This document shows, one piece after another, positions 1-64,000 of a stretch of 64,000 bases of DNA. Location: positions 1-64,000 of the forward strand of contig NZ_RJRZ01000018.1 of NCBI RefSeq assembly GCF_003993775.1, read 5' to 3'. The notes beneath the pieces are model-generated. The model saw only the letters and a list, made by a program, of their open reading frames with translations, had not been told where the DNA came from and did no database searches. The position numbers and the translations under genes are program-made. Source of the DNA: Frigidibacter oleivorans (GTDB lineage: Bacteria; Pseudomonadota; Alphaproteobacteria; Rhodobacterales; Rhodobacteraceae). Numbering within the stretch: position 1 is the first letter of the stretch; every line of letters begins with the position of its first letter.

Positions 1-470
1 CCGGTCGTCGCGTTGCCCGGGAGCTGACAGCGCTGATCGAGCGTCGTGGAAAGCCCGGCGTCATCGTCAGCGACAACGGCACCGAGTTCACCTCGAACGC
101 GATCCTGGAATGGGCAGAGAAGATGCAGGTGAAGTGGCACTATATCGCGCCGGGAAAGCCCATGCAGAACGGCAATTGCGAGGCGTTCAACGGAAGGATG
201 CGTGACGAGTTGCTGAACGAGACCCTGTTCTTCGGCATCGACCATGCACGGGAGGCCGTGGCCCGCTGGACCCACATCTACAACACCGAGCGGCCCCATT
301 CGGCCCTCGGCTATCAGGCACCGACGGTCTTCGCCGCCCAACTCACCGCAATGGGCGAACAGCTTCGCGCAAATGAACCGCTGCGCAGATCGCCCATTGC
401 TCCGTCGGCGCAACCGCGCCAAATTCAACCGCCGACTCTGGTCTCAGCTGGATGAGCATCGGGGGTCACA
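1..470 (+). mobile_element. IS3-family insertion sequence, right end only
   Basis: This stretch encodes the C-terminal half of an IS3-type OrfB transposase followed by about 15 bases, and then sequence of an interrupted gene on the other strand. The terminal CATCGGGGGTCACA (457-470) looks like the right inverted repeat of an IS3-group element, which typically ends in CA. The left end lies before the window, so the inverted-repeat pair and target duplication cannot be verified. Confidence 0.72.
3..455 (+). CDS. IS3-family transposase OrfB, C-terminal fragment (5' end outside window)
   Basis: The open frame is already running at the window start. It shows the retroviral-integrase-like (rve) catalytic core of IS3 OrfB: VSDNGTEF carries the second catalytic Asp, and [16 protein letters not shown] carries the catalytic Glu of the DDE triad. 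[17 protein letters not shown] is the usual C-terminal signature. The first Asp must lie upstream. OrfB is normally made as an OrfAB fusion by -1 frameshifting, and OrfA would also lie before the window. The first internal ATG (123) is inside the catalytic domain and is not the true start. Confidence 0.9.
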
Positions 471-689
471 GCACTGTCGGTACTTCTTCCTGATGCGTTC
501 GCGGTGGTGGGTCTCCATCGCGAAGATCAGGTCAGCGCTGGCAACAAGCTCTTTGGTCAGCGGACGCGGGGAATCCGGGTCCGTGCCCGCCGACAGGACC
601 TCGATGCCGGGGTAATCCCGGAACACGTCCTCGGCGGTCGGGCTTCGCAGCTTGTTGGCGGTGCAGACGAACAGGACTTTCATCCTCAC
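444..689 (-). pseudogene. Low-molecular-weight tyrosine phosphatase-like gene, truncated by the IS
   Basis: The N-terminal about 70 residues match small low-molecular-weight protein tyrosine phosphatase-like proteins: VLFVCTANKLRSPTAE contains the P-loop C-X5-R-S with Cys9 as likely nucleophile. The family is usually about 105-110 residues long. Here recognisable sequence stops at about residue 71 (RKKYR), exactly where the IS end begins near base 470. The last residues and the stop codon come from the insertion sequence. The second half, including the usual C-terminal acidic region, is lost, so this is best read as a gene broken by transposition. Substrate unknown. Confidence 0.75.
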
Positions 690-726
690 AGATTAGCAGA
701 ACCGGTTGAGGTGGGAGTGCCGATAA

Positions 727-1584
727 TCAGGGTGCAAGCAAACGGCGCGTCTGGTCATCCAGACGCCGGTCTGTGGCCGGAATGATGCCGGTCTCGATCT
801 CGGCGAAGGGCTTTCTCGACCGGGCGGCGACGAACGGGAAGCCCGGGTGGTCGCGCCGTCCTGAGACGCCCATCATCGAGCCGCTGAGGCGGGTCACGGG
901 GAGCGGCCCGCCCAACTGGTCGAACCAGCTGTTGACGACGAAGAGCTTCACGCGCTCGGCGTTCATGCCGAGCGCGAACAGGACGATATTTGCGGCGGTG
1001 AACAGGACCGCGCCCTCGTCAATCTCGTGGATGCGCGCGCCGTGGAATTCCTCGTCGATATAGTCCTGTTCCTCGCGAAAGCGGGTGAAGCCGTCCCGGG
1101 TAGTGAACAGGAGCCGGGAGACGAGCACCCTGTCGCGCCGGTCCGGGGTGGTCCAGGCGGGCCTGTACAGCTCGAAGGCCCCGTCGAGCTTGCGCAGGTC
1201 CTTGGCGAACGGCTGCGCGAGCCGCGCACCGTGTTCGGCAGCATAGGCGAGCAGGCCCGGCGGGAAGTGCCCGCCGGGGCGATAGAGGTCCGTGGGGAAC
1301 GCGGACGAGCGCTCCAGGAATTCGTAGACGATCCGCTTCTTGTGAGGCTGGGCGTTGGTCACGCGCGGCAGGCCTTCGTCCTGCCAGCGGACCAGCGTGG
1401 ACTCCGCGACGATGGTGCGCCGCTCCTTGTGCTTGCGGCCCCGGCGCGCGCGCTCGATGGCGTGGGATCGTTCGTCGCCGTTGATCGCCCCTGCCAGACG
1501 CTCCAGTGCGCCCTTCTCGCGGGCGAGCCTGCTCAGCGCTTCAAGAAGCCTGCCGTTGTGCGCGTCGGTTTCCTCCCACGGCAT
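727..1584 (-). CDS. Hypothetical protein of the island
   Basis: Not recognised. The 285-residue product has a basic stretch (ERARRGRKHKERR) followed by a segment that could be a helix-turn-helix (AESTLVRWQDEGLPR), then a longer, mixed alpha/beta-looking C-terminal part ending LDDQTRRLLAP. I chose ATG at 1584. The frame stays open to a TTG at 1644, but the twenty codons between have much lower GC at third positions than the rest, so they are probably not coding. It is divergent from the coupling-protein gene at 1739. Its function is unknown; a DNA-binding accessory role in the island is only a guess. Confidence 0.6.
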   Translation of the reverse strand: MPWEETDAHNGRLLEALSRLAREKGALERLAGAINGDERSHAIERARRGRKHKERRTIVAESTLVRWQDEGLPRVTNAQPHKKRIVYEFLERSSAFPTDLYRPGGHFPPGLLAYAAEHGARLAQPFAKDLRKLDGAFELYRPAWTTPDRRDRVLVSRLLFTTRDGFTRFREEQDYIDEEFHGARIHEIDEGAVLFTAANIVLFALGMNAERVKLFVVNSWFDQLGGPLPVTRLSGSMMGVSGRRDHPGFPFVAARSRKPFAEIETGIIPATDRRLDDQTRRLLAP

Positions 1585-1738
1585 GATGAGCGCTCTGCAA
1601 ATCTCCGCACCGGGTACGAGATTTGCACGAAATCTGCGGATCAAGAAGTTCCATCTCGTTGCTTTTTCGCGCTGCCGCCGCTCCCGAAATCATCCGCAGG
1701 GGCCGCACCGGGCGGTCCGCTGCAGCGGGAGCCGCGCA

Positions 1739-3421
1739 ATGAACAGGGTGCAGAACAATCCAAGGAACGGTGCCCCCCTCGGCAGTCTGCTGCTGGGGGT
1801 CTCGTTCTATGCGCTGGCCGCGTACATCCCGGAGCTGACGGGAACGCAGCCGGGCCCTCAGGATCAGGCCTATCTGGACTTCTTCAAGGTCCTGGGTGGC
1901 CTTGCGATGCTCGGCGGGGTCGCAGGCTACTACAAGGCATGGCGGCAGGCGCAGAAACGCAAGGAGGCCGAGCAGACTTCCGGAACGTTCGGCGAGTCGC
2001 GGTTCGCAACGCTGGAAGACTGCGCGGCAGCGGGACTGCTGGACCCGCAGGGGCTCTATGTCGGGCTCAAGGACGGGCAGCCCCTCTTCTACAATGGCAA
2101 GTCCCATCTCCTGACCTGCGCCCCGGCGCGGCAGGGCAAGGGGACCGGGTTCGTGATCCCGAACCTGCTGCACTATCCGGGCTCGGTCGTGGTCACCGAT
2201 CCGAAGGGCGAGCTGGCCGCCGTCACGGCGGCGCATCGCCGGACGCGCCTCGGACACAAGGTGGTGGTGCTCAATCCCTGGGGCCTGCACGGCCTGCCCC
2301 AGGACCGGATCAATCCGCTGGAGAGCGTGATCGCGTTAGCTAACGATCCGCGGCTGCAGAGGGGGCTCTCGGACGAGGTGAAGGCGATTGTCCTCCAGCT
2401 CCTGCCCGAGCCGGAGGACACCAAAAACCGGTTCTTCCGGGAGGGCGCGCGAACGATCCTGCGCGCGGTGATGCTGCATCTGGCGCTGCATGCGCCGAAG
2501 CGCTGCAGCCTGCCGGAGATGTGGCGGCTGATCGCCGGACCGAAAAGGCTGGAGCGCGCCATCGGTGAGATGCGGCGCTCGGAAGCGCTCGGCGGGGTTC
2601 TCGCCGATCTCGGCGACGATCTCGCGGAGCAGATGGATGACAATCCCGAACTGTTCGGAGACTTTCGGACCGGGGCGATACAGGCGCTCGGCATCTACGA
2701 GCCGGGCGGATACCTCGCCGATGCGGTCAGCGAGTCGGATGTGTCTTTGGCCGATCTGAAGGGCGGCAGGGTCAGCATCTATCTCGCCTTTCCGCAGGAC
2801 CGGATCGCAACGCACGGCGCGGTGCTGGGGCTGATCGTCAGCCAGGCGATCAAGGCGGTCGCCCGGTCAGAAGCCAAGGGCAAGGTTCTCTTCCTGCTGG
2901 ATGAGTTTGCCAACATGGGCAAGCTCGCGGGACTGGCGGAAAGCCTGACGGCCCTGCCCGGTCTCGGCGTGCGGGTCTGGATGTTCGTCCAGGAGCTGGC
3001 CGACATAACACGGGTCTACGGACCCAACACTGCGAAGACGGTGCTCTCGCAGGCGGAGGCGATGCAGTTCTTCGGTGTCGGCTCGACCGAGCTGTCGCAG
3101 ATGCTCTCGAAGGCGCTGGGACAGCGGACCGTCAAGACCCGGAGCTTCAATCTGGGGCGCTTCAGGGACGACGAGATCAGCGAAAGCCTGTCCGAGTCGG
3201 GGCAACCGCTGATGCGGCCCGAGGACATCCTGCTGATGGAGAAGCACCAGCAGCTGCTGATGATCGGCGGAATGAGACCGGTTTTGGCGCAGCGGCTTCC
3301 GTTCTGGTTCTTCGCGCCCTGGGCGCGGTGGGCCGCGCCTAACCCGGTCGAGGGGGAACACCCGCAGGTCGAACCGGTGGTGAGCTTCGAATACCGCAAC
3401 AAGGAGGATGGCCATGAGTGA
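1739..3421 (+). CDS. VirD4/TraG-type conjugative coupling protein
   Basis: The 560-residue product belongs to the type IV coupling proteins, inner-membrane ATPases that bring DNA-relaxase complexes to a type IV secretion channel. There are two hydrophobic N-terminal segments (about residues 14-31 and 48-64). A Walker A region lies near 128-138 (APARQGKGTG), and a Walker B with LFLLDEFANMG near 384-394. VVTDPKGEL is typical of TraG/VirD4. Translation probably begins at ATG 1739 behind GCGGGAG; the longer open frame upstream overlaps the divergent gene. No relaxase or channel genes are visible, so the protein either works for another element or is a remnant of a larger conjugative island. Confidence 0.85.
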   Translation: MNRVQNNPRNGAPLGSLLLGVSFYALAAYIPELTGTQPGPQDQAYLDFFKVLGGLAMLGGVAGYYKAWRQAQKRKEAEQTSGTFGESRFATLEDCAAAGLLDPQGLYVGLKDGQPLFYNGKSHLLTCAPARQGKGTGFVIPNLLHYPGSVVVTDPKGELAAVTAAHRRTRLGHKVVVLNPWGLHGLPQDRINPLESVIALANDPRLQRGLSDEVKAIVLQLLPEPEDTKNRFFREGARTILRAVMLHLALHAPKRCSLPEMWRLIAGPKRLERAIGEMRRSEALGGVLADLGDDLAEQMDDNPELFGDFRTGAIQALGIYEPGGYLADAVSESDVSLADLKGGRVSIYLAFPQDRIATHGAVLGLIVSQAIKAVARSEAKGKVLFLLDEFANMGKLAGLAESLTALPGLGVRVWMFVQELADITRVYGPNTAKTVLSQAEAMQFFGVGSTELSQMLSKALGQRTVKTRSFNLGRFRDDEISESLSESGQPLMRPEDILLMEKHQQLLMIGGMRPVLAQRLPFWFFAPWARWAAPNPVEGEHPQVEPVVSFEYRNKEDGHE

Positions 3422-3773
3422 GTTCGAGATCAGGGTGGTCGGCGCGCCGCCGCCGCAGAACCCGGTCGGCCCTGTCCGCCGCGTCGTCCGGAAGATCGGA
3501 AAAGCGGCGCAGGCGGTGCTGATGCGCCCGCGCATCGTGATCTGTGCGGGGCTAGCAGGCTTCGTGATGGTCGCGGGGACGCCTCACGTCGGCTGGGACT
3601 ACGAGTGCCGCCATCCGAAGCGGCACGGGGAGCCGTGCCGGTCCTACTTCTCCTGTGACTACTACGGCGTCCAGGGACGGCGGATTGTCTTCCCAGAGTA
3701 CGGGGAAACCTGCGGGCTGGTGAAGATGCTGCCGCTCGACTGGCAGGAGATCGCGGGAGGACTTGAGAGATGA
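3414..3773 (+). CDS. Small membrane protein following the coupling-protein gene
   Basis: Not recognised. The 119-residue product has one hydrophobic segment (about 36-54, RIVICAGLAGFVMVAG) after a basic stretch, then a Cys-containing tail (YECRHPKRHGEPCRSYFSC) whose four or five cysteines could form disulfides or bind metal outside the membrane. A consensus AAGGAGG sits at 3401-3407. It has no spacer before ATG 3408 but ideal spacing for ATG 3414, so I use 3414. The start overlaps the stop of the coupling-protein gene, suggesting translational coupling and a shared role in DNA transfer or its control (inference). Confidence 0.6.
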   Translation: MSEFEIRVVGAPPPQNPVGPVRRVVRKIGKAAQAVLMRPRIVICAGLAGFVMVAGTPHVGWDYECRHPKRHGEPCRSYFSCDYYGVQGRRIVFPEYGETCGLVKMLPLDWQEIAGGLER

Positions 3774-4066
3774 CCGGATTTCAGCGGCGCGGGACACGAG
3801 TTTTGAAGGACGGGCGGACGGCGTTCGTCCGGCTTCAGGTGGACCGGCGGCTCTACGAGTTCGCGAAAGCCTGGGCCGCGTTCCATGCGGAAGCCGATCC
3901 AGCCGGGACGGCTGAGGAACACCTCGAAGGTTATCTGGAAGCGACGCTCCGGGAGCACATGGTGAAAACCGGCTGGTCTCCTCCAGCGGAGATCAAAGCC
4001 CTGTTTCCAGCAGGGTTACTACCCGGAAACCCCCAGAATTCCTTGGATGACGGGATTCCGTTCTAG
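3770..4066 (+). CDS. Hypothetical protein, third gene of the coupling-protein operon
   Basis: Not recognised. The 98-residue soluble-looking protein is rich in charged residues (RLQVDRRLYEFAKAWAAFH, then EEHLEGYLEATLREHM), probably mostly alpha-helical. ATG 3770 overlaps the previous stop in an ATGA arrangement, so it is almost certainly co-translated with the membrane protein before it and belongs to the same operon as the VirD4-like gene. No domain can be named. Confidence 0.6.
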   Translation: MTGFQRRGTRVLKDGRTAFVRLQVDRRLYEFAKAWAAFHAEADPAGTAEEHLEGYLEATLREHMVKTGWSPPAEIKALFPAGLLPGNPQNSLDDGIPF

Positions 4067-4075
4067 GACGAAAAG

Positions 4076-4105
4076 TTGCAACCGCACAACATGCAGTGGC
4101 ATAAT
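4076..4105 (+). promoter_or_regulatory. Probable sigma-70 promoter of the recombinase operon
   Basis: TTGCAA (4076-4081) and CATAAT (4100-4105), 18 bases apart, lie in an A/T-rich patch that stands out from its surroundings. It is placed to transcribe the small gene at 4151 and the recombinase after it. No operator is obvious. Confidence 0.5.
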
Positions 4106-4150
4106 ATAAGTAGTGCCCCGCCATGTTGTCCGTCAGTAAGGAGACGGGCC

Positions 4151-4456
4151 ATGAATGACCAGCCCCCAACCCTCGGTGGCTCTCTTGTCGCCTCGTTCGA
4201 CACTGCAGCAAAACCGATCATCACCGTCGATGTTCAGAAGTATCAGGCTTATCTCGATGATCCTGAGCTGAGCGACGCGCAGAAAGAAGAGTTCCTGCAG
4301 GCGCTCTGGTCCATCGTGGTGGCGTTCGTCGAACTCGGGTTCGGCGTCCACCCGCTGCAAGAAGTCTGTGGGCAAAATGACGATGAGGTCTTTACGAGCG
4401 CAAAAGAGGCGTTCGATCAGGTAGAATCGGACCCATCGGATAAACTCGAAAGGTGA
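4151..4456 (+). CDS. Small acidic hypothetical protein upstream of the recombinase
   Basis: Not recognised. The 101-residue product is acidic and probably helical (DDPELSDAQKEEFLQALWSIVVAF; FTSAKEAFDQVESDPSDKLER). ATG 4151 follows AAGGAG (4138-4143) at good spacing; the frame is open further upstream but that part overlaps the promoter. It ends 33 bases before the serine recombinase, so they are likely co-transcribed. It might be an accessory factor of the recombinase, but this rests on position only. Confidence 0.6.
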   Translation: MNDQPPTLGGSLVASFDTAAKPIITVDVQKYQAYLDDPELSDAQKEEFLQALWSIVVAFVELGFGVHPLQEVCGQNDDEVFTSAKEAFDQVESDPSDKLER

Positions 4457-4489
4457 TGATCCAGCCGCCAGCGCGGCTCGGAGGTAACA

Positions 4490-6107
4490 ATGAATCGATA
4501 CGAAGAACAGCAAGGGGAAATCAGCAAGGCCGTCATCTACTGCCGCATGTCCAGCACGAAGCAGACGGTGCGCGGCGACGGCCTTGGCTCCCAGGAAACC
4601 CGCTGCCGGGAGTTCGCGAAGTACCGGGGCTATGAGGTCGTCGAGGTTTTCCGCGACGACAGCTCGGGGAGCCTGACGACGCGGCCCGGCATGCAGGCGA
4701 TGCTCGCCTTCCTCAAGGCGCGGCGCAAAGAGCCTCATGCTGTCATCATTGATGACATCAGCCGCCTCGCGCGCGGCCTGATGGCGCATTTCGAGCTGCG
4801 GATGAAGATCGGCAATGCAGGCGGCGTGCTAGTCAGCCCGTCAATCGAGTTCGGGGAAAGCTCAGACTCGCAGCTGGTCGAGAACCTGCTGGCCTCCGTC
4901 TCGCAGCACCAGCGCCAGAAGAACGGTGAGCAGACGATCAACCGCATGCGGGCGCGGATGCAGAACGGCTACTGGGTCTTTCAGGCCCCGGTCGGCTACC
5001 GCTACGAGCGCGCGGGCGGCGGACAGGGCAAGGTCCTGGTCCGGGACGAACCCAACGCCTCGATCCTGCAGGAAGCGCTGGAAGGCTATGCCTCCGGGCG
5101 CTTCGCAGCGCAGGTGGAGGTCAAGCGCTTCCTTGAGCGCCAGCCGAGCTTCCCCAAGGATTTGCCGAACGGCGAGATTCGCAACCAGCGCATTTTCGAT
5201 CTGCTGACGCGGGTGATCTATGCGGGGTACGCCCAACTGGGGCGTCAGCCTGCGCAAGGGGCACCACGAGGCGCTGATCAGCTTCGAGACCTTCGAGAAG
5301 ATTCAGGCCCGGCTGAAAAGCACCGCCAAGGCTCCGGCGCGCAAGGATATCAGCGCGGACTTTCCGCTGCGCGGCTTCATCCTGTGCAATGATTGCGGCA
5401 AGCCGCTGAGCGCCTGCTGGTCGCAGGGCAAAAGCCAGAAGTACCCCTACTACCTCTGCCCGACCAAGGGCTGCGCAAGCTATCGCAAGTCGATTGCGCG
5501 CGACAGGCTGGAAGGCGAGTTTGAGGAGCTTCTGCAACACCTGCAGCCGTCCGACAATCTGTTCGGGCTGGTGAAGGCGATGTTCAGGGACGCATGGGAT
5601 ATGCGCCTCGCACAGGCTGCGGCATCAGCCAAGACCCTGCGGGCTGGCATCGTCCAGCTCGACAAGCAGATCGAATCCCTGCTCGACCGCATCGTCGAAT
5701 CTGGGAATGCGAGCGTGATCTCGGCCTACGAAAGGCGGATCGCGAAGCTGGAGCGGGAGAAGGTTCTTGCCAACGAAAGGCTGGCCTCAAACGGCAAGCC
5801 GAGACTGACCCTGGAGGAGTCGCTCGAACACGCCCTCCGGTTCCTCTCAAGCCCTTGGAATCTCTGGAACAACTCTGATCTGGTGGCCCGCAAAACGGTC
5901 CTCAGACTGGCATTCCTTGAGCCTCTGGCTTACTGCCGAAATCAGGTACTTCGAACACCTAATTTAGCCTTCCCATTCAAGGCTTTAGGTGAGTTCTGCG
6001 GTGGAAAATGTGAGATGGCGCACCCGACAGGATTCGAACCTGTGACCTCTGCCTTCGGAGGGCAGCACTCTATCCAGCTGAGCTACGGGTGCCTGCGGCG
6101 TCTATAG
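4490..6107 (+). pseudogene. Large serine recombinase, frameshifted; 3' end runs antisense through tRNA-Arg
   Basis: Two overlapping frames together give one recombinase that would insert or excise the island. The first (4490-5392) holds the resolvase domain: VIYCRMSSTKQ with probable catalytic Ser21, then ISRLARGLMAHFELR and VSQHQRQKNGEQTINRMRARM. It stays in register to about 5235 (VIYAGYA). The second frame then continues with [15 protein letters not shown], a zinc-ribbon region ([12 protein letters not shown]...CPTKGC) and a coiled coil. Complete homologues read through this junction without a break, with a few more residues, so a small deletion is likely. The true domain ends near 6009; residues after that ([14 protein letters not shown]) are only the complement of the tRNA. 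GGAGGT precedes ATG 4490. Confidence 0.8.
6016..6092 (-). tRNA. tRNA-Arg (anticodon CCG), CCA encoded
   Basis: Read on the minus strand, it has acceptor arms GCACCCG/CGGGTGC with discriminator G and encoded CCA, a D arm GCTC-AGCTGGATA-GAGT, an anticodon arm CTGCC-CTCCGAA-GGCAG with anticodon CCG, and a T arm with GGTTCGAATCC. All arms fold, so the gene looks intact. Its 3' end faces the island and is the likely attachment site; the element has evidently restored the tRNA 3' part. Confidence 0.95.
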
Positions 6108-6206
6108 CGGCCGGACGGGGGGCGTGCAAGCGGCAAGGAACCGGATCGGGGGCGCGGGGTTGGCCCGGCGGCGCGGTCGGTGGCGGCGGCGCCCGCACCG
6201 GCAGGG

Positions 6207-7307
6207 ATGAGGGACATGCAGCTACTGCTCGAACGCGGAGTGACGGGCGTGCTGGCGCTGGCGACGGCGCTGGCGCTGGTGCCGCTGCCGCATGGCGCGC
6301 TGCGGGTGCTGGATTTCCCGCGGCTGCAGATCATCGTGCTGGCGGCGCTGACCGGAGTCTGGGCCGCGACGCTCTACGACATTCCGGCGCTGGTGGTGCT
6401 GGCGGCGGTCGGTCTGGTGCAGGCGGGGCATGTGGCCCTGTTCACACCGCTCTGGCGGCGGCAGTCGCAGGCGCCGCGGCATCCCGATCCGGCGCGGCAG
6501 GTCAGCCTGCTGGCCGCGAACGTGAAGCTGTCGAACCGGGCCTTCGACCGCTGCATCGCGATGGTCCGGCGCGAGGCGCCCGACCTGTTCATGGCGATCG
6601 AGATCGACGCGGACTGGCTCGCGGCGCTGGACGATGCGCTGGCGGCGGACTGGCCGCACCGGGTCGCCCACCCGCTCGACAACGGCTATGGCATCGCGCT
6701 GTTCTCGCGCCTGCCCTTCGAGGAGGCGGAGGTGCGGGAACGGCTGGTCCGCGACGTGCCCTCGATCCGGGCGGTGCTGCGGCTGGACGGCGCGGGCGAG
6801 GACGGGCGGTTCCGCCTGCATGTCGTCCATCCCGAACCGCCGATCCCGCAGCAGGACAGCAAGGGCCGCGATGCCGAACTGGGGCTGGTCGGGCTGGAGG
6901 TGGCCGAAGACCCCCTGCCCTCGCTGGTGGCGGGCGATCTGAACGACGTGGCCTGGTCGCATACCACGCGGCGGTTCCAGCGGCTGTCAGGCCTGCAGGA
7001 CCCGCGGGTCGGGCGCGGCTTCTACAACACCTTCGACGCGCGCTACCGGCTGTTGCGCTGGCCGCTGGACCACCTGTTCCACGATCCGCGCTTTCGCCTG
7101 GTCGAGATGCGGCGGCTGGAGGATATCGGCTCCGACCATTTCCCGATGCTGTTCCGCCTGCAGCTGGAACCCCTGCCCCGGGGCGAGGAACCCGCCCCGC
7201 CCGAACCCGGCGAACGGGCCGAGGTGCGCGAGATGGCGGCCGAGGAACGGGCGCAGGACCGCGACCCGATCGGCGGGGACTGGGAGAAGGGCGTCACCGG
7301 GTCCTGA
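6207..7307 (+). CDS. Endonuclease/exonuclease/phosphatase-family protein with N-terminal membrane segments
   Basis: About 100 N-terminal residues hold three hydrophobic segments. They are followed by an endonuclease/exonuclease/phosphatase (DNase I-like) domain with its marks in order: LLAANVK (Asn), MAIEID (metal-binding Glu), VVHPEPP (His), VAGDLND and the closing GSDHFPML. This resembles the membrane-anchored family of Rhodobacter and Rhizobium whose substrate, nucleic acid or phospholipid, is unknown. The C-terminal 40 residues are Glu/Arg-rich. I use ATG 6207; an in-frame GTG at 6180 and an ATG at 6216 are alternatives. It is convergent with sufS and just outside the island. Confidence 0.82.
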   Translation: MRDMQLLLERGVTGVLALATALALVPLPHGALRVLDFPRLQIIVLAALTGVWAATLYDIPALVVLAAVGLVQAGHVALFTPLWRRQSQAPRHPDPARQVSLLAANVKLSNRAFDRCIAMVRREAPDLFMAIEIDADWLAALDDALAADWPHRVAHPLDNGYGIALFSRLPFEEAEVRERLVRDVPSIRAVLRLDGAGEDGRFRLHVVHPEPPIPQQDSKGRDAELGLVGLEVAEDPLPSLVAGDLNDVAWSHTTRRFQRLSGLQDPRVGRGFYNTFDARYRLLRWPLDHLFHDPRFRLVEMRRLEDIGSDHFPMLFRLQLEPLPRGEEPAPPEPGERAEVREMAAEERAQDRDPIGGDWEKGVTGS

Positions 7308-7339
7308 GCGACCCGGCCGGCCTCAGCCGAAGCGGGACC

Positions 7340-8563
7340 TCAGCCGAAGAGGTCGTGGCACAGTTCCAGCGCCTCCACCAGCGCGTCCACCTCGGCCCGG
7401 GTGTTGTAGAGGCCAAAGCTCGCCCGGCAGGTCGCCGTCACCCCCAGATGCGCCAGCAGCGGCATGGCGCAATGCGTACCGGCCCGCACCGCCACGCCCT
7501 TCTGGTCGAGCACGGTCGAGATGTCATGCGCATGGGCCGCGCCGTCCAGCGTGAAGGAGAAGATCGCCCCCTTGCCGGGCGCATGGCCCTGCACGTTCAG
7601 CCAGTTCAGGCCCCGGAACCGTTCGATGGCATAGTCGCGCAGGCCCGCCTCATGCGCGGCCACCCGGTCCATGCCGAGGTTCATCAGCCAGTCGAGCGCC
7701 ACGCCCATGCCGATCTGCTGGACGATGCCGGGGGTGCCCGCCTCGAACTTCATCGGCGGATCGGCATAGCTGACGGTGTCGCGGGTCACCTCGCGGATCA
7801 TGTCGCCGCCGCCGAGGAAGGGCCGCATCTCGACCATGCGGTCGCGGCGGATGTAGATCGCGCCCGATCCGCTCGGCCCATACAGCTTGTGGCCGGTGAT
7901 CGCGTAGAAATCGCAGCCGATGGCCTGCAGGTCCACCGGTCCGTGCACCGCCGCCTGCGACCCGTCCACCAGCACCGGCACGCCCCGCGCCCGGGCGGCG
8001 GCGCAGATCGCGGCCACGTCCACCCGCGTGCCCAGCACGTTCGACATGTGGGTGACGGCGATCAGCCGCGTGCGCGGGCCGATGGCGTCGATCACCTTCT
8101 GCGGATCCAGGCTGCCGTCCGGCTCCACCTCGACCCATTTCAGCACCGCGCCCTGCCGTTCGCGCAGGAAATGCCAGGGCACGATATTGGCGTGATGCTC
8201 CATGACCGACAGCACGATCTCGTCGCCGGGCTGGAAGCGCGGGGCCGCCCAGCCATAGGAGATAAGGTTGATGGCCTCGGTCGTGCCGGTGGTGAAGACG
8301 ATCTCGTCTTCCGAGGGCGCGTTCAGGAAGCGCGCGACCTTGCCGCGCACCGCCTCGTATTTCTCGGTGGCGATGGTGGACAGCGTGTGCAGGCCCCGGT
8401 GCACATTGGCATATTCCAGCGAATAAGCCTCGGTCATCGCGTCGATCACCGCACGTGGCTTCTGCGCCGAGGCGCCGTTGTCGAGATAGACGAGCGGCCG
8501 CCCGTTCACCTGCCGCGACAGGATCGGGAATTCGGCACGGATCGCGTCGACATCGTAGGACAT
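7340..8563 (-). CDS. sufS: Cysteine desulfurase SufS
   Basis: This class II (SufS/CsdA-type) cysteine desulfurase takes sulfur from L-cysteine as a persulfide for Fe-S cluster assembly. It is a PLP fold-type I enzyme of 407 residues, the usual length. The PLP-binding Lys226 is in ITGHKLYGPSG; HTLSTIATEKYEAVR and TTGTTEAINL are family marks; the persulfide Cys365 is in RAGTHCAMPL. These positions agree with E. coli SufS (K226, C364). It is the last gene of the suf operon in this window, 3 bases after the YIP1-like gene. A second, class I desulfurase is encoded near the operon start. Confidence 0.96.
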   Translation of the reverse strand: MSYDVDAIRAEFPILSRQVNGRPLVYLDNGASAQKPRAVIDAMTEAYSLEYANVHRGLHTLSTIATEKYEAVRGKVARFLNAPSEDEIVFTTGTTEAINLISYGWAAPRFQPGDEIVLSVMEHHANIVPWHFLRERQGAVLKWVEVEPDGSLDPQKVIDAIGPRTRLIAVTHMSNVLGTRVDVAAICAAARARGVPVLVDGSQAAVHGPVDLQAIGCDFYAITGHKLYGPSGSGAIYIRRDRMVEMRPFLGGGDMIREVTRDTVSYADPPMKFEAGTPGIVQQIGMGVALDWLMNLGMDRVAAHEAGLRDYAIERFRGLNWLNVQGHAPGKGAIFSFTLDGAAHAHDISTVLDQKGVAVRAGTHCAMPLLAHLGVTATCRASFGLYNTRAEVDALVEALELCHDLFG

Positions 8564-8566
8564 TGG

Positions 8567-9166
8567 CTAGACTCCCATGTCGGCCGGCGTCAGCCCCACC
8601 GCCCCGGCCAGGATCAACAGCAGGAAGCCGGCGACGAAGAAACCGCCGAGCAGCGCGAGAAAGACCTTCGGCGCGCTCTGGAATCCGTGCAGTTCGGCGG
8701 TGAACTGGGTCAGCAGCCAGAAGAACAGCACGATCCCGGCAAAGCCGATCAGGAAGGAGGAGAAGGGGAAGAGCAGCGTCACCAGGATCTGCACCGCCTG
8801 CAGGATCACCAGCACGAATTCCGCCCATGTCACCAGCAGCAGCGCATCGGGAAACCCGCCCTGCCCGCCCGCCATCGCGCCGATGCGGGCGATCCCGGCG
8901 GCGAGGATCAGGATCGTTGCCCCCTGCACCGCCGCCGCCGCCAGCGGGCTGACCAGCGCGCCGCCGAATTCGCCCTCGGTCGGCACCGCCAGCGCCATCA
9001 GCGCGATCTGGGTCATCAGCACCGACAGCGCCACCGTGGCGGCCATGGCCAGCCAGCGCGCCTCCATCGGCAGGTCGAGGGCGATCAGCCGCCGGGCCGT
9101 GGGCCGCGGATCGCTGACCGAGTCGCGGGCCAGCGACAACAGCGAGCCCAGGTCGAGACGCATCAT
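8567..9166 (-). CDS. YIP1-family integral membrane protein in the suf operon
   Basis: The 199-residue product has about five transmembrane segments (from VALSVLMTQIALMALA to VFLALLGGFFVAGFLLLILAGAVG) after a cytosolic N-terminus, MMRLDLGSLLSLARDS. Spacing and hydrophobicity match the YIP1 family that recurs in Rhodobacterales suf operons. Its role in Fe-S assembly is not established. GAGAGGAA precedes two consecutive ATG codons (9166 and 9163). The first makes an ATGA overlap with the stop of the previous gene, so translation is probably coupled. Bacterial YIP1 proteins have no defined biochemical activity. Confidence 0.75.
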   Translation of the reverse strand: MMRLDLGSLLSLARDSVSDPRPTARRLIALDLPMEARWLAMAATVALSVLMTQIALMALAVPTEGEFGGALVSPLAAAAVQGATILILAAGIARIGAMAGGQGGFPDALLLVTWAEFVLVILQAVQILVTLLFPFSSFLIGFAGIVLFFWLLTQFTAELHGFQSAPKVFLALLGGFFVAGFLLLILAGAVGLTPADMGV

Positions 9167-9651
9167 TTCCTCTCGAATTCCGCCGCCCAGAGGCCGGCCC
9201 CCCAGATCATCAGGAACGCGGCTAGCACCGCCAGCCCGACCACGGTCTGCGCCGGTCCCGGCCCGATGAAGCCCGCGACCAGCCCCTGCAGCAACATCGC
9301 CGGGCTGACCGCCAGCAGCGCCCAGAACAGCGCCATCCGCGCGCCGAAGAAGCTGCCCCGCCCGCCGGCGGCCCGCGCCGCCAGATGCGCCACCGCAGCG
9401 AGCGCATAGAAGAACAAGGGCGCGAGGAAGACAATGGCCAGCAGCGCGCCCGATAGTCGCGCCTCGAACGGCACCTCGGGCGCGAAGAAGGCCTCGCGCG
9501 ACAGCCTTGGCCATTGCGCGACGAAGATCACGCCCATGGCCAGCATCAGGTAGCCGAGCGCGCGATCCTCGCGCACCCCCGCCGCCAGATGCCGGCGCAT
9601 GACGGCGCGCGGGCGCCGCCAGCTGGCCAGGATATCGGTGGTGACGGGCAT
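9163..9651 (-). CDS. Integral membrane protein in the suf operon
   Basis: The 162-residue product has four likely membrane segments (ALGYLMLAMGVIFVAQW; LSGALLAIVFLAPLFFYALAAV; MALFWALLAVSPAMLLQGL; VVGLAVLAAFLMIWGAGLW). It starts MPVTTDILASWRRPRAVMRRHL. ATG 9651 overlaps the sufD stop by one base (TGATG) and its own stop overlaps the next start, so sufD, this gene and the YIP1 gene are tightly coupled. It looks like a distant companion of the YIP1-like protein, possibly a heteromeric partner (inference). No enzymatic motif is visible. Confidence 0.7.
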   Translation of the reverse strand: MPVTTDILASWRRPRAVMRRHLAAGVREDRALGYLMLAMGVIFVAQWPRLSREAFFAPEVPFEARLSGALLAIVFLAPLFFYALAAVAHLAARAAGGRGSFFGARMALFWALLAVSPAMLLQGLVAGFIGPGPAQTVVGLAVLAAFLMIWGAGLWAAEFERK

Positions 9652-10975
9652 CAGCCGTGACGCGCCAGCCAGGCTTCCAGCCGGCGGGTGATCTCGCCCG
9701 CCAGCTCCTCGTCCTCGATCTCGGCGATGGCGTCGCCGAGGAAGGACAGGGTCAGCAGCACCTGCGCCTCGGCCAGCGGCACCCCGCGCGAGCGCAGGTA
9801 GAACAGCGCCGTCTCGTCGATCGCGCCCGAGGTGGACCCGTGCGAGCATTTCACGTCATCGGCATAGATTTCCAGTTCCGGCTTGGACAGGAACTGGCTG
9901 TCCTCGTCCAGCAGCAGCGACTGGCTGATCTGATAGCCGTCGGTCTTCTGCGCCACCTGCTTCACGAGGATCTTGCCCTGGAAGACGCCGACCGCGCCGT
10001 TCTTCAGCACCTTCTTGAACACCTGACGGCTTTCGCAGCCGGGCGCCGCATGGGTGATGAAGACGGTGTCGTCGTGATGCCCGGGAACCGTCGCCCCGTC
10101 CAGCACCGTGGCCCCGGCCAGATGCGCCGACCCGCCCGCGCCCGCCAGCTCGACCACGTATTCGTTGCGCGTCAGCCGGCCGTTCGCGGTCAGGGTGAAG
10201 GACTTGAACAGCGCCCCCGCACCGACCCGGGCGAAGACATGGGTGTTCATCCGCCGGTCGGGGTCGCGCCCCTGGGTGCGGATATGGTGGAAGCGGGCGC
10301 CATCGGCGACCTCGACCTCCATCACCGTGTTCAGCCGCGCGGCGGCGGGACCGTTTTCCAGCACCGTCAGTTCCGCGCCTTCCTCCAGCCGGATCAGGTG
10401 GTGCAGCATCGCATCGGCCTGCCCGTCGCGGTGGATATAGACCAGCGAGACCGGCTTGGCCGCCTTGCCCGTCACCCGGATCAGCAGCCCGTCCTGCGCG
10501 ACCGCGGTGTTCAGCGCAGCGAAGGGACGCGCCACCGGCACCTGCCCCGCCGCCTCGAGCCGGCCAAAGGCGGGCGCGGCCCAGCCATGCGCCGGGTGGA
10601 TGTCGGCCGCGGCGACCTCGGCCAGCCGCGCGATCTCGATCCCGGCCATGTCCAGCGGGTCGGATTGCGCCGCGTCGAAGACGCCGTCGACGAAGACCAG
10701 CCGCAGCCGGTCGATGCTGCCGAAGATCGGCACGTCGACCGCGGGCCAAGGCTCCACCGCCGCCGGTCCCGCGGCGTTCAGGTCAGCCGGATCGGTGTAG
10801 CGCCAGTATTCGTCGCGCCGGTGCGGCAGCCCCATCGCCCGCAGCCGGTCCAGTGCCGCGCCGCGCGCCGCCGCGAAGGCCCCGCCCTGCGGCAGGTCCA
10901 GCGCCGCGAGCCGCGCCGCCGTCGCCTCGGCCCGATGGGCGGCGAACCGGTCGGCCTGCGCCCTGCTCTGCGCCA

Positions 10976-10976
<1 letters not shown>
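9651..10976 (-). CDS. sufD: Fe-S cluster assembly protein SufD
   Basis: SufD is the 441-residue partner of SufB in the SufBC2D scaffold on which Fe-S clusters are built. The C-terminal beta-helix core is recognisable: HHIRTQGRD, ARVGAGALFKSFTLT, GHHDDTVFITHAAPGCESRQVFK, GAVGVFQGKILV, and KCSHGSTSGAIDETALFYLRSRG. The N-terminus (MAQSRAQADRFAAHRAEA) is the variable helical part. ATG 10976 overlaps the sufC stop as TGATG. The order sufB-(FkbM)-sufC-sufD is conventional apart from the extra gene. Confidence 0.95.
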
Positions 10977-11731
<755 letters not shown>

Positions 11732-11825
11732 CTCGTCCTCTTTCGCATCTTCGGCCCGCCGCAGGCATCGCCGCCGCGGGCATCGTCCTCGGGTCCGGTC
11801 GCGCGGCCCTGGGGGCCGCCGCCGG

Positions 11826-12743
11826 TCAACTCGTCATCGCCGCATCGGCGGGCTGGCCCTGCCCCGGCTCCGCCGCATCGGCGCGGAACCGGGCGGGCAG
11901 CGCATCGACATAGGCGGCAGGCAGGTCCGGCACCGCCGCCCCGCGCGCCACCAGCGCATCGAGGCAGTGCAGCGTCAGGCTGTGGCTGTCCCAGACCGCG
12001 GACGCCAGCAGCGCCAGCATCGCCACCTGCCGGTCCGACCAGTCGCCCATGCCCGCCGGGTCGCGGATATAGACCACGTCGCCGTCCACCGCCTGATCCT
12101 GCACCCGCCGCTTGCGCAGCCGCGCCATCTGCGAATTGGGCAGCGCCCGCATCTTCACCGGCAGGAGGCGGTGCAGGGTAAAGCCCTGATCCCGCAGCTC
12201 GGCATCGGTGGCCGCCAGCATCGGTTCGCCGTCGTAAAGCCGGTAGTAGCGCTGCTCGACGATCACCGCGACCGCCTGCGCCAGAACCTGCCGCCCGCCG
12301 CGGAATACGCCCAGCTCCCCGCCCTGGATGTCGATCTTCAGCAGGTCGATCCGGCCCAGCCCCTCGGCCGCGTCCAGCGCCACCGTCTGCATCGGCACCC
12401 GCGCCTTTACCGCCGACCAGCCGGGCACGCCCAGATAGGCCATGCCGGGGCGGTGCGGCTCGAAGACAGAGGTCAAGCCCGACGAGCGGTAGATGCGCAG
12501 GTCCACCGGCCCGCCTTCGCCCACGGCATGCGGCAGGTAGGTTTCCAGCGGCCCCTTGCTGCGGTCGAGTTCGGCAAAGGCATCCGGCTGCGGCTCGAAC
12601 CCCACGACCTCGCAGCCGCCCATGGCCAGCAGCCCGGCATAGGGCGGCTCGTTGATCGGGTTCGCGCCGACATCGGCCACGCGCGGCAGGCCGAGGCCCG
12701 CCAGCCGGTCGAGCAGCAGCCGCACCGCGCCCGCCGCCTCCAT
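11826..12743 (-). CDS. FkbM-family methyltransferase inserted between sufB and sufC
   Basis: The 305-residue protein contains an S-adenosylmethionine-binding region (VADVGANPINEP, then CEVVGFEPQPDAFAEL) and the FkbM-type motif DLLKIDIQGGELGVFRGG. FkbM-type enzymes methylate hydroxyl groups on polyketides, sugars or lipids; the substrate here is unknown. The start overlaps the sufB stop (TGATG), so it is translated with the Fe-S genes although no link to Fe-S assembly is known. The Pro/Ala/Gln-rich C-terminus (AAEPGQGQPADAAM) looks unstructured. Confidence 0.78.
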   Translation of the reverse strand: MEAAGAVRLLLDRLAGLGLPRVADVGANPINEPPYAGLLAMGGCEVVGFEPQPDAFAELDRSKGPLETYLPHAVGEGGPVDLRIYRSSGLTSVFEPHRPGMAYLGVPGWSAVKARVPMQTVALDAAEGLGRIDLLKIDIQGGELGVFRGGRQVLAQAVAVIVEQRYYRLYDGEPMLAATDAELRDQGFTLHRLLPVKMRALPNSQMARLRKRRVQDQAVDGDVVYIRDPAGMGDWSDRQVAMLALLASAVWDSHSLTLHCLDALVARGAAVPDLPAAYVDALPARFRADAAEPGQGQPADAAMTS

Positions 12744-14311
12744 CAGCCGACGCTCCCCTCGAGGCTGATCGCGACCAGTTGCTGCGCCTCCATGGCGAAT
12801 TCCATCGGCAGCGCCTGCAGAACCTCGCGGCAGAAGCCGTTGACGACCAGCGCCACCGCCTCTTCCTCGTCCATGCCGCGCTGGCGGCAGTAGAACAGCT
12901 GGTCGTCATCGACCTTCGAGGTGGTGGCCTCGTGCTCCACCCGGCTCGAGGTGTTCTTGACCTCGATATAGGGAACGGTATGCGCGCCACATTTGTCGCC
13001 GATCAGCAGGCTGTCACATTGCGTGTAGTTGCGGCTGTCGGTGGCCTTCGGGTGCATGCTGACCAGCCCGCGATAGGTGTTCTGCGCCTGACCGGCCGAG
13101 ATACCCTTCGACACGATCCGGCTGCGGGTGTTCTTGCCCAGATGGACCATCTTGGTGCCGGTATCGGCCTGCTGGAAGTTGTTGGCAATGGCGATGGAAT
13201 AGAACTCGCCCTGGCTCTCGTCGCCGCGCAGGATGCAGGACGGGTATTTCCAGGTGATGGCCGAGCCGGTTTCCACCTGCGTCCACATCACCTTGGCCCG
13301 CGCCTCGCGGCAGTCGGCACGCTTGGTGACGAAGTTGTAGATGCCGCCGCGGCCTTCCTCGTCGCCCGGATACCAGTTCTGGACGGTCGAGTATTTCACC
13401 TCGGCATCCTCCAGCACCACGATCTCCACCACCGCCGCGTGCAGCTGGTGGGTATCGCGCTTGGGCGCGGTGCAGCCTTCGAGATAGCTCACATAGCTGC
13501 CCTTGTCGGCGATGATCAGCGTGCGCTCGAACTGGCCGGTGTTTTCCGCATTGATGCGGAAATAGGTGGACAGCTCCATCGGGCAGCGCACCCCCGGCGG
13601 GATGTAGACGAAGCTGCCGTCCGAGAAGACCGCCGAATTCAGCGTGGCGAAGAAGTTGTCCGACTGCGGCACGACCGAACCGAGGTATTTCTTCACCAGG
13701 TCGGGATGTTCGCGGATCGCTTCCGAGATCGAGCAGAAGATCACCCCGGCCTTGGCCAGTTCGGCCTTGAACGTGGTTCCGACCGAGACGCTGTCGAAGA
13801 CCGCGTCCACCGCCACGCGCCGACCTTCGGTTTCCGCCGCCGCCATGTCGCGCCCGGGCGAGGGCGCCGCGCCCTCCACCCCGGCGAGGATCATCTGCTC
13901 CTTCAGCGGGATGCCCAGCTTCTGGTAGGTTTCCAGCAGCTTCGGGTCCACCTCGTCGAGGCTTTTCGGCTTCACCGCCATGCTCTTCGGCTTGGCGTAG
14001 TAATATTGGTCCTGATAGTCGATCTCGGGGTAATGCAGCATCGCCCAGCGGGGCTCTTCCATGCCCTGCCAGCGGCGGAACGCCTCCAGCCGCCAGTCGG
14101 TCATCCAGCCCGGCTCGCCGTTCTTTTCCGAGATCAGGCGCACGATGTCCTCGGACAGGCCCTTGGGGGCATAGTCCATCTCGATCTCGGTTTCCCAGCC
14201 GTACTTGTAGCTGCCCATGTTGCGCACGGTCTCGATCGTTTCGCGATCGACGCCCTCGCGCACCTCCAGTTCAGCTTCTGTCGTGGGTGCCATGATCTTT
14301 CCGTCCATCAT
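12743..14311 (-). CDS. sufB: Fe-S cluster assembly scaffold SufB
   Basis: SufB is the cluster-building subunit of SufBCD. The 522-residue sequence is highly typical: [84 protein letters not shown], and [27 protein letters not shown] lies seven bases before ATG 14311, and a second ATG follows at once. The start lies right at the stop of the upstream class I desulfurase. The open frame extends further upstream, but that part only overlaps the desulfurase gene. Confidence 0.96.
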
Positions 14312-14312
14312 T

Positions 14313-15395
14313 TCATTGCCTTCCGGCCAGTTCTTCATGCCCGGCACGCGCCCCGTGCCGCGCCCTTGCCCGGCCCCAGGCTGCCGCAAAGCGTTCCACT
14401 TCGGCACGCCCGATGCCCGGACCGATCGAAACCCGGATCGCACTGGCCGCGGCCAGCGGATCGAAGCCCATGGCGGCCAGCGTCCGCGACGGACGCACCT
14501 TGCCGCTGGAACAGGCGGACCCGGCCGAAACCGCGAAACCCGCAAGGTCCATCTGCATCACCTGCGTCTCGCCCTTCCAGCCGGGCGCGATCAGGGTCAC
14601 GGTGTTCGGCAGCCGAGGCGCGGTCCTTGCCGCAAATGTAACATCCGGGGCGCAGGCTTCCAGCGCCTTTTCTAGAATATTTCTAACTTCCGCAACCTCG
14701 TCCCACAGGCCGGCGGCAAGATCGCGCTGCGCCGCCTCGGCCGCCGCCGCGAAGCCCGCGATGCCGATCAGGTTTTCCGTTCCGGCGCGGCGGCCCATCT
14801 CCTGCCCGCCGCCGCGGATCTGCGCCGCGATCTCCGTCCCCGGCCGCAGCACCAGCGCCCCCACGCCCTTGGGCCCGCCCAGCTTGTGCGCCGAAACGAA
14901 ACCGGCCGCGATCCCCGACCAGTCGAAGGCGAAGGGGATCTTGCCGAAGCCCTGCGTCAGGTCGCTGACCGCCAGCCCCTCGGGCAGGTCCTGAACCGCG
15001 CCTGTCTCGCTGTTGGCCAGTTGCAGCGTGCTGCGGCCCGGGTCCGCCACCGTCACCCGCCCGTCGGCATCCACGGGCAGCACCGGGTCGGTCCAGGCCA
15101 GCACCGCCTCGTGCTCGACCTCTGCCGATAGCAGGTCGCGCCCCGCGCAGGCCAGCGCCGCGGCCTCGGTCGCGCCAGAGGTGAAGACGATATCGGCAGC
15201 CTCGGCCCCGAGTGCCGTGGCGATCTGCCCGCGCGCGCGTTCGACCAGCGCCTTCGCCGCCCGCCCCTCGGCATGAACCGACGAGGGGTTGCCGACCAGA
15301 TCGCAGGCCGCGGCCATTGCCGCCCGCGCCTCGGGGCGCAGCGGTGCGGTCGCGTTCCAGTCGAGATAGACCCTGTCGGTCACGACCGTCGTCAC
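14313..15395 (-). CDS. Class I (IscS/NifS-like) cysteine desulfurase of the suf operon
   Basis: This PLP-dependent desulfurase is of the IscS/NifS group, shorter than usual (360 residues). Visible marks are [28 protein letters not shown], the PLP Lys171 in [17 protein letters not shown], and the flexible-loop Cys295 in [10 protein letters not shown]. It would give sulfur to SufB or to tRNA thiolation. The start is uncertain. GTG 15395 has AAGGA directly against it with no spacer; GTG 15383 lies about eleven bases after AAGGAG and would give MTDRVYLDW, a more ordinary beginning. It sits between iscR and sufB, as in Rhodobacter relatives. Confidence 0.9.
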
Positions 15396-15413
15396 TCCTT
15401 CGGGCAGGCGCCC

Positions 15414-15872
15414 CTATTCGTCCACCACGCGGAACAGCGTCGGCACGGCCGGACAGGGCTTCAGCCCGTTGCCCACCACATCCGACAGCCGGGTCTGGTG
15501 CAGGAACACATAGACATTGGCCGACAGGCTTTCCCACAGCCGGTTGGTCATCGACTGCGCCCGGCTGCCCGACAGCCCGCCCGAGGCGCCGGCGCCCGAA
15601 TGCATCGCGCTGACCGTCTCCTCGACCGCCTCCAGCACCTCGGACACGCGGATCTCTTCGGTCGGGCGCGCCAGACGATAGCCGCCGCCCGGGCCGCGCA
15701 CCGATTCAACCAGCCCCGCCCGCCGCAGCTTGACGAACAACTGTTCCAGATAGGGCAGCGAAATGTCCTGCCGGCGCGAGATTTCGGACAGCGTCGTCAG
15801 CATGCCCGGCCGAGCCGTCGCCAGATCGACCAGCGCGACCATCGCATAGCGCCCCTTCGTCGAAAGCTTCAT
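15414..15872 (-). CDS. iscR: Rrf2-family regulator IscR
   Basis: The 152-residue winged-helix repressor of the Rrf2/IscR family is first gene of the suf operon. MKLSTKGRYAMVALVDLA and the recognition region SLPYLEQLFVKLRRAGLVESVRG...GYRLARP are typical. Unlike E. coli IscR, with three cluster-binding cysteines, it has only one cysteine (KPCPAVP near the C-terminus). Rhodobacter sphaeroides IscR likewise lacks the three-Cys set and is reported to act as an iron-responsive repressor. ATG 15872 follows GGGAGG at five bases. It probably controls its own promoter just upstream. Confidence 0.93.
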   Translation of the reverse strand: MKLSTKGRYAMVALVDLATARPGMLTTLSEISRRQDISLPYLEQLFVKLRRAGLVESVRGPGGGYRLARPTEEIRVSEVLEAVEETVSAMHSGAGASGGLSGSRAQSMTNRLWESLSANVYVFLHQTRLSDVVGNGLKPCPAVPTLFRVVDE

Positions 15873-16048
15873 CACCACCTCCCTCGACCGGCCCGCCTGC
15901 CGGCCTCACCCGCATCACCGGCCCGCCACGGGCGTCCGGTCCGTCCTGTCCATACCCCGCCGGCCCGCGCGAGCCAAAGACATTGACGCCGCATGGAAGG
16001 CCGCTTAACTCCTGACCGACCGCGGCCTGGCTCTGCCGGACCGTATCT

Positions 16049-16099
16049 TAGAATTCTTCTAGAGTATCCGAGTCATTCGGTCAAGTATTGACCGGATAC
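16049..16099. promoter_or_regulatory. iscR-suf promoter and operator with nested palindromes
   Basis: On the minus strand TTGACC (16079-16084) and TAGAAG (16056-16061), 17 bases apart, make a plausible promoter for iscR-suf. The -10 is inside TAGAA-TTC-TTCTA (16049-16061). Upstream lie GGTCAA-GTA-TTGACC (16079-16093) and a wider pair GTATCCG (16064-16070) / CGGATAC (16093-16099). These are candidate IscR or other iron-regulator sites. The region also lies before the divergent hydrolase gene at 16119. Confidence 0.6.
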
Positions 16100-16118
16100 G
16101 AGGACCAGGCGAGGCCCG

Positions 16119-16778
16119 ATGCCCGAAGTGATATTCCCCGGCCCCGAGGGCCGTCTGGAAGGCCGCTATCATCCCCAGAAGGACCGTGACGCCCCCATCG
16201 CCATCGTGCTGCATCCGCATCCGCAGTTCGGCGGCACGATGAACAACCGCGTCGTCTATAACCTGCACTACGCCTTCCACAAGCTGGGCTTCACCGTGCT
16301 GCGCTTCAACTTCCGCGGCGTCGGGCGCAGCCAGGGCGAATACGACCAGGGCATCGGCGAACTGTCCGATGCGGCCTCGGCGCTGGACTACCTGCAGGCG
16401 ATGAACCCCAATTCCAAGCATTGCTGGGTCGCGGGCTTCTCTTTCGGCGCCTGGATCGGGATGCAGCTGCTGATGCGGCGGCCGGAAATCACCGGCTTCA
16501 TCTCGGTCGCGCCGCCCGCGAACATGTATGACTTCTCGTTCCTCGCCCCCTGCCCCTCCTCCGGGCTGATCATCAACGGCACCGCCGACCGGGTCGCGCC
16601 GCCGAAGGACACGGCGTCGCTGGTGGGCAAGCTGCGCGAGCAGAAGGGCATCACCATCACCCATTCGCAGGTCGAGGGCGCGGACCACTTCTTCAAGGAC
16701 GAGGAAGCGCATATGAAGCCGATGATCGACACGGTCACCGACTATGTCCGCCGCCGTCTGGGCGAAGGCACGAGGTAG
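16119..16778 (+). CDS. Alpha/beta hydrolase, divergent from iscR
   Basis: The 219-residue single-domain alpha/beta hydrolase has HPHPQFGGTMNNRVV (oxyanion region), the nucleophile elbow GFSFG with Ser108, an acid in GTADRVAPPKD, and a catalytic His in GADHFF. No signal peptide. It belongs to a group often annotated as dienelactone-hydrolase-like or CocE-type, with unknown substrate. It is commonly found beside suf genes in Rhodobacterales. A weak GAGG precedes ATG 16119. It may share regulation with iscR through the intervening palindromes. Confidence 0.85.
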   Translation: MPEVIFPGPEGRLEGRYHPQKDRDAPIAIVLHPHPQFGGTMNNRVVYNLHYAFHKLGFTVLRFNFRGVGRSQGEYDQGIGELSDAASALDYLQAMNPNSKHCWVAGFSFGAWIGMQLLMRRPEITGFISVAPPANMYDFSFLAPCPSSGLIINGTADRVAPPKDTASLVGKLREQKGITITHSQVEGADHFFKDEEAHMKPMIDTVTDYVRRRLGEGTR

Positions 16779-16781
16779 CGG

Positions 16782-17051
16782 ATGGCGCTGATCGACGATC
16801 TGGCGGACAAGCTGGCGCAGGATGTGCTCGCGGCGCAGCCGGAACTCGACGACGACCGCTTCTACGAAAAGGTCGCCCGCTCGATCGGCGCGCTGTCGCC
16901 CACGATGCAGGAGGCATTCATGACCTCGATCCGGCTGCGCCTGGCCGAACTGCGCGGCCGCGCCTTCCTCGAGGCGAGCCTCAAGGCCCGGCGCGAGGGC
17001 GGATCGGGTCCCGAGGCCCCGAAGGAACGCCAGGAGCTGGGGGGGCATTGA
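16782..17051 (+). CDS. Small conserved-looking hypothetical protein
   Basis: Not recognised. The 89-residue protein is charged and mostly helical (MALIDDLADKLAQDVLAAQPELDDDRFYEKVARSIGALSP). It begins 3 bases after the hydrolase stop with GAGG ahead of it, and its stop overlaps the TTG start of the HD-domain gene, so the three genes form an operon. No signal peptide, membrane segment or metal motif can be seen. Confidence 0.68.
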   Translation: MALIDDLADKLAQDVLAAQPELDDDRFYEKVARSIGALSPTMQEAFMTSIRLRLAELRGRAFLEASLKARREGGSGPEAPKERQELGGH

Positions 17052-17713
17052 CCCGGCCCGCCCCGACCCCGGGGGCAGGTGCCTCCGATGTCTTTGCCGG
17101 CGCCGACGCCGCCCCGGGCGACCGCCTCGCCGCCCAGATGGCCTTCCTGATCGAGGCCGACCGGCTGAAGACGGTGCTGCGCGCCTCGACGCTGGCCGAC
17201 GGATCGCGGCGCGAGAATTCGGGCGAACATTCCTGGCATCTGGCGCTGTATGCGATGGTTCTTGCCGATCAGGCCGCGCCCGGCGTCGATATCGGCCGGG
17301 TGATCCGGATGCTGATCCTGCACGATCTGGTCGAGATCGATGTGGGCGACGTGCCGATCCATTCCGGCGACGGCACCGCCCATGCCAGCGCCGCGGTGCA
17401 GGCGGCCGAGGCGGCGGCGGCGGCCCGGATCTTCGGACTTTTGCCCCCGGACCAGGGGGCCGAACTGCTGGCGCTGTGGCAGGAATTCGAGGCGGCCGAG
17501 ACCCCCGACGCCATTTTCGCCAAGGCGCTCGACCGGGTGCAGCCGGTGATGCAGAACCTCGCCTCGGGCGGCGGCACCTGGGTAACCTATGGCGTCACCT
17601 CCGAACAGCTCGACAGCCGGGTGGGCACCCGGGTGGCGCGCGGCGCGCCCGCCCTGTGGGACTGGGTCCGCGCCCGGACCCGGGCCTTTTTCGACGACCG
17701 GCCGGAGCGGTGA
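17048..17713 (+). CDS. HD-domain phosphohydrolase (YfbR-like)
   Basis: The product has an HD domain of the YfbR/HDDC2 type, metal-dependent 5'-nucleotidase or phosphohydrolase: SGEHSWHLALYAMVL with His61, then LILHDLVEIDVGD with the His92-Asp93 pair, and a downstream Asp in KALDRVQP. The substrate is probably a deoxynucleoside monophosphate by family (not provable here). The start is unusual: TTG 17048 overlaps the previous stop as TTGA. The only in-frame ATG (17138) would remove about 30 residues but keep the domain, so the true start is open. Confidence 0.82.
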   Translation: MTRPAPTPGAGASDVFAGADAAPGDRLAAQMAFLIEADRLKTVLRASTLADGSRRENSGEHSWHLALYAMVLADQAAPGVDIGRVIRMLILHDLVEIDVGDVPIHSGDGTAHASAAVQAAEAAAAARIFGLLPPDQGAELLALWQEFEAAETPDAIFAKALDRVQPVMQNLASGGGTWVTYGVTSEQLDSRVGTRVARGAPALWDWVRARTRAFFDDRPER

Positions 17714-17754
17714 CCGCGCATTCCGGCGAAATCGGTATGCAATAGCACACCGCC

Positions 17755-17772
17755 TTTCCCGATGCCGGGAAA
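17755..17772. promoter_or_regulatory. Perfect small inverted repeat before icd
   Basis: TTTCCCG-ATGC-CGGGAAA, a 7-bp stem with a 4-base loop, lies 47 bases before the icd start. No T-run follows on either strand. It could be an operator, a weak terminator of the HD gene or an mRNA-leader hairpin. Confidence 0.3.
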
Positions 17773-17819
17773 TCCGTTAAGGACCGTCCAAACCCCGAGT
17801 CACGCAACCGGAGAGGCAC

Positions 17820-19034
17820 ATGACCAAGATCAAGGTGGACAACCCCGTCGTCGAGATGGACGGCGACGAGATGACCCGGATCATCTGGGACTTCATCAAG
17901 AAGAAGCTGATCCTGCCCTATCTGGACATCGACCTGCTCTACTACGATCTCGGCATCGAGGAGCGTGACCGCACCGAGGACCAGATCACCATCGACGCCG
18001 CCCTGAAGACCAGGGAAGTCGGCGTCGCGGTCAAATGCGCCACCATCACCCCCGACGAGGCGCGGGTCGAGGAATTCGGCCTGAAGTCGATGTGGAAGTC
18101 GCCGAACGGCACCATCCGCAACATCCTGGGCGGCGTGATCTTCCGCCAGCCGATCATCTGCAAGAACGTGCCGCGCCTGGTGCCGGGCTGGACCAAGCCG
18201 ATCGTCGTCGGCCGCCATGCCTTCGGCGACCAGTATCGCGCCACCGACTTCCGCTTCCCCGGCAAGGGCAAGCTGACGCTGAAATTCGTGGGCGACGACG
18301 GCGAGGTGATCGAGCGCGAGGTGTTCCAGTCGCCGGGCTCCGGCGTGGTCATGGGCATGTACAACCTCGACGAGTCGATCATCGACTTCGCCCGCGCGTC
18401 GATGAACTATTCGCTGAACCTCGGCTGGCCGCTGTACCTGTCGACCAAGAACACCATCCTCAAGGCCTATGACGGCCGGTTCAAGGACCTGTTCCAGAAG
18501 GTCTATGACGAGGAGTTCGCCGACAAGTTCAAGGCCGCCGGCATCACCTACGAACACCGGCTGATCGACGACATGGTGGCCTCGGCGCTGAAATGGTCGG
18601 GCGGCTATGTCTGGGCCTGCAAGAACTATGACGGCGACGTGCAGTCGGACACGGTGGCGCAGGGCTTCGGCTCGCTGGGTCTGATGACCTCGGTGCTGAT
18701 GACGCCCGACGGAAAGACGGTCGAGGCCGAGGCGGCGCATGGCACCGTGACCCGCCACTATCGCCAGCATCAGGCCGGCAAGGAGACCTCGACCAACTCC
18801 ATCGCTTCGATCTACGCCTGGACGGGCGGGCTGAAGCACCGCGCGACGCTCGACGGCAACGACCAGCTGATGCGCTTTGCGCAGACGCTGGAGCAGGTGA
18901 CGGTGCAGGCCGTGGAAGACGGGTTCATGACCAAGGATCTGGCGCTGCTGGTCGGGCCGGACCAGAAATGGCTGACCACGATGGGTTACCTGGAAAAGGT
19001 CGACGACTACCTGAACAAGGCGCTGGCGGGCTGA
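17820..19034 (+). CDS. icd: NADP-dependent isocitrate dehydrogenase
   Basis: This enzyme oxidises isocitrate to 2-oxoglutarate with NADP in the TCA cycle. The 404-residue sequence belongs to the short homodimeric eukaryote-like subfamily II found in Rhodobacterales: [27 protein letters not shown] (substrate-binding Ser/Asn/Arg), [21 protein letters not shown], the catalytic area [29 protein letters not shown], and [12 protein letters not shown] (NADP binding). The length is normal. It is a monocistronic unit with its own strong terminator after it. Confidence 0.96.
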
Positions 19035-19054
19035 TCGCCCCCGGCGGAAATTGG

Positions 19055-19084
19055 GGCGGGGCCGGCAGCGATGCCGGCCCCGCC
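19055..19084 (+). terminator. Strong hairpin after icd
   Basis: GGCGGGGCCGGCA - GCGA - TGCCGGCCCCGCC is a perfect 13-bp stem with a GCGA tetraloop, 20 bases after the icd stop, followed by GCGTTTCGG. The T-run is short, but the stem is very stable. It may also end the gene coming from the other strand. Confidence 0.75.
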
Positions 19085-19099
19085 GCGTTTCGGGCCGCT

Positions 19100-19834
19100 T
19101 CAGTTGCTGGACGAGAAGCTGCCCTGCACCGCCTGCCCCGCGACCGTCAGCCCGCCGCCCGAGATCGTGGCGCAGCGCGCGCCGGTGGTGCGGATGCGCA
19201 GGCTTTCGATGGACATGTCGGCGGCCAGCCGGGCGGAATGGACATAGCCCACCAGCGCCCGCTGCCGGTCGATCACCGGCAGCCCGTCGAGCACCGAGGT
19301 ATTGCCCTCGGCCGCGCAGAAATACGGCCCCCGCACCGGGGCGGGCAGCGTCGCCCGCTGCGCCGCGGGCGTGATGGCCGCCGCCGGCGGCACGGCGCCC
19401 GATACGGCACCGGGCAGGCCTGCTGCCGTCGGGGCGGTCGCGGGGCAGCCCGCGCCCACGCAGGCGGTGGTGGCGCCGTTCGGGCCGAGCACGGTCGCCC
19501 CGGCCCCCAGCCCGCCGAGGCCGGCACTGGCCGATGCGGCGGAGCCGGCACCCACGCTGGCCGAGGCGCCCGCCTTCTGGCCGAGCCCGACATCGACATC
19601 GGCGATGCTGCCCTTCCCGCCCACCGTCGCGTCGGCATCGACCGGGCCGAGGCCCACATCGACATCGGCGACCGAGTCGCCCCCGACCGAGACATCGACA
19701 TCCAGGCCGCCGCCCTTGCCATCGCCGAGGCTCAGGGCGGCGGCGGGCAACGGCAGGGCCAGAAGGGCGGCGATCGACAGCAGGGCGAGCGGGCGCGATA
19801 CCGGCCCGCGGGACTGGCGCAGGGAATGCGTCAT
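19100..19834 (-). CDS. Secreted protein with Asp-Val/Gly repeats
   Basis: Not recognised. The 244-residue product starts with a clear signal peptide (PLALLSIAALLALPLPAAALS), then a low-complexity stretch of alternating Asp-Val and Gly motifs (VADVDVGLG ... IADVDVGLG), an Ala/Gly/Ser-rich part with two cysteines (ACVGAGC), and a more ordinary C-terminal domain (VLDGLPVIDRQRALVGYVHSARLA) ending GSFSSSN. GGAGGAA precedes ATG 19834. It is probably periplasmic or outside. The repeats recall the Gly/Leu/Asp proteins after 44.9 kb in style, but not in sequence. Confidence 0.68.
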   Translation of the reverse strand: MTHSLRQSRGPVSRPLALLSIAALLALPLPAAALSLGDGKGGGLDVDVSVGGDSVADVDVGLGPVDADATVGGKGSIADVDVGLGQKAGASASVGAGSAASASAGLGGLGAGATVLGPNGATTACVGAGCPATAPTAAGLPGAVSGAVPPAAAITPAAQRATLPAPVRGPYFCAAEGNTSVLDGLPVIDRQRALVGYVHSARLAADMSIESLRIRTTGARCATISGGGLTVAGQAVQGSFSSSN

Positions 19835-19947
19835 GATTTCCTCCGTCACGTTGCGCCGGCGGCAGATGCGTCCTCGCGCAGCCCGCCGGGGCGTCACGTC
19901 CCTCGACGGGAATGGTGCGCCCGGAATCCGGCCCGCATTCTGCAGGA

Positions 19948-20556
19948 TCAGCCGCGCCGGAGCGACGATCCGGCGTTCCGCGACGCAGTGTTGCGCAGGG
20001 GGGCGGGATCGAGGTCATAGACCATCTGCACGAAGCCGTTGCGCCAGCGCCGGACCCGGACGAGTCGCGCGCCGATCTCGCCCGGACCATGGCCGAACAG
20101 CGCGACCCCCTGCCCCAGCAACACCGGAACCTGGGTCAGCACCAGCCGGTCGACCAGCCGCTCGGCCAGGAACCGGCGCAGCGTCCCCTCGCCGTCGAGG
20201 CAGACCCGGTCGATGCCCCAGCCGGTCAGGTCCGCGAGTACTGCCTGCGGCGGGTCGTCGGTGATCCTCACCTGCCCCACCAGATCCGGCGGGACGGTTC
20301 CGGCGCCCGGCTGCGGCGTCATCACCACGACGGGCACCGGATAGGGCCAGCGCGGAAGCCGCCGCGCGCGGGCATAGGTGGCCGCCCCCATCACCACCGC
20401 GCCCATGGTCCGCATGAAGGCGGCGAGCCCGAAATCCTCGCCCTCCGGCACCGTCTGGCCAAGCAGCCAGCCGGTATCGCCATCGGGGCGGGCGATGAAA
20501 CCGTCGAGGCTGTGGGCGGCGAAAGCCTCGACGCGCGGCAGGGAACGGGGGGGCAT
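19948..20556 (-). CDS. Dihydrofolate reductase-like (RibD C-terminal domain) protein
   Basis: The 202-residue protein has the RibD C-terminal / dihydrofolate-reductase-like fold: an N-terminal VEAFAAHSLDGFIARPDG, a middle MGAVVMGAATYARARRLP (the TYE-like helix of this family) and VDRLVLTQVPVLLGQGVALF. Such stand-alone proteins are probably NADPH-dependent reductases with unknown substrate; they are not the folate enzyme itself. I chose ATG 20556 with GGAG about eight bases ahead; the frame is open further upstream without a better start. Confidence 0.8.
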   Translation of the reverse strand: MPPRSLPRVEAFAAHSLDGFIARPDGDTGWLLGQTVPEGEDFGLAAFMRTMGAVVMGAATYARARRLPRWPYPVPVVVMTPQPGAGTVPPDLVGQVRITDDPPQAVLADLTGWGIDRVCLDGEGTLRRFLAERLVDRLVLTQVPVLLGQGVALFGHGPGEIGARLVRVRRWRNGFVQMVYDLDPAPLRNTASRNAGSSLRRG

Positions 20557-20651
20557 GGCGGGCTCCGCTTTGGTCAGGACGACAGGTGCGGGGCGCCGGC
20601 ACAACCGCCGCCCCGCCGGATCGGGCCCCCGCCCGGGCTACCGACCCGCCC

Positions 20652-20894
20652 TCAGAACTGCGACCTCAGCCTTGGCAGCTGCTGCCCCGGCGGGGGCGCC
20701 GCTTTTGGCGGCAGCCCGACGTCGCGGCGCAGATGGTCGCTCAGCCGGTCGGCTGCGGTCGGCGCGGGGCGCCGGCGCAGGGGGCCGGTCAGCAGCCGCC
20801 CTGCCGCAACCGCCAGCACGCGCCACGCGCCATGTGCGGCGATGGTCGCGTCGATGGAGGGAATCCGAGTCTTTGCATGTTCCATTCTGTACAT
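20652..20894 (-). CDS. Small basic hypothetical protein
   Basis: Not recognised as a named family, but the sequence MEHAKTRIPSIDATIAAHGAWRVLAVAAGRLL followed by ADRLSDHLRRDVGLPP looks like a short protein type seen across Rhodobacteraceae. About 80 residues, basic, with an amphipathic helix. ATG 20894 and ATG 20885 are both possible starts; a GTG at 20912 is inside a GTGTC-T-GACAC inverted repeat (20902-20912) and is less likely. Confidence 0.55.
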   Translation of the reverse strand: MYRMEHAKTRIPSIDATIAAHGAWRVLAVAAGRLLTGPLRRRPAPTAADRLSDHLRRDVGLPPKAAPPPGQQLPRLRSQF

Positions 20895-21051
20895 CCGGCG
20901 CGTGTCTGACACGCGGTCCGGCCTCTGTTTCGGGATTGGAAAATGGACTCGTCACCGGGCGGGACGGCACGGGCCAGGGGCGCCGCACGGGTCACGTCGG
21001 GTCAGAAGGTCCGGTTCTGCGGTAAGGCGGGGCGCAGGCCCCGCGGGCGCC

Positions 21052-21147
21052 TCAGGCCCGACGTCGCCAGTCTGCGTCGACGGACGCGAGGGGCGACAGA
21101 CGGCGGTCGGCGAGTCCGGCCATGGCGGCGGTATACGAATGGGTCAT
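21052..21147 (-). CDS. Possible 31-residue small protein
   Basis: ATG 21147 is preceded by a strong GAGAGGAGG at good spacing and opens a 31-codon frame (MTHSYTAAMAGLADRRLSPL..., ending DWRRRA). It has the basic Arg-rich end and length of short DUF1127-like regulators, but is too short to assign. The wider gap 20895-21354 otherwise contains no convincing gene, only the hairpin at 21227-21264. Confidence 0.4.
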   Translation of the reverse strand: MTHSYTAAMAGLADRRLSPLASVDADWRRRA

Positions 21148-21226
21148 ATGGCCGCCTCCTCTCTCATGGGTTGACCGGGTGCGGCGATCTTCCCCAGTTC
21201 GCCGAGTCGGTCCAGCGCGAAAGCGG

Positions 21227-21264
21227 CGTTCTGTCGCAGTTGGGCGGAAAGCTGCGACAGAACG
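21227..21264. repeat. Perfect 13-bp inverted repeat upstream of the YitT gene
   Basis: CGTTCTGTCGCAG (21227-21239) and CTGCGACAGAACG (21252-21264) are perfectly complementary, with a 12-base loop, 91 bases before the YitT start. No T-run follows. It could be an attenuator or a binding site for a dimeric regulator, or an RNA element in the yitT leader. It is too long and too perfect to be chance in this composition. Confidence 0.6.
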
Positions 21265-21354
21265 GCAACAGGTGCCGCTGGCGGCAGGGGCGCCGCCCAC
21301 GCTGCAGCGCAGAAACCCGCTGGACGGAATCGGGGGCGGATGCGATAATACGTC

Positions 21355-21993
21355 ATGGCTGCTGACCTTAATCCCCCGCTGCCCGGTGCCGCCCCTGCCA
21401 CCCCGCGCTATACGCTGGTCGAGGATCTGCAGGGGCTGTTCATCAGCACGGTGCAATGCGCGCTGGCCATCCACCTGCTGCGGACCGCGGGCCTGTCCAC
21501 GGGCGGCACCGCGGGGCTGGCGCTGCTGATCGGCTATGCCACGGGCTGGAGCTTCGGCTGGGTCTTCTTCCTGGTCAACCTGCCCTTCTATGCCATCGCC
21601 TGGATGCGCAAGGGCCGCGGTTTCGCGGTGAAGAGTTTCGTCTCCGTCGCGGCGGTGTCGGCGCTGGCCGATGCGATGCCGCCCTGGGTCACGATTGCGG
21701 CGATCCATCCGGCAGCGGCGGCGGTGCTGTTCGGCGTGGTGGCGGGCGCGGGCCTGCTGGGCCTGTTCCGCCACGCCTCGTCGCTGGGCGGCGTGTCGAT
21801 CGTCGCGGTGATCGTGCAGGACCGCTGGGGCATCCGCGCGGGCTGGGTGCAGCTGGGTTATGACGCCTGCCTGTTCCTCGTCTCCTTCGCGGTTCTGGCG
21901 CCGGCACAGGTGGGCTGGTCGCTGCTTGGCGCGGTCATGCTGAACCTCGTGATCGCGATGAACCACCGCCGCGACTGGTATGTCGCGGCCTGA
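21355..21993 (+). CDS. YitT-family membrane protein
   Basis: The 212-residue integral membrane protein has five or six hydrophobic segments in the YitT/DUF161 layout: [56 protein letters not shown], and [21 protein letters not shown]. The conserved G-(S/T)-GG-T glycine motif is present twice. The family may transport small substrates but has no established function. It is followed 73 bases later by an SMR exporter gene on the same strand. Confidence 0.85.
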
Positions 21994-22066
21994 TCCTGTC
22001 GCTTCCAGACTGTCCGGCCCCGCAAAAGCCGCTATACCGGGGCCCAGACTCCAGCCGGTGCGACCG

Positions 22067-22402
22067 ATGTCCAAGACCTATGTCTACCTGTTCCTCGCCG
22101 TCCTCTTCGAAACCTTCGGCACCTCCTGCCTGCAGGCCAGCCAGCAGCTGACCCGGTTCTGGCCCTCCGTCGGGATCTTCGTGGGATTCGGCGCGGCCTT
22201 CTGGTTCTTCATGCAGGTGCTGAAGGTGGTGCCGCTCGGCGTGACCTATGCGCTGTGGTCGGGCATCGGGATCGTCCTGATCTCGCTGTCGGGCTACTTC
22301 GTCTTCGGGCAGAAGCTGGACGCCTGGGCCGTCCTCGGCATCGGCCTGATCATCGCCGGGATCGTGGTCATCAACCTGCTGTCGCAGACCTCGGTGCACT
22401 AG
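22067..22402 (+). CDS. Small multidrug resistance (SMR) family exporter
   Basis: The 111-residue, four-helix transporter is of the EmrE/SugE superfamily. The essential membrane Glu15 ([12 protein letters not shown]) is in place, with [15 protein letters not shown] in helix 3 and [17 protein letters not shown] as helix 4. SMR proteins dimerise and exchange protons for cationic drugs or guanidinium; which applies here is unclear. I chose ATG 22067, which begins at the first helix. No guanidine riboswitch motif was found ahead of it. Confidence 0.9.
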
Positions 22403-22484
22403 CGCCGCCGCGGCGCCGCAATCCTGCTGGCCTTTCCCGGCGGTTTCGCTTAGACGCGGCACCGCAGCATCCCGGGAACGCCTC

Positions 22485-24302
<1,818 letters not shown>

Positions 24303-24477
24303 TCCGGCCCGCCTGCCCCCGCTTCTGCCCCGCCCCTGCTACAACCGTGTCGCCGGTGCGACGGATCGCACCGTCACGCCAGAATCGTGCATCGCGCCTG
24401 CAACAAGACTTGCACCGGGCGACTGCAGGCCCCAGATTTCGTGTCAGGATTGTGACGCCGGCTGGGGAGGCACGGCA

Positions 24478-24600
24478 ATGACGGGAACCGGGACGGCAAG
24501 CGGATCGGATCAATTTTCGGGCTGGTGGATCGCGCCGATGGCCCTGCTGGGCCTGGGGGTCTGGCTCAACCTCGCCCAGCTGGCGCATGGGGTGATCTGA
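24478..24600 (+). CDS. Possible 40-residue single-span membrane protein
   Basis: GGGGAGG precedes ATG 24478 at seven bases and opens a 40-codon frame with one hydrophobic helix (WWIAPMALLGLGVWLNLAQLA) after a Gly/Ser/Thr-rich N-terminus. The strong ribosome site and the helix argue for a real small protein. It has no recognised homologue and sits alone between typA and a convergent gene. Confidence 0.5.
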   Translation: MTGTGTASGSDQFSGWWIAPMALLGLGVWLNLAQLAHGVI

Positions 24601-24644
24601 CAGGCCGCGGCGGGTGACGGGTGGCAGGGGTTGCGCCGGTCCCG

Positions 24645-25436
24645 TCAGGCCGCCTGCGACAGCGCCACCGGCCGGAAGGGCCGCACCTCGACCGCCGCAC
24701 CGTCGAAGATGCAGAAGCTGCCGGGCGGAACCGCCTCCCACGCCTCGCCATCCTCCAGCGGCTCCGACACCACCGCCCGCCCCTGCCGGCTGTCCGACCA
24801 GCGATGATAGAGCGTCGGCGCCCCCTCGTCCGTGGCATAGCGCACCGCATACAGCCGCCGGCCGTCGGAATAGGCCGCCGTCAGCCGCACATGCGGCGCG
24901 GCGCCCGCGGCGCGGCTCAGCGCCTCGAACCGGGCGGTGGCGCGTTCCATCGCCCCCTGCGGATCCTCCTCCAGCCCCTCGCCGAGCGCGGTCAGGAACA
25001 GCGCCTCGCTGTCGGTCGCGCCGCGCCGGTGGGCATAGAGCGCGTCTGGGATCAGCATCTCGGCCGCGCGGCGGAAGCCGTCATAGCCGCCGATCTGGCC
25101 ATTGTGCATGAAGCACCAGCGCCCGACCACGAAGGGGTGGCAGTTGTTGCGGCTGGTCGCAGTGCCGGTCGAGGCGCGGACATGGGCCAGGAACAGCCGC
25201 GAGCGCACCTGCGCCACCAGGCTTTTCAGGTTCGGGTCCGACCAGGCCGGCATCACGTCGCGATACAGCCCCGGCTCCGGCCGCTCGCCGTACCAGGCGA
25301 GGCCGAATCCGTCGGCATTGACGCTGGTCAGGCACTGGCTGGCGCAATGGCTTTGCCGGATCAGCGAATGGCCGGGCCGGCTGACGATGTCTTCCAGAAA
25401 GATTGCCTCGCCCGTATAGGCCGCCCAACGGCACAT
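24645..25436 (-). CDS. Class II glutamine amidotransferase-like protein
   Basis: The 263-residue protein has the N-terminal-nucleophile glutaminase fold. Cys2 directly follows the initiator Met (MCRWAAYTGE). Later marks are NADGFGLAWYGERPEPG, FLAHVRASTGTATSRNNCHPF, FMHNGQIGGYDGFRR and RGATDSEALFLTAL. This is the YafJ/EgtC-like family, which has only the glutaminase domain. The acceptor is unknown, and ergothioneine partners are not nearby. I use ATG 25436 because the Cys must be residue 2; the upstream in-frame extension would bury it. Confidence 0.88.
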   Translation of the reverse strand: MCRWAAYTGEAIFLEDIVSRPGHSLIRQSHCASQCLTSVNADGFGLAWYGERPEPGLYRDVMPAWSDPNLKSLVAQVRSRLFLAHVRASTGTATSRNNCHPFVVGRWCFMHNGQIGGYDGFRRAAEMLIPDALYAHRRGATDSEALFLTALGEGLEEDPQGAMERATARFEALSRAAGAAPHVRLTAAYSDGRRLYAVRYATDEGAPTLYHRWSDSRQGRAVVSEPLEDGEAWEAVPPGSFCIFDGAAVEVRPFRPVALSQAA

Positions 25437-25894
25437 TCCGTCTTCTCCTGCCCCCAGGGCCTGTCCGGTGCCGCGCATCCGGCGCGGCCAGCCCGTCATT
25501 CTGCTGTCATCCTAGCGTCACGCGCCCGGACGGAAAAGCAACATGCGGGGGGAACATCGCCGGCAGGCGCAAGATCGGCGCCGATTTGGGCGACGGGCGC
25601 GCCCCGCGCCCGCCGCGAAGGCACAGGTTCTGAAGGCACACGCCCCTGCCTCCGCGTCCGAAGGCAGGGACACACTCGTTACGCACAGTGGCTAGGCCGG
25701 ACCCGCGCGAGATCGGCCAAGGCTGGAAACGACACCCGGTCCTGGAACGGCCGGCGTCGGGTTCGGGAGGATGCAGCGCGGGCGTGAAGGCTGGCGCGGC
25801 AGGAACAAACCGGCGCGACAACGGCGCCACAATAAAATCGGCAATGGAAAATGCGTCGAACAGTTCGGAAATTATTCCGCGCCGCAGAGGTGTT
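25437..25894. other. 458-base intergenic stretch with one hairpin, no convincing gene
   Basis: No frame here shows coding signs on either strand. It contains a perfect 8-bp hairpin, CCCTGCCT (25644-25651) / AGGCAGGG (25662-25669), and an A/T-richer patch near 25830-25890. A promoter for the amidotransferase probably lies in the lower part. A structured non-coding RNA cannot be excluded, but I could not identify one. Confidence 0.4.
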
Positions 25895-26575
25895 TCAACC
25901 GATTCGTAACGGTTGAGGCCGCGGACCGGGCTCCGCGGCCTGCGGCGCAATGTCCCCCGCAGGGGCCGTCCGGTGCAGCCCGCCTGCCGGCACGGCATCG
26001 TAAAGCGCCTTGTCTTGCGCCAGTTGCGCCGCCAGCCGCGCCGCCAGTTCGGACGGAAGCTCCGTCGAGGCGGGCGGCGAGACGTTCATGTGCGGCAGGG
26101 TCACCGCACAATCGAGCCGGTCCTCGAGGAAATGCAGGAAGGCGTCGATCTCCTCATAGCGGAACAGGTGATCGACCAGGACCTCGCCCGCCTCATCGGC
26201 CAGATAGGCGGATTGCGACCCGAGCCCCGCCAGCCCGCCCGCCGGGTCGTCGAGCCAGCCTTCGACGAAGGCGGCGAAATCCTCGCGCGTGCCGTCCCCG
26301 ATCGGCAGATGCTCGCGCAGGCGATAGCGATACCAGCTGCCCAGCCAGTCGCCAGGCTCGCGGATCAGGGCCACCGTCTCGAAGGCGGCGCCCTCGTTCG
26401 AGGCCGACAGGAACGGCGCCAGCAGCGTGCCGAACCGGGCGGCCGTGGTATGCTTCAGCGCGGGCGGCCGCGACACCGCCACATCCGCCAGCGATTCCAG
26501 CGCCATCTCGATCGACACCGAGCCGGTCTTGGTATTGGCGAGGAACACGAGATGTCGTTTCCAGAAGATCAGCAT
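25895..26575 (-). CDS. Sulfotransferase-like protein
   Basis: The 226-residue protein resembles the P-loop sulfotransferases. The N-terminal FLANTKTGSVSIEMAL could be the 5'-phosphosulfate loop, and VALIREPGDWLGSWYRYRLREHL has the Arg-x-Pro of the 3'-phosphate site. The acceptor, probably a carbohydrate, is unknown. Such genes appear in many Rhodobacterales genomes. The stop codon lies in a 6-bp hairpin CAACCG/CGGTTG (25896-25915). No partner gene is adjacent. Confidence 0.72.
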   Translation of the reverse strand: MLIFWKRHLVFLANTKTGSVSIEMALESLADVAVSRPPALKHTTAARFGTLLAPFLSASNEGAAFETVALIREPGDWLGSWYRYRLREHLPIGDGTREDFAAFVEGWLDDPAGGLAGLGSQSAYLADEAGEVLVDHLFRYEEIDAFLHFLEDRLDCAVTLPHMNVSPPASTELPSELAARLAAQLAQDKALYDAVPAGGLHRTAPAGDIAPQAAEPGPRPQPLRIG

Positions 26576-26810
26576 CGGTCAGGGCGTCCCGTCATTGGCT
26601 GCGGGCGGCCCGTTTCGCAGCTGCAGCATGGGCGCCCGATGCTTGATCCCCGAAAAATCCCGCTCCGGCAAGCGCGGCGGGGGCCGCAAGGTGGTTTTTC
26701 GGCCCCGCTGCGATCCTGCGCCCTGAAAAACGCCGCGTCAGCCCGATGGCCGTAAACCTGCCATTAACCCCGACGACGCGAAGCTCGGCGGCAGAACGAT
26801 GAATAGCGGT

Positions 26811-26858
26811 TGAAATGTTCCCGTTTTGATCGCATAAGTGCAAGAACAAGTGCGGAAC
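26811..26858 (+). promoter_or_regulatory. recA promoter with alphaproteobacterial LexA (SOS) box
   Basis: TTGAAA (26811-26816) and CATAAG (26833-26838) form a promoter with 16-base spacing. Just after it lies GAAC-AAGTGCG-GAAC (26844-26858), the complement of GTTC-N7-GTTC, the direct-repeat LexA box of alphaproteobacteria. It would cover the transcription start, giving simple LexA repression. The rest of the 344-base gap (26576-26919) shows no gene. Confidence 0.85.
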
Positions 26859-26919
26859 ATCTGGCCCGTCCTTGCGGGGATTGCCCCCCGCGACCGGGTA
26901 TGGAACAAGGATCGGACCG

Positions 26920-27990
26920 ATGGCAGTGGCGAACCTCTTTGACATGACCGACAAGCGCAACGCGGACAAGCAGAAGGCGCTCGACAGTGCGCTGGCCCAG
27001 ATCGAACGGCAGTTCGGCAAGGGCTCGATCATGAAGCTCGGGACCAACAACCCGGTGATGGAGATCGAGTCGACCTCGACCGGGTCGCTGGGGCTCGACA
27101 TCGCGCTCGGCATCGGCGGGTTGCCCAAGGGCCGGATCGTGGAAATTTACGGCCCGGAAAGCTCGGGCAAGACCACGCTGACCCTGCATGTCGTGGCCGA
27201 GGAGCAGAAGAAGGGCGGCGTCTGCGCCTTCGTCGATGCCGAACACGCGCTCGACCCGCAATATGCCCGGAAACTGGGCGTGAATCTGGACGAGCTGCTG
27301 ATCAGCCAGCCCGATACCGGCGAACAGGCGCTGGAAATCGTCGATACGCTGGTCCGCTCCGGCGCGGTCAGCCTGATCGTGGTGGACTCGGTCGCGGCGC
27401 TGACCCCGAAGGCAGAGCTTGAGGGCGACATGGGCGATGCCACGGTCGGCGCCCAGGCAAGGCTGATGAGCCAGGCGATGCGCAAGCTCACCGCCTCGAT
27501 CGGCCGGTCGAACTGCATGGTGATCTTCATCAACCAGATCCGCATGAAGATCGGGGTGATGTTCGGCTCTCCCGAAACCACCACCGGCGGCAACGCGCTG
27601 AAATTCTACGCCTCGGTCCGGCTCGACATCCGCCGGATCGGCTCGATCAAGGACCGGGACGAGGTCGTGGGCAACTCCACCCGCGTCAAGGTGGTCAAGA
27701 ACAAGGTCGCCCCGCCCTTCAAGCAGGTGGAATTCGACATCATGTATGGCGAGGGCATCTCGAAGACCGGCGAGATCGTCGATCTGGGCGTGAAGGCCGG
27801 CGTCGTGGAAAAATCGGGCGCCTGGTATTCCTATGGCGACGAGCGCATCGGCCAGGGCCGCGAGAATGCCAAGCAGTTCCTGAAGGACCATCCCGACGTC
27901 GCGCAGGCGATCGAGGACAAGGTCCGCGCCGGCCACGGGCTGGATCTGGCCGCGCCGATGACCGAGGATGGCGACGACCTGACCGAATAG
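26920..27990 (+). CDS. recA: Recombinase RecA
   Basis: RecA is the DNA-strand-exchange ATPase and SOS co-protease. The 356-residue sequence has the N-terminal [22 protein letters not shown], Walker A GPESSGKT (78-85), Walker [12 protein letters not shown], loop L1/L2 ([32 protein letters not shown]), and an acidic C-terminal tail ([10 protein letters not shown]). ATG 26920 gives the usual length; ATG 26944 is an alternative. An SOS box is upstream. Confidence 0.97.
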
Positions 27991-28001
27991 GCCGCGCAAG
28001 C

Positions 28002-28058
28002 GGGGAGACCGAGGGAGGGACGGGGTGCTGCCCCCCGTCCGCCTGTGGCAGTCTCCCC
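28002..28058 (+). terminator. Nested hairpins after recA
   Basis: An outer 8-bp pair GGGGAGAC (28002-28009) / GTCTCCCC (28051-28058) encloses a smaller stem GGACGGGG (28018-28025) / CCCCGTCC (28033-28040). This probably ends the recA transcript, but no T-run is present. It could instead be a structured RNA leader for alaS, which starts 240 bases later. Confidence 0.5.
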
Positions 28059-28130
28059 CGGGAGAGTTGCGTCAGCTGCGGGGGCCGCGCCGGCAAGACC
28101 CCGAGGGCCGGGCGGCTGCCGGACTCACGG

Positions 28131-28245
28131 GACAAGGCCGCCTCGCCAGACAGGCCGCCTCGCCAGGGACCGGGCCGCCTAGGTGAAGGGCCGCCTCGCC
28201 GGGCAAGCCAGCCTCGCTGGACAGGCCGCCTCGCTGGACAGGGCG
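28131..28245. repeat. Degenerate tandem repeat of about 18 bases before alaS
   Basis: About six imperfect copies of GGCCGCCTCGCCAGACA follow each other with 16-21-base periods; copies differ by small indels and by the pair AG/TG. Both the top strand and its complement lack convincing coding. There are no unique spacers, so it is not a CRISPR. It lies between the recA hairpins and alaS. Confidence 0.65.
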
Positions 28246-28298
28246 GCGGGCCGGCGATACACCGTTGCGACCGCTCACTCCCGCCCGGAAAGCCCGCG

Positions 28299-30962
<2,664 letters not shown>

Positions 30963-30973
30963 GGAGACGACCG

Positions 30974-31261
30974 ATGACCGCACTCTGGATCGCGCATGTG
31001 ACTGTCACCGATGCCGAGGCCTATGGCCGCTATGCCGAACTGGCAGGCCCCGCCATCGCGGGGTTCGGCGGTGTCTTCCTCGCCCGCGGCGGGCGGCACG
31101 TGCAGCTGGAAGGCAATGACCGCGCCCGCAACGTGGTGGTGCGCTTCCCCTCGGTCGAGGCGGCGGAGGCCTGCTACCGCTCGCCCGACTATCAGGCGGC
31201 GCTGGCCCATGCCCGCAACGCCTCGGTCCGCGACCTCGTCATCGTCGAGGAGATCGGCTGA
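30974..31261 (+). CDS. DUF1330-family protein
   Basis: The 95-residue alpha+beta-barrel protein (MTALWIAHVTVTDAEAYGRYAE ... GFGGVFLARGGRHVQLEG ... VVRFPSVEAAEACYRSPDYQ) matches the DUF1330 family, a ferredoxin-like fold related to heme-degrading monooxygenases, without known function. AAGGAG (30961-30966) overlaps the alaS stop region and precedes ATG 30974 by seven bases, so it is likely in the alaS transcript. Confidence 0.88.
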   Translation: MTALWIAHVTVTDAEAYGRYAELAGPAIAGFGGVFLARGGRHVQLEGNDRARNVVVRFPSVEAAEACYRSPDYQAALAHARNASVRDLVIVEEIG

Positions 31262-31279
31262 GGCCCGCCGGGGCGGCCC

Positions 31280-31295
31280 GGGGGCACTGGCCCCC
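31280..31295. terminator. Possible hairpin between DUF1330 gene and cckA
   Basis: GGGGGC-ACTG-GCCCCC is a 6-bp stem in the convergent gap between these genes. It has no T-run on either side. It may end transcripts from both sides. Confidence 0.35.
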
Positions 31296-31423
31296 GCCGC
31301 CCGGGCGGTTGACTCACCCGAGAACAGTCTCCGGCGGTTGCGTCGGCGCCGCAGTCGCGCCGGCCTGACCGGCACCGGTTGCGCAGCCACGTTCTCCGGT
31401 CGACCCGCAGCCGCCCTGTCGCC

Positions 31424-33760
31424 TCAGCCGATCGTCTGCTGCACCGTCGCGGTCAGTTCCGCCAGCGAGAACGGCTTTTGCAGGAAGACGGCGTCCGGCA
31501 CCCGGGCCTGACTGCTTTGCACCGCGTCCTCGGCATAGCCCGACATGAACACCACCCGCACCCCCGGCCGCGCGGCCAGCGCCTCGCGCACCCAGCCGGG
31601 GCCGTCGATGCCGGGCATCACCACGTCGGAGATGAACAGGTCCACCGACAGGGCGGGGTCCGCCAGCAGCTTCAGCGCCGCCTCGCCGCTGTCGGCCTCG
31701 ACGACGGCATAGCCGCACAGCTGCAGCGCCCGGCTGGCGAAGGCGCGCACCGGCGCCTCGTCCTCGACCAGCAGCACGGTGCCGGTGCCGCCGGCCTGCG
31801 GGGCGCGGCGGGCGGGTGCTGCGGCGCGGCCGGCCAGCGCGGCGGCGTCGAGTGCCGGAAACCACAGGGTGAAGGTCGTCCCCGCGCCCTCGACACTGTC
31901 GACGAAGATGAAGCCCCCCGTCTGCTTGACGATGCCATAGGCGGTGGACAGGCCCAGCCCGGTGCCCTCGCCCGCGCGCTTGGTGGTGAAGAACGGCTCG
32001 AAGATCTTCTGCAGGCGGTCGGCGGGGATGCCCACGCCCTCGTCCGACACCGTCACCACGACATGGTCGCCGGGGGGAACCACGGCGCGGTCGCGGCGGA
32101 AGGGTTCGGGCAGGTGGCGGTTGACGGTGGCGATGCGGATCGCGCCACCGGCGGGCATGGCGTCGCGCGCATTGACGGCGAGATTGATGAAGACCTGTTC
32201 CAGCTGCCGCCGGTCCGCCCGGATCGGCCGCAGGTCGGGGTCGTGGCTCAGCGTCAGCGCGACCTTCTCGCCCAGAAGGCGGTTCAGCAGATGCGTCAGG
32301 TCCGACATCGTGTCGCGGAGGTCCAGCACCTCGGGCTGCAGGGTCTGCTTGCGCGAGAAGGCCAGCAGCTGGCGCACGAGGCTGGCCGCGCGATTGGCGT
32401 TCTGCTGGACCTGCACGAGGTCCGGATAATCCGGATCGTCGGTGCCGTGACGCAGCAGCATCAGGTCGCAATGGCCCGAGATCGCGGTCAGCAGGTTGTT
32501 GAAATCATGCGCGACCCCGCCCGCGAGCTGGCCGATCGCCTGCATCTTCTGGCTCTGCACGAACTGCGCCTCGAGCGTCTTCAGCGCAGTGGCATCGTGC
32601 AGCATCGCCAGGAGGCCCGGCCCGTGGTCGTCCTGCAGCCGCGCCAGCGTCACCTGCAGGAACTGCTCGCGGTCCGGGCTGCGCAGGCGCAGCACCTCGG
32701 GCCGGCGGTCGGCGCGACCGGCCATCGCGTCGGCCAGCCAGTCGGGCACCGGCCGGCCCAGACCCTCCAGCAGGTCCGACAGCGGCGTGCCGCGTTCGAC
32801 TGTCCCCAGCAGGCCGCGCGCGGCCCGGTTTGCCGCCAGCACCTCGCCCGTCGCCGCGACCCGCAGCAGCGCCACCGGAATTCCCTCGAAGGCGGCGGGA
32901 TCGGCGGTGCTGCGCGGGGGCAGGCGCTGCGCGGGCAGCAGGTAGATCTCGCGCCGGCCGCCCGCGCCCTCGATTTCCAGCGGCAGAACCCGCACCCGCC
33001 CGGTGACCGTGAGGATGTCGCGTTCGTCCCCCGGGGCCAGCGGCAGGTCGGCGAAGAGCGCGTCGAGCGTCTTCATCCGCTCGCCAGCCAGGCGGCGCAA
33101 CGCCTCGTTCATGAACAGGATGGTGCCGGAGCGGGTGGCGACCAGCATCGGCAGGCTCGCCCCCTCGCCCCGTGCGGCGCCGCGGTCGCCCAGATCCTCG
33201 ATCCGCCACAGGAAGCCGCCCTCGCCCAGCCGGTGCACCGACAGCCGCACATGGCCGTGGCGCGTCGCCAGATCCTCGCGCGCGGCCCCCTGGGCCAGCG
33301 CCCGGTTCTGCAGCCGCGGCAGGGCGGCGGCGGGGCCGGCCAGCAGGTCCGACAGCGCGCGCGCCAGCGACTGCCCGCCGCAGGGGCCGAACCGGTCCAG
33401 CGCGGCGCGGTTCTGATAGCCGACCTCGCCCTCGGCATCGGTGGTCAGCACGGGGGCGTGGTCATGCGCCACGAAGGCCGCGATCTGGCTGCGCAGCCGC
33501 CGTTCGGTCGCCTGATGGGCCTGCGCCAGCAGCCGCAGCACCACCGCCACCGCGACGAGGGTCAGGCCCGCCGTCACCAGCGGCAGGGTCATCCGCGCCG
33601 GCAGCACGAGGGCCGCCAGCGCCAGAAGCCCGCCGCAGGCGATCAGCCACATCCCGCCGGGCGACAGCGCCAGCGCGGTGCGGGTCAGCGGATGCGGCGT
33701 CAGCGCCCGGTCTGGCAAGCGCTCCTCCTCGGCTCGGGTCCGGATTCGGGTCCGGGCCAT
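31424..33760 (-). CDS. cckA: Hybrid sensor kinase CckA
   Basis: CckA is the membrane-bound hybrid histidine kinase at the head of the CckA-ChpT-CtrA phosphorelay, which in Rhodobacterales controls motility, gene transfer agents and related functions. In 778 residues it has two membrane segments (about 37-55 and 60-80), PAS-like regions, and the H box [20 protein letters not shown] with His near 418. The ATPase domain ([39 protein letters not shown]) is followed by a receiver with [13 protein letters not shown] (Asp near 711). The H-box sequence is diagnostic. A CtrA-type box is immediately upstream. Confidence 0.93.
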
Positions 33761-33775
33761 TGCGCGCGGAAACCG

Positions 33776-33791
33776 TTAACCGGCATTTAAC
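33776..33791 (-). promoter_or_regulatory. CtrA-type box TTAA-N7-TTAA ahead of cckA
   Basis: TTAA-CCGGCAT-TTAAC (top strand) matches the CtrA consensus TTAA-N7-TTAA exactly and ends 16 bases before the cckA start codon. A site so close to the start would repress, or mark a promoter with a very short leader. It fits feedback of the phosphorelay on its own kinase. It is the only exact match to this pattern that I found in the window. Confidence 0.6.
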
Positions 33792-33839
33792 GGCAATCGT
33801 CGCAGCCGAAGGCCGCAAATTTCGGGCGATATTGCGGCG

Positions 33840-35027
33840 TCACGCCGCGGGCGCGCGCAGCACCGAGCCGTGGAACCCGTCCCCCCCGTCCAGCGGGGTA
33901 AAGTCGCGCTGCGCCACGAGCTGCCAGCCGGGCTGGCGGTCAGCTTGGCGGTCGAGGAAAGCCGCCACCTGCGCCCCGTTCTCGGCCGACAGCATCGAAC
34001 AGGTGGCATAGGCGAGGTGCCCCCCCGGCCGCACCAGCGGCGCCGCACTGTCGAGGATCCGCGCCTGCAGCGCCAGCAGCTCTGCCAGCCGGTGCCGGTC
34101 GAGCAGCCATTTGCCTTCGGGCGCGCGGCGCCAGCTGCCCGAACCCGAGCACGGCACGTCCAGCAGCACCAGATCGAACGGGCCCCGCGCCGGCAGGTCG
34201 GCGCCGGCGAGGATCGTCACGCGCTGGCCCGCCCGCGCGGCCCGCGCCGGCAGGTCGGCCATCCGCTGCGGCGCCGCGTCATGGGCGCAAAGGTCCAGCC
34301 GCGCCCGCGCCGCCATCGCCAGGGTCTTGCCGCCGCCCCCGGCGCAGTAGTCGAGCACGCGCTGGCCGTCGGCGAGGGGCAGCATCTCGACCACGGCCTG
34401 GCTGGCGGCGTCCTGCAGCTCGACCAGGCCTTCGGCATAGGCCGCGGTCCGGCGCAGCCGCGCGGCCCCCTCCGTCACCCGCAGCGCGCTGCCGGCCAGC
34501 GGATGCGGCTCCGACGCCACGCCCTCGGCGGCCAGCCGCGCCTGCGCCGCGTCGCGGCCGATGCGGGCGAGGTTCACCCGCAGGAACACCGGCGCCCGGT
34601 GCCGCAGAAGCTCCATCACCGGGGCGAACCCGGCGCCGAGGCTCTGGCGCAGGGGTGCCGCCAGCCAGTCGGGGCAGTCGAGCGCCTCGGTGTCCGTCAT
34701 CTCGTCCGGGCGCAGTTCGTCCGGGGTCAGCGGCGGCGGCGCATGGCCCTCGCCGGTGAAGACGGTGGCGGGATCGGTCCCGGCGGCCCGCAGCGCGCCG
34801 ATCATCAGCGCCCGGCCGGTAGGCCGCCCGGCCCGGCCGCCGAGCGCGGCAAAGCTGCGTCGGCAGCGCAGGGCGTCGAAGACATGATCGCGGATCGCCG
34901 CCCGGTCCCCCGACCCGGCGAAGCGGTGGCCCCGCGCCCAGCCGGTCAGCGCCTGTTCGGCCGGGGTGCCGGACAGGTGGCGGTCGAGGATCTCGATGGC
35001 GGCGGCGATGCGGGCGGCGGGGGTCAT
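33840..35027 (-). CDS. RsmB/NOP-family RNA (cytosine-5) methyltransferase
   Basis: The 395-residue protein has the RsmB-type catalytic domain: LDYCAGGGGKTLAMAARA (motif I), VLLDVPCSGSGSWRRAPEGKW (motif IV with the releasing Cys) and HLAYATCSMLSAENGAQV (motif VI with the catalytic Cys). The N-terminal half is the NusB-like/linker part, ending in VFLRVNLARI. It probably methylates C5 of a cytosine in 16S rRNA; RsmB itself targets C967, but a different site is possible. Downstream of the Crp/Fnr-type regulator on the same strand. Confidence 0.88.
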   Translation of the reverse strand: MTPAARIAAAIEILDRHLSGTPAEQALTGWARGHRFAGSGDRAAIRDHVFDALRCRRSFAALGGRAGRPTGRALMIGALRAAGTDPATVFTGEGHAPPPLTPDELRPDEMTDTEALDCPDWLAAPLRQSLGAGFAPVMELLRHRAPVFLRVNLARIGRDAAQARLAAEGVASEPHPLAGSALRVTEGAARLRRTAAYAEGLVELQDAASQAVVEMLPLADGQRVLDYCAGGGGKTLAMAARARLDLCAHDAAPQRMADLPARAARAGQRVTILAGADLPARGPFDLVLLDVPCSGSGSWRRAPEGKWLLDRHRLAELLALQARILDSAAPLVRPGGHLAYATCSMLSAENGAQVAAFLDRQADRQPGWQLVAQRDFTPLDGGDGFHGSVLRAPAA

Positions 35028-35080
35028 GGCGCCCCTCTACCCCCGCGCGCCCCCCGGGGTCGAGCGGAATCGGGCGCGCC

Positions 35081-35809
35081 TTACAGCAGCGGCCGGGGCT
35101 GCGTGCCCTCGACCTCGACCGCGGCAAGTTCTGCCAGCATCTCGCGCGCGGGCAGCGCCAGCCGGCGTCCCTGCCAGATCGCCAGCCGTTCGGCACGCAT
35201 CCGGGCCAGCGTCTTGTTCGTATGGACCAGCGACAACCCCATGGCGTCGGCAAGGTCCTGCTGGCGCCACGGCATCGGAACCCAGCCATCGACGGAGAGG
35301 TCGAGTTGCGTCAACCGGTCGTGCAGCCGCACCAGCGCCCAGGCGATGCGCTGCACCGCATCCCGCTGGCCCAGCGTCGCCACCGTTTCGCCCAGAAAGT
35401 TCTCCTCGACCGCCGACAGCCATGTCAGCGAATAGGCGCGCTGCGGCTGGCTGGAAAACAGGTCCCACAGCCCCGCGCGGTCGAACACGCACAGCGTGAC
35501 CTCGGTCGAGGCCTCGACGGAATGCTGCATCTCGCGCATAACCATCGCCTGCAGGCCCACCAGATCGCCCGGCAGCACGAAGGAAATCACCTGCCGCCGC
35601 CCGTCCTCCAGCGTCTTCGCCCGCAGCCCCTGCCCGCGCAGCACGGTGTAGAACTGCGGGCTTTGCGCGCCCTGCATCAGGATGGTCCGGCCCGGCTCGA
35701 TCGTCAGTTCGCCGATCTTGAACCGCTCCATGAAGGCCAGTTCCTGCGGCGTGAAATCCTCGAAGGCGGGGTTCTGCCGCAGGGGGCAGGCGTGGCACGG
35801 GGTTGTCAT
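35081..35809 (-). CDS. Crp/Fnr-family transcriptional regulator
   Basis: The 242-residue protein has a cyclic-nucleotide-binding-type sensor domain (FKIGELTIEPGRTILMQGAQS; RQVISFVLPGDLVGLQ) and a C-terminal winged helix (YSLTWLSAVEENFL; MPWRQQDLADAMGLSLVHTNKTLARMR). The N-terminal TPCHACPLR has the CxxC of FNR-like proteins, but only two cysteines are close together, so a [4Fe-4S] cluster is doubtful. The signal is unknown. It is divergent from the small gene at 35925; the 115 bases between contain a half FNR site only. Confidence 0.88.
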   Translation of the reverse strand: MTTPCHACPLRQNPAFEDFTPQELAFMERFKIGELTIEPGRTILMQGAQSPQFYTVLRGQGLRAKTLEDGRRQVISFVLPGDLVGLQAMVMREMQHSVEASTEVTLCVFDRAGLWDLFSSQPQRAYSLTWLSAVEENFLGETVATLGQRDAVQRIAWALVRLHDRLTQLDLSVDGWVPMPWRQQDLADAMGLSLVHTNKTLARMRAERLAIWQGRRLALPAREMLAELAAVEVEGTQPRPLL

Positions 35810-35924
35810 GTGACGTTGCCGGTATCGAAGTTGATATGTCGCAGTTAAATGCACCGGGGGTTGTGCGGTTCCATAATGGGACGCGGAAGGACGGTCCCGC
35901 AGATCCTTCGCTGAGCGCAGGAGT

Positions 35925-36296
35925 ATGAGTGTGACTGAACGACCCGGCGACGCCGGATACCTGATCGTCCTGAAACATCTGGTCGTGGCGGCCGATCTGG
36001 CCGAGATCATCCGCGACTTCGACGCCGCCGCGCGCGTCGAAACCGCCCGCACCGTCGCCGAGGGACTCGCGCGGCTGGACGGGCTGTCGGGGCTGGCGGT
36101 CGCCCTTCTCGGCGACGACCGCGACGCGCCGGCTTGGCCGCAGCTGGTCGCGGCGATCGAGGCGCGCGGCGCGCGGATCGTGCTGATCCCGCGGGACGAG
36201 CATGAACGGCCCGAGCCGGGACACGACTTCCTGATCCTCGACCGGCCCTTCACGACGGAAATGGTTCTGGCGCTGCTCGACGGCGCCCGCGGCTGA
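35925..36296 (+). CDS. Hypothetical protein with a receiver-like core
   Basis: Not recognised with certainty. The 123-residue sequence has the strand/helix rhythm of a receiver domain (YLIVLKHLVVAADLAEIIRD; VALLGDDRDAPAWPQLV; ARIVLIPRDEHE; LILDRPFTTEMVLALLDG). The Asp is not in the usual position, so it may be a pseudo-receiver. ATG 35925 is followed by GTG 35931. The pyridoxamine oxidase-like gene follows at about 100 bases. Confidence 0.6.
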   Translation: MSVTERPGDAGYLIVLKHLVVAADLAEIIRDFDAAARVETARTVAEGLARLDGLSGLAVALLGDDRDAPAWPQLVAAIEARGARIVLIPRDEHERPEPGHDFLILDRPFTTEMVLALLDGARG

Positions 36297-36394
36297 GGCC
36301 GCGGGAGGGGCGTCGGCGCGGGCGGAACGGTCGGGCGGGCCGGGCGTTGTCGCCCCGATGGCCGCGCGCCCCGCGCCCCCGGATGGAGACCCCG

Positions 36395-36901
36395 ATGAGC
36401 CTGCGCCAATCGCTGCGAGACGATCCCCGCACGACGCTGTTCGACCAGATCGACGCCACCTCGACCTCGATGCTGGGCATCGAGGGCAGCACCCGCCCGC
36501 CGCAGCCGATGACGCATCACCTGACCCGCGAGACGGCGGAACTGTGGTTCCTGACCTCGCGCCAGACCGACCTCGTGCGCGACGTGGGCCTTGGCGCGCG
36601 CGGCGTGGTGGTCTTCGTGAACGACGACCATTCCCTGCACGCCGCGCTGACCGGCGCCATCGTGCAAAGCGCCGATGCCGGCCATATCGACGCGATCTGG
36701 TCGCCCGCCGCCGCCGCATGGTTCCCCGGCGGGCGCGACGATCTCGACCTGATCGCGCTGCGCCTGACCCTGCAGGACGCGCAGGTCTGGGTCTCGTCCC
36801 GCAGCAGCCTGCGCACGGGGATGGAGCTTCTGCGCTCGGCGCTGGACAGCGCCCACGAACCGGACCTGTCGACGCATATGCTGCTGGAATTCAACGGATA
36901 G
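36395..36901 (+). CDS. Pyridoxamine 5'-phosphate oxidase-like FMN-binding protein
   Basis: The 168-residue protein is of the split-barrel FMN-binding (general-stress-protein 26-like) family: STSMLGIEGSTRPPQPMTHHL, AELWFLTSRQTDLVRDVG, ARGVVVFVNDDHSLHAALTG, IDAIWSPAAAAWFPGGRDD, and a C-terminal DAQVWVSSRSS. The oxidase reaction is unproven; such proteins may reduce flavin or bind heme. ATG 36395 has GGAG six bases ahead. Another start at 36383 is possible. It is upstream of the radical SAM operon, separated by the SOS box. Confidence 0.85.
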   Translation: MSLRQSLRDDPRTTLFDQIDATSTSMLGIEGSTRPPQPMTHHLTRETAELWFLTSRQTDLVRDVGLGARGVVVFVNDDHSLHAALTGAIVQSADAGHIDAIWSPAAAAWFPGGRDDLDLIALRLTLQDAQVWVSSRSSLRTGMELLRSALDSAHEPDLSTHMLLEFNG

Positions 36902-36970
36902 GGGGTGGGGGCGCCGCTAACGCAGGCGTGACCGGCGCCGGGGCGGGTTCGGCTTGACCTGCGTCGCCGG

Positions 36971-36985
36971 GAACATAAGAAGAAC
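36971..36985 (+). promoter_or_regulatory. LexA (SOS) box of the radical SAM-UdgX operon
   Basis: GAAC-ATAAGAA-GAAC is an exact GAAC-N7-GAAC direct repeat, the complement of GTTC-N7-GTTC, ending two bases before the ATG of the radical SAM gene. TTGACC (36954-36959) could be a -35 element. The same form of box stands in front of recA. This suggests LexA control of both repair genes. Confidence 0.75.
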
Positions 36986-36987
36986 AC

Positions 36988-38217
36988 ATGACCCGTCGCA
37001 CCCTGACCGAGAAACTGGCGATCCTCGCCGATGCCGCGAAATACGACGCCTCCTGCGCCTCGTCCGGCGGGCAGCGGCGCGACAGCCGCGACGGCAAGGG
37101 GCTGGGATCCTCCGGCGGCACCGGCATCTGCCACGCCTATGCGCCGGACGGGCGCTGCATCAGCCTGCTGAAGATCCTGCTGACCAATGTCTGCATCTAC
37201 GACTGCGCCTATTGCATCAACCGCGTGTCCTCGGGCGTGGAACGTGCGCGCTTCACGGTGGACGAGGTGGTGCGGCTGACGGTCGAATTCTACCGCCGCA
37301 ACTATATCGAGGGGCTGTTCCTGTCTTCGGGCATCGTCCGGTCGCCGGACGACACCATGTCGGAAATGGTCCGCATCGCCCGCACCCTGCGCGAGCGCGA
37401 GAATTTCCGCGGCTATATCCATCTGAAAACCATTCCCGATGCCGCGCCCGAACTGATCGAGGAGGCGGGGCTCTTGGCCGACCGGCTGTCGATCAATGTC
37501 GAGTTGCCGACCGACAGCGGCCTCGCCCGGCTTGCCCCCGAGAAAAGCCCCCGCACCATCCGCAAGGCGATGGCCGACGTCCGCCTGCGCCGGGAGGAAA
37601 GCCGCGAGCCCAGCCATACCGGCCGCCGCCCCGCCCGTTTCGCCCCTGCCGGGCAAAGCACGCAGATGATCGTCGGCGCCGATGCGGCCAGCGACGCGAC
37701 CATCCTCGGCCAGTCGGCCACGCTCTATTCCGGCTACGGGCTGAGCCGGGTCTACTATTCCGCCTTCTCGCCGATCCCCGATGCCTCGCGGCTGCTGCCG
37801 CCGGAACGGCCGCCGCTGCTGCGCGAACACCGGCTGTACCAGGCGGACTGGCTGATGCGGTTCTACGGGTTCGACGCGGCCGAGATCGCGCCCGAAGGGG
37901 GCATGCTGGACCTCGCGCTCGACCCCAAGACGGCCTGGGCGCTGGCGCATCGCGCGGCCTTTCCCGTCGATCCGAACCGCGCCCCGCGCGAGGTGCTGCT
38001 GCGCGTCCCCGGCTTCGGCACCCGCACGGTCGATCGCATCCTCGCCGCCCGCCGCCACCGCAGCCTGCGGTTCGAGGATCTGGCGGCGATGGGGGCGGTG
38101 ATGCGCCGCGCCCGCGCCTTCGTCACCCTGCCGGGCTGGAGCCCGCGCGGATTGCTGGAGGGCGAGGCGCTGAAGGCCCGGCTGATGCCCGCGCCGCAGC
38201 AGCTGAGCCTGTTCTGA
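36988..38217 (+). CDS. Radical SAM protein, putative DNA modification/repair family
   Basis: The 409-residue protein has the cluster motif CIYDCAYC (Cys69, 73, 76; CX3CX2C) in LTNVCIYDCAYCINRVSSG. Later come LFLSSGIVRSPDDTM, LIDEAG-like helices, and a helix-hairpin-helix near the C-terminus (PREVLLRVPGFGTRTVDRILAARR) that suggests DNA binding. It belongs to the family always found next to the UdgX-like partner in many bacteria, named as DNA modification/repair radical SAM without a proven reaction. The stop is one base from the next start. Confidence 0.9.
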   Translation: MTRRTLTEKLAILADAAKYDASCASSGGQRRDSRDGKGLGSSGGTGICHAYAPDGRCISLLKILLTNVCIYDCAYCINRVSSGVERARFTVDEVVRLTVEFYRRNYIEGLFLSSGIVRSPDDTMSEMVRIARTLRERENFRGYIHLKTIPDAAPELIEEAGLLADRLSINVELPTDSGLARLAPEKSPRTIRKAMADVRLRREESREPSHTGRRPARFAPAGQSTQMIVGADAASDATILGQSATLYSGYGLSRVYYSAFSPIPDASRLLPPERPPLLREHRLYQADWLMRFYGFDAAEIAPEGGMLDLALDPKTAWALAHRAAFPVDPNRAPREVLLRVPGFGTRTVDRILAARRHRSLRFEDLAAMGAVMRRARAFVTLPGWSPRGLLEGEALKARLMPAPQQLSLF

Positions 38218-38218
38218 G

Positions 38219-39736
38219 ATGCGCGAGATCGTCCTGCCCCGGGTCGGGTCGGTGGCGGAATGGCGGCGTCAGGTGCGCGGGTTGCTGGCGGCGGGCGTGC
38301 CCCCCGACCGGGTGATCTGGCGGATGGGGCAGGCCGCGCCGGACCTTTTCGCCGAGGCCGCGCCCCCGGACCTTGCAACCCCTGACGCCGGAAGCGCGCC
38401 CCCCGCGCCGCTGCGGCTGGGGCGCGAGGCGGTGGCGGTGCTCGAATCCGCCATGCACCATTCCGACCCGGACCGCTTCGCGCTCGGGCACGCGCTGGTG
38501 GCGCGGCTTGCGGCGGGGAGGCTGGTCTGGGGCGACCGCAGCGACCCGCCGATGCGCCGGCTTCTGGCGATGGACAAGGCGGTGCGCCGCGACGTGCACA
38601 AGATGCATGCCTTCGTCCGCTTTCGCGAACTGCCCGCCGATGGCCCCCGCCGCCGCTTCGCCGCCTGGTTCGAGCCGTCGCAGAACAGCCTCGAACCCGC
38701 CGCCCCCTTCTTCGCCCGCCGCTTCGGCGACATGGACTGGGTGATCGCCACGCCCGGCCTGACGGCGCGCTGCGTCGGGGGCACGCTCGACATCGGCGAG
38801 ACGCAGGCGCCACCGCCGCGCGGGATCGCCGCCGATCCGGGCGGGCGCGCCCCCCTGCCCGACCGGCCGCCCGCACCGGATGCCGCCGAAGACCTGTGGC
38901 GCACCTATTATGCCAGCATCTTCAACCCTGCCCGGCCGATGCCCAGGGCGATGCAGGCCGAGATGCCGAAGAAATACTGGAAGAACCTGCCCGAAGCCGC
39001 GCTGATCCCCGGCCTGTTGCGGCAGGCCGAGGACCGGTCCCGCGCGATGCGCAAGGCGCAGCCCCGCGACCCCAGCCCGCGGATCGAGGCCGCCATGCGC
39101 AACCGCCGCCTGCCCGAGCGCGACCTGCCCCCGGACGGCGCGGCGCCCGACCTCGACACGCTGGCCCGGCAGATCCGCACCTGCACCCGCTGCGCGCTGC
39201 ATTGCCACGCCACCCAGGCCGTCTGCGGCGAGGGCCCGCATGACGCCGAGATGTTGATCGTCGGCGAGCAGCCGGGCGATCAGGAAGACCTGCAGGGCCG
39301 GCCCTTCGTCGGCCCGGCGGGGCAGTTGTTCGACCGGATCGCCGGCGAGGCGGGGCTGGACCGGCGCCGGGTCTGGGTCACGAATGCGGTCAAGCATTTC
39401 AAGTTCACCCCGCGCGGCAAGCGGCGCATCCACCAGCGCCCCGACGCGGGCGAGGTGCAGGCCTGCAACTGGTGGCTGATGCAGGAGGTCCGCCTGATCC
39501 GGCCCCGGCTGATCGTGGCGATGGGGGCCACGGCGGCGCAGGCGCTGACCGGCGACGGGCGCGGCATCCTGAAGCGGCGCGGCGGACTGGAACGGCCAGA
39601 CGGAGGGGCGCCGGTGCTGGTGACGCTGCACCCCTCGGCGCTGCTGCGTCAGCCCGACCCGGCGGCGGCCGCGGCGCAGGAGGCGGGCTTTCGCGACGAT
39701 CTGGCCCGCGCCGCCGGATTTGTGGCCGCCGGCTGA
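38219..39736 (+). CDS. DUF4130-UdgX fusion: uracil-DNA-binding protein
   Basis: The 505-residue protein fuses a DUF4130 domain (about 70-210: HKMHAFVRFREL, FEPSQNSLEPAAPFF, FGDMDWVIATPGLTARC) with a family-4-like uracil-DNA glycosylase domain of the UdgX type (about 310-500). UdgX marks: GEQPGDQED (349-357), the special loop KRRIH (401-405) whose His405 is expected to form the covalent bond to DNA, and HPSALLR. Cys322, Cys325 and Cys416 are probable Fe-S ligands. In studied UdgX the enzyme stays covalently attached to the uracil site. The start follows the radical SAM stop at one base. Confidence 0.92.
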   Translation: MREIVLPRVGSVAEWRRQVRGLLAAGVPPDRVIWRMGQAAPDLFAEAAPPDLATPDAGSAPPAPLRLGREAVAVLESAMHHSDPDRFALGHALVARLAAGRLVWGDRSDPPMRRLLAMDKAVRRDVHKMHAFVRFRELPADGPRRRFAAWFEPSQNSLEPAAPFFARRFGDMDWVIATPGLTARCVGGTLDIGETQAPPPRGIAADPGGRAPLPDRPPAPDAAEDLWRTYYASIFNPARPMPRAMQAEMPKKYWKNLPEAALIPGLLRQAEDRSRAMRKAQPRDPSPRIEAAMRNRRLPERDLPPDGAAPDLDTLARQIRTCTRCALHCHATQAVCGEGPHDAEMLIVGEQPGDQEDLQGRPFVGPAGQLFDRIAGEAGLDRRRVWVTNAVKHFKFTPRGKRRIHQRPDAGEVQACNWWLMQEVRLIRPRLIVAMGATAAQALTGDGRGILKRRGGLERPDGGAPVLVTLHPSALLRQPDPAAAAAQEAGFRDDLARAAGFVAAG

Positions 39737-39865
39737 ACGCCACTCGCCTTGCGGGCGATCCGCGGGCCGTGCCGCACAGGCGGTCGTGCAGCGGTGCGGG
39801 AACTTCGTCTACCGGCAAGACTTTCTTCTGAAGCTGGGGGACGCTATGCCGGTGGTCCGGCTGTC

Positions 39866-40156
39866 ATGAAACTGTTGCCCATGCTCATCCTGCCCATCGT
39901 CCTTCAGTCCGCCCTGCTCGCGCTCGAATCCGGCGCGGTCATCGAACATCGCATGGCGATGATGGTGCGCGGCGGGTCCGGCCTGCCGGTCGAGGCGGCG
40001 CGGATGGTGGGCGAGAAGATCGCCATCGCCGCGCATGTCTGGCAGAAGGGCGCGATGGCCATGTCGATGGGCGTGCTGCCCGAGGTGGTGATGCTCGACA
40101 CGCTCGACACCTACCGCCGCGCGGTCGAGGCGAATACCCGGCGCCTGCGCGGCTGA
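39866..40156 (+). CDS. Small conserved-looking hypothetical protein
   Basis: Not recognised. The 96-residue protein has a hydrophobic N-terminus (MKLLPMLILPIVLQSALLALE), a helical middle (VIEHRMAMMVRGG ... EAARMVGEKIAIAAHVWQKGAMAMSM), and an Arg-rich end (RRAVEANTRRLRG). The N-terminus could be a membrane anchor or signal. I recall short proteins of the same shape in Rhodobacter genomes. It lies between udgX and a convergent receiver gene. Confidence 0.6.
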   Translation: MKLLPMLILPIVLQSALLALESGAVIEHRMAMMVRGGSGLPVEAARMVGEKIAIAAHVWQKGAMAMSMGVLPEVVMLDTLDTYRRAVEANTRRLRG

Positions 40157-40172
40157 TCGCCGGCCCGCCCGC

Positions 40173-40541
40173 TCAGCGCCGCTGCAGCGCGCGGCGCAGC
40201 GCCGCTTCCAGATCCTCCGACCCGAAGGGCTTTTCCAGCACATCCGCGCGCGGGTCGGCCGCAATCTCTTCGGCGCTGTAGCCGGTGGCCAGAACGACGG
40301 GCACCCCCTGTTCCAGCAGTTCGCGCGCAAGGTCCAGCGCGGATTCCCCCCGCGCCAGCGACACGTCCAGCAGCGCGAGGTCGGGCATCCCGTCGCGAAG
40401 CGCCTGCTGCGCCGCCGACAGCGTCGCCGTGGTCGTCACCGCGCGGAACCCGAGTTCGCGCAGCACCTCGACCGTTTCCAGCGCGATCACCGGTTCATCC
40501 TCGAGATAGAGAAGGCGGGTTTCCGGCGGGTTCCAGGTCAT
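40173..40541 (-). CDS. Single-domain response regulator
   Basis: This is a 122-residue stand-alone receiver domain: acidic pocket LYLEDEPVIAL (Glu14, Asp15), phosphorylation Asp59 in LALLDVSLARG, Thr in VVLATGYSAEE, and Lys in VLEKPFGSEDL. No output domain, so it would act by phosphotransfer or protein contact. Its kinase cannot be named; cckA is 7 kb away. Convergent with the preceding small gene. Confidence 0.88.
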   Translation of the reverse strand: MTWNPPETRLLYLEDEPVIALETVEVLRELGFRAVTTTATLSAAQQALRDGMPDLALLDVSLARGESALDLARELLEQGVPVVLATGYSAEEIAADPRADVLEKPFGSEDLEAALRRALQRR

Positions 40542-40772
40542 GGCGGTGTCTCAACGGGAATGGGCGACCGTCGGCCGGGAATGGCCGGGGCGGACGGGGC
40601 GGACGGGATCTGCGCGGCACCGGGGCATTCGCCCCCGGATGGCAACGGCCGACGCGCGGAAGACAGGCCCGTTTGTCCCATCCTGCGCCCCCGGCCCCGC
40701 GCTGGCAAGGCATCCGCGCCCGCCCTGCCCCGGCGGGCGGAAACCCGCCACAGGGCGCAGGTCGCCGCCGGC

Positions 40773-43049
40773 TCAGGCCGTCGTGTCCGGCGGCACCGCC
40801 GCGGCGGCGGGCGGCGGCAGCATCCCCGGGCCGCTCATGATCAGGTGCCGGTGCGGATAGGGAATCTCGATCCCGCGTTCGTCCATCACCTGCTTGACCA
40901 GTTCGGTATAGGTGCGGCCGACCCCCCATTGCTGGCCCGGCAGCGTCTTGATCCGCGCCCGCAGCATCACCGCGCTGTCGCCGAGCGCGATCACGCCCTG
41001 CATCTCCAGCGGGTCGGTGATGACGGCGTCCATTTCCGGGATGGCGCGCAGGCGGCGGAACGCCTCCAGCAGCGCGGCCTTCGCATCCTCGACATTCTCC
41101 TTGTAGGCCACCCCGATCTCGGCCACGTGGAAGGAGAAGTCGCGCGTCATGTTGCTGACGGTCTGCACCGCCGAGAAGGGCACCACATGCGCCGTGCCGT
41201 CGAGCGCCCGCAGGTGGACCGAGCGGATGGTGATCTTCTCCACCCCGCCGCTGATCCCCGCGACCATCACCACGTCGCCTTCGTTGATGGCGTTCTCCAG
41301 CTGGATGAAGATGCCGGTGATGATGTCCTGCACCGCCGTCTGCGCGCCGAAGCCGATGGCCAGGCCGATGACCCCGGCCCCGGCCAGGAGCGGCGCGATG
41401 TCGAGCCCGATCTGGCTGAGTGCGATCATCGTGGCGAGGATCGCCAGGGCCACGGTAAAGGCATTGCGGAACAGCGCCAGCAGCGTCCGCGACCGGGCCG
41501 AGACATTGCGCCCCGGCAGCGTGTCGCGCAGCCGGTGGTCGATCCACGAGGCGACGATGGCCCAGACCGTCGCCGCCCCGAAGACCACCAGCAGCGCCGA
41601 GGCGACCCGCCACAGCGCCGCCTGCACCTCGGGCCGGTCCAGCCAGTCGCCGATGGGCAGAAGGCTCCACCCCGCCAGCATCAGCAGCACCGCCGTCAGG
41701 AACAGCGCCACCGCCATCACCCAGGCGAGGGCGGACACGATGCGGTCCGCGCGCGGCCGCAGCCGCGGCACCAGCAGGATCAGCGGCTCGGGCATCGGCG
41801 CCCGCAGCCGCGGCGCCACCCGCAGCAGGCCGAGGCCTGCCAGCATCACCACCAGCGCCCCCAGCGTGTAGAACGTGCCGGTCAGCACGATTTCCTGCAC
41901 CAGATAGGGGCGGCTGACGGCGATGAACCAGGCGTACAGGACGAAGGCCACCGCGATGGCCGGCCAGCTCTTGCGCCAGATCACCTGTGCGCCGGCGGTG
42001 ATGGCGGCGCCGGTGCCGCCGCCCGGCAGCACCCGGTCGCCCCGCGCCATGTCCAGCGCCCGGCTGATCCGCCGGATCGCCAGCAGCGCCAGCAGCGCGG
42101 CCAGCGTCGCCGTCAGTGTCCGCAGCGACCGGGCGGCGACGAAGCCCGCCCAGATCTGCGACAGCGGCACGACGAACATGTAGCCCTGCGTCAGCGTGCC
42201 CGCGACCGCGCGCAGGTTGCGATAGATGATCGTCTGCGCCCCCGGCGCCGCCGGGTTGACCGCGGGTTCGGCATCGGCATCGGGGCTGGCCACCGCCGCC
42301 AGCACCGCCCGGATCAGCCCGAACGCCGCGAAGGCGTTCAGGTACAGCGATTGCGCCACCGGCAGGCTGTCGACCAGCTGGCCCGTCTCGGCGACGCGGG
42401 CGACCACCAGCCGCGCGATGATCGTCCCCGCCAGCCAGGACAGCAGCACCGCGATCACCCGCATGAGGAAGACGATCCCCGCCCCCCGCGCCTGCGGCAC
42501 CAGCCCCGCGCCGATCGGCGGGCGCAGCCGCCAGCCCGCCCGCGCCACCAGCTTCGACATCCCCGTATGCAGGAACACCGTCACGAGGATCGTCAGCGCC
42601 AGCGCCAGCACGCCCGACAGCGGCAACACGCTGTCCGTAGCCGGATCGACCAGATCGACCATCACCGACCCGAGCCGCCCCAGCTCGCTGCCGGCCCGTT
42701 CCAGCACGCCCAGCGTCTCGGTCGCGGCGGTCACCGTCGCCGCCGCCAGCCGCTGCGCCACATTGCCGGGGTCGCTCGCCGCCTCCGTCGCGGCCGGCGC
42801 GCCCGCCGCCTTCAGCGCGGCGATCAGCGCGGCGCGGGCGGCCTCGTCCTCCAGCACCGCCAGCAGGGTCTGCATCGCCTCGTCCTGCGCGGCGGCAGAG
42901 GGGGCCGTGGCCGCGCCGCCGCGGGTGAGCGCCGTCTGCGCCTGCGCCGCCGCCCCCGGCAGCAGCGTCAGCAGCGCGACCGCGACCAGCGCGACGGCAA
43001 GGACGATCCGGCGCGGCACAGGCAGGCGGACCAGCGGGCAAGGGCACAT
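40773..43049 (-). CDS. MscS-family mechanosensitive ion channel
   Basis: The 758-residue inner-membrane channel has a signal-peptide-like start ([25 protein letters not shown]), a periplasmic helical part, and about ten membrane segments. The MscS core follows: [29 protein letters not shown] is the pore helix, [25 protein letters not shown] the beta domain, and [19 protein letters not shown] the C-terminal part. It opens under membrane tension to release solutes. Larger than E. coli MscS (286), nearer the YbdG/MscM group in design. Monocistronic. Confidence 0.9.
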
Positions 43050-43285
43050 CCGGGGCGATCCTTCAGGGCGGCGGAGGGGGCTGCGGCAGGCCCCGGTCCG
43101 GCAGGTGGCGTCGTGTCGCGCGGATCATGCGAAGCCGCGCCGGCGGTTGCAAGCCGGCCGCCCCGCCCGCGGCGGCGACCGGCAAGGTTTGCCCACCCTT
43201 CCGCGACGGAACCGCCCGGCCCGCTTGGCGTTTCACCTCCAGATGCCCCGGCATCCCGCCGGGACCCCAGTCAGGAGAAACCGCC

Positions 43286-43459
43286 ATGCTCGGTTGGGCC
43301 GTGACTTTCCTCATCATCGCGCTGATCGCCGCCGCGCTCGGCTTCGGCGGCATTGCCGGCGCGTCTGTCGGGATCGCGAAGATCCTGTTCTTCGTCTTCA
43401 TCGTGCTGTTCGTCGTGGCGATGATCGCCCGCGCCGTACGGGGCCGCCCGCCCGTCTGA
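43286..43459 (+). CDS. DUF1328-family small membrane protein
   Basis: The 57-residue protein [22 protein letters not shown]... is the DUF1328/YtjA type, with two hydrophobic helices (about 4-22 and 30-48) and a basic tail [13 protein letters not shown] lies about nine bases before ATG 43286. Function unknown; related proteins are stress-linked in enterobacteria. Confidence 0.88.
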
Positions 43460-43599
43460 CGGGGGCCGATCCGACGATTATCCGGCGCCCTGCTCTCCGA
43501 CGCCTTGCGCCGCCGGACCCCGATGTAGCGTAACGAGTGGCATGGACGGCCCGGCCCCCGCCGGGCCGTCCGGCGTTTCCGGGCGGTCCGAGACCGCCC

Positions 43600-44754
43600 T
43601 CAGGCCAGCGGCCCCGTCTGCCACAGCTGAATGCGCAGCCCGCCATGGGCAATGGCCGGACCCGGGGGCAGAAACGGCAGGTCGGTCGCGCGGGCCAGCC
43701 CCGTATCCGAGGTGACGAGCGCCACGCGCCAGCCCCGGAACCGCTGCAGCGCCGACTGGCCGAAGGCACCGTACAGTCCGAACAGCAGCCGGCGGTCGCC
43801 GATCCGGGCGCCATAGGGCGGGTTGACGACCAGCAGGCCCGGCGGCTCGCAGGGGGGCTGCATCTCGGCCACCGTCGCGCGCTCGAAGCGGGTGAAGACA
43901 GCGACGCCCGCGCGTTCGGCATTGGCCCGGCTCATCGCCACGGCGCCGGTATCGCGGTCGCTGCCGTAGAAGCGCAGGCCCGGATCGCGCGGGACCGCCT
44001 GCCCCGCCTTCAGCGCCGCCCAGGTCCCGGCATCGAAGCTCGCCAGCCGCTCGAAAGCGAAGCCCCGCGACCGCCCGGGCAGCAGCCCCGCCGCGATCTC
44101 GGCCGCCTCGATCGGGAAGGTGCCGGACCCGCACATCGGGTCATAGACCGGCCCCGTCCCGTCGAAGCCCGCCCCGCGCAGGATCATCGCCGCCAGCGTC
44201 TCGCGCATCGGGGCCTTGTTCACCTGCTGCTTGTGGCCGCGCCGGTGCAGCGGCTCGCCCGAGGAGTCGAGGCTGAGCGTCACCAGATCGTCCTCGATCC
44301 GGACCTTCAGCGCGACGGCGTCGCCGCTCCCCTCGTCCTCGTCGCCCGCAGCCTGCCCGCGCGGCAGGATCGGCACGCCCAACTCCTCGCGCAGGGCCGT
44401 CTCGATCCGCTGTGCCGCCGCCCCGGCATGGTAGATGCGCGAGGCGCGGCAGGTCACCTCCACCCGCACCGGCACGTCGGGGCGCAGCACCCCGGCCCAG
44501 GGAAAGCGCCGGGCGCGCTTGTCGAGCTGGGCGAGGTGCAGGGCGCGGAAACTGCCGATCCGGGCCAGCACCCGCACCGCCCCGCGCAGGACGAGGTTCG
44601 CGCGCCAGACCTCGGGCCAGCCGCCCCGGACGGTGACGCCGCCCGCGACCGCCGTCGCCTCGGCAAAGCCTGCCGCCCGCGCCTCGTCGCACAGCCACGG
44701 CTCCACCCCCGGCGGGGCGACAAGGAAGATCTCGAACGGCGCGCTCTGGTCCAT
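43600..44754 (-). CDS. THUMP-domain class I RNA methyltransferase (RlmL-like)
   Basis: The 384-residue protein has an N-terminal THUMP RNA-binding part and a methyltransferase domain: YDPMCGSGTFPIEAAEIAAGLLPG is motif I, FYGSDRDTGAVAMSRANAERAGV follows, and LLVVNPPYGARIGD is the NPPY catalytic motif of N-methylating enzymes. This is the RlmL N-terminal half type (23S rRNA m2G2445), without the RlmK half. ATG 44754 gives MDQSAPFEIFLVAPPG; the frame opens slightly earlier. Confidence 0.88.
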   Translation of the reverse strand: MDQSAPFEIFLVAPPGVEPWLCDEARAAGFAEATAVAGGVTVRGGWPEVWRANLVLRGAVRVLARIGSFRALHLAQLDKRARRFPWAGVLRPDVPVRVEVTCRASRIYHAGAAAQRIETALREELGVPILPRGQAAGDEDEGSGDAVALKVRIEDDLVTLSLDSSGEPLHRRGHKQQVNKAPMRETLAAMILRGAGFDGTGPVYDPMCGSGTFPIEAAEIAAGLLPGRSRGFAFERLASFDAGTWAALKAGQAVPRDPGLRFYGSDRDTGAVAMSRANAERAGVAVFTRFERATVAEMQPPCEPPGLLVVNPPYGARIGDRRLLFGLYGAFGQSALQRFRGWRVALVTSDTGLARATDLPFLPPGPAIAHGGLRIQLWQTGPLA

Positions 44755-44878
44755 CGCGACCGCATAGCCGCAAACCTTCGGGGCGGCGACCGGATTCGTC
44801 ACCCGGAAACGCGACAGGGCCCCGCCGCGGCGAGGCCCTGCCCGATGGTCCGGCCTGTGGCGGCCGGGGGCCGGCGGA

Positions 44879-46252
44879 TCAGGCGAGCAGCCCTTCCTCG
44901 CCCGTCAGCCCGCCCAGCAGACCGCCGAGCAGACCCTCGTCCCCCGTGAGCCCGCCGAGCAGACCTTCATCCCCGAGAAGGTCGCCGCCCAGCAGACCGC
45001 CCACGAGGCCCTCGTCACCCAGCAGGCCGCCGAGGAGATCGCCGCCAAGGAGGTCACCCCCCAGCAGACCGCCGACCAGGCCCTCGTCACCCAGCACGCC
45101 ATCGAGAAGGCCGCCACCCAGCAGGTCGCCGCCCAGCAGACCGTCCGTCAGCCCGCCCGTCGTGTCGAGAAGCCCGGTCACCAGTTCCCCGACCACGCCC
45201 TCGTCGCCCAGCAGGTCGCCCGCGAGGCTACCCACCGGCCCGTCCTGCGCCAGCAGGCCGCCTGCCAGCCCCTCGTCGCCCAGAAGGCCGCCGAGCAGGC
45301 CGTCATCGCCCAGCAGACCGCCCAGCACACCGTCCGCCGTGCCGTCGCCGTCATCGCCGATCAGCCCCTGCCCCGTCAGCGCGCCGACAAGACCCTCGGA
45401 CCCCGTCACCTCGCCCAGCAGGCCGGCGTCGCCGACCAGATCGCCAACCAGACCGTCCGATCCGGTCACCGCACCCAGCAGGCCGTCATTGCCGGTGATC
45501 GCGCCCAGCAGGCCGTCATCCGACAGCACCGGGTCGAGGATGCCGTCGGTCGCGTCGGCCGTGCCCTCGCCCAGCAGGGGCACGCCGAGCAGCCCGCCCA
45601 GAAGTCCGCCCAGAAGTCCGCCCAGCAGACCGTCCTCGGTCAGCAGCCCGCCGACCAGCCCGTCCGACCCGGTCACCGCCCCCAGCAGGCCGTCATTCCC
45701 GGTGATGTCGCCCAGCAGGCCGTCATCGCCGATCACCGGGTCCAGCAGGCCCACGGTATCATCGGCCGGATCGGTGGGGTCGGTGGGGTCCGTCGGATCG
45801 GTCGGGTCCGTGGGGTCCGTCGGGTCGGTGGGATCGGTCGGGTCGGTCGGATCGGTGGGGTCCGTGGGATCGGTCGGATCCACCGGGTTGGAGTCGCTGT
45901 CGCCGCCGTTGTCGCCCGCGGCCGCGATCAGCGCCAGCCCGCCCAGGCCCGCACCGGCATAGATCAGCCCGTCCTGCGACATGCCCATCATCCCGGCGCC
46001 GATGCCCTGGGTGCTGACCGCCGTCAGTTCCTCGAGCCCGTCGACCGCCGCCACGGACCCGTCCGCCAGCAGCAACTCGCTGAAGCCGCCGGTCCCGTCC
46101 TCGGCATAGAAGCCGTCCACGACGATCCGGTCGCCATTGACCAGCTTCACCACCAGATCGTCGCCGCTGCGAAGGTAGCCCGCGATATCCGCCGGAAGGG
46201 CGTCGATCCGCACCTGAGCCGCGCCATTCGCCGCAATCGTCGAGATAGCCAT
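44879..46252 (-). CDS. BapA-prefix-like protein with DPT linker and GLLG repeats
   Basis: The 457-residue protein has four parts. Residues 1-75 resemble the prefix domain of BapA/LapF-type adhesins (GDDLVVKLVNGDRIVVDGFYAEDG ... in outline, then SELLLADG). Residues 92-113 are a hydrophobic helix (LIYAGAGLGGLALIAAAG). Residues 125-160 are twelve Asp-Pro-Thr units, and the rest is Gly/Leu repeats of the type DDGLLG, TGSDGLVG and GDEGLVGGLLGGDLL. From residue 43 onward there is no Lys, Arg or His, and the repeats hold no aromatic residue or Cys. ATG 46252 follows AAAGGGA. Probably a surface or secreted protein; no known family covers the repeat. Confidence 0.75.
   Translation of the reverse strand: MAISTIAANGAAQVRIDALPADIAGYLRSGDDLVVKLVNGDRIVVDGFYAEDGTGGFSELLLADGSVAAVDGLEELTAVSTQGIGAGMMGMSQDGLIYAGAGLGGLALIAAAGDNGGDSDSNPVDPTDPTDPTDPTDPTDPTDPTDPTDPTDPTDPTDPTDPADDTVGLLDPVIGDDGLLGDITGNDGLLGAVTGSDGLVGGLLTEDGLLGGLLGGLLGGLLGVPLLGEGTADATDGILDPVLSDDGLLGAITGNDGLLGAVTGSDGLVGDLVGDAGLLGEVTGSEGLVGALTGQGLIGDDGDGTADGVLGGLLGDDGLLGGLLGDEGLAGGLLAQDGPVGSLAGDLLGDEGVVGELVTGLLDTTGGLTDGLLGGDLLGGGLLDGVLGDEGLVGGLLGGDLLGGDLLGGLLGDEGLVGGLLGGDLLGDEGLLGGLTGDEGLLGGLLGGLTGEEGLLA
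44882..45760 (-). repeat. Coding repeats of Gly-Leu-Leu-Gly type
   Basis: The 3' two thirds of the gene consist of short imperfect coding repeats (typically CAGCAGGCCGTCATCGCC and variants on the plus strand). Units of 8 to 16 codons have been duplicated in blocks; the block NDGLLGAVTGSDGLVG occurs twice. Divergence is mostly at third positions, so selection appears to hold the amino-acid pattern. Confidence 0.75.
45773..45880 (-). repeat. Twelve tandem 9-base units encoding Asp-Pro-Thr
   Basis: Twelve consecutive GA(C/T)CC(C/G)AC(C/G) units on the minus strand, each Asp-Pro-Thr, are followed by one Asp-Pro-Ala. Units differ only at third positions. Such an array can change in copy number by slipped-strand replication without a frameshift. 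Confidence 0.9.
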
Positions 46253-46324
46253 GTCCGTCCCTTTCCGCATGGAGGGGCATGTCACCAACGGACTTGCAAC
46301 CCATACATTTATTAACATGTTGCT

Positions 46325-46346
46325 CTTTAGTATGTATTCACCATAC
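46325..46346. promoter_or_regulatory. A/T-rich divergent promoter region with GTATG/CATAC palindrome
   Basis: CTTTAGTAT (46325-46333) overlaps GTATG-TATTCAC-CATAC (46330-46346). The stretch 46300-46350 is far lower in GC than anything around it and lies between the GLLG-repeat gene and the divergent hybrid kinase. CTTTAGTAT recurs exactly at 48535-48543 before the response regulator. Confidence 0.45.
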
Positions 46347-46522
46347 GCAGGCCCGTCATGTCAAGGCGCTCCGGCGCGGCGGCGGTGACCGCAGGGGACT
46401 GGCCAGTCTGGAAATCGCTCCGCTCCGGCAATTCCGCCGCCGCGGCCCGGCCCCTAGCATCCGGCGTGACAGCCGGCCCTGCCCCGGTCCACCCTGCCGC
46501 CGACGAATCGAGGAGTGCCCCC

Positions 46523-48457
46523 ATGCCTGACTTCCCCGCCGTCCCGGGCGCCTCTGCCGGCACGGGACCCGCGACCGCATCGGGGCCTGCAACCGCCTCC
46601 GCACCGGGCGCCGGGCCGGAGCTGCCGCCGGCGCTGCAGCTGCTGGCGACGGCGGTGGCCACCGATCGCCGCCCCACGCTGATCGCCACCGCCGAACGGC
46701 GGGTGCTGCTGGCCAACCGTGTGGCGCAACGGCTGGGGCCCGACAGGCTGCTGGCCGACCTCGGCTGGGCCGAGCTGTGCGCGGTGGCGCGGCGGGCGGG
46801 CTCGGCCGCGGTTTCGGCCGAGGTGGCGGGACGCGCCGTCGAGGGCGATGTGGTCTTCCTCGGCGCCGGCGGGACCGAGGCCTTCCTGCTGCGGCTGGCG
46901 GAAAGCGACCATGCCGCCGCCGGCCTGCGCAACCGGGCCCGCGCCGCGCTGCTGCTGCGCGTGGCCCATGACCTGCGCACCCCGATCCAGTCGCTGGTGG
47001 CCGCGGCCGACGCGGTTCTCGCGGCGCAGCCTGACGACCCGGCGACCGGGACGGAGGCCAGCCTGCTGCGCGCGCAGCTGCGCTCCTCGGCCAGCACGGC
47101 GCTGGACCAGATCGCCAAGATCCTCGACATCATCCGGCAGGAAGAGCCGAACGCGCCCCCGCCGCCCGACGAGGATTTCGTGCTGGATGACGAGGTGCGC
47201 GCCATCGTCACCATGACCGAACCGCTGGCCCGCGCGCAGGGGGGCGACATCCGGCTGGTCGCGGACCCGGCCGCGCCGGTGCGGCTGCACGGGCCGGTGC
47301 GCTTCGTCCGCGCCGTGGCGCAGAACATGATCGACAACGCCATCAAGCATGGCGGCGGGCAGATCGACGTGACCGTCACGGCGGGCGAGCCCGGCGACGC
47401 GGGCGTGCCGGTGACCATCGAGGTGCGCGACGGGGGCAGCGGCATGCCGGCGGCGGAACGCGACCGGCTGCTCGACACGCTGGCCGGACGGGTGCCGGCG
47501 CGTCCCGGATCGGGCGCGGGGCTCGGCATCCTGGCCCATGCGCTGCGCCAGATGCAGGGGCGGCTCGACATCGACGAGGCCGCGCCGGGGACGGGCACGG
47601 TCCTGCGCGCGCGCTTCGACCTGCCCGCCGCGCGGGGGCCGGAGGGCGAGGTCGCCGCGGCCGGCGGAATGGCCAGCCTCGCCGGCCTGCGCATCCTGGT
47701 GGTCGAGGACAGCGCCGTAAGCCGCGACTGGCTGCAGCACAGCCTGCGCGCGGCCGGCGCGACGGTCGCGGCCGCCGCCAACGGCCATGACGCGCTGGCC
47801 CGGATCGCGCTGCCCGGCCCCGGCTTCGACATCGTGCTGCTGGACGTGACCATGCCCCGGATGAGCGGGATCGAGCTGACCCGCCGCCTGCGCAGCCACC
47901 TGCCCGCCGCCACCGCGCCGCGGATCGTGGGGCTGACCGCGCATGTCGATCCGCAGGTGCGGGGCTATTGCCTTGCCGCCGGCATGGACCTGGTGCTGGA
48001 AAAGCCGATCCGCCCGGCCGACCTGTCGCAGGCGCTGGCCCGGGTCGCGCCGCAGGCACAGGCCCCCGCCCCCACCGCGGCCGCCGGGGAACCGCAGCCG
48101 CAGCCCGGCGGCCCCCTGCCCGGCATCGCCGATCTCGATCCCGGCGTGGTGGGCGAGCTGGTGGCGGAGCTGGGCGACCGCGGCGCCCGGCAATTCATGG
48201 GCCGCGCGCTCGACGAGGCGCGGGCGGCGCTGCGCGAGCTGCAGGAACAGGGCTTCACGCCCGACACCCGCCGCACCATCCATTCCGCCGTGGGGTCGAG
48301 CGGCCTGACCGGGCTGGCGGCGGTCGAGGCGGCGCTGCGCCATGTCCAGGACGAGGGCCGCACCGGCGCGGACCTTGCCGCCGCCCTCTTCCGGCTGCGC
48401 GATGTCGTCGAACGGATGAGCGCGCGGCTGGCCGGGACCGGACCCCTGACCGAATGA
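46523..48457 (+). CDS. Hybrid histidine kinase with receiver and Hpt domains
   Basis: The 644-residue soluble-looking kinase has an Ala/Pro-rich N-terminus, a weak PAS-like region and the H box RVAHDLRTPIQSLVAA (His near 149). The ATPase domain (FVRAVAQNMIDNAIKHGGG; VRDGGSGMPAAERD; GAGLGILAHALRQMQG) is followed by a receiver with FDIVLLDVTMPRMSG (Asp near 443), and an Hpt domain with RTIHSAVGSSGLTGLAAVEA (His near 588). It can carry out a full phosphorelay. The LuxR-type regulator at 48652 is a natural target, being next to it. GGAG lies before ATG 46523; the longer frame upstream is unlikely. Confidence 0.88.
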   Translation: MPDFPAVPGASAGTGPATASGPATASAPGAGPELPPALQLLATAVATDRRPTLIATAERRVLLANRVAQRLGPDRLLADLGWAELCAVARRAGSAAVSAEVAGRAVEGDVVFLGAGGTEAFLLRLAESDHAAAGLRNRARAALLLRVAHDLRTPIQSLVAAADAVLAAQPDDPATGTEASLLRAQLRSSASTALDQIAKILDIIRQEEPNAPPPPDEDFVLDDEVRAIVTMTEPLARAQGGDIRLVADPAAPVRLHGPVRFVRAVAQNMIDNAIKHGGGQIDVTVTAGEPGDAGVPVTIEVRDGGSGMPAAERDRLLDTLAGRVPARPGSGAGLGILAHALRQMQGRLDIDEAAPGTGTVLRARFDLPAARGPEGEVAAAGGMASLAGLRILVVEDSAVSRDWLQHSLRAAGATVAAAANGHDALARIALPGPGFDIVLLDVTMPRMSGIELTRRLRSHLPAATAPRIVGLTAHVDPQVRGYCLAAGMDLVLEKPIRPADLSQALARVAPQAQAPAPTAAAGEPQPQPGGPLPGIADLDPGVVGELVAELGDRGARQFMGRALDEARAALRELQEQGFTPDTRRTIHSAVGSSGLTGLAAVEAALRHVQDEGRTGADLAAALFRLRDVVERMSARLAGTGPLTE

Positions 48458-48515
48458 CCGCCACCGCCGCGGCAACCGATGCCGCGGGATGGCACCCGGA
48501 CAGAACATACCCCCC

Positions 48516-48543
48516 TTGTCACCGCCAAACTATTCTTTAGTAT
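48516..48543 (+). promoter_or_regulatory. Promoter of the LuxR-type response regulator
   Basis: TTGTCA (48516-48521) and TAGTAT (48538-48543) are spaced by 16 bases in a stretch poor in GC. The -10 is part of the shared CTTTAGTAT motif (48535-48543). It is 108 bases before the regulator start. Confidence 0.5.
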
Positions 48544-48651
48544 AGGGCGCATTCTTAAGTCGCACCCGGGCCGCATGTTTCGGGGCGAAGGTATCGCCGC
48601 ATTGCCGCCACGGAGAGCCCGGGCGGACCGCGCGCAGGAAAAGGCTGGGCC

Positions 48652-49287
48652 ATGAGCGACGACACGACCGGCATTCTGAACGTCCTGATCGCGGACGATC
48701 ACGCGATGATCCTCGAGATGTTCGAGATGTATCTGGCGAACGTGCCCGACATCGCGCTGACCACGACCACCGATCTGGACGGCGCCCTGAAGAAGATCGA
48801 GGAGAACGGCTTCTACGATCTGGTGCTGGTCGATCTGGACATGCCGGGCATGAACGGGCTGACCGGGCTGACCCGGGCGATCCAGGCCAATGGCGGCAAG
48901 CCGGTGGCGATCCTGACCGGCGGGCCCTCGCCGCGGATGGTGGACGACATCATGGCGCATGGCGCCTCGGGCGTGGTGGTCAAGACCACCTCGCTGCGCA
49001 GCCTCGCCAATGCGATCCGCTTCATGGCCTCGGGCGAACGCTATGTGCCGCTGGAACTGCTGCACGAGAAGAACCGCGCCCATGCCTCGATCGCGGTGCC
49101 GCTGTCGGACCGCGAGATGATGGTGCTGGCCCGGCTGGTCGAGGGCATGCCCAACCGCGAGATCGGGGCGGCGCTGAACCTGGCCGAGCCGACGATCAAG
49201 ATGCATGTGAAGTCGATCTGCAAGAAGCTGGGCGTCAGCAACCGCACCCAGGCGGTGATCGCCTCGCGCGACCTGAAGCTCATCTGA
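48652..49287 (+). CDS. NarL/FixJ-type (LuxR HTH) response regulator
   Basis: The 211-residue regulator has a receiver (NVLIADDHAMILEMFEMYL; phosphorylation Asp61 in LVLVDLDMPGMNGL; Lys in VVVKTTSLRS) and a C-terminal LuxR-type helix-turn-helix (LSDREMMVLARLVEGMPNREIGAALNLAEPTIKMHVKSICKKLGV). It is placed after the Hpt-containing hybrid kinase and probably receives its phosphate (inference). Its targets may include the neighbouring surface genes, which share A/T-rich promoters. Confidence 0.92.
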   Translation: MSDDTTGILNVLIADDHAMILEMFEMYLANVPDIALTTTTDLDGALKKIEENGFYDLVLVDLDMPGMNGLTGLTRAIQANGGKPVAILTGGPSPRMVDDIMAHGASGVVVKTTSLRSLANAIRFMASGERYVPLELLHEKNRAHASIAVPLSDREMMVLARLVEGMPNREIGAALNLAEPTIKMHVKSICKKLGVSNRTQAVIASRDLKLI

Positions 49288-49337
49288 GCCCGGCCATCGG
49301 CCGCCGCCGCCGCGCGGCCCGTCCCCGGCGCTCCACC

Positions 49338-49368
49338 AAAAAAACACCCGGGTCGACGGACCCGGGTG
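49338..49368 (-). terminator. Rho-independent terminator of the receiver-like gene
   Basis: On the minus strand: CACCCGGGT-CCGTCG-ACCCGGGTG, a 9-bp perfect stem, followed by seven T (complement of 49338-49344). It lies about 60 bases after the stop at 49431. Read on the plus strand it could also end the regulator transcript, but without a T-run. Confidence 0.85.
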
Positions 49369-49430
49369 ATGCCCATCACGGGCCACAGGCGCCACGCGCC
49401 CCCTGAACGCGGTTGCAGCGTCTCCTGCCG

Positions 49431-49979
49431 TCAGCTGCGGCTGTTCAGGAAGTAGGCGTGGTTCTGAAAGGCGGTCCGGATCCCGGTCTGCAGCTTCGAC
49501 TGCGTCAGCGGCAGCTTCAGCGTCACGTCGCAGGCCATCATCCGTTCGCAGGTGAGGTCGTCGCCCCGCACCTCGCTGGAGATCAGCACCATCGGCAACT
49601 CCGGCGCGGCGCGGCGGACCCGCAGGCAGAAGTCCACCGTGTCGGTGACATCGCCCATATAGTCGGCGTCGACGACGAGAAAGTCGATGCGGGAGGCATT
49701 CGCCGCGATCCACTCGGTCGACAGCCCCTCTTCCTCCACGATGGCCAAGCGGGCCTGTTCGCGCTGGACAAGGAAGGACAGTTCGGCGGCCGGGCGCCCG
49801 GCCTCGCCGCACATCACGACCATTCCCTTCGGCAGAAGCGCCGCGTCGAGATAGTCGTCGGCCTGCCGGTAGAGGTCCAGCACCGGCAGCACCGGCTCGA
49901 CCGCGCGGCCACGACGCATGCTGCTCGCCTCGAAGGCGATCGCGTTGCCGGTGGTCTTGGCCTGCAGGAAGCGGAACAT
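49431..49979 (-). CDS. Receiver-like protein of unknown output
   Basis: Not a standard family member. The 182-residue product starts MFRFLQAKTTGNAIAFEAS and has a C-terminal half that looks like a receiver domain: LAIVEEEGLSTEWIAANA, DFLVVDADYMGDVTDTVDF (possible Asp), LPMVLISSEVRGDDL and VTLKLPLTQSKLQTGIRTAF. The N-terminal 60 residues have no match. I use ATG 49979 with GGAG eight bases ahead; ATG 50006 lacks a ribosome site. It has its own terminator and the conserved CTTTGGATTGAC element upstream. Confidence 0.65.
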   Translation of the reverse strand: MFRFLQAKTTGNAIAFEASSMRRGRAVEPVLPVLDLYRQADDYLDAALLPKGMVVMCGEAGRPAAELSFLVQREQARLAIVEEEGLSTEWIAANASRIDFLVVDADYMGDVTDTVDFCLRVRRAAPELPMVLISSEVRGDDLTCERMMACDVTLKLPLTQSKLQTGIRTAFQNHAYFLNSRS

Positions 49980-50027
49980 GGAACTACTCCGGACGGCTGA
50001 AGTCATGAAACTTGTGATTGAAGATAC

Positions 50028-50056
50028 ATACCTAGGTATCGTCAGTCAATCCAAAG
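50028..50056 (-). promoter_or_regulatory. Palindrome ATACCTAGGTAT plus shared CTTTGGATTGAC element
   Basis: ATACCTAGGTAT (50028-50039) is a perfect 12-base palindrome. Directly behind it is GTCAATCCAAAG (50045-50056), which reads CTTTGGATTGAC on the minus strand and holds a -35-like TTGACT; the matching -10 would be TATCTT. It is placed for the gene starting at 49979. The 12-base element is repeated exactly at 50304-50315. Confidence 0.55.
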
Positions 50057-50065
50057 GATTCGATC

Positions 50066-50233
50066 TCAGGCGAGGATCGCCCAGCCGATCGCGCCCCAGA
50101 TCATGGCGCCCGAGGCGACCATCGGCACCAGCCAGCGCCCCACGGCGGGCTTGTGCCGCAGCGCCTCGTTCAGCCGGGCGGACTGCGCCAGATAGCCGGA
50201 CGACCGCGCACGTTCCTCAACATGATCAAACAT
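50066..50233 (-). CDS. Small single-span membrane protein
   Basis: Not recognised. The 55-residue product MFDHVEERARSSGYLAQSARLNEALRHKP... has a soluble basic N-terminal part and one C-terminal membrane helix (LVPMVASGAMIWGAIGWAIL). GGAG is six bases before ATG 50233; frames starting earlier lack such a site. The CTTTGGATTGAC element lies 71 bases upstream, the same distance as for the neighbouring receiver-like gene. Confidence 0.6.
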   Translation of the reverse strand: MFDHVEERARSSGYLAQSARLNEALRHKPAVGRWLVPMVASGAMIWGAIGWAILA

Positions 50234-50303
50234 TTGCATCTCCATCCCTGCGGCCCTGCCGCGCATCCCCCACGTCTGAAGCCTGCTCCCATCGGTTGAA
50301 TGC

Positions 50304-50337
50304 GTCAATCCAAAGTTTTGGCAAAACCATACTTTGG
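50304..50337. promoter_or_regulatory. Second GTCAATCCAAAG element with CCAAAG/CTTTGG inverted repeat
   Basis: GTCAATCCAAAG (50304-50315) copies 50045-50056 exactly. Its last six bases pair with CTTTGG (50332-50337). It stands between the small membrane protein (minus) and the glycosyltransferase (plus) in another A/T-rich patch, so it could serve both directions. Confidence 0.5.
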
Positions 50338-50556
50338 TTTGGCTAACATCTCTAACTTATGGCAATTGCACCGGATTTGGGAATGTCGCCGGAAACCCGC
50401 TGGAAAGCGGACCGACCTCAGGTTTTCCAGCCGCGCAACAGTCATCCGGCCGGGCCAGAGAATCAGCCTGAGGGGAACACAATACTTCGGGATGGACGTT
50501 GCAGACGTTAGATATTCGTCGTTGTACTTGTGGTGGTTCACCTGACAGGAGCGTCC

Positions 50557-51807
50557 ATGCCCCCGCCCCCCGTCCTTGTCTTCGTCGGCGCGGTATATCC
50601 CGGCCAGTTCGGCCTGCTCTGCGACCATTTGCGGCGGACCGGGCAGGCCGAGACCTATTTCCTGACTACGCCCGGCCATCGCGACCGCAACCGCGACCGG
50701 GGGCCGCATATCCTGGCGTTCCAGCCGGACGGCAACATCATGGGGGTGCCCGCCTACTATTATTCCGGCAAGGCCGAACGGTCGGCCCGGATCGGGCGCG
50801 GCGTGCTCGACGCCGTGACGGCGCTGGAACGCCAGCGCCCCATCGACGCGATCATCGCCCATTCCCTCTGGGGCGCGCCGCAGTTCCTGTATGACGAAAC
50901 CGATGCCGCCATCGTCAGCTATGTCGAATTCCCCTCCTACCGGGCGCATGGCTGGGACCCGGCCTATCCGCCCGACCGGTCGCAACGGCTGGCCGACCGC
51001 AACATGGAGATGCTGCATTTCCATCAGGTGCTGAAAAGCGACCTGACCATCTGCCCCAGTGCCCATGCCAGGTCGATGTTCCCGGCCGAGCTGCAGGGGC
51101 GGATCGCGGTGCAGTTCGAGGGTTTCGACATCACCCCGCCCCCGGCCCTGCCCCGCCCGGCGGAGGGGCCGCCGACCATCGGATTTGCCGCCCGCGACCT
51201 GTCCAGTGCCAAGGGCTTCGACATCTTCGTGCGGCTGGTGGACCGGCTGCTGGCCGAGGGCGTCACCGCGCGCTTCGTGGCGCTCGGCGATGCCGCCGCC
51301 GCCACCTACGGCTATGAGGCGCAATGGGTCGAACGCCATCACGGCGGCAAGGTCGCCACGTTCCGCGACCATCTTCTGCTGCAGCATCCCCGCGCCGCCG
51401 CGGCCGTCGAATTTCCGGGCAAGCTGCCCTATGACCAGTTCGCCGAGCGCGTGGCAGGGATCGACCTCTTCCTCTATCCGCTGCGCTTCGGCGTGGCGAA
51501 CTGGGGGCTGATGGAGATCCTCGCCCGCGGCGGCTGCGTGCTGGCGCCCGACCGGGGCTATGCGGCGGAACTGATCCGCAGCGACGAGAACGGCTTGCTG
51601 CTGCCCGATGACGACGACGCCTGGATTGCGGCGATCCGCGCACTGCTGGCGGACCCGGCGCGGCGGGCCCGCTATGGCGCGGCGGCGCGCGATACGGGCC
51701 GCAGCTATCACATCGACCGGGTCGCGCCGCGCTACATGCGGCTGTTCCGGCAGGCGATGGCGGCGCGCGACCGCCGGCTCGGCCGGTCGCCCGTCGCGGC
51801 GCAGTGA
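50557..51807 (+). CDS. Glycosyltransferase family 1/4-like protein
   Basis: The 416-residue protein has the two-domain GT-B shape: N-terminal VLVFVGAVYPGQFGLLCDHL, a middle TIGFAARDLSSAKGFDIFVRLVDRLLAEG, then GKLPYDQFAERVAGIDLFLYP and GVANWGLMEILARGGCVLAPDRGYAAELI with the E-x7-E-like region of retaining enzymes. Sugar donor and acceptor unknown. No signal peptide or membrane helix. It may decorate a surface polymer or one of the nearby surface proteins (inference). GGAG stands before ATG 50557. Convergent with the Omp85 gene. Confidence 0.85.
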   Translation: MPPPPVLVFVGAVYPGQFGLLCDHLRRTGQAETYFLTTPGHRDRNRDRGPHILAFQPDGNIMGVPAYYYSGKAERSARIGRGVLDAVTALERQRPIDAIIAHSLWGAPQFLYDETDAAIVSYVEFPSYRAHGWDPAYPPDRSQRLADRNMEMLHFHQVLKSDLTICPSAHARSMFPAELQGRIAVQFEGFDITPPPALPRPAEGPPTIGFAARDLSSAKGFDIFVRLVDRLLAEGVTARFVALGDAAAATYGYEAQWVERHHGGKVATFRDHLLLQHPRAAAAVEFPGKLPYDQFAERVAGIDLFLYPLRFGVANWGLMEILARGGCVLAPDRGYAAELIRSDENGLLLPDDDDAWIAAIRALLADPARRARYGAAARDTGRSYHIDRVAPRYMRLFRQAMAARDRRLGRSPVAAQ

Positions 51808-51846
51808 TCAGACGCTGTGATCAGACGCGGCGATCGGAAGCGGCGA

Positions 51847-53223
51847 TCAGAACCGGGTGGTGAGGCTCAGGCCGAAGTTCTGTTCCTTGTCGCCCCTCTC
51901 GCTGTTCACGGGCTTGGCCACGAACAGCGACACCGGCGCGGGCCCGATATCGAAGGTCAGCGTCAGGCCCACCGAACTGCGCCAGTGCTGGCCGTCGTCG
52001 ATGGCGCCGCCCAGATCGTCGTCGAGGCCCCAGACCGAGCCCATGTCGACGAAGGCGCCCGCGCGCATCGGGCTGCCGAAGACATCGCCCAGCGGGCGCT
52101 GCACCTCGATACTGGCCACGGCATAGCGGTTGCCGCCGAGGAAATCGCCGTCGTCGCGGGGACCGAGGCCCCGGGGCGCGAAACCGCGGAACGCCGCCCC
52201 GCCCGGATAGAAGCGGTCGACGGCGCGGGTGTCCTCGTCCCCGGTAGAGGCGACGACCCCGGCATCGAACCCCAGCAGCAGGTCGAACCGGCCGGGCAGC
52301 GCCACCCGGCTGTCGGTCGACAGCCGGGTTTCGGCCACCGCATTGTCGGAGCCGAGCCCCCAGAGATACTGGTCGAGGCTGACGGAAAAGCCGCCCCGAT
52401 CCGCCGTCGGATCGTTCGCCGCACCCTCTGCGGGCGTGCTGCCATAGCGCAGGCCGAAGCGCAGGTAGGGCGCGTCCACCGTGCCCTCCTCGGCCTGCAG
52501 CAGCGGGCTCGCATCGTCATCGACGCCATGCATCCGGTCGCGGCGATAGCCCAGCCCGAATTCCAGGCGCAGCGCCTCTCCGGGGGTCCAGGCGAGGTAG
52601 GGGCCGAACAGCGTGCGCTCCTGCGCAAAGCCCTGATCGTCATAGTCCGACCGCCGCAACCCCATGTCGAGCCCGAAGTCGAGGTCCGGGCCGAAGGCAT
52701 CGGCGCGGTAGAGGCTGGTCTCGATCGACTGCGCCTCGGCCGAGAAGTCGAGCGTCACCGCCCCGAAGGTGCCGGGGAACAGGTCGTAGCGTTCGAAATA
52801 GAGCGAGGCTGTGGGCCCGTCCTCGGAGTCGTAAAGCAGCCCCGCCTCGATCCGGCCGGGGCGCGTCGGGATCTCGGTCACATCGACCAGCAGGGTGCTG
52901 CCCTCGCCGCGGATCGCCACGGCGGAAAACACGCCCGTCGCCATCAGGCAGTCCTCGAGATAGGTCAGGTCGCGCTCCGTCAGGTCGATGCCCGGCTCCA
53001 GTCCGCAGGCGAGGCGGATGTCGGCCTCGGGCACGAACCGTTCGCCCCGCACCTCGACCGCGTCATAGACCCGCGCGGCGGCGAGCGGCGGCAGCGCGAC
53101 GGTGGCCAGACCTGCGACACAGGCGGCCACACCCGCCGCCAGCGGCCCGCGCGGCCGGCTGCCCATAGGCCGCGGAGCGGCCGCGGGATCGGATGCTTCG
53201 GGACGGGCCGGGGATCGTGCCAT
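51847..53223 (-). CDS. Omp85-family outer membrane protein with one POTRA domain
   Basis: The product of about 458 residues starts with a long signal region (GVAACVAGLATVALPPLAAA), then one POTRA-like domain (VYDAVEVRGERFVPEADIRLACGLEPG ... LMATGVFSAVAIRGEG in outline), followed by a beta-barrel of the bacterial surface antigen type. The barrel has the loop-6 motif GGAAFRGFAPRGLGP and ends in an aromatic (LSLTTRF). BamA has five POTRAs and TpsB-type secretion pores two, so this single-POTRA form is of the TamA/short Omp85 kind. It may insert or export surface proteins. ATG 53223 is probable; ATG 53166 is an alternative right before the signal core. Confidence 0.8.
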   Translation of the reverse strand: MARSPARPEASDPAAAPRPMGSRPRGPLAAGVAACVAGLATVALPPLAAARVYDAVEVRGERFVPEADIRLACGLEPGIDLTERDLTYLEDCLMATGVFSAVAIRGEGSTLLVDVTEIPTRPGRIEAGLLYDSEDGPTASLYFERYDLFPGTFGAVTLDFSAEAQSIETSLYRADAFGPDLDFGLDMGLRRSDYDDQGFAQERTLFGPYLAWTPGEALRLEFGLGYRRDRMHGVDDDASPLLQAEEGTVDAPYLRFGLRYGSTPAEGAANDPTADRGGFSVSLDQYLWGLGSDNAVAETRLSTDSRVALPGRFDLLLGFDAGVVASTGDEDTRAVDRFYPGGAAFRGFAPRGLGPRDDGDFLGGNRYAVASIEVQRPLGDVFGSPMRAGAFVDMGSVWGLDDDLGGAIDDGQHWRSSVGLTLTFDIGPAPVSLFVAKPVNSERGDKEQNFGLSLTTRF

Positions 53224-53472
53224 CGCTCTTTTCGCCTCGGGGTTGAAGATCGGTGGGGCCAGAATCACGCCCCCGTGACTCGTAACGATTCCGCGCCCCC
53301 CCATCACCCCCTTTTCTGCGCCGGGAATTCAGCGATTGGCCCGGCGGGCGGACCGTTCCGTCCCGGGCAATGATCCCCGCCTCCCGCGGCACATCGTTTC
53401 CACAACGGCGCCGCCGGTCCGGCTTCTGCACTTTCCGGTTGCAGCCAAGGCTTTACCGCCCGTCGCGGCAGG

Positions 53473-53486
53473 CGCTAACTTTAGCG
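53473..53486. promoter_or_regulatory. Inverted repeat CGCTAA-CT-TTAGCG before the TadG-like gene
   Basis: A perfect 6-bp inverted repeat stands 46 bases ahead of ATG 53532, inside the 308-base divergent gap 53224-53531. That gap shows no gene. It is a candidate operator for the TadG-like gene or the Omp85 gene. Confidence 0.35.
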
Positions 53487-53531
53487 GGGGTGGCCCATAC
53501 GGCGGGGTGGACCTTCTGCACGGAGGGCAGG

Positions 53532-55145
53532 ATGCGCAAGCTGCTGAACGAGGAACGCGGCGCGATCTCGATCCTGATGGTCATCCTGTTTCCGACCATG
53601 CTGCTGGTGGGCGGGCTGGCCACCGACATCACCCTGATGAATGCGCAGAAACGCTATGTGCAGTCGCAGGCCGATCTCGCGGCGCAGAGCGCGGCCTTTC
53701 ACCTGCCCGATCTCGTCACCGCCCGCGACGTGGCCGCCGAGGTGGTGCTGTCGAACCCCTCCTATGGCGATGTGGCGCTGGCGCGGACGGATGTGCTGTT
53801 CGGCCGCTACGACTATGACGGCGGGTTCGTCGCCTCGCCCGATCAGGACGACCCGGCGGGCGTGACGGCGGTGCGCGTGTCCGTTCCCTCGCCCTTCGAT
53901 CCGCTGCTGCTGGCCCCGCTGCTGGCGGGCGAGGATCTGACGATCCGGCGCAGCGCGGTGGGGCTGCAGCGGCAGACCGTGGTCTTCACCCTGCGCAACC
54001 GGCTGCTGGGGCTGGATACGCGGGAATCGATCCTCGACGCCGTCTTCGGCGACATGCTGGGCGTCACGGTGAACGTGCTCGATTACGAGGGTCTGGCCCA
54101 TGCCCGGGTCTTGGCCGACGACCTGCTGGGGCTGGCGACGCTGGGGCTGGCGGCCGAGGTGCTGACCTTCGACGACGTGCTCGACCTGCCGGTGGCCATC
54201 CCCTCGCTGCTCGGCGGGCTGGTGGAACTGGGCGCGCTGCCCGCCGCGGCGGTGACGCCGGCGGTGACCGGCGGCACGGTGACGCTGGACGAGATTCTCG
54301 CGCTGTCGCCGGGCCTCGCGCGGCTGACGGTGGGCGACGTGCTGCCCGACGTGTCGGTGAACGTCTTCGACCTGCTGTCGGCGATGGCGGGGCTGGCCTC
54401 TGACCCGACGGACCGGGTGGATGTCGATCTGGGGGTCAGCGTACCGCCGCTGGCGGATGTGGAGCTGTCGCTGGGTATCGTCCGGCCGCCGGTCACCGCC
54501 ATCGCGGTCATCGGCGAGACCCCCCCGGCCGAGGCCGAGGTGACGCAGCTCGACGTGGCGGTGTCGGCCGATATCACACCGCTGATCGGGCTGGACCTGA
54601 CGCTGGCGGGGGCCGCGGCGCGGGCGCAGGCGCTGACGCTGAACTGCGCGGCCGAGGACGCATCGGACACGCTCGCCACCTTCCGGGTGGAAACCGCGCC
54701 CGCCGAGATCGGCCTGTCGGTGCGGCTGCTGAGCCTGATCCGCGGCGACGACATGGACCAGACGGGCGACCCGATCCCGGTGGCGGGCGTGGTCCAGCAG
54801 GTGGCGGTGACGCTGGGCCAGGTCGGCCAGGCGATCCCCGCCGACAACCCGATCCTGCTGTCCTCGGTCACCTCGTCGCTCGGCACGCTGCTGGCGGACC
54901 TGCGCGAGGATGTCGAGGCGGAACGGCCGAATTGCGGCCCGCTGGGGCTGGGCTGTCTGGTGGGCAGCCTGCTCGGCTCGATCCTCGGCATCGTCAACGG
55001 CGTGGTCGGGTCGGTGACGGCGCTGCTGACCGGGCTCGCGCTCGACCCGATCGTGCAGGCGCTGCTGGACCTTCTGGGCGTCGACGTGGCGCAGGCAGAA
55101 CTGATCCTCGACGACTATGCCTGCGGCGCGACCCTGGTGCAGTGA
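53532..55145 (+). CDS. TadG-like pilus assembly protein with unusual Leu/Val/Asp-rich body
   Basis: The 537-residue protein starts like TadG/TadE-type minor pilins: LLNEERGAISILMVILFPTMLLVGGLATDITLMNAQKR in outline, with a membrane helix about residues 10-32. No von Willebrand A domain is visible in the rest, which is very rich in Leu, Val, Asp and Gly (LGLAAEVLTFDDVLDLPVAIP; GCLVGSLLGSILGIVNGVVG). The composition recalls the repeat proteins of this locus. GGAGG lies before ATG 53532. Convergent with the TadE-like gene. Confidence 0.72.
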   Translation: MRKLLNEERGAISILMVILFPTMLLVGGLATDITLMNAQKRYVQSQADLAAQSAAFHLPDLVTARDVAAEVVLSNPSYGDVALARTDVLFGRYDYDGGFVASPDQDDPAGVTAVRVSVPSPFDPLLLAPLLAGEDLTIRRSAVGLQRQTVVFTLRNRLLGLDTRESILDAVFGDMLGVTVNVLDYEGLAHARVLADDLLGLATLGLAAEVLTFDDVLDLPVAIPSLLGGLVELGALPAAAVTPAVTGGTVTLDEILALSPGLARLTVGDVLPDVSVNVFDLLSAMAGLASDPTDRVDVDLGVSVPPLADVELSLGIVRPPVTAIAVIGETPPAEAEVTQLDVAVSADITPLIGLDLTLAGAAARAQALTLNCAAEDASDTLATFRVETAPAEIGLSVRLLSLIRGDDMDQTGDPIPVAGVVQQVAVTLGQVGQAIPADNPILLSSVTSSLGTLLADLREDVEAERPNCGPLGLGCLVGSLLGSILGIVNGVVGSVTALLTGLALDPIVQALLDLLGVDVAQAELILDDYACGATLVQ

Positions 55146-55152
55146 CGCCGTC

Positions 55153-55605
55153 TTAGGGCGCGATGGCGGTGCTGGACCGGGTGATCCGCCCCAGCGACAC
55201 GCCGAGGCTGTCGCCGAGCGCCGCCGCCCCGCTGCCGGCGAGGTTGTAGGTCACGCTGACGGTCAGGAACCCGTCCGCGTCGGGCTGGTCGGGGCAAGCC
55301 GCCAGCGGATCGACATTCGCGGCGCGCAGCGTCGCGCTGCGGTCCACCAGTGTGGGCAGCACATCGGCCGCAAGCTCTTCGCAGATATCGCCGTCGAAGG
55401 ACGGGTTGGCCGCATAGCGCAGGCCCGCCCGCGACAGTTCATGCGCCAGTTGCTGCACGTCGCTGGCCGTGGCGATCAGCAGGCTGACGAAGCCGATCAG
55501 CAGCAGCAGCGCCAGGACCAGCGGGAAGATGACGACGAATTCCGCCGTGATCGCCCCGTCCTCGGCGCGCCCGAACCCGCGCAGCGAATGAAGGCCCCGA
55601 CGCAT
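55153..55605 (-). CDS. TadE-like pilus assembly protein
   Basis: The 150-residue protein has an N-terminal TadE pseudopilin start (FGRAEDGAITAEFVVIFPLVLALLLLIGFV) with Glu at the fifth position of the hydrophobic stretch, as expected for prepilin-like processing by TadV. The following 100 residues are mostly periplasmic. GGAG stands before ATG 55605, which lies five bases from the CpaD-like stop, so the genes 57533-55153 form one operon. Confidence 0.85.
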   Translation of the reverse strand: MRRGLHSLRGFGRAEDGAITAEFVVIFPLVLALLLLIGFVSLLIATASDVQQLAHELSRAGLRYAANPSFDGDICEELAADVLPTLVDRSATLRAANVDPLAACPDQPDADGFLTVSVTYNLAGSGAAALGDSLGVSLGRITRSSTAIAP

Positions 55606-55609
55606 CGCC

Positions 55610-56194
55610 CTACTCCGACGACAGGCTGCCGGTCTCGAGGCTGGAGGCCAGCGGCTCGGGCGGCGGCGGGGCCGGCAGATAGCGGGTGCCGGTGGGCGCG
55701 GGCAGGAAGACATCGCCCGGATAGGCCACCATCGCGGCAAGGTTGCGGGCGTTGGCGCAGCCCTCGGATTTGGTCTCGGTCGGGCAGGTGACGGTCAGGC
55801 CGCTGGTCCGCACCGCCCGCATCACCCCGCTGCGCGCGCCGGTGGACAGGTCGCGGAAATCGCTGCCGGCGACATAACGCTTCTGCGCCGGCAGGCGCGA
55901 CAGCAGGCTGTCGAGCGCGCGCACCCGCTGCGCATCGACCCGGGCGCTGCTGCCCTTCGGCACCGAGACGATCAGCGTGTCGTGACGGTTCAGCGCCAGC
56001 GGTTTCAGGAAATGCTCGATCCGCTGCCGTTCGGCCCCGGTGAAGCTGGCGCTGCTGCCCGAGGCGAAGGAATAGGTCAGGCTCGCCTCGGCCGTGCGCG
56101 GCGCGAGCCGTTCGACGGTGGGGGTCATGTTCGGCTCCTCGCAGCCGGCGAGGCCGAGAAGGGCGATAAGGGCGAAGGTCAGGGGGCCACGCAT
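55610..56194 (-). CDS. CpaD-like pilus lipoprotein
   Basis: The 194-residue protein has a lipoprotein signal peptide (PLTFALIALLGLAGCEEP, lipobox LAGC with Cys18) and the CpaD domain (HFLKPLALNRHDTLIVSVPKGSSARVD; RQRVRALDSLLSRLP-like helix; CPTETKSEGCANARNLAAMVAYPGDVFLP). CpaD helps place the secretin of the Tad pilus in the outer membrane. It directly follows the secretin gene (4 bases). Confidence 0.87.
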   Translation of the reverse strand: MRGPLTFALIALLGLAGCEEPNMTPTVERLAPRTAEASLTYSFASGSSASFTGAERQRIEHFLKPLALNRHDTLIVSVPKGSSARVDAQRVRALDSLLSRLPAQKRYVAGSDFRDLSTGARSGVMRAVRTSGLTVTCPTETKSEGCANARNLAAMVAYPGDVFLPAPTGTRYLPAPPPPEPLASSLETGSLSSE

Positions 56195-56198
56195 CGGA

Positions 56199-57533
56199 TC
56201 ACCTGTTCAGCAGGAAGCCGCCCTGCCCCCGGACGCGCGACCCGGCGCTCGCCCCCGGACGCAGGAAGTTGCCGGTCGCCGCCTGTTCCAGCCCACTGCG
56301 CGCGGGCATCAACCCGTCGACCGGGATGGTCAGCTGCCGCCGGTCGGTGGGCTTGACCACATAGGGCGTGACGATGATGACCAGTTCGGTTTCGCCCCGC
56401 GAATAGCGCGACGACCGGAACAGCGCGCCCAGGACCGGCACCTTGCTGAGGCCCGGCATTCCGCTGAAGCCCTGCCGGCTGTCGGCGCGGAACATGCCGG
56501 CGATGGCGAAGCTTTGCCCCGACCCGACCTCGATGGTGGTGGCGGCGCTGCGTTCGGACAGGGCGGGCGTGCCTTCGCTGGTGGACCGGCTGCTGTCGAT
56601 GTCGCGCACGCGGGTCGTCAGCTGCACCTGGATCTGGCTCTGGTCATAGACGGTGGGGGTGAATTCCAGTTCCACGCCGATGGGCTGGAATTCCACCCGC
56701 GTGTCGTCCTCGGTCGCGCCGGTCCGATAGGGAATGCGTCCGCCGGCAAGGAAGGTCGCCGTCTCGCCCGACCGCGCGGTCAGGTTCGGTTCCGACAGGA
56801 TGGTGGCGAGCCCGGTTTCCGCCAGCGCGTCCAGCACGAGGTTCAGGTTGCCGCCATTGCGGTTGATCGCCACCTGAAAGCCGTCGATGCCGGTGCCGCC
56901 GGGGGTGAAGGCGTTGTCCCCGCCCGAGGATGTGGCGGTCAGCGCGATGCCCAGATCCTCCTGGATAGTGCGCGACACCTCGGCGATGGTGACCTGCAGG
57001 TTGACCTGCGACGGGGTTTCCAGGTCCAGGCGGTTGACGATCACCGCGCCCTCGCCCACCAGCCCCGCCACCACATCCTCGGCGGTCATCGCGTCCTCGG
57101 CGCTGCGCACGGTACCGTGCAGGAACAGCGCGCCGTCCACCGTGCTGACGGATACCGCGCCCGCGCTGACGGACCGCTGCGCCGCCGCCGTCAGCCGGTC
57201 GGTATCCACCCCCACGTCGATGGTCGCGCGCACCATCGGCTCGTCATCCGCGCCCAGCACGAACAGCGTCGTCTCGCCGATGGACCGGCCGACGACATAG
57301 AGATAGCGGGCCGATTGCAGATCCACGTCGGCCACGTTGGGGTTGGACAGGAAGACGGCCGTCGCCGGTTCCTCCAGCCGCAGGAACTTGGCCTCGTTGA
57401 CGTTCAGCCGCATCTGCGTGTCACCCGCGGTCCAGACCTCCTGCCCTACGGCCTCGCCGCCGCGGGCAACGGGGCCCAGCGTCGCCAGCAGGGTCAGAAG
57501 CGGGATGGCCGTGCGGCGCAGATGGCATCTCAT
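56199..57533 (-). CDS. Tad pilus secretin (RcpA/CpaC-like)
   Basis: The 444-residue outer membrane secretin has a signal peptide (IPLLTLLATLGPVARGG), an N-terminal pilus-domain region (LRLEEPATAVFLSNPNVADVDLQSARYLYVVGRSIGETTLFVL), a BON-like segment (SVSTVDGALFLHGTVRSAEDAM), and the secretin core (ALAETGLATILSEPNLTARSGETATFLAGG; FSGMPGLSKVPVLGALFRS; ELVIIVTPYVV). It forms the outer membrane channel of the Tad pilus. No TadA ATPase or pilin gene is visible in the window. Confidence 0.92.
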   Translation of the reverse strand: MRCHLRRTAIPLLTLLATLGPVARGGEAVGQEVWTAGDTQMRLNVNEAKFLRLEEPATAVFLSNPNVADVDLQSARYLYVVGRSIGETTLFVLGADDEPMVRATIDVGVDTDRLTAAAQRSVSAGAVSVSTVDGALFLHGTVRSAEDAMTAEDVVAGLVGEGAVIVNRLDLETPSQVNLQVTIAEVSRTIQEDLGIALTATSSGGDNAFTPGGTGIDGFQVAINRNGGNLNLVLDALAETGLATILSEPNLTARSGETATFLAGGRIPYRTGATEDDTRVEFQPIGVELEFTPTVYDQSQIQVQLTTRVRDIDSSRSTSEGTPALSERSAATTIEVGSGQSFAIAGMFRADSRQGFSGMPGLSKVPVLGALFRSSRYSRGETELVIIVTPYVVKPTDRRQLTIPVDGLMPARSGLEQAATGNFLRPGASAGSRVRGQGGFLLNR

Positions 57534-57673
57534 CGTGGGTCGAATTCCTGTATCTCGTCTGCCGAAATTCGCGCTGTGGTTGTTTGCCTGCAACCGCTTT
57601 CTGCGCGATCCGCCTGTTTTCATGGCCGGGCGTTGCCCCGTCTCTACGCCGTCTCTGCGCCGCCCGGCACCCC

Positions 57674-58846
57674 TCAGCGCAGCCTCGCGCGCAGCAGCGG
57701 TCGCGTCAGATAGCTCAGCACCGATCTCTTGCCGTTTTCGATATCCACCTGCGCGACCATCCCCGGCCGGATCGGGTATTGTTCCCCGAACCGTTCCAGA
57801 TAGGCCTGATCGGTCTGCACCATGACCCGGTAGAAGTCCTGCGGGCCCTGTGCGGTATCCTCCTCGACCGTGTCCTCGGAAATCTGCGTGACCGTGCCGC
57901 GCAGGTCGCCATAGACCGAATAGTCATAGGCGGTGATCTTCACGCTGGCCGGCATTCCGGGCGCGACGAAGGCCACGTCGCGGGGCAGCACCTTCGCCTC
58001 GATCAGCAGCTGGTCGTCGATGGGCGTCACTTCCATGATCGATTCGCCCGGCTGGACCACACCGCCCAGGGTGGTGATGTTGACGTTGTTCACCCGTCCC
58101 TCGACCGGCGAGCGGATCTCGGTCCGCTGCAGCTGGTCCTGCTTCTGCACGATGGATTGCTGCAGCGACACCAGCTTGGCCCGCCGCTCGGCAAGGTCGC
58201 TGTAGGCATCCTGCACATAGGCGTTGCGGATCTCGCTGATCTTGCCGAGCGCCGTCGCCTCCTGCTGGCGCAGCTTCAGCAGGTCGATCTGGCTGACCGA
58301 GCCCTTGGCGGCCAGCGGCGCGGTGATGTCGATCTGCTGGCGGATGGTGTCGCGCTCCATCTCCAGCGTCTCGACCGATTCCGTCAGCTTGGTGCGCCGC
58401 GCGGTGAACAGCCGCAGTTCCGTCGCCTCGATCGCCGAGACCTCGGCGCCGAAGTCGATCTCGGCCTGCTCCATCACCTCGGCCTCCAGCCGGGCGATCT
58501 CGGCCTCCAGCACCTCGATCTCGGCCTGGGCCTGCATGAAGGCGGAGCGGAACTGCGTGGGGTCCAGCTTGGCCAGCACCTCGCCCTGCCGCACGATGTC
58601 GCCCTCGCGCACCATCAGTTCGGACAGGATGCCGCCCTCCAGGCTCTGGATCGTCTGCATCCGGCGGAAGGGGATGACGCGGCCGTCGCCCCGGGTGATC
58701 TCGTCGATTTGGGCGATGGCCGCCCAGAGGATGGCGATGCCCACGGTGGCCGCCACCACATGAACGGTCCGCCGCGCGGTCAACAGCGCCTGCCGGCGAT
58801 AGCTGCCGTCGATATGGCTGGTGGTCAGAAGGTCGGCGCTGGTCAT
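57674..58846 (-). CDS. Type I secretion membrane-fusion protein (HlyD family)
   Basis: The 390-residue protein has one N-terminal membrane helix (VHVVAATVGIAILWAAIAQI), the short barrel/lipoyl part (VIPFRRMQTIQSLEGGILSELMVREGDIVRQGEVLAKLD), a long coiled coil and a C-terminal part (ILEVTPIDDQLLIEAKVLPRDVAF; GTVTQISEDTVEEDT). It connects the ABC exporter to the TolC channel. Its start overlaps the stop of the ABC gene (ATGA), so it is translated with the exporter. Confidence 0.93.
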   Translation of the reverse strand: MTSADLLTTSHIDGSYRRQALLTARRTVHVVAATVGIAILWAAIAQIDEITRGDGRVIPFRRMQTIQSLEGGILSELMVREGDIVRQGEVLAKLDPTQFRSAFMQAQAEIEVLEAEIARLEAEVMEQAEIDFGAEVSAIEATELRLFTARRTKLTESVETLEMERDTIRQQIDITAPLAAKGSVSQIDLLKLRQQEATALGKISEIRNAYVQDAYSDLAERRAKLVSLQQSIVQKQDQLQRTEIRSPVEGRVNNVNITTLGGVVQPGESIMEVTPIDDQLLIEAKVLPRDVAFVAPGMPASVKITAYDYSVYGDLRGTVTQISEDTVEEDTAQGPQDFYRVMVQTDQAYLERFGEQYPIRPGMVAQVDIENGKRSVLSYLTRPLLRARLR

Positions 58847-61017
58847 TTCACGGCCTTCACATGAGGTTCGGGATGGGTCTCGCCGGTCCGGGCATCGGCC
58901 CGCGACTTGCGCGCGGTCGCCGCCTGCTGGGCCAGCGCGAGGATGCGGCCCAGCTCGCCGTCATGCGCCACCTGCCCGTCCTTCAGCACGATGGCGCGGC
59001 GGGTCAGCGCCAGCAATTCGCGCTTGTGGGTGGCGATGATCGCGGTGCGGCCCTGCAGCCAGACCCGCAGATGTTCGATCACCTTCGCCTCGGTATTGTG
59101 GTCGAAGGCCGAGGTCGGCTCGTCCAGCAGCACCACCTTCGGGTCCTGCAGCAGCACCCGTGCCAGCCCGATGGCCTGCCGCTGCCCGCCCGAGACATTG
59201 GCGTTGCTATAGATCATCAGGTCGAGCCCGCGGACGTGGCGGCGCACATAGGACCCCAGGCCCACCGCATCCAGCGCCGCCAGCAGCTCGTCATCCGAAT
59301 GCAGCCCGTGGTCCAGCAGCAGGTTGTCGCGCAACGTGCCCTGGAACAGCGCCACCGATTGCGGCAGATAGCCGATCTGCCGGCGCCGGTCGATCGGGTC
59401 GATCTGGCCGAGCGCGAGGTTGTCCAGCAGCACCGACCCGGCCAGCGGATCGGTCAGCCCGGCAATCAGCCGCATCAGCGTCGACTTGCCGCTGCCATTG
59501 CCGCCGAGCAGCGCCACATGTTCGCCCGCGCCGATGGCCAGGCCCTGGATCGCCAGAACCGGCGGCGCCTCGGGGTCGTGGCTGTAGGTCACGTCGCGCA
59601 GCTGATAGGTGCCGTTGATCGCCGGGGCGCGGACATATTGCCGGTCGGCCGGGCGTTCGACCGGCATCGCCATGATCGCGTCCAGCCCTTCCATCGCCGC
59701 GCGCACCTGCTGCCACCGCGCCAGCAGCCCCGCCACCTGCCCCATCGGGTTCAGCGTCCGCCCCGACAGCAGCGTGCAGGCGATCAGGCTGCCCACGGTC
59801 AGGGTGCCGTTGCTGATGCCGTAGACGCCCACGATGATCACCCCGGCATAGCAGACCTGCTGGATCGAGCTGACGATCTGGCCCATCACCGTGGTCAGTT
59901 CGCGCGTGCGCACGGCGGTGCTGGCCATAGCCGCGGTCAGATGCGCATGGGCGCGCTGCAGCCGGCCCTCGGCCCGCGCGGCCTTGACCGTTTCGAGGTT
60001 CGACACCGTTTCCAGCAGCAGCCCGTTCAGCGCCGAGGCCTCGCGCGTGTTCTCGCGCGAGGCGCGGGCGAGCCGTTTCTGCATCACGAGGCCGGGCAGC
60101 ACGATCGCCACCGCGCCCAGCAGGGTGACCAGCGCGACATGGCCGCCGATGAACCACAAAAGCCCGATGAAGATCAGCACGAAGGGAATGTCGCACAGCG
60201 CCGCCACCGTGCCCGAGGTGAAGAATTCCCGCACCACGGCGAAGTCGCGCACCTGGTTGGCGAAGACGCCCGTCGATTTCGGCTGGTGCGACAGGCGCAG
60301 GTTCGCCACCCGGTCGAACAGCTGCGCCGACAGCTTCAGGTCCAGGTCGCGGCCCGACACGTCGACCAGCTTGGCGCGCATCACCCGCAGCACCCATTCC
60401 AGCCCGATGGCGATGCCGACGCCGCTGGCGAGGATCCACAGCGTGTCGAAGGCCGAATTCGGCACCACCCGGTCATAGACCTGCATCGAGAACAGCGCCG
60501 TGCCGATGGCCAGCACATTGGCCACCAGCGAGGCGAGCATCACGTCGCGGTAGATCTGCCAGTTGTCCAGCACCGGGCCGATGATCCAGTGGCGCCCGTG
60601 GCCCGCGCGGCTGCCCAGACGGTCGGACACCACGTCGATGGGCTTGGCCACCAGCACCCGCCCGTCATGGCGCGCCTCGGCCTCGGCCCGGGTCCAGATC
60701 GCCCGGCCGCCGCCCGCCTCGGGCAGCACCACTTCCGCCTCGTCGTCGGACAGCCGTTCCAGCACCGCGGTCCGCCCGTCGGCGAGGAAGATCAGCGCGG
60801 GCAGGCCGGGTTCGGGGATCGCGGCCAGCGGCATCCGGCTGATGCGGCAGCTCATGTTCGCCCGGCGCAGCGCCAGCGGCGCCAGCCCCTCGGTCAGCCG
60901 GCGGTCCGCCAGCGGCAGCCCGTCGACCAGCCGCTCGGGCGAGACGGCGACGCCCTGCAGGCGACACAGCTCGACCAGACCTGCGACCAGCGGATCGACT
61001 TCGCCTGCGGTGGTCAT
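58843..61017 (-). CDS. Type I secretion ABC transporter (LapB-like, C39-like domain)
   Basis: The 724-residue exporter has an N-terminal C39-like domain (about 1-135) without the catalytic Cys, six membrane helices (from VMLASLVANVLAIGTALFSMQV), and an ATPase domain: Walker A LLGGNGSGKST, signature NVSGGQRQAIGLARV, Walker B KVVLLDEPTSAFDHN, and the H-loop ATHKRELL. This is the LapB/TIGR03375-like group that exports large adhesins. GAGGAGACGCAG stands before ATG 61017, and the TolC-like gene ends 30 bases upstream. Confidence 0.93.
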   Translation of the reverse strand: MTTAGEVDPLVAGLVELCRLQGVAVSPERLVDGLPLADRRLTEGLAPLALRRANMSCRISRMPLAAIPEPGLPALIFLADGRTAVLERLSDDEAEVVLPEAGGGRAIWTRAEAEARHDGRVLVAKPIDVVSDRLGSRAGHGRHWIIGPVLDNWQIYRDVMLASLVANVLAIGTALFSMQVYDRVVPNSAFDTLWILASGVGIAIGLEWVLRVMRAKLVDVSGRDLDLKLSAQLFDRVANLRLSHQPKSTGVFANQVRDFAVVREFFTSGTVAALCDIPFVLIFIGLLWFIGGHVALVTLLGAVAIVLPGLVMQKRLARASRENTREASALNGLLLETVSNLETVKAARAEGRLQRAHAHLTAAMASTAVRTRELTTVMGQIVSSIQQVCYAGVIIVGVYGISNGTLTVGSLIACTLLSGRTLNPMGQVAGLLARWQQVRAAMEGLDAIMAMPVERPADRQYVRAPAINGTYQLRDVTYSHDPEAPPVLAIQGLAIGAGEHVALLGGNGSGKSTLMRLIAGLTDPLAGSVLLDNLALGQIDPIDRRRQIGYLPQSVALFQGTLRDNLLLDHGLHSDDELLAALDAVGLGSYVRRHVRGLDLMIYSNANVSGGQRQAIGLARVLLQDPKVVLLDEPTSAFDHNTEAKVIEHLRVWLQGRTAIIATHKRELLALTRRAIVLKDGQVAHDGELGRILALAQQAATARKSRADARTGETHPEPHVKAVK

Positions 61018-61047
61018 CTGCGTCTCCTCCCGAACGTCGCGGACCGG

Positions 61048-62361
61048 TCAGGGACCTCGCCGTGATGCAAACAAAAGCGTGCCGAGCATACCGACGGAAT
61101 GGGCCGCTACATACTCCGTACGCTTTCTCTCATCATAAGTATCAATTTGGTCCATCTGTGCCTCGTACAAATCGCGGCCAGTGGTGAGCAGATCGAGCAA
61201 TTCCCGCGATCCTGCCACGAACTGTTGCTCATAGGCGTCCAATACCTCGCCCGCCTGCGCCAGTTGCAGCAGCTGCGCCTCTTCGTTGGCGGTCAGGATG
61301 CGGATCTGGTCCACCGAAATCCGCGCCTGATTCTGCAGCTCGCGCTCCACCGCGCGCAGCTGCGCCTCGGCGGCCGCCAGATCCTGTTCCGCAGCGCGCT
61401 GCCCCCGGCCGAGGAAGCTGCCCCGGTCGAGATCGACCCCCGCCGTGATCCCGAGCGCGGTGCGCCCCCGCCCGCCGTTCAGGTCGGCGCGGCCCTGCGC
61501 CTGCAACTGGATTCGCGGCCGGCTGGCGGCCCGCGCGGCGAGGATCCCGGCCTCGGCAATGTCGACATCGGCCCGGGCCGCGACATAGTCGGGCGCGAGG
61601 TTCACCGCCGCGATGATCTCGGCCGAGGACGAGAACCGCTCGGTGAAGGACAGCCGCGGCGCCGGTTCCGGCCCGGGCGGCACCCCGCCCAGCAGGAAGT
61701 CGAGCTGCGCCAGCGACAGCTGGCGGTCGGCCTGCAACTGCTGCATCCGGTCGTTGGCGCGCGCGATCTCCAGCCGGGCGCGGGCCACCTCGGCGGTGTC
61801 GCCCAGGCCCCCGGCGGCGCGATCCTCGGAAAAGCCCGCGATGCGCTGCGCGAAATCGACATAGTCCTGCGTCCGGGCGATGCGCATCTGCACCACCTCG
61901 AGGTCGAGATAGAGTTCCGACACCTCGAGCGTCAGATCCTCGACCGCCATCTTCAGCTCGGAAACGATCTTCACCCGCTCCTGCGAGGCCATCGCGATCT
62001 CGCTGCGGACCGCACCCCAGTCGAACAGCACCTGCGTGATCGTCAGGTTGACCCCGGGGCCGTCGCTGTCGGTGGTGCTGCTGTCGCCCGACAGGCTGAT
62101 CTGCGGCAGCCGCGCGTCGCGGGCGATGCGGACATTGGTGGTTTCCCGCGCCACCTGCTGTTGCAGGGCGGCGATGCCGGCATCGCGTTCGGTGGCGATC
62201 CGGACCGCCTCCTGCAGCGGCAGGGCACGGGCGGACGGCGCCGCGAGGGCCGCGAACAGGCAGGCCGCCACCGGCAGGGCAATGCGCCGTGCGAAGGACA
62301 GCGGCTCCCTCGGGAAGGGATACCGGGCCTGCGTCCGCCCCGGCCTCCGGGTCGGGGTCAA
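61048..62361 (-). CDS. TolC-like outer membrane channel of the type I system
   Basis: The 437-residue outer membrane factor has a signal peptide (IALPVAACLFAALAAPSARA) after a long basic start, and two OEP repeats (LQEAVRIATERDAGIAALQQQV; PDYVAARADVDIAEAGILAARAASRPRIQL). QVLFDWGAVRSEIAMASQERVK is typical of TolC/LapE. Starts are unusual: the only possible one is TTG 62361, which overlaps the stop of the prefix-domain gene (TTGA), suggesting translational coupling. The last 30 codons are AT-richer. Confidence 0.88.
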   Translation of the reverse strand: MTPTRRPGRTQARYPFPREPLSFARRIALPVAACLFAALAAPSARALPLQEAVRIATERDAGIAALQQQVARETTNVRIARDARLPQISLSGDSSTTDSDGPGVNLTITQVLFDWGAVRSEIAMASQERVKIVSELKMAVEDLTLEVSELYLDLEVVQMRIARTQDYVDFAQRIAGFSEDRAAGGLGDTAEVARARLEIARANDRMQQLQADRQLSLAQLDFLLGGVPPGPEPAPRLSFTERFSSSAEIIAAVNLAPDYVAARADVDIAEAGILAARAASRPRIQLQAQGRADLNGGRGRTALGITAGVDLDRGSFLGRGQRAAEQDLAAAEAQLRAVERELQNQARISVDQIRILTANEEAQLLQLAQAGEVLDAYEQQFVAGSRELLDLLTTGRDLYEAQMDQIDTYDERKRTEYVAAHSVGMLGTLLFASRRGP

Positions 62362-63278
62362 ACCGGCTCCGTTCCGGGTTCCAGCCCGGACAGCAGATCC
62401 TCGCCGGCGACGAAGCCGGGTGCCGCATCGCCACCCGCGACCGGCAGTCCTTCCGCCAGGTCGGCCGGATCGGCCACCGCCGCCCCGGCACCGGCACCGG
62501 CCGGATCGGCCGCCCCGGTCCCGCCCAGCAGATCGTCCAGCAGGCTGTCCAGCGGCGAGTCCTCGCCCGCCAGCGCCGCCAGCAGCCCGTCCTCGGCCAG
62601 AAGCGCCGCGAGCAGGCCGTCCGCCCCTTCCGCATCCGCCGCCGGACCGGCGTCGCCGTCCGCGGTGTCGTCTGTGGTGGCGTCGTCGGTCACGGCATCG
62701 CCGTCCGTGACGGCGGCGGTCGCCACCGGCGCGGGCGTGGTGCTGTCATCGTCGTCGTCATCGTCGTCGTCCTGGAAGAACGAAAAGGCGATGGCGCCGG
62801 TGCTGGCCGCGAACAGCAGCGTATCCGCCCCGAAGCCGAACACCTTCGGCGCGGCGCCGGCCACCGGCGCATCCGTGTCGCCCGAGGGGGCGGCCGTGTC
62901 GGCGGTTTCCGTCGCGGTCAGCGGCTGGTCGGCCACCGCGTCATCCGCGGCCGCATCGGCCTCCGCCGGGGCGACCGTGGCCGAGGCGGGCCGGAACGGC
63001 TCGGGCGCGACAAGGCCCGTGACCTCGACCGCGCCGCCATTGGCCAGCAGCAGCCGGCTGAAGCCGCCATCCTCGCCGATCACGAAGAAGTCGCGGATCA
63101 GCACCTCCTGCCCGTCGAGCAGCGTCACCCGCAGGTTGGCGCCCACCTTCTCGTAATAGGCGATGCCCGGCGCGGCCGCGCCGAAATAGACGTCGGAGGG
63201 CGTGGTGACGCTGGTCTCGGCCCCGAACTGGCGCAAGGATTCGCCACTCCGGTTCACCGTGAAGATCTCGACTGCCAT
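62358..63278 (-). CDS. Second BapA-prefix-like acidic protein, ahead of the type I exporter genes
   Basis: The 306-residue protein has the prefix-like domain at about 45-95 (YYEKVGANLRVTLLDGQEVLIRDFF, then GGFSRLLLANGG), an acidic linker, a hydrophobic helix (TLLFAASTGAIAFSFF) followed by nine Asp (62746-62772), and an Ala/Asp-rich tail with short GADGLLAALLAEDGLLAALAGED repeats in outline. After the helix there is no Lys or Arg. ATG 63278 follows GGGGGAACG. Its stop overlaps the start of the TolC-like gene, the best evidence that it is a substrate or accessory part of this exporter. No RTX nonapeptides. Confidence 0.7.
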   Translation of the reverse strand: MAVEIFTVNRSGESLRQFGAETSVTTPSDVYFGAAAPGIAYYEKVGANLRVTLLDGQEVLIRDFFVIGEDGGFSRLLLANGGAVEVTGLVAPEPFRPASATVAPAEADAAADDAVADQPLTATETADTAAPSGDTDAPVAGAAPKVFGFGADTLLFAASTGAIAFSFFQDDDDDDDDDSTTPAPVATAAVTDGDAVTDDATTDDTADGDAGPAADAEGADGLLAALLAEDGLLAALAGEDSPLDSLLDDLLGGTGAADPAGAGAGAAVADPADLAEGLPVAGGDAAPGFVAGEDLLSGLEPGTEPV

Positions 63279-63472
63279 CGTTCCCCCGCCCACGATTCGC
63301 GCCGCTGCTGCGGCGTCGGTCGGGCCCGTCAGTAACGGACAAGCCGTCGCCGATCAATTCTTGCGGACAACCTTTGCGGTTATCCGGCAGACTCGGCGGA
63401 GCTTGCACAACAGGCCGGAAACAGGAATGCCGCCGTTTCCGGCGGCATTCCCGTCACTCGCCGTCCGGTGGA

Positions 63473-64000
63473 TCAGCCCAGCAAGCCGCCGCCGGTCAGA
63501 CCGTCGAGCAGGTCGTCGGTCGTGTCGGTCACCCCCGACAGCAGGTCGCCGCCCAGAAGGTCATCCCCCAGCAGGCCGCCGGCGAGATCGTCGACGGTGC
63601 CGGTCAGGCCGCCGAGCAGGTCGTCCACGCTGCCCAGCAGATCGTCAGCCGGCAGATCGTTCCCCAGCAGCCCGTCGATCAGCTGGCCGACATTGTCGTT
63701 CAGCCCGGCGAGGAAGCCGCCGATGGGCAGGTCGCCCACCACCGCGGTGATGCCGTCCACCGTGTCGAGCGCGTGGTTCACCGTGGTGAAGGCCCCCGCG
63801 AGGAACCCGCCGATCGGCAGATCCTCGACCAGGTCGGTGGCCCGGTCCACCACGTCGAGCGCGTGGTTCACCGTGGTGAAGGCCCCGGCGAGAAGCCCGC
63901 CGATCGGCAGGTCCGACAGACCGCCCGTCAGCCCGCCCACCGCATCGGTGACGCCGCCGAGGAGGTCATCCCCGAGCAGGTCGCCGGTGAGGCCGTCCAC
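63473..64000 (-). CDS. Third Gly/Leu-repeat protein, partial (5' end beyond window)
   Basis: The visible C-terminal 175 residues contain two near-identical 30-residue units (LPIGGFLAGAFTTVNHALD...) and a third, shorter one, flanked by GLLGDDLLGG-type repeats. The end (LLDGLTGGGLLG) is like that of the 44879-46252 protein (GGLTGEEGLLA). The reading frame is open through the window end, and the first GTG there is inside a repeat, so the start lies outside. Same strand as the exporter genes, 195 bases upstream of the second prefix-domain gene. Confidence 0.65.
   Translation of the reverse strand: MDGLTGDLLGDDLLGGVTDAVGGLTGGLSDLPIGGLLAGAFTTVNHALDVVDRATDLVEDLPIGGFLAGAFTTVNHALDTVDGITAVVGDLPIGGFLAGLNDNVGQLIDGLLGNDLPADDLLGSVDDLLGGLTGTVDDLAGGLLGDDLLGGDLLSGVTDTTDDLLDGLTGGGLLG
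63731..63910 (-). repeat. 90-base direct coding repeats
   Basis: The block around GCGCGTGGTTCACCGTGGTG occurs at 63770 and again at 63860, exactly 90 bases apart, each encoding LPIGG(F/L)LAGAFTTVNHALD. The high nucleotide identity points to recent duplication or homogenisation. Confidence 0.8.

Follow-up and report, generated by a model that had tools for sequence, protein, structure and literature searches.

A predicted LexA operator on the promoter of a radical SAM/DUF4130-UdgX operon in Frigidibacter oleivorans

The direct repeat GAACATAAGAAGAAC, found at positions 36971-36985 of the forward strand of the 64,000-nt stretch of Frigidibacter oleivorans DNA analysed here (the window), is very probably a functional LexA operator (probability about 0.94). 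It would place an operon encoding a radical SAM protein and a DUF4130-UdgX fusion in the SOS regulon. Control by LexA is judged almost certain because the site is found at the promoter both in F. oleivorans and in almost all of the relatives examined. The LexA operator of Alphaproteobacteria is a direct repeat, GAAC-N7-GAAC, which reads as GTTC-N7-GTTC on the opposite strand. The box matches this pattern exactly and, as a preliminary description of the window had reported, ends two nucleotides (AC, 36986-36987) before the ATG at 36988.

The same description had proposed that the site is a LexA box and that relatives should be compared, and the comparison strongly supports that proposal at the level of sequence conservation. 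Of 157 alphaproteobacterial loci pooled, 151 have an exact box no more than 200 bp ahead of the orthologous gene. The individual sets gave 21 of 22 loci in the family, 16 of 17 in the class, all 38 in a further group of alphaproteobacteria and 76 of 80 among named alphaproteobacterial genomes, totals that are not independent because the genome sets may share species. The named genomes span Roseobacter, Paracoccus, Rhizobium, Agrobacterium, Acetobacter, Brevundimonas, Caulobacter, Sphingopyxis, Bradyrhizobium and others. Among the exceptions, several carry boxes with one mismatch when inspected by eye, such as GAACATATCATGTAC (locus L026), GAACATTACCTGAAT (L159) and GAACAAAACGTGAAT (L176).

The operon and the place of UdgX

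The first gene (36988-38217, forward strand) encodes a radical SAM protein of family TIGR03916 (rSAM_link_UDG, COG4277-type), matched at 580 bits against a cut-off of 343.5. Its CX3CX2C cluster motif (CIYDCAYC) contains the invariant cysteines 69, 73 and 76. The core of the predicted model is a radical SAM barrel, and HydE is among the closest solved folds in the matches listed, together with other general radical SAM barrels; spore photoproduct lyase is absent among the best 50 structural matches listed. The C-terminus is helix-hairpin-helix-like and weakly matches ComE operon protein 1 (E 0.005).

A single nucleotide separates the stop codon of this gene from the start of the second (38219-39736, forward strand), which encodes a 505-residue fusion protein. 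Residues 10-260 match TIGR03915 and residues 262-497 match TIGR03914, both above cut-off, and Pfam likewise assigns a DUF4130 and a UDG domain. The UdgX domain proper (TIGR03914; 39002-39709, forward strand) scores about 311.9-314 bits against a cut-off of 189.95 and matches solved UdgX structures, including the Mycobacterium protein, with an E value of 8e-47. UdgX enzymes are defined by the motif GEQPG, a KRRIH loop and HPS(S/A)(L/V)(L/V)R, and the histidine of the loop bonds covalently to the abasic site (PMC10359453). All three are present in the fusion: motif A as GEQPG (GEQPGDQED), motif B as HPSALLR, and the KRRIH loop at residues 401-405 (39419-39433, forward strand), where the alignment with solved UdgX runs residue for residue. 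The earlier annotation of a radical SAM-UdgX operon was thus correct, a TIGR03916 gene being followed by a UdgX that retains KRRIH and is fused to DUF4130. The UdgX of Mycobacterium smegmatis (PDB 6ail, 8iie) shares the UDG fold, GEQPG, the KRRIH loop and HPSxLLR; it differs from the present protein, which is fused to DUF4130 and whose gene shares an operon with that of a radical SAM protein. A role in anti-phage defence was also considered and set aside, as PADLOC returned no match for either the radical SAM or the fusion protein.

The DUF4130 domain (38246-38998) has no relative of solved structure detectable by sequence at E 0.1. Its core is modelled with confidence, and the top structural rows for the model are RecJ, Cdc45 and PAP phosphatase, members of the DHH group, at a best Z of 7.9, which is below the trusted level of the tool; Foldseek gave a best E value of 0.009. 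The domain may possibly adopt a DHH phosphoesterase-like (RecJ/Cdc45) fold, an assignment to be read as a lead.

Five species, namely Acetobacter musti, an Asticcacaulis, two Niveispirillum and one Rhodospirillales genome (loci L173, L175, L176, L180 and L209), encode the radical SAM protein with a stand-alone DUF4130 and no UDG domain, and the box upstream is exact in four of these five loci and has one mismatch in the fifth. With the other two components retained where UDG is missing, the radical SAM-DUF4130 pair is probably the core of the SOS module and UdgX the add-on. Taken further, LexA would bind the box as proposed, the biology would be that of the pair, and UdgX would be an optional passenger in a system whose main job is not uracil handling. 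The UDG-less loci and their boxes make this a serious possibility, albeit one held at somewhat below even odds: within the family, the 20 genomes out of 100 that have TIGR03916 are exactly those with a UdgX above cut-off, so that every genome with the radical SAM gene also has UdgX, and both domains (DUF4130 and UDG) lie downstream in 74 of the 80 named loci.

Motif form and frequency across lineages

The box changes form outside the Alphaproteobacteria. LexA of the E. coli type recognizes CTGT-N8-ACAG. Across 25 loci from other classes of Pseudomonadota, the direct repeat is found in none (300 bp upstream), CTGT-N8-ACAG in 18, and CTG-N10-CAG in 21, comprising those 18 and three more. A scan of 10.9 kb elsewhere in the same 25 loci returned no CTGT-N8-ACAG, and the motif occurs at none of the 38 further or 80 named alphaproteobacterial loci. 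This exchange bears on the idea that a regulator other than LexA, also binding direct repeats, uses 36971-36985. Such a regulator is highly improbable, since the form of the motif follows the LexA type of the lineage. In box-bearing genomes of the gamma/beta type, a CTGT-type box was also present at lexA in four of the seven checked, and genome G054, whose lexA box is of the GAAC type, has a near-match at the operon. Furthermore, the same motif stands before lexA, recA, uvrD and mmcB in the F. oleivorans genome: its lexA gene carries a box of its own, GAACGGTGTCAGAAC, 57 bp upstream of the matched start, and exact boxes precede uvrD (contig C33) and mmcB (C1), as well as a PA0069-family radical SAM gene (C36). 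The recA box, GAACAAGTGCGGAAC (26844-26858, forward strand), lies in the window, separated by 61 bp from the recA start codon (ATG) at 26920, and is an exact match in the same direct-repeat form, as had been noted before.

The presence of the box was also compared with that of LexA itself. Box-bearing genomes that were checked have a LexA above cut-off. Of the box-less genomes, G300 and G453 match LexA in its C-terminal peptidase part only, and the match in G716 falls below cut-off. The Xanthomonas-like genomes (f184; loci L111 and L123) carry the operon genes and encode a LexA whose own box has the form TTAG-N6-TACTA, and no box of that type was found at their operon loci. SOS control of the operon is therefore not universal, and appears from these sequences to be absent in f184.

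The bare motif is short, and its frequency alone carries little weight. The window contains three exact copies of GAAC-N7-GAAC against 0.86 expected, and at least three were obtained in 4 of 100 shuffles, so the count is not significant; besides the operon and recA boxes, the third copy (at 22890) lies within long overlapping ORFs. The whole genome (4.05 Mb) holds 105 exact sites against 31 for a reversed control pattern, and the majority of the 105 are probably due to chance. Scored with a matrix built from the boxes of relatives, the N7 core of the operon box ranks second among the 99 genome sites listed, a rank favoured by the training of the matrix on boxes of the same operon. The high-scoring core and the conserved position together lift the operon box above chance. 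That the site is a meaningless occurrence, as the window and genome counts might suggest, has a negligible probability and is refuted by conservation in place, with about 0.005 boxes expected per upstream region of 270 bp (467 kb of DNA flanking the 80 named loci holds 8 exact sites) and with another LexA motif taking the place of the box in other classes.

Promoter architecture and proposed mode of control

A profile of 119 non-redundant alphaproteobacterial loci aligned on the box reveals promoter-like signals around it. The consensus has TTG at positions -18 to -16 of the box (frequencies 0.61, 0.50 and 0.61) and, at a spacing of 17 bp, TATnAT over positions 5-10 of the box; no other conserved signal was present upstream of the box in this profile. 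In F. oleivorans, the predicted -35 element TTGACC (36954-36959, forward strand) has its TTG at -17 to -15 of the box. The putative -10 element TAAGAA (36976-36981, forward strand) lies inside the LexA box; it is a weak hexamer, predicted from its sequence and the profile of relatives, and its spacing from TTGACC is 16 bp versus 17 bp in the consensus. The AT-rich core of the box may also reflect a preference of LexA, which cannot explain a TTG placed at the proper distance from it.

Judged by the spacing from the -10 element, the transcription start is predicted at 36988 on the forward strand, the A of the start codon, give or take a base or two. A start 6-8 nt past the -10 element lands on the start codon, and the operon mRNA is thus probably leaderless. 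The most common gap between box and start codon in relatives is likewise 2 nt (59 of 127).

The control that we infer would run from LexA binding through induction and a leaderless start to the biochemical role of the products. LexA on the box would cover the -10 element together with the predicted start of transcription, and RNA polymerase is proposed to be unable to open the promoter as a result. Upon DNA damage, RecA filaments on single-stranded DNA would promote self-cleavage of LexA, and the leaderless mRNA would be made. The radical SAM protein and DUF4130 may then act on damaged DNA, while UdgX would remove uracil and covalently cap the resulting abasic site. A more specific combination of these elements is put forward as tentative and rather unlikely to hold in every part: an SOS-induced lesion pathway of its own kind, expressed as a leaderless mRNA from a promoter that has the LexA box as its -10 element, a pathway in which the radical SAM protein and DUF4130 (possibly with a RecJ/Cdc45-like fold) process the lesion, and an optional UdgX caps uracil or abasic sites in error-prone repair.

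Relation to known SOS systems and further boxes in the genome

For comparison with published work, we take COG4277 to be TIGR03916 and COG1573 to be the UDG part of the fusion. A link between this poorly understood UdgX pair and DNA damage through SOS control had been suggested in the preliminary description. The link itself is supported by the sequence evidence above; its novelty is not, as LexA control of a COG1573-COG4277 operon is published. This operon is reported to be SOS-regulated in Bacteroidetes (PMC8565304), and that paper cites earlier SOS reports in Verrucomicrobia and in Alphaproteobacteria (da Rocha 2008, Caulobacter). DUF4130 has also been noted alongside radical SAM and UDG in connection with SOS (PMC3765255). 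In light of the earlier COG1573-COG4277 reports, the regulation described here is a new instance of a known phenomenon. In both systems, a LexA or LexA-like operator controls a COG4277-type radical SAM gene and a UDG-superfamily gene, a control that is predicted here; the present one differs in its alphaproteobacterial direct repeat and in a UDG of the UdgX class, with KRRIH, fused to DUF4130.

The SOS papers describe COG1573-COG4277 only as a uracil-DNA glycosylase (base excision) repair system (PMC8565304). Two papers on the chemistry of UdgX call the role of the enzyme unknown or leave it undiscussed, and make no mention of SOS. No paper joining UdgX and LexA was found in the open-access literature. 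Nor did the open papers found state that the glycosylase is UdgX, or describe the promoter architecture, the operator switch or the UDG-less variants. Joining the two bodies of work suggests looking for the function of UdgX after DNA damage, alongside radical SAM and DUF4130, and genetically tractable Alphaproteobacteria, such as Caulobacter crescentus with its orthologue, are a place to seek it. SplB-like spore photoproduct lyases offer a second parallel: they too are radical SAM proteins tied to DNA repair and SOS, being SOS-controlled in several phyla (PMC8565304, PMC3765255), and they differ from the protein described here in sequence family (TIGR03916 here).

Several other exact boxes in the F. 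oleivorans genome merit mention in their own right. The box before the PA0069-family radical SAM gene (C36:69405, L065) directly precedes it, and a second radical SAM protein is thus probably under LexA. Two of the three top-scoring LexA boxes of the genome (C34:72643 and C35:117925; L062 and L063) lie 35 bp before paralogous 98-residue ORFs (MDSTT.ALPATP.QIAYA...), which have no match in Pfam or NCBIfam. A homologue in a sister species (L257) has the same box, and these ORFs possibly represent a new SOS gene. Two more exact GAAC-N7-GAAC sites (C37:8255 and C11:550392; L066 and L072) are located next to, or a short way ahead of, genes for DNA cytosine-5 methyltransferases.
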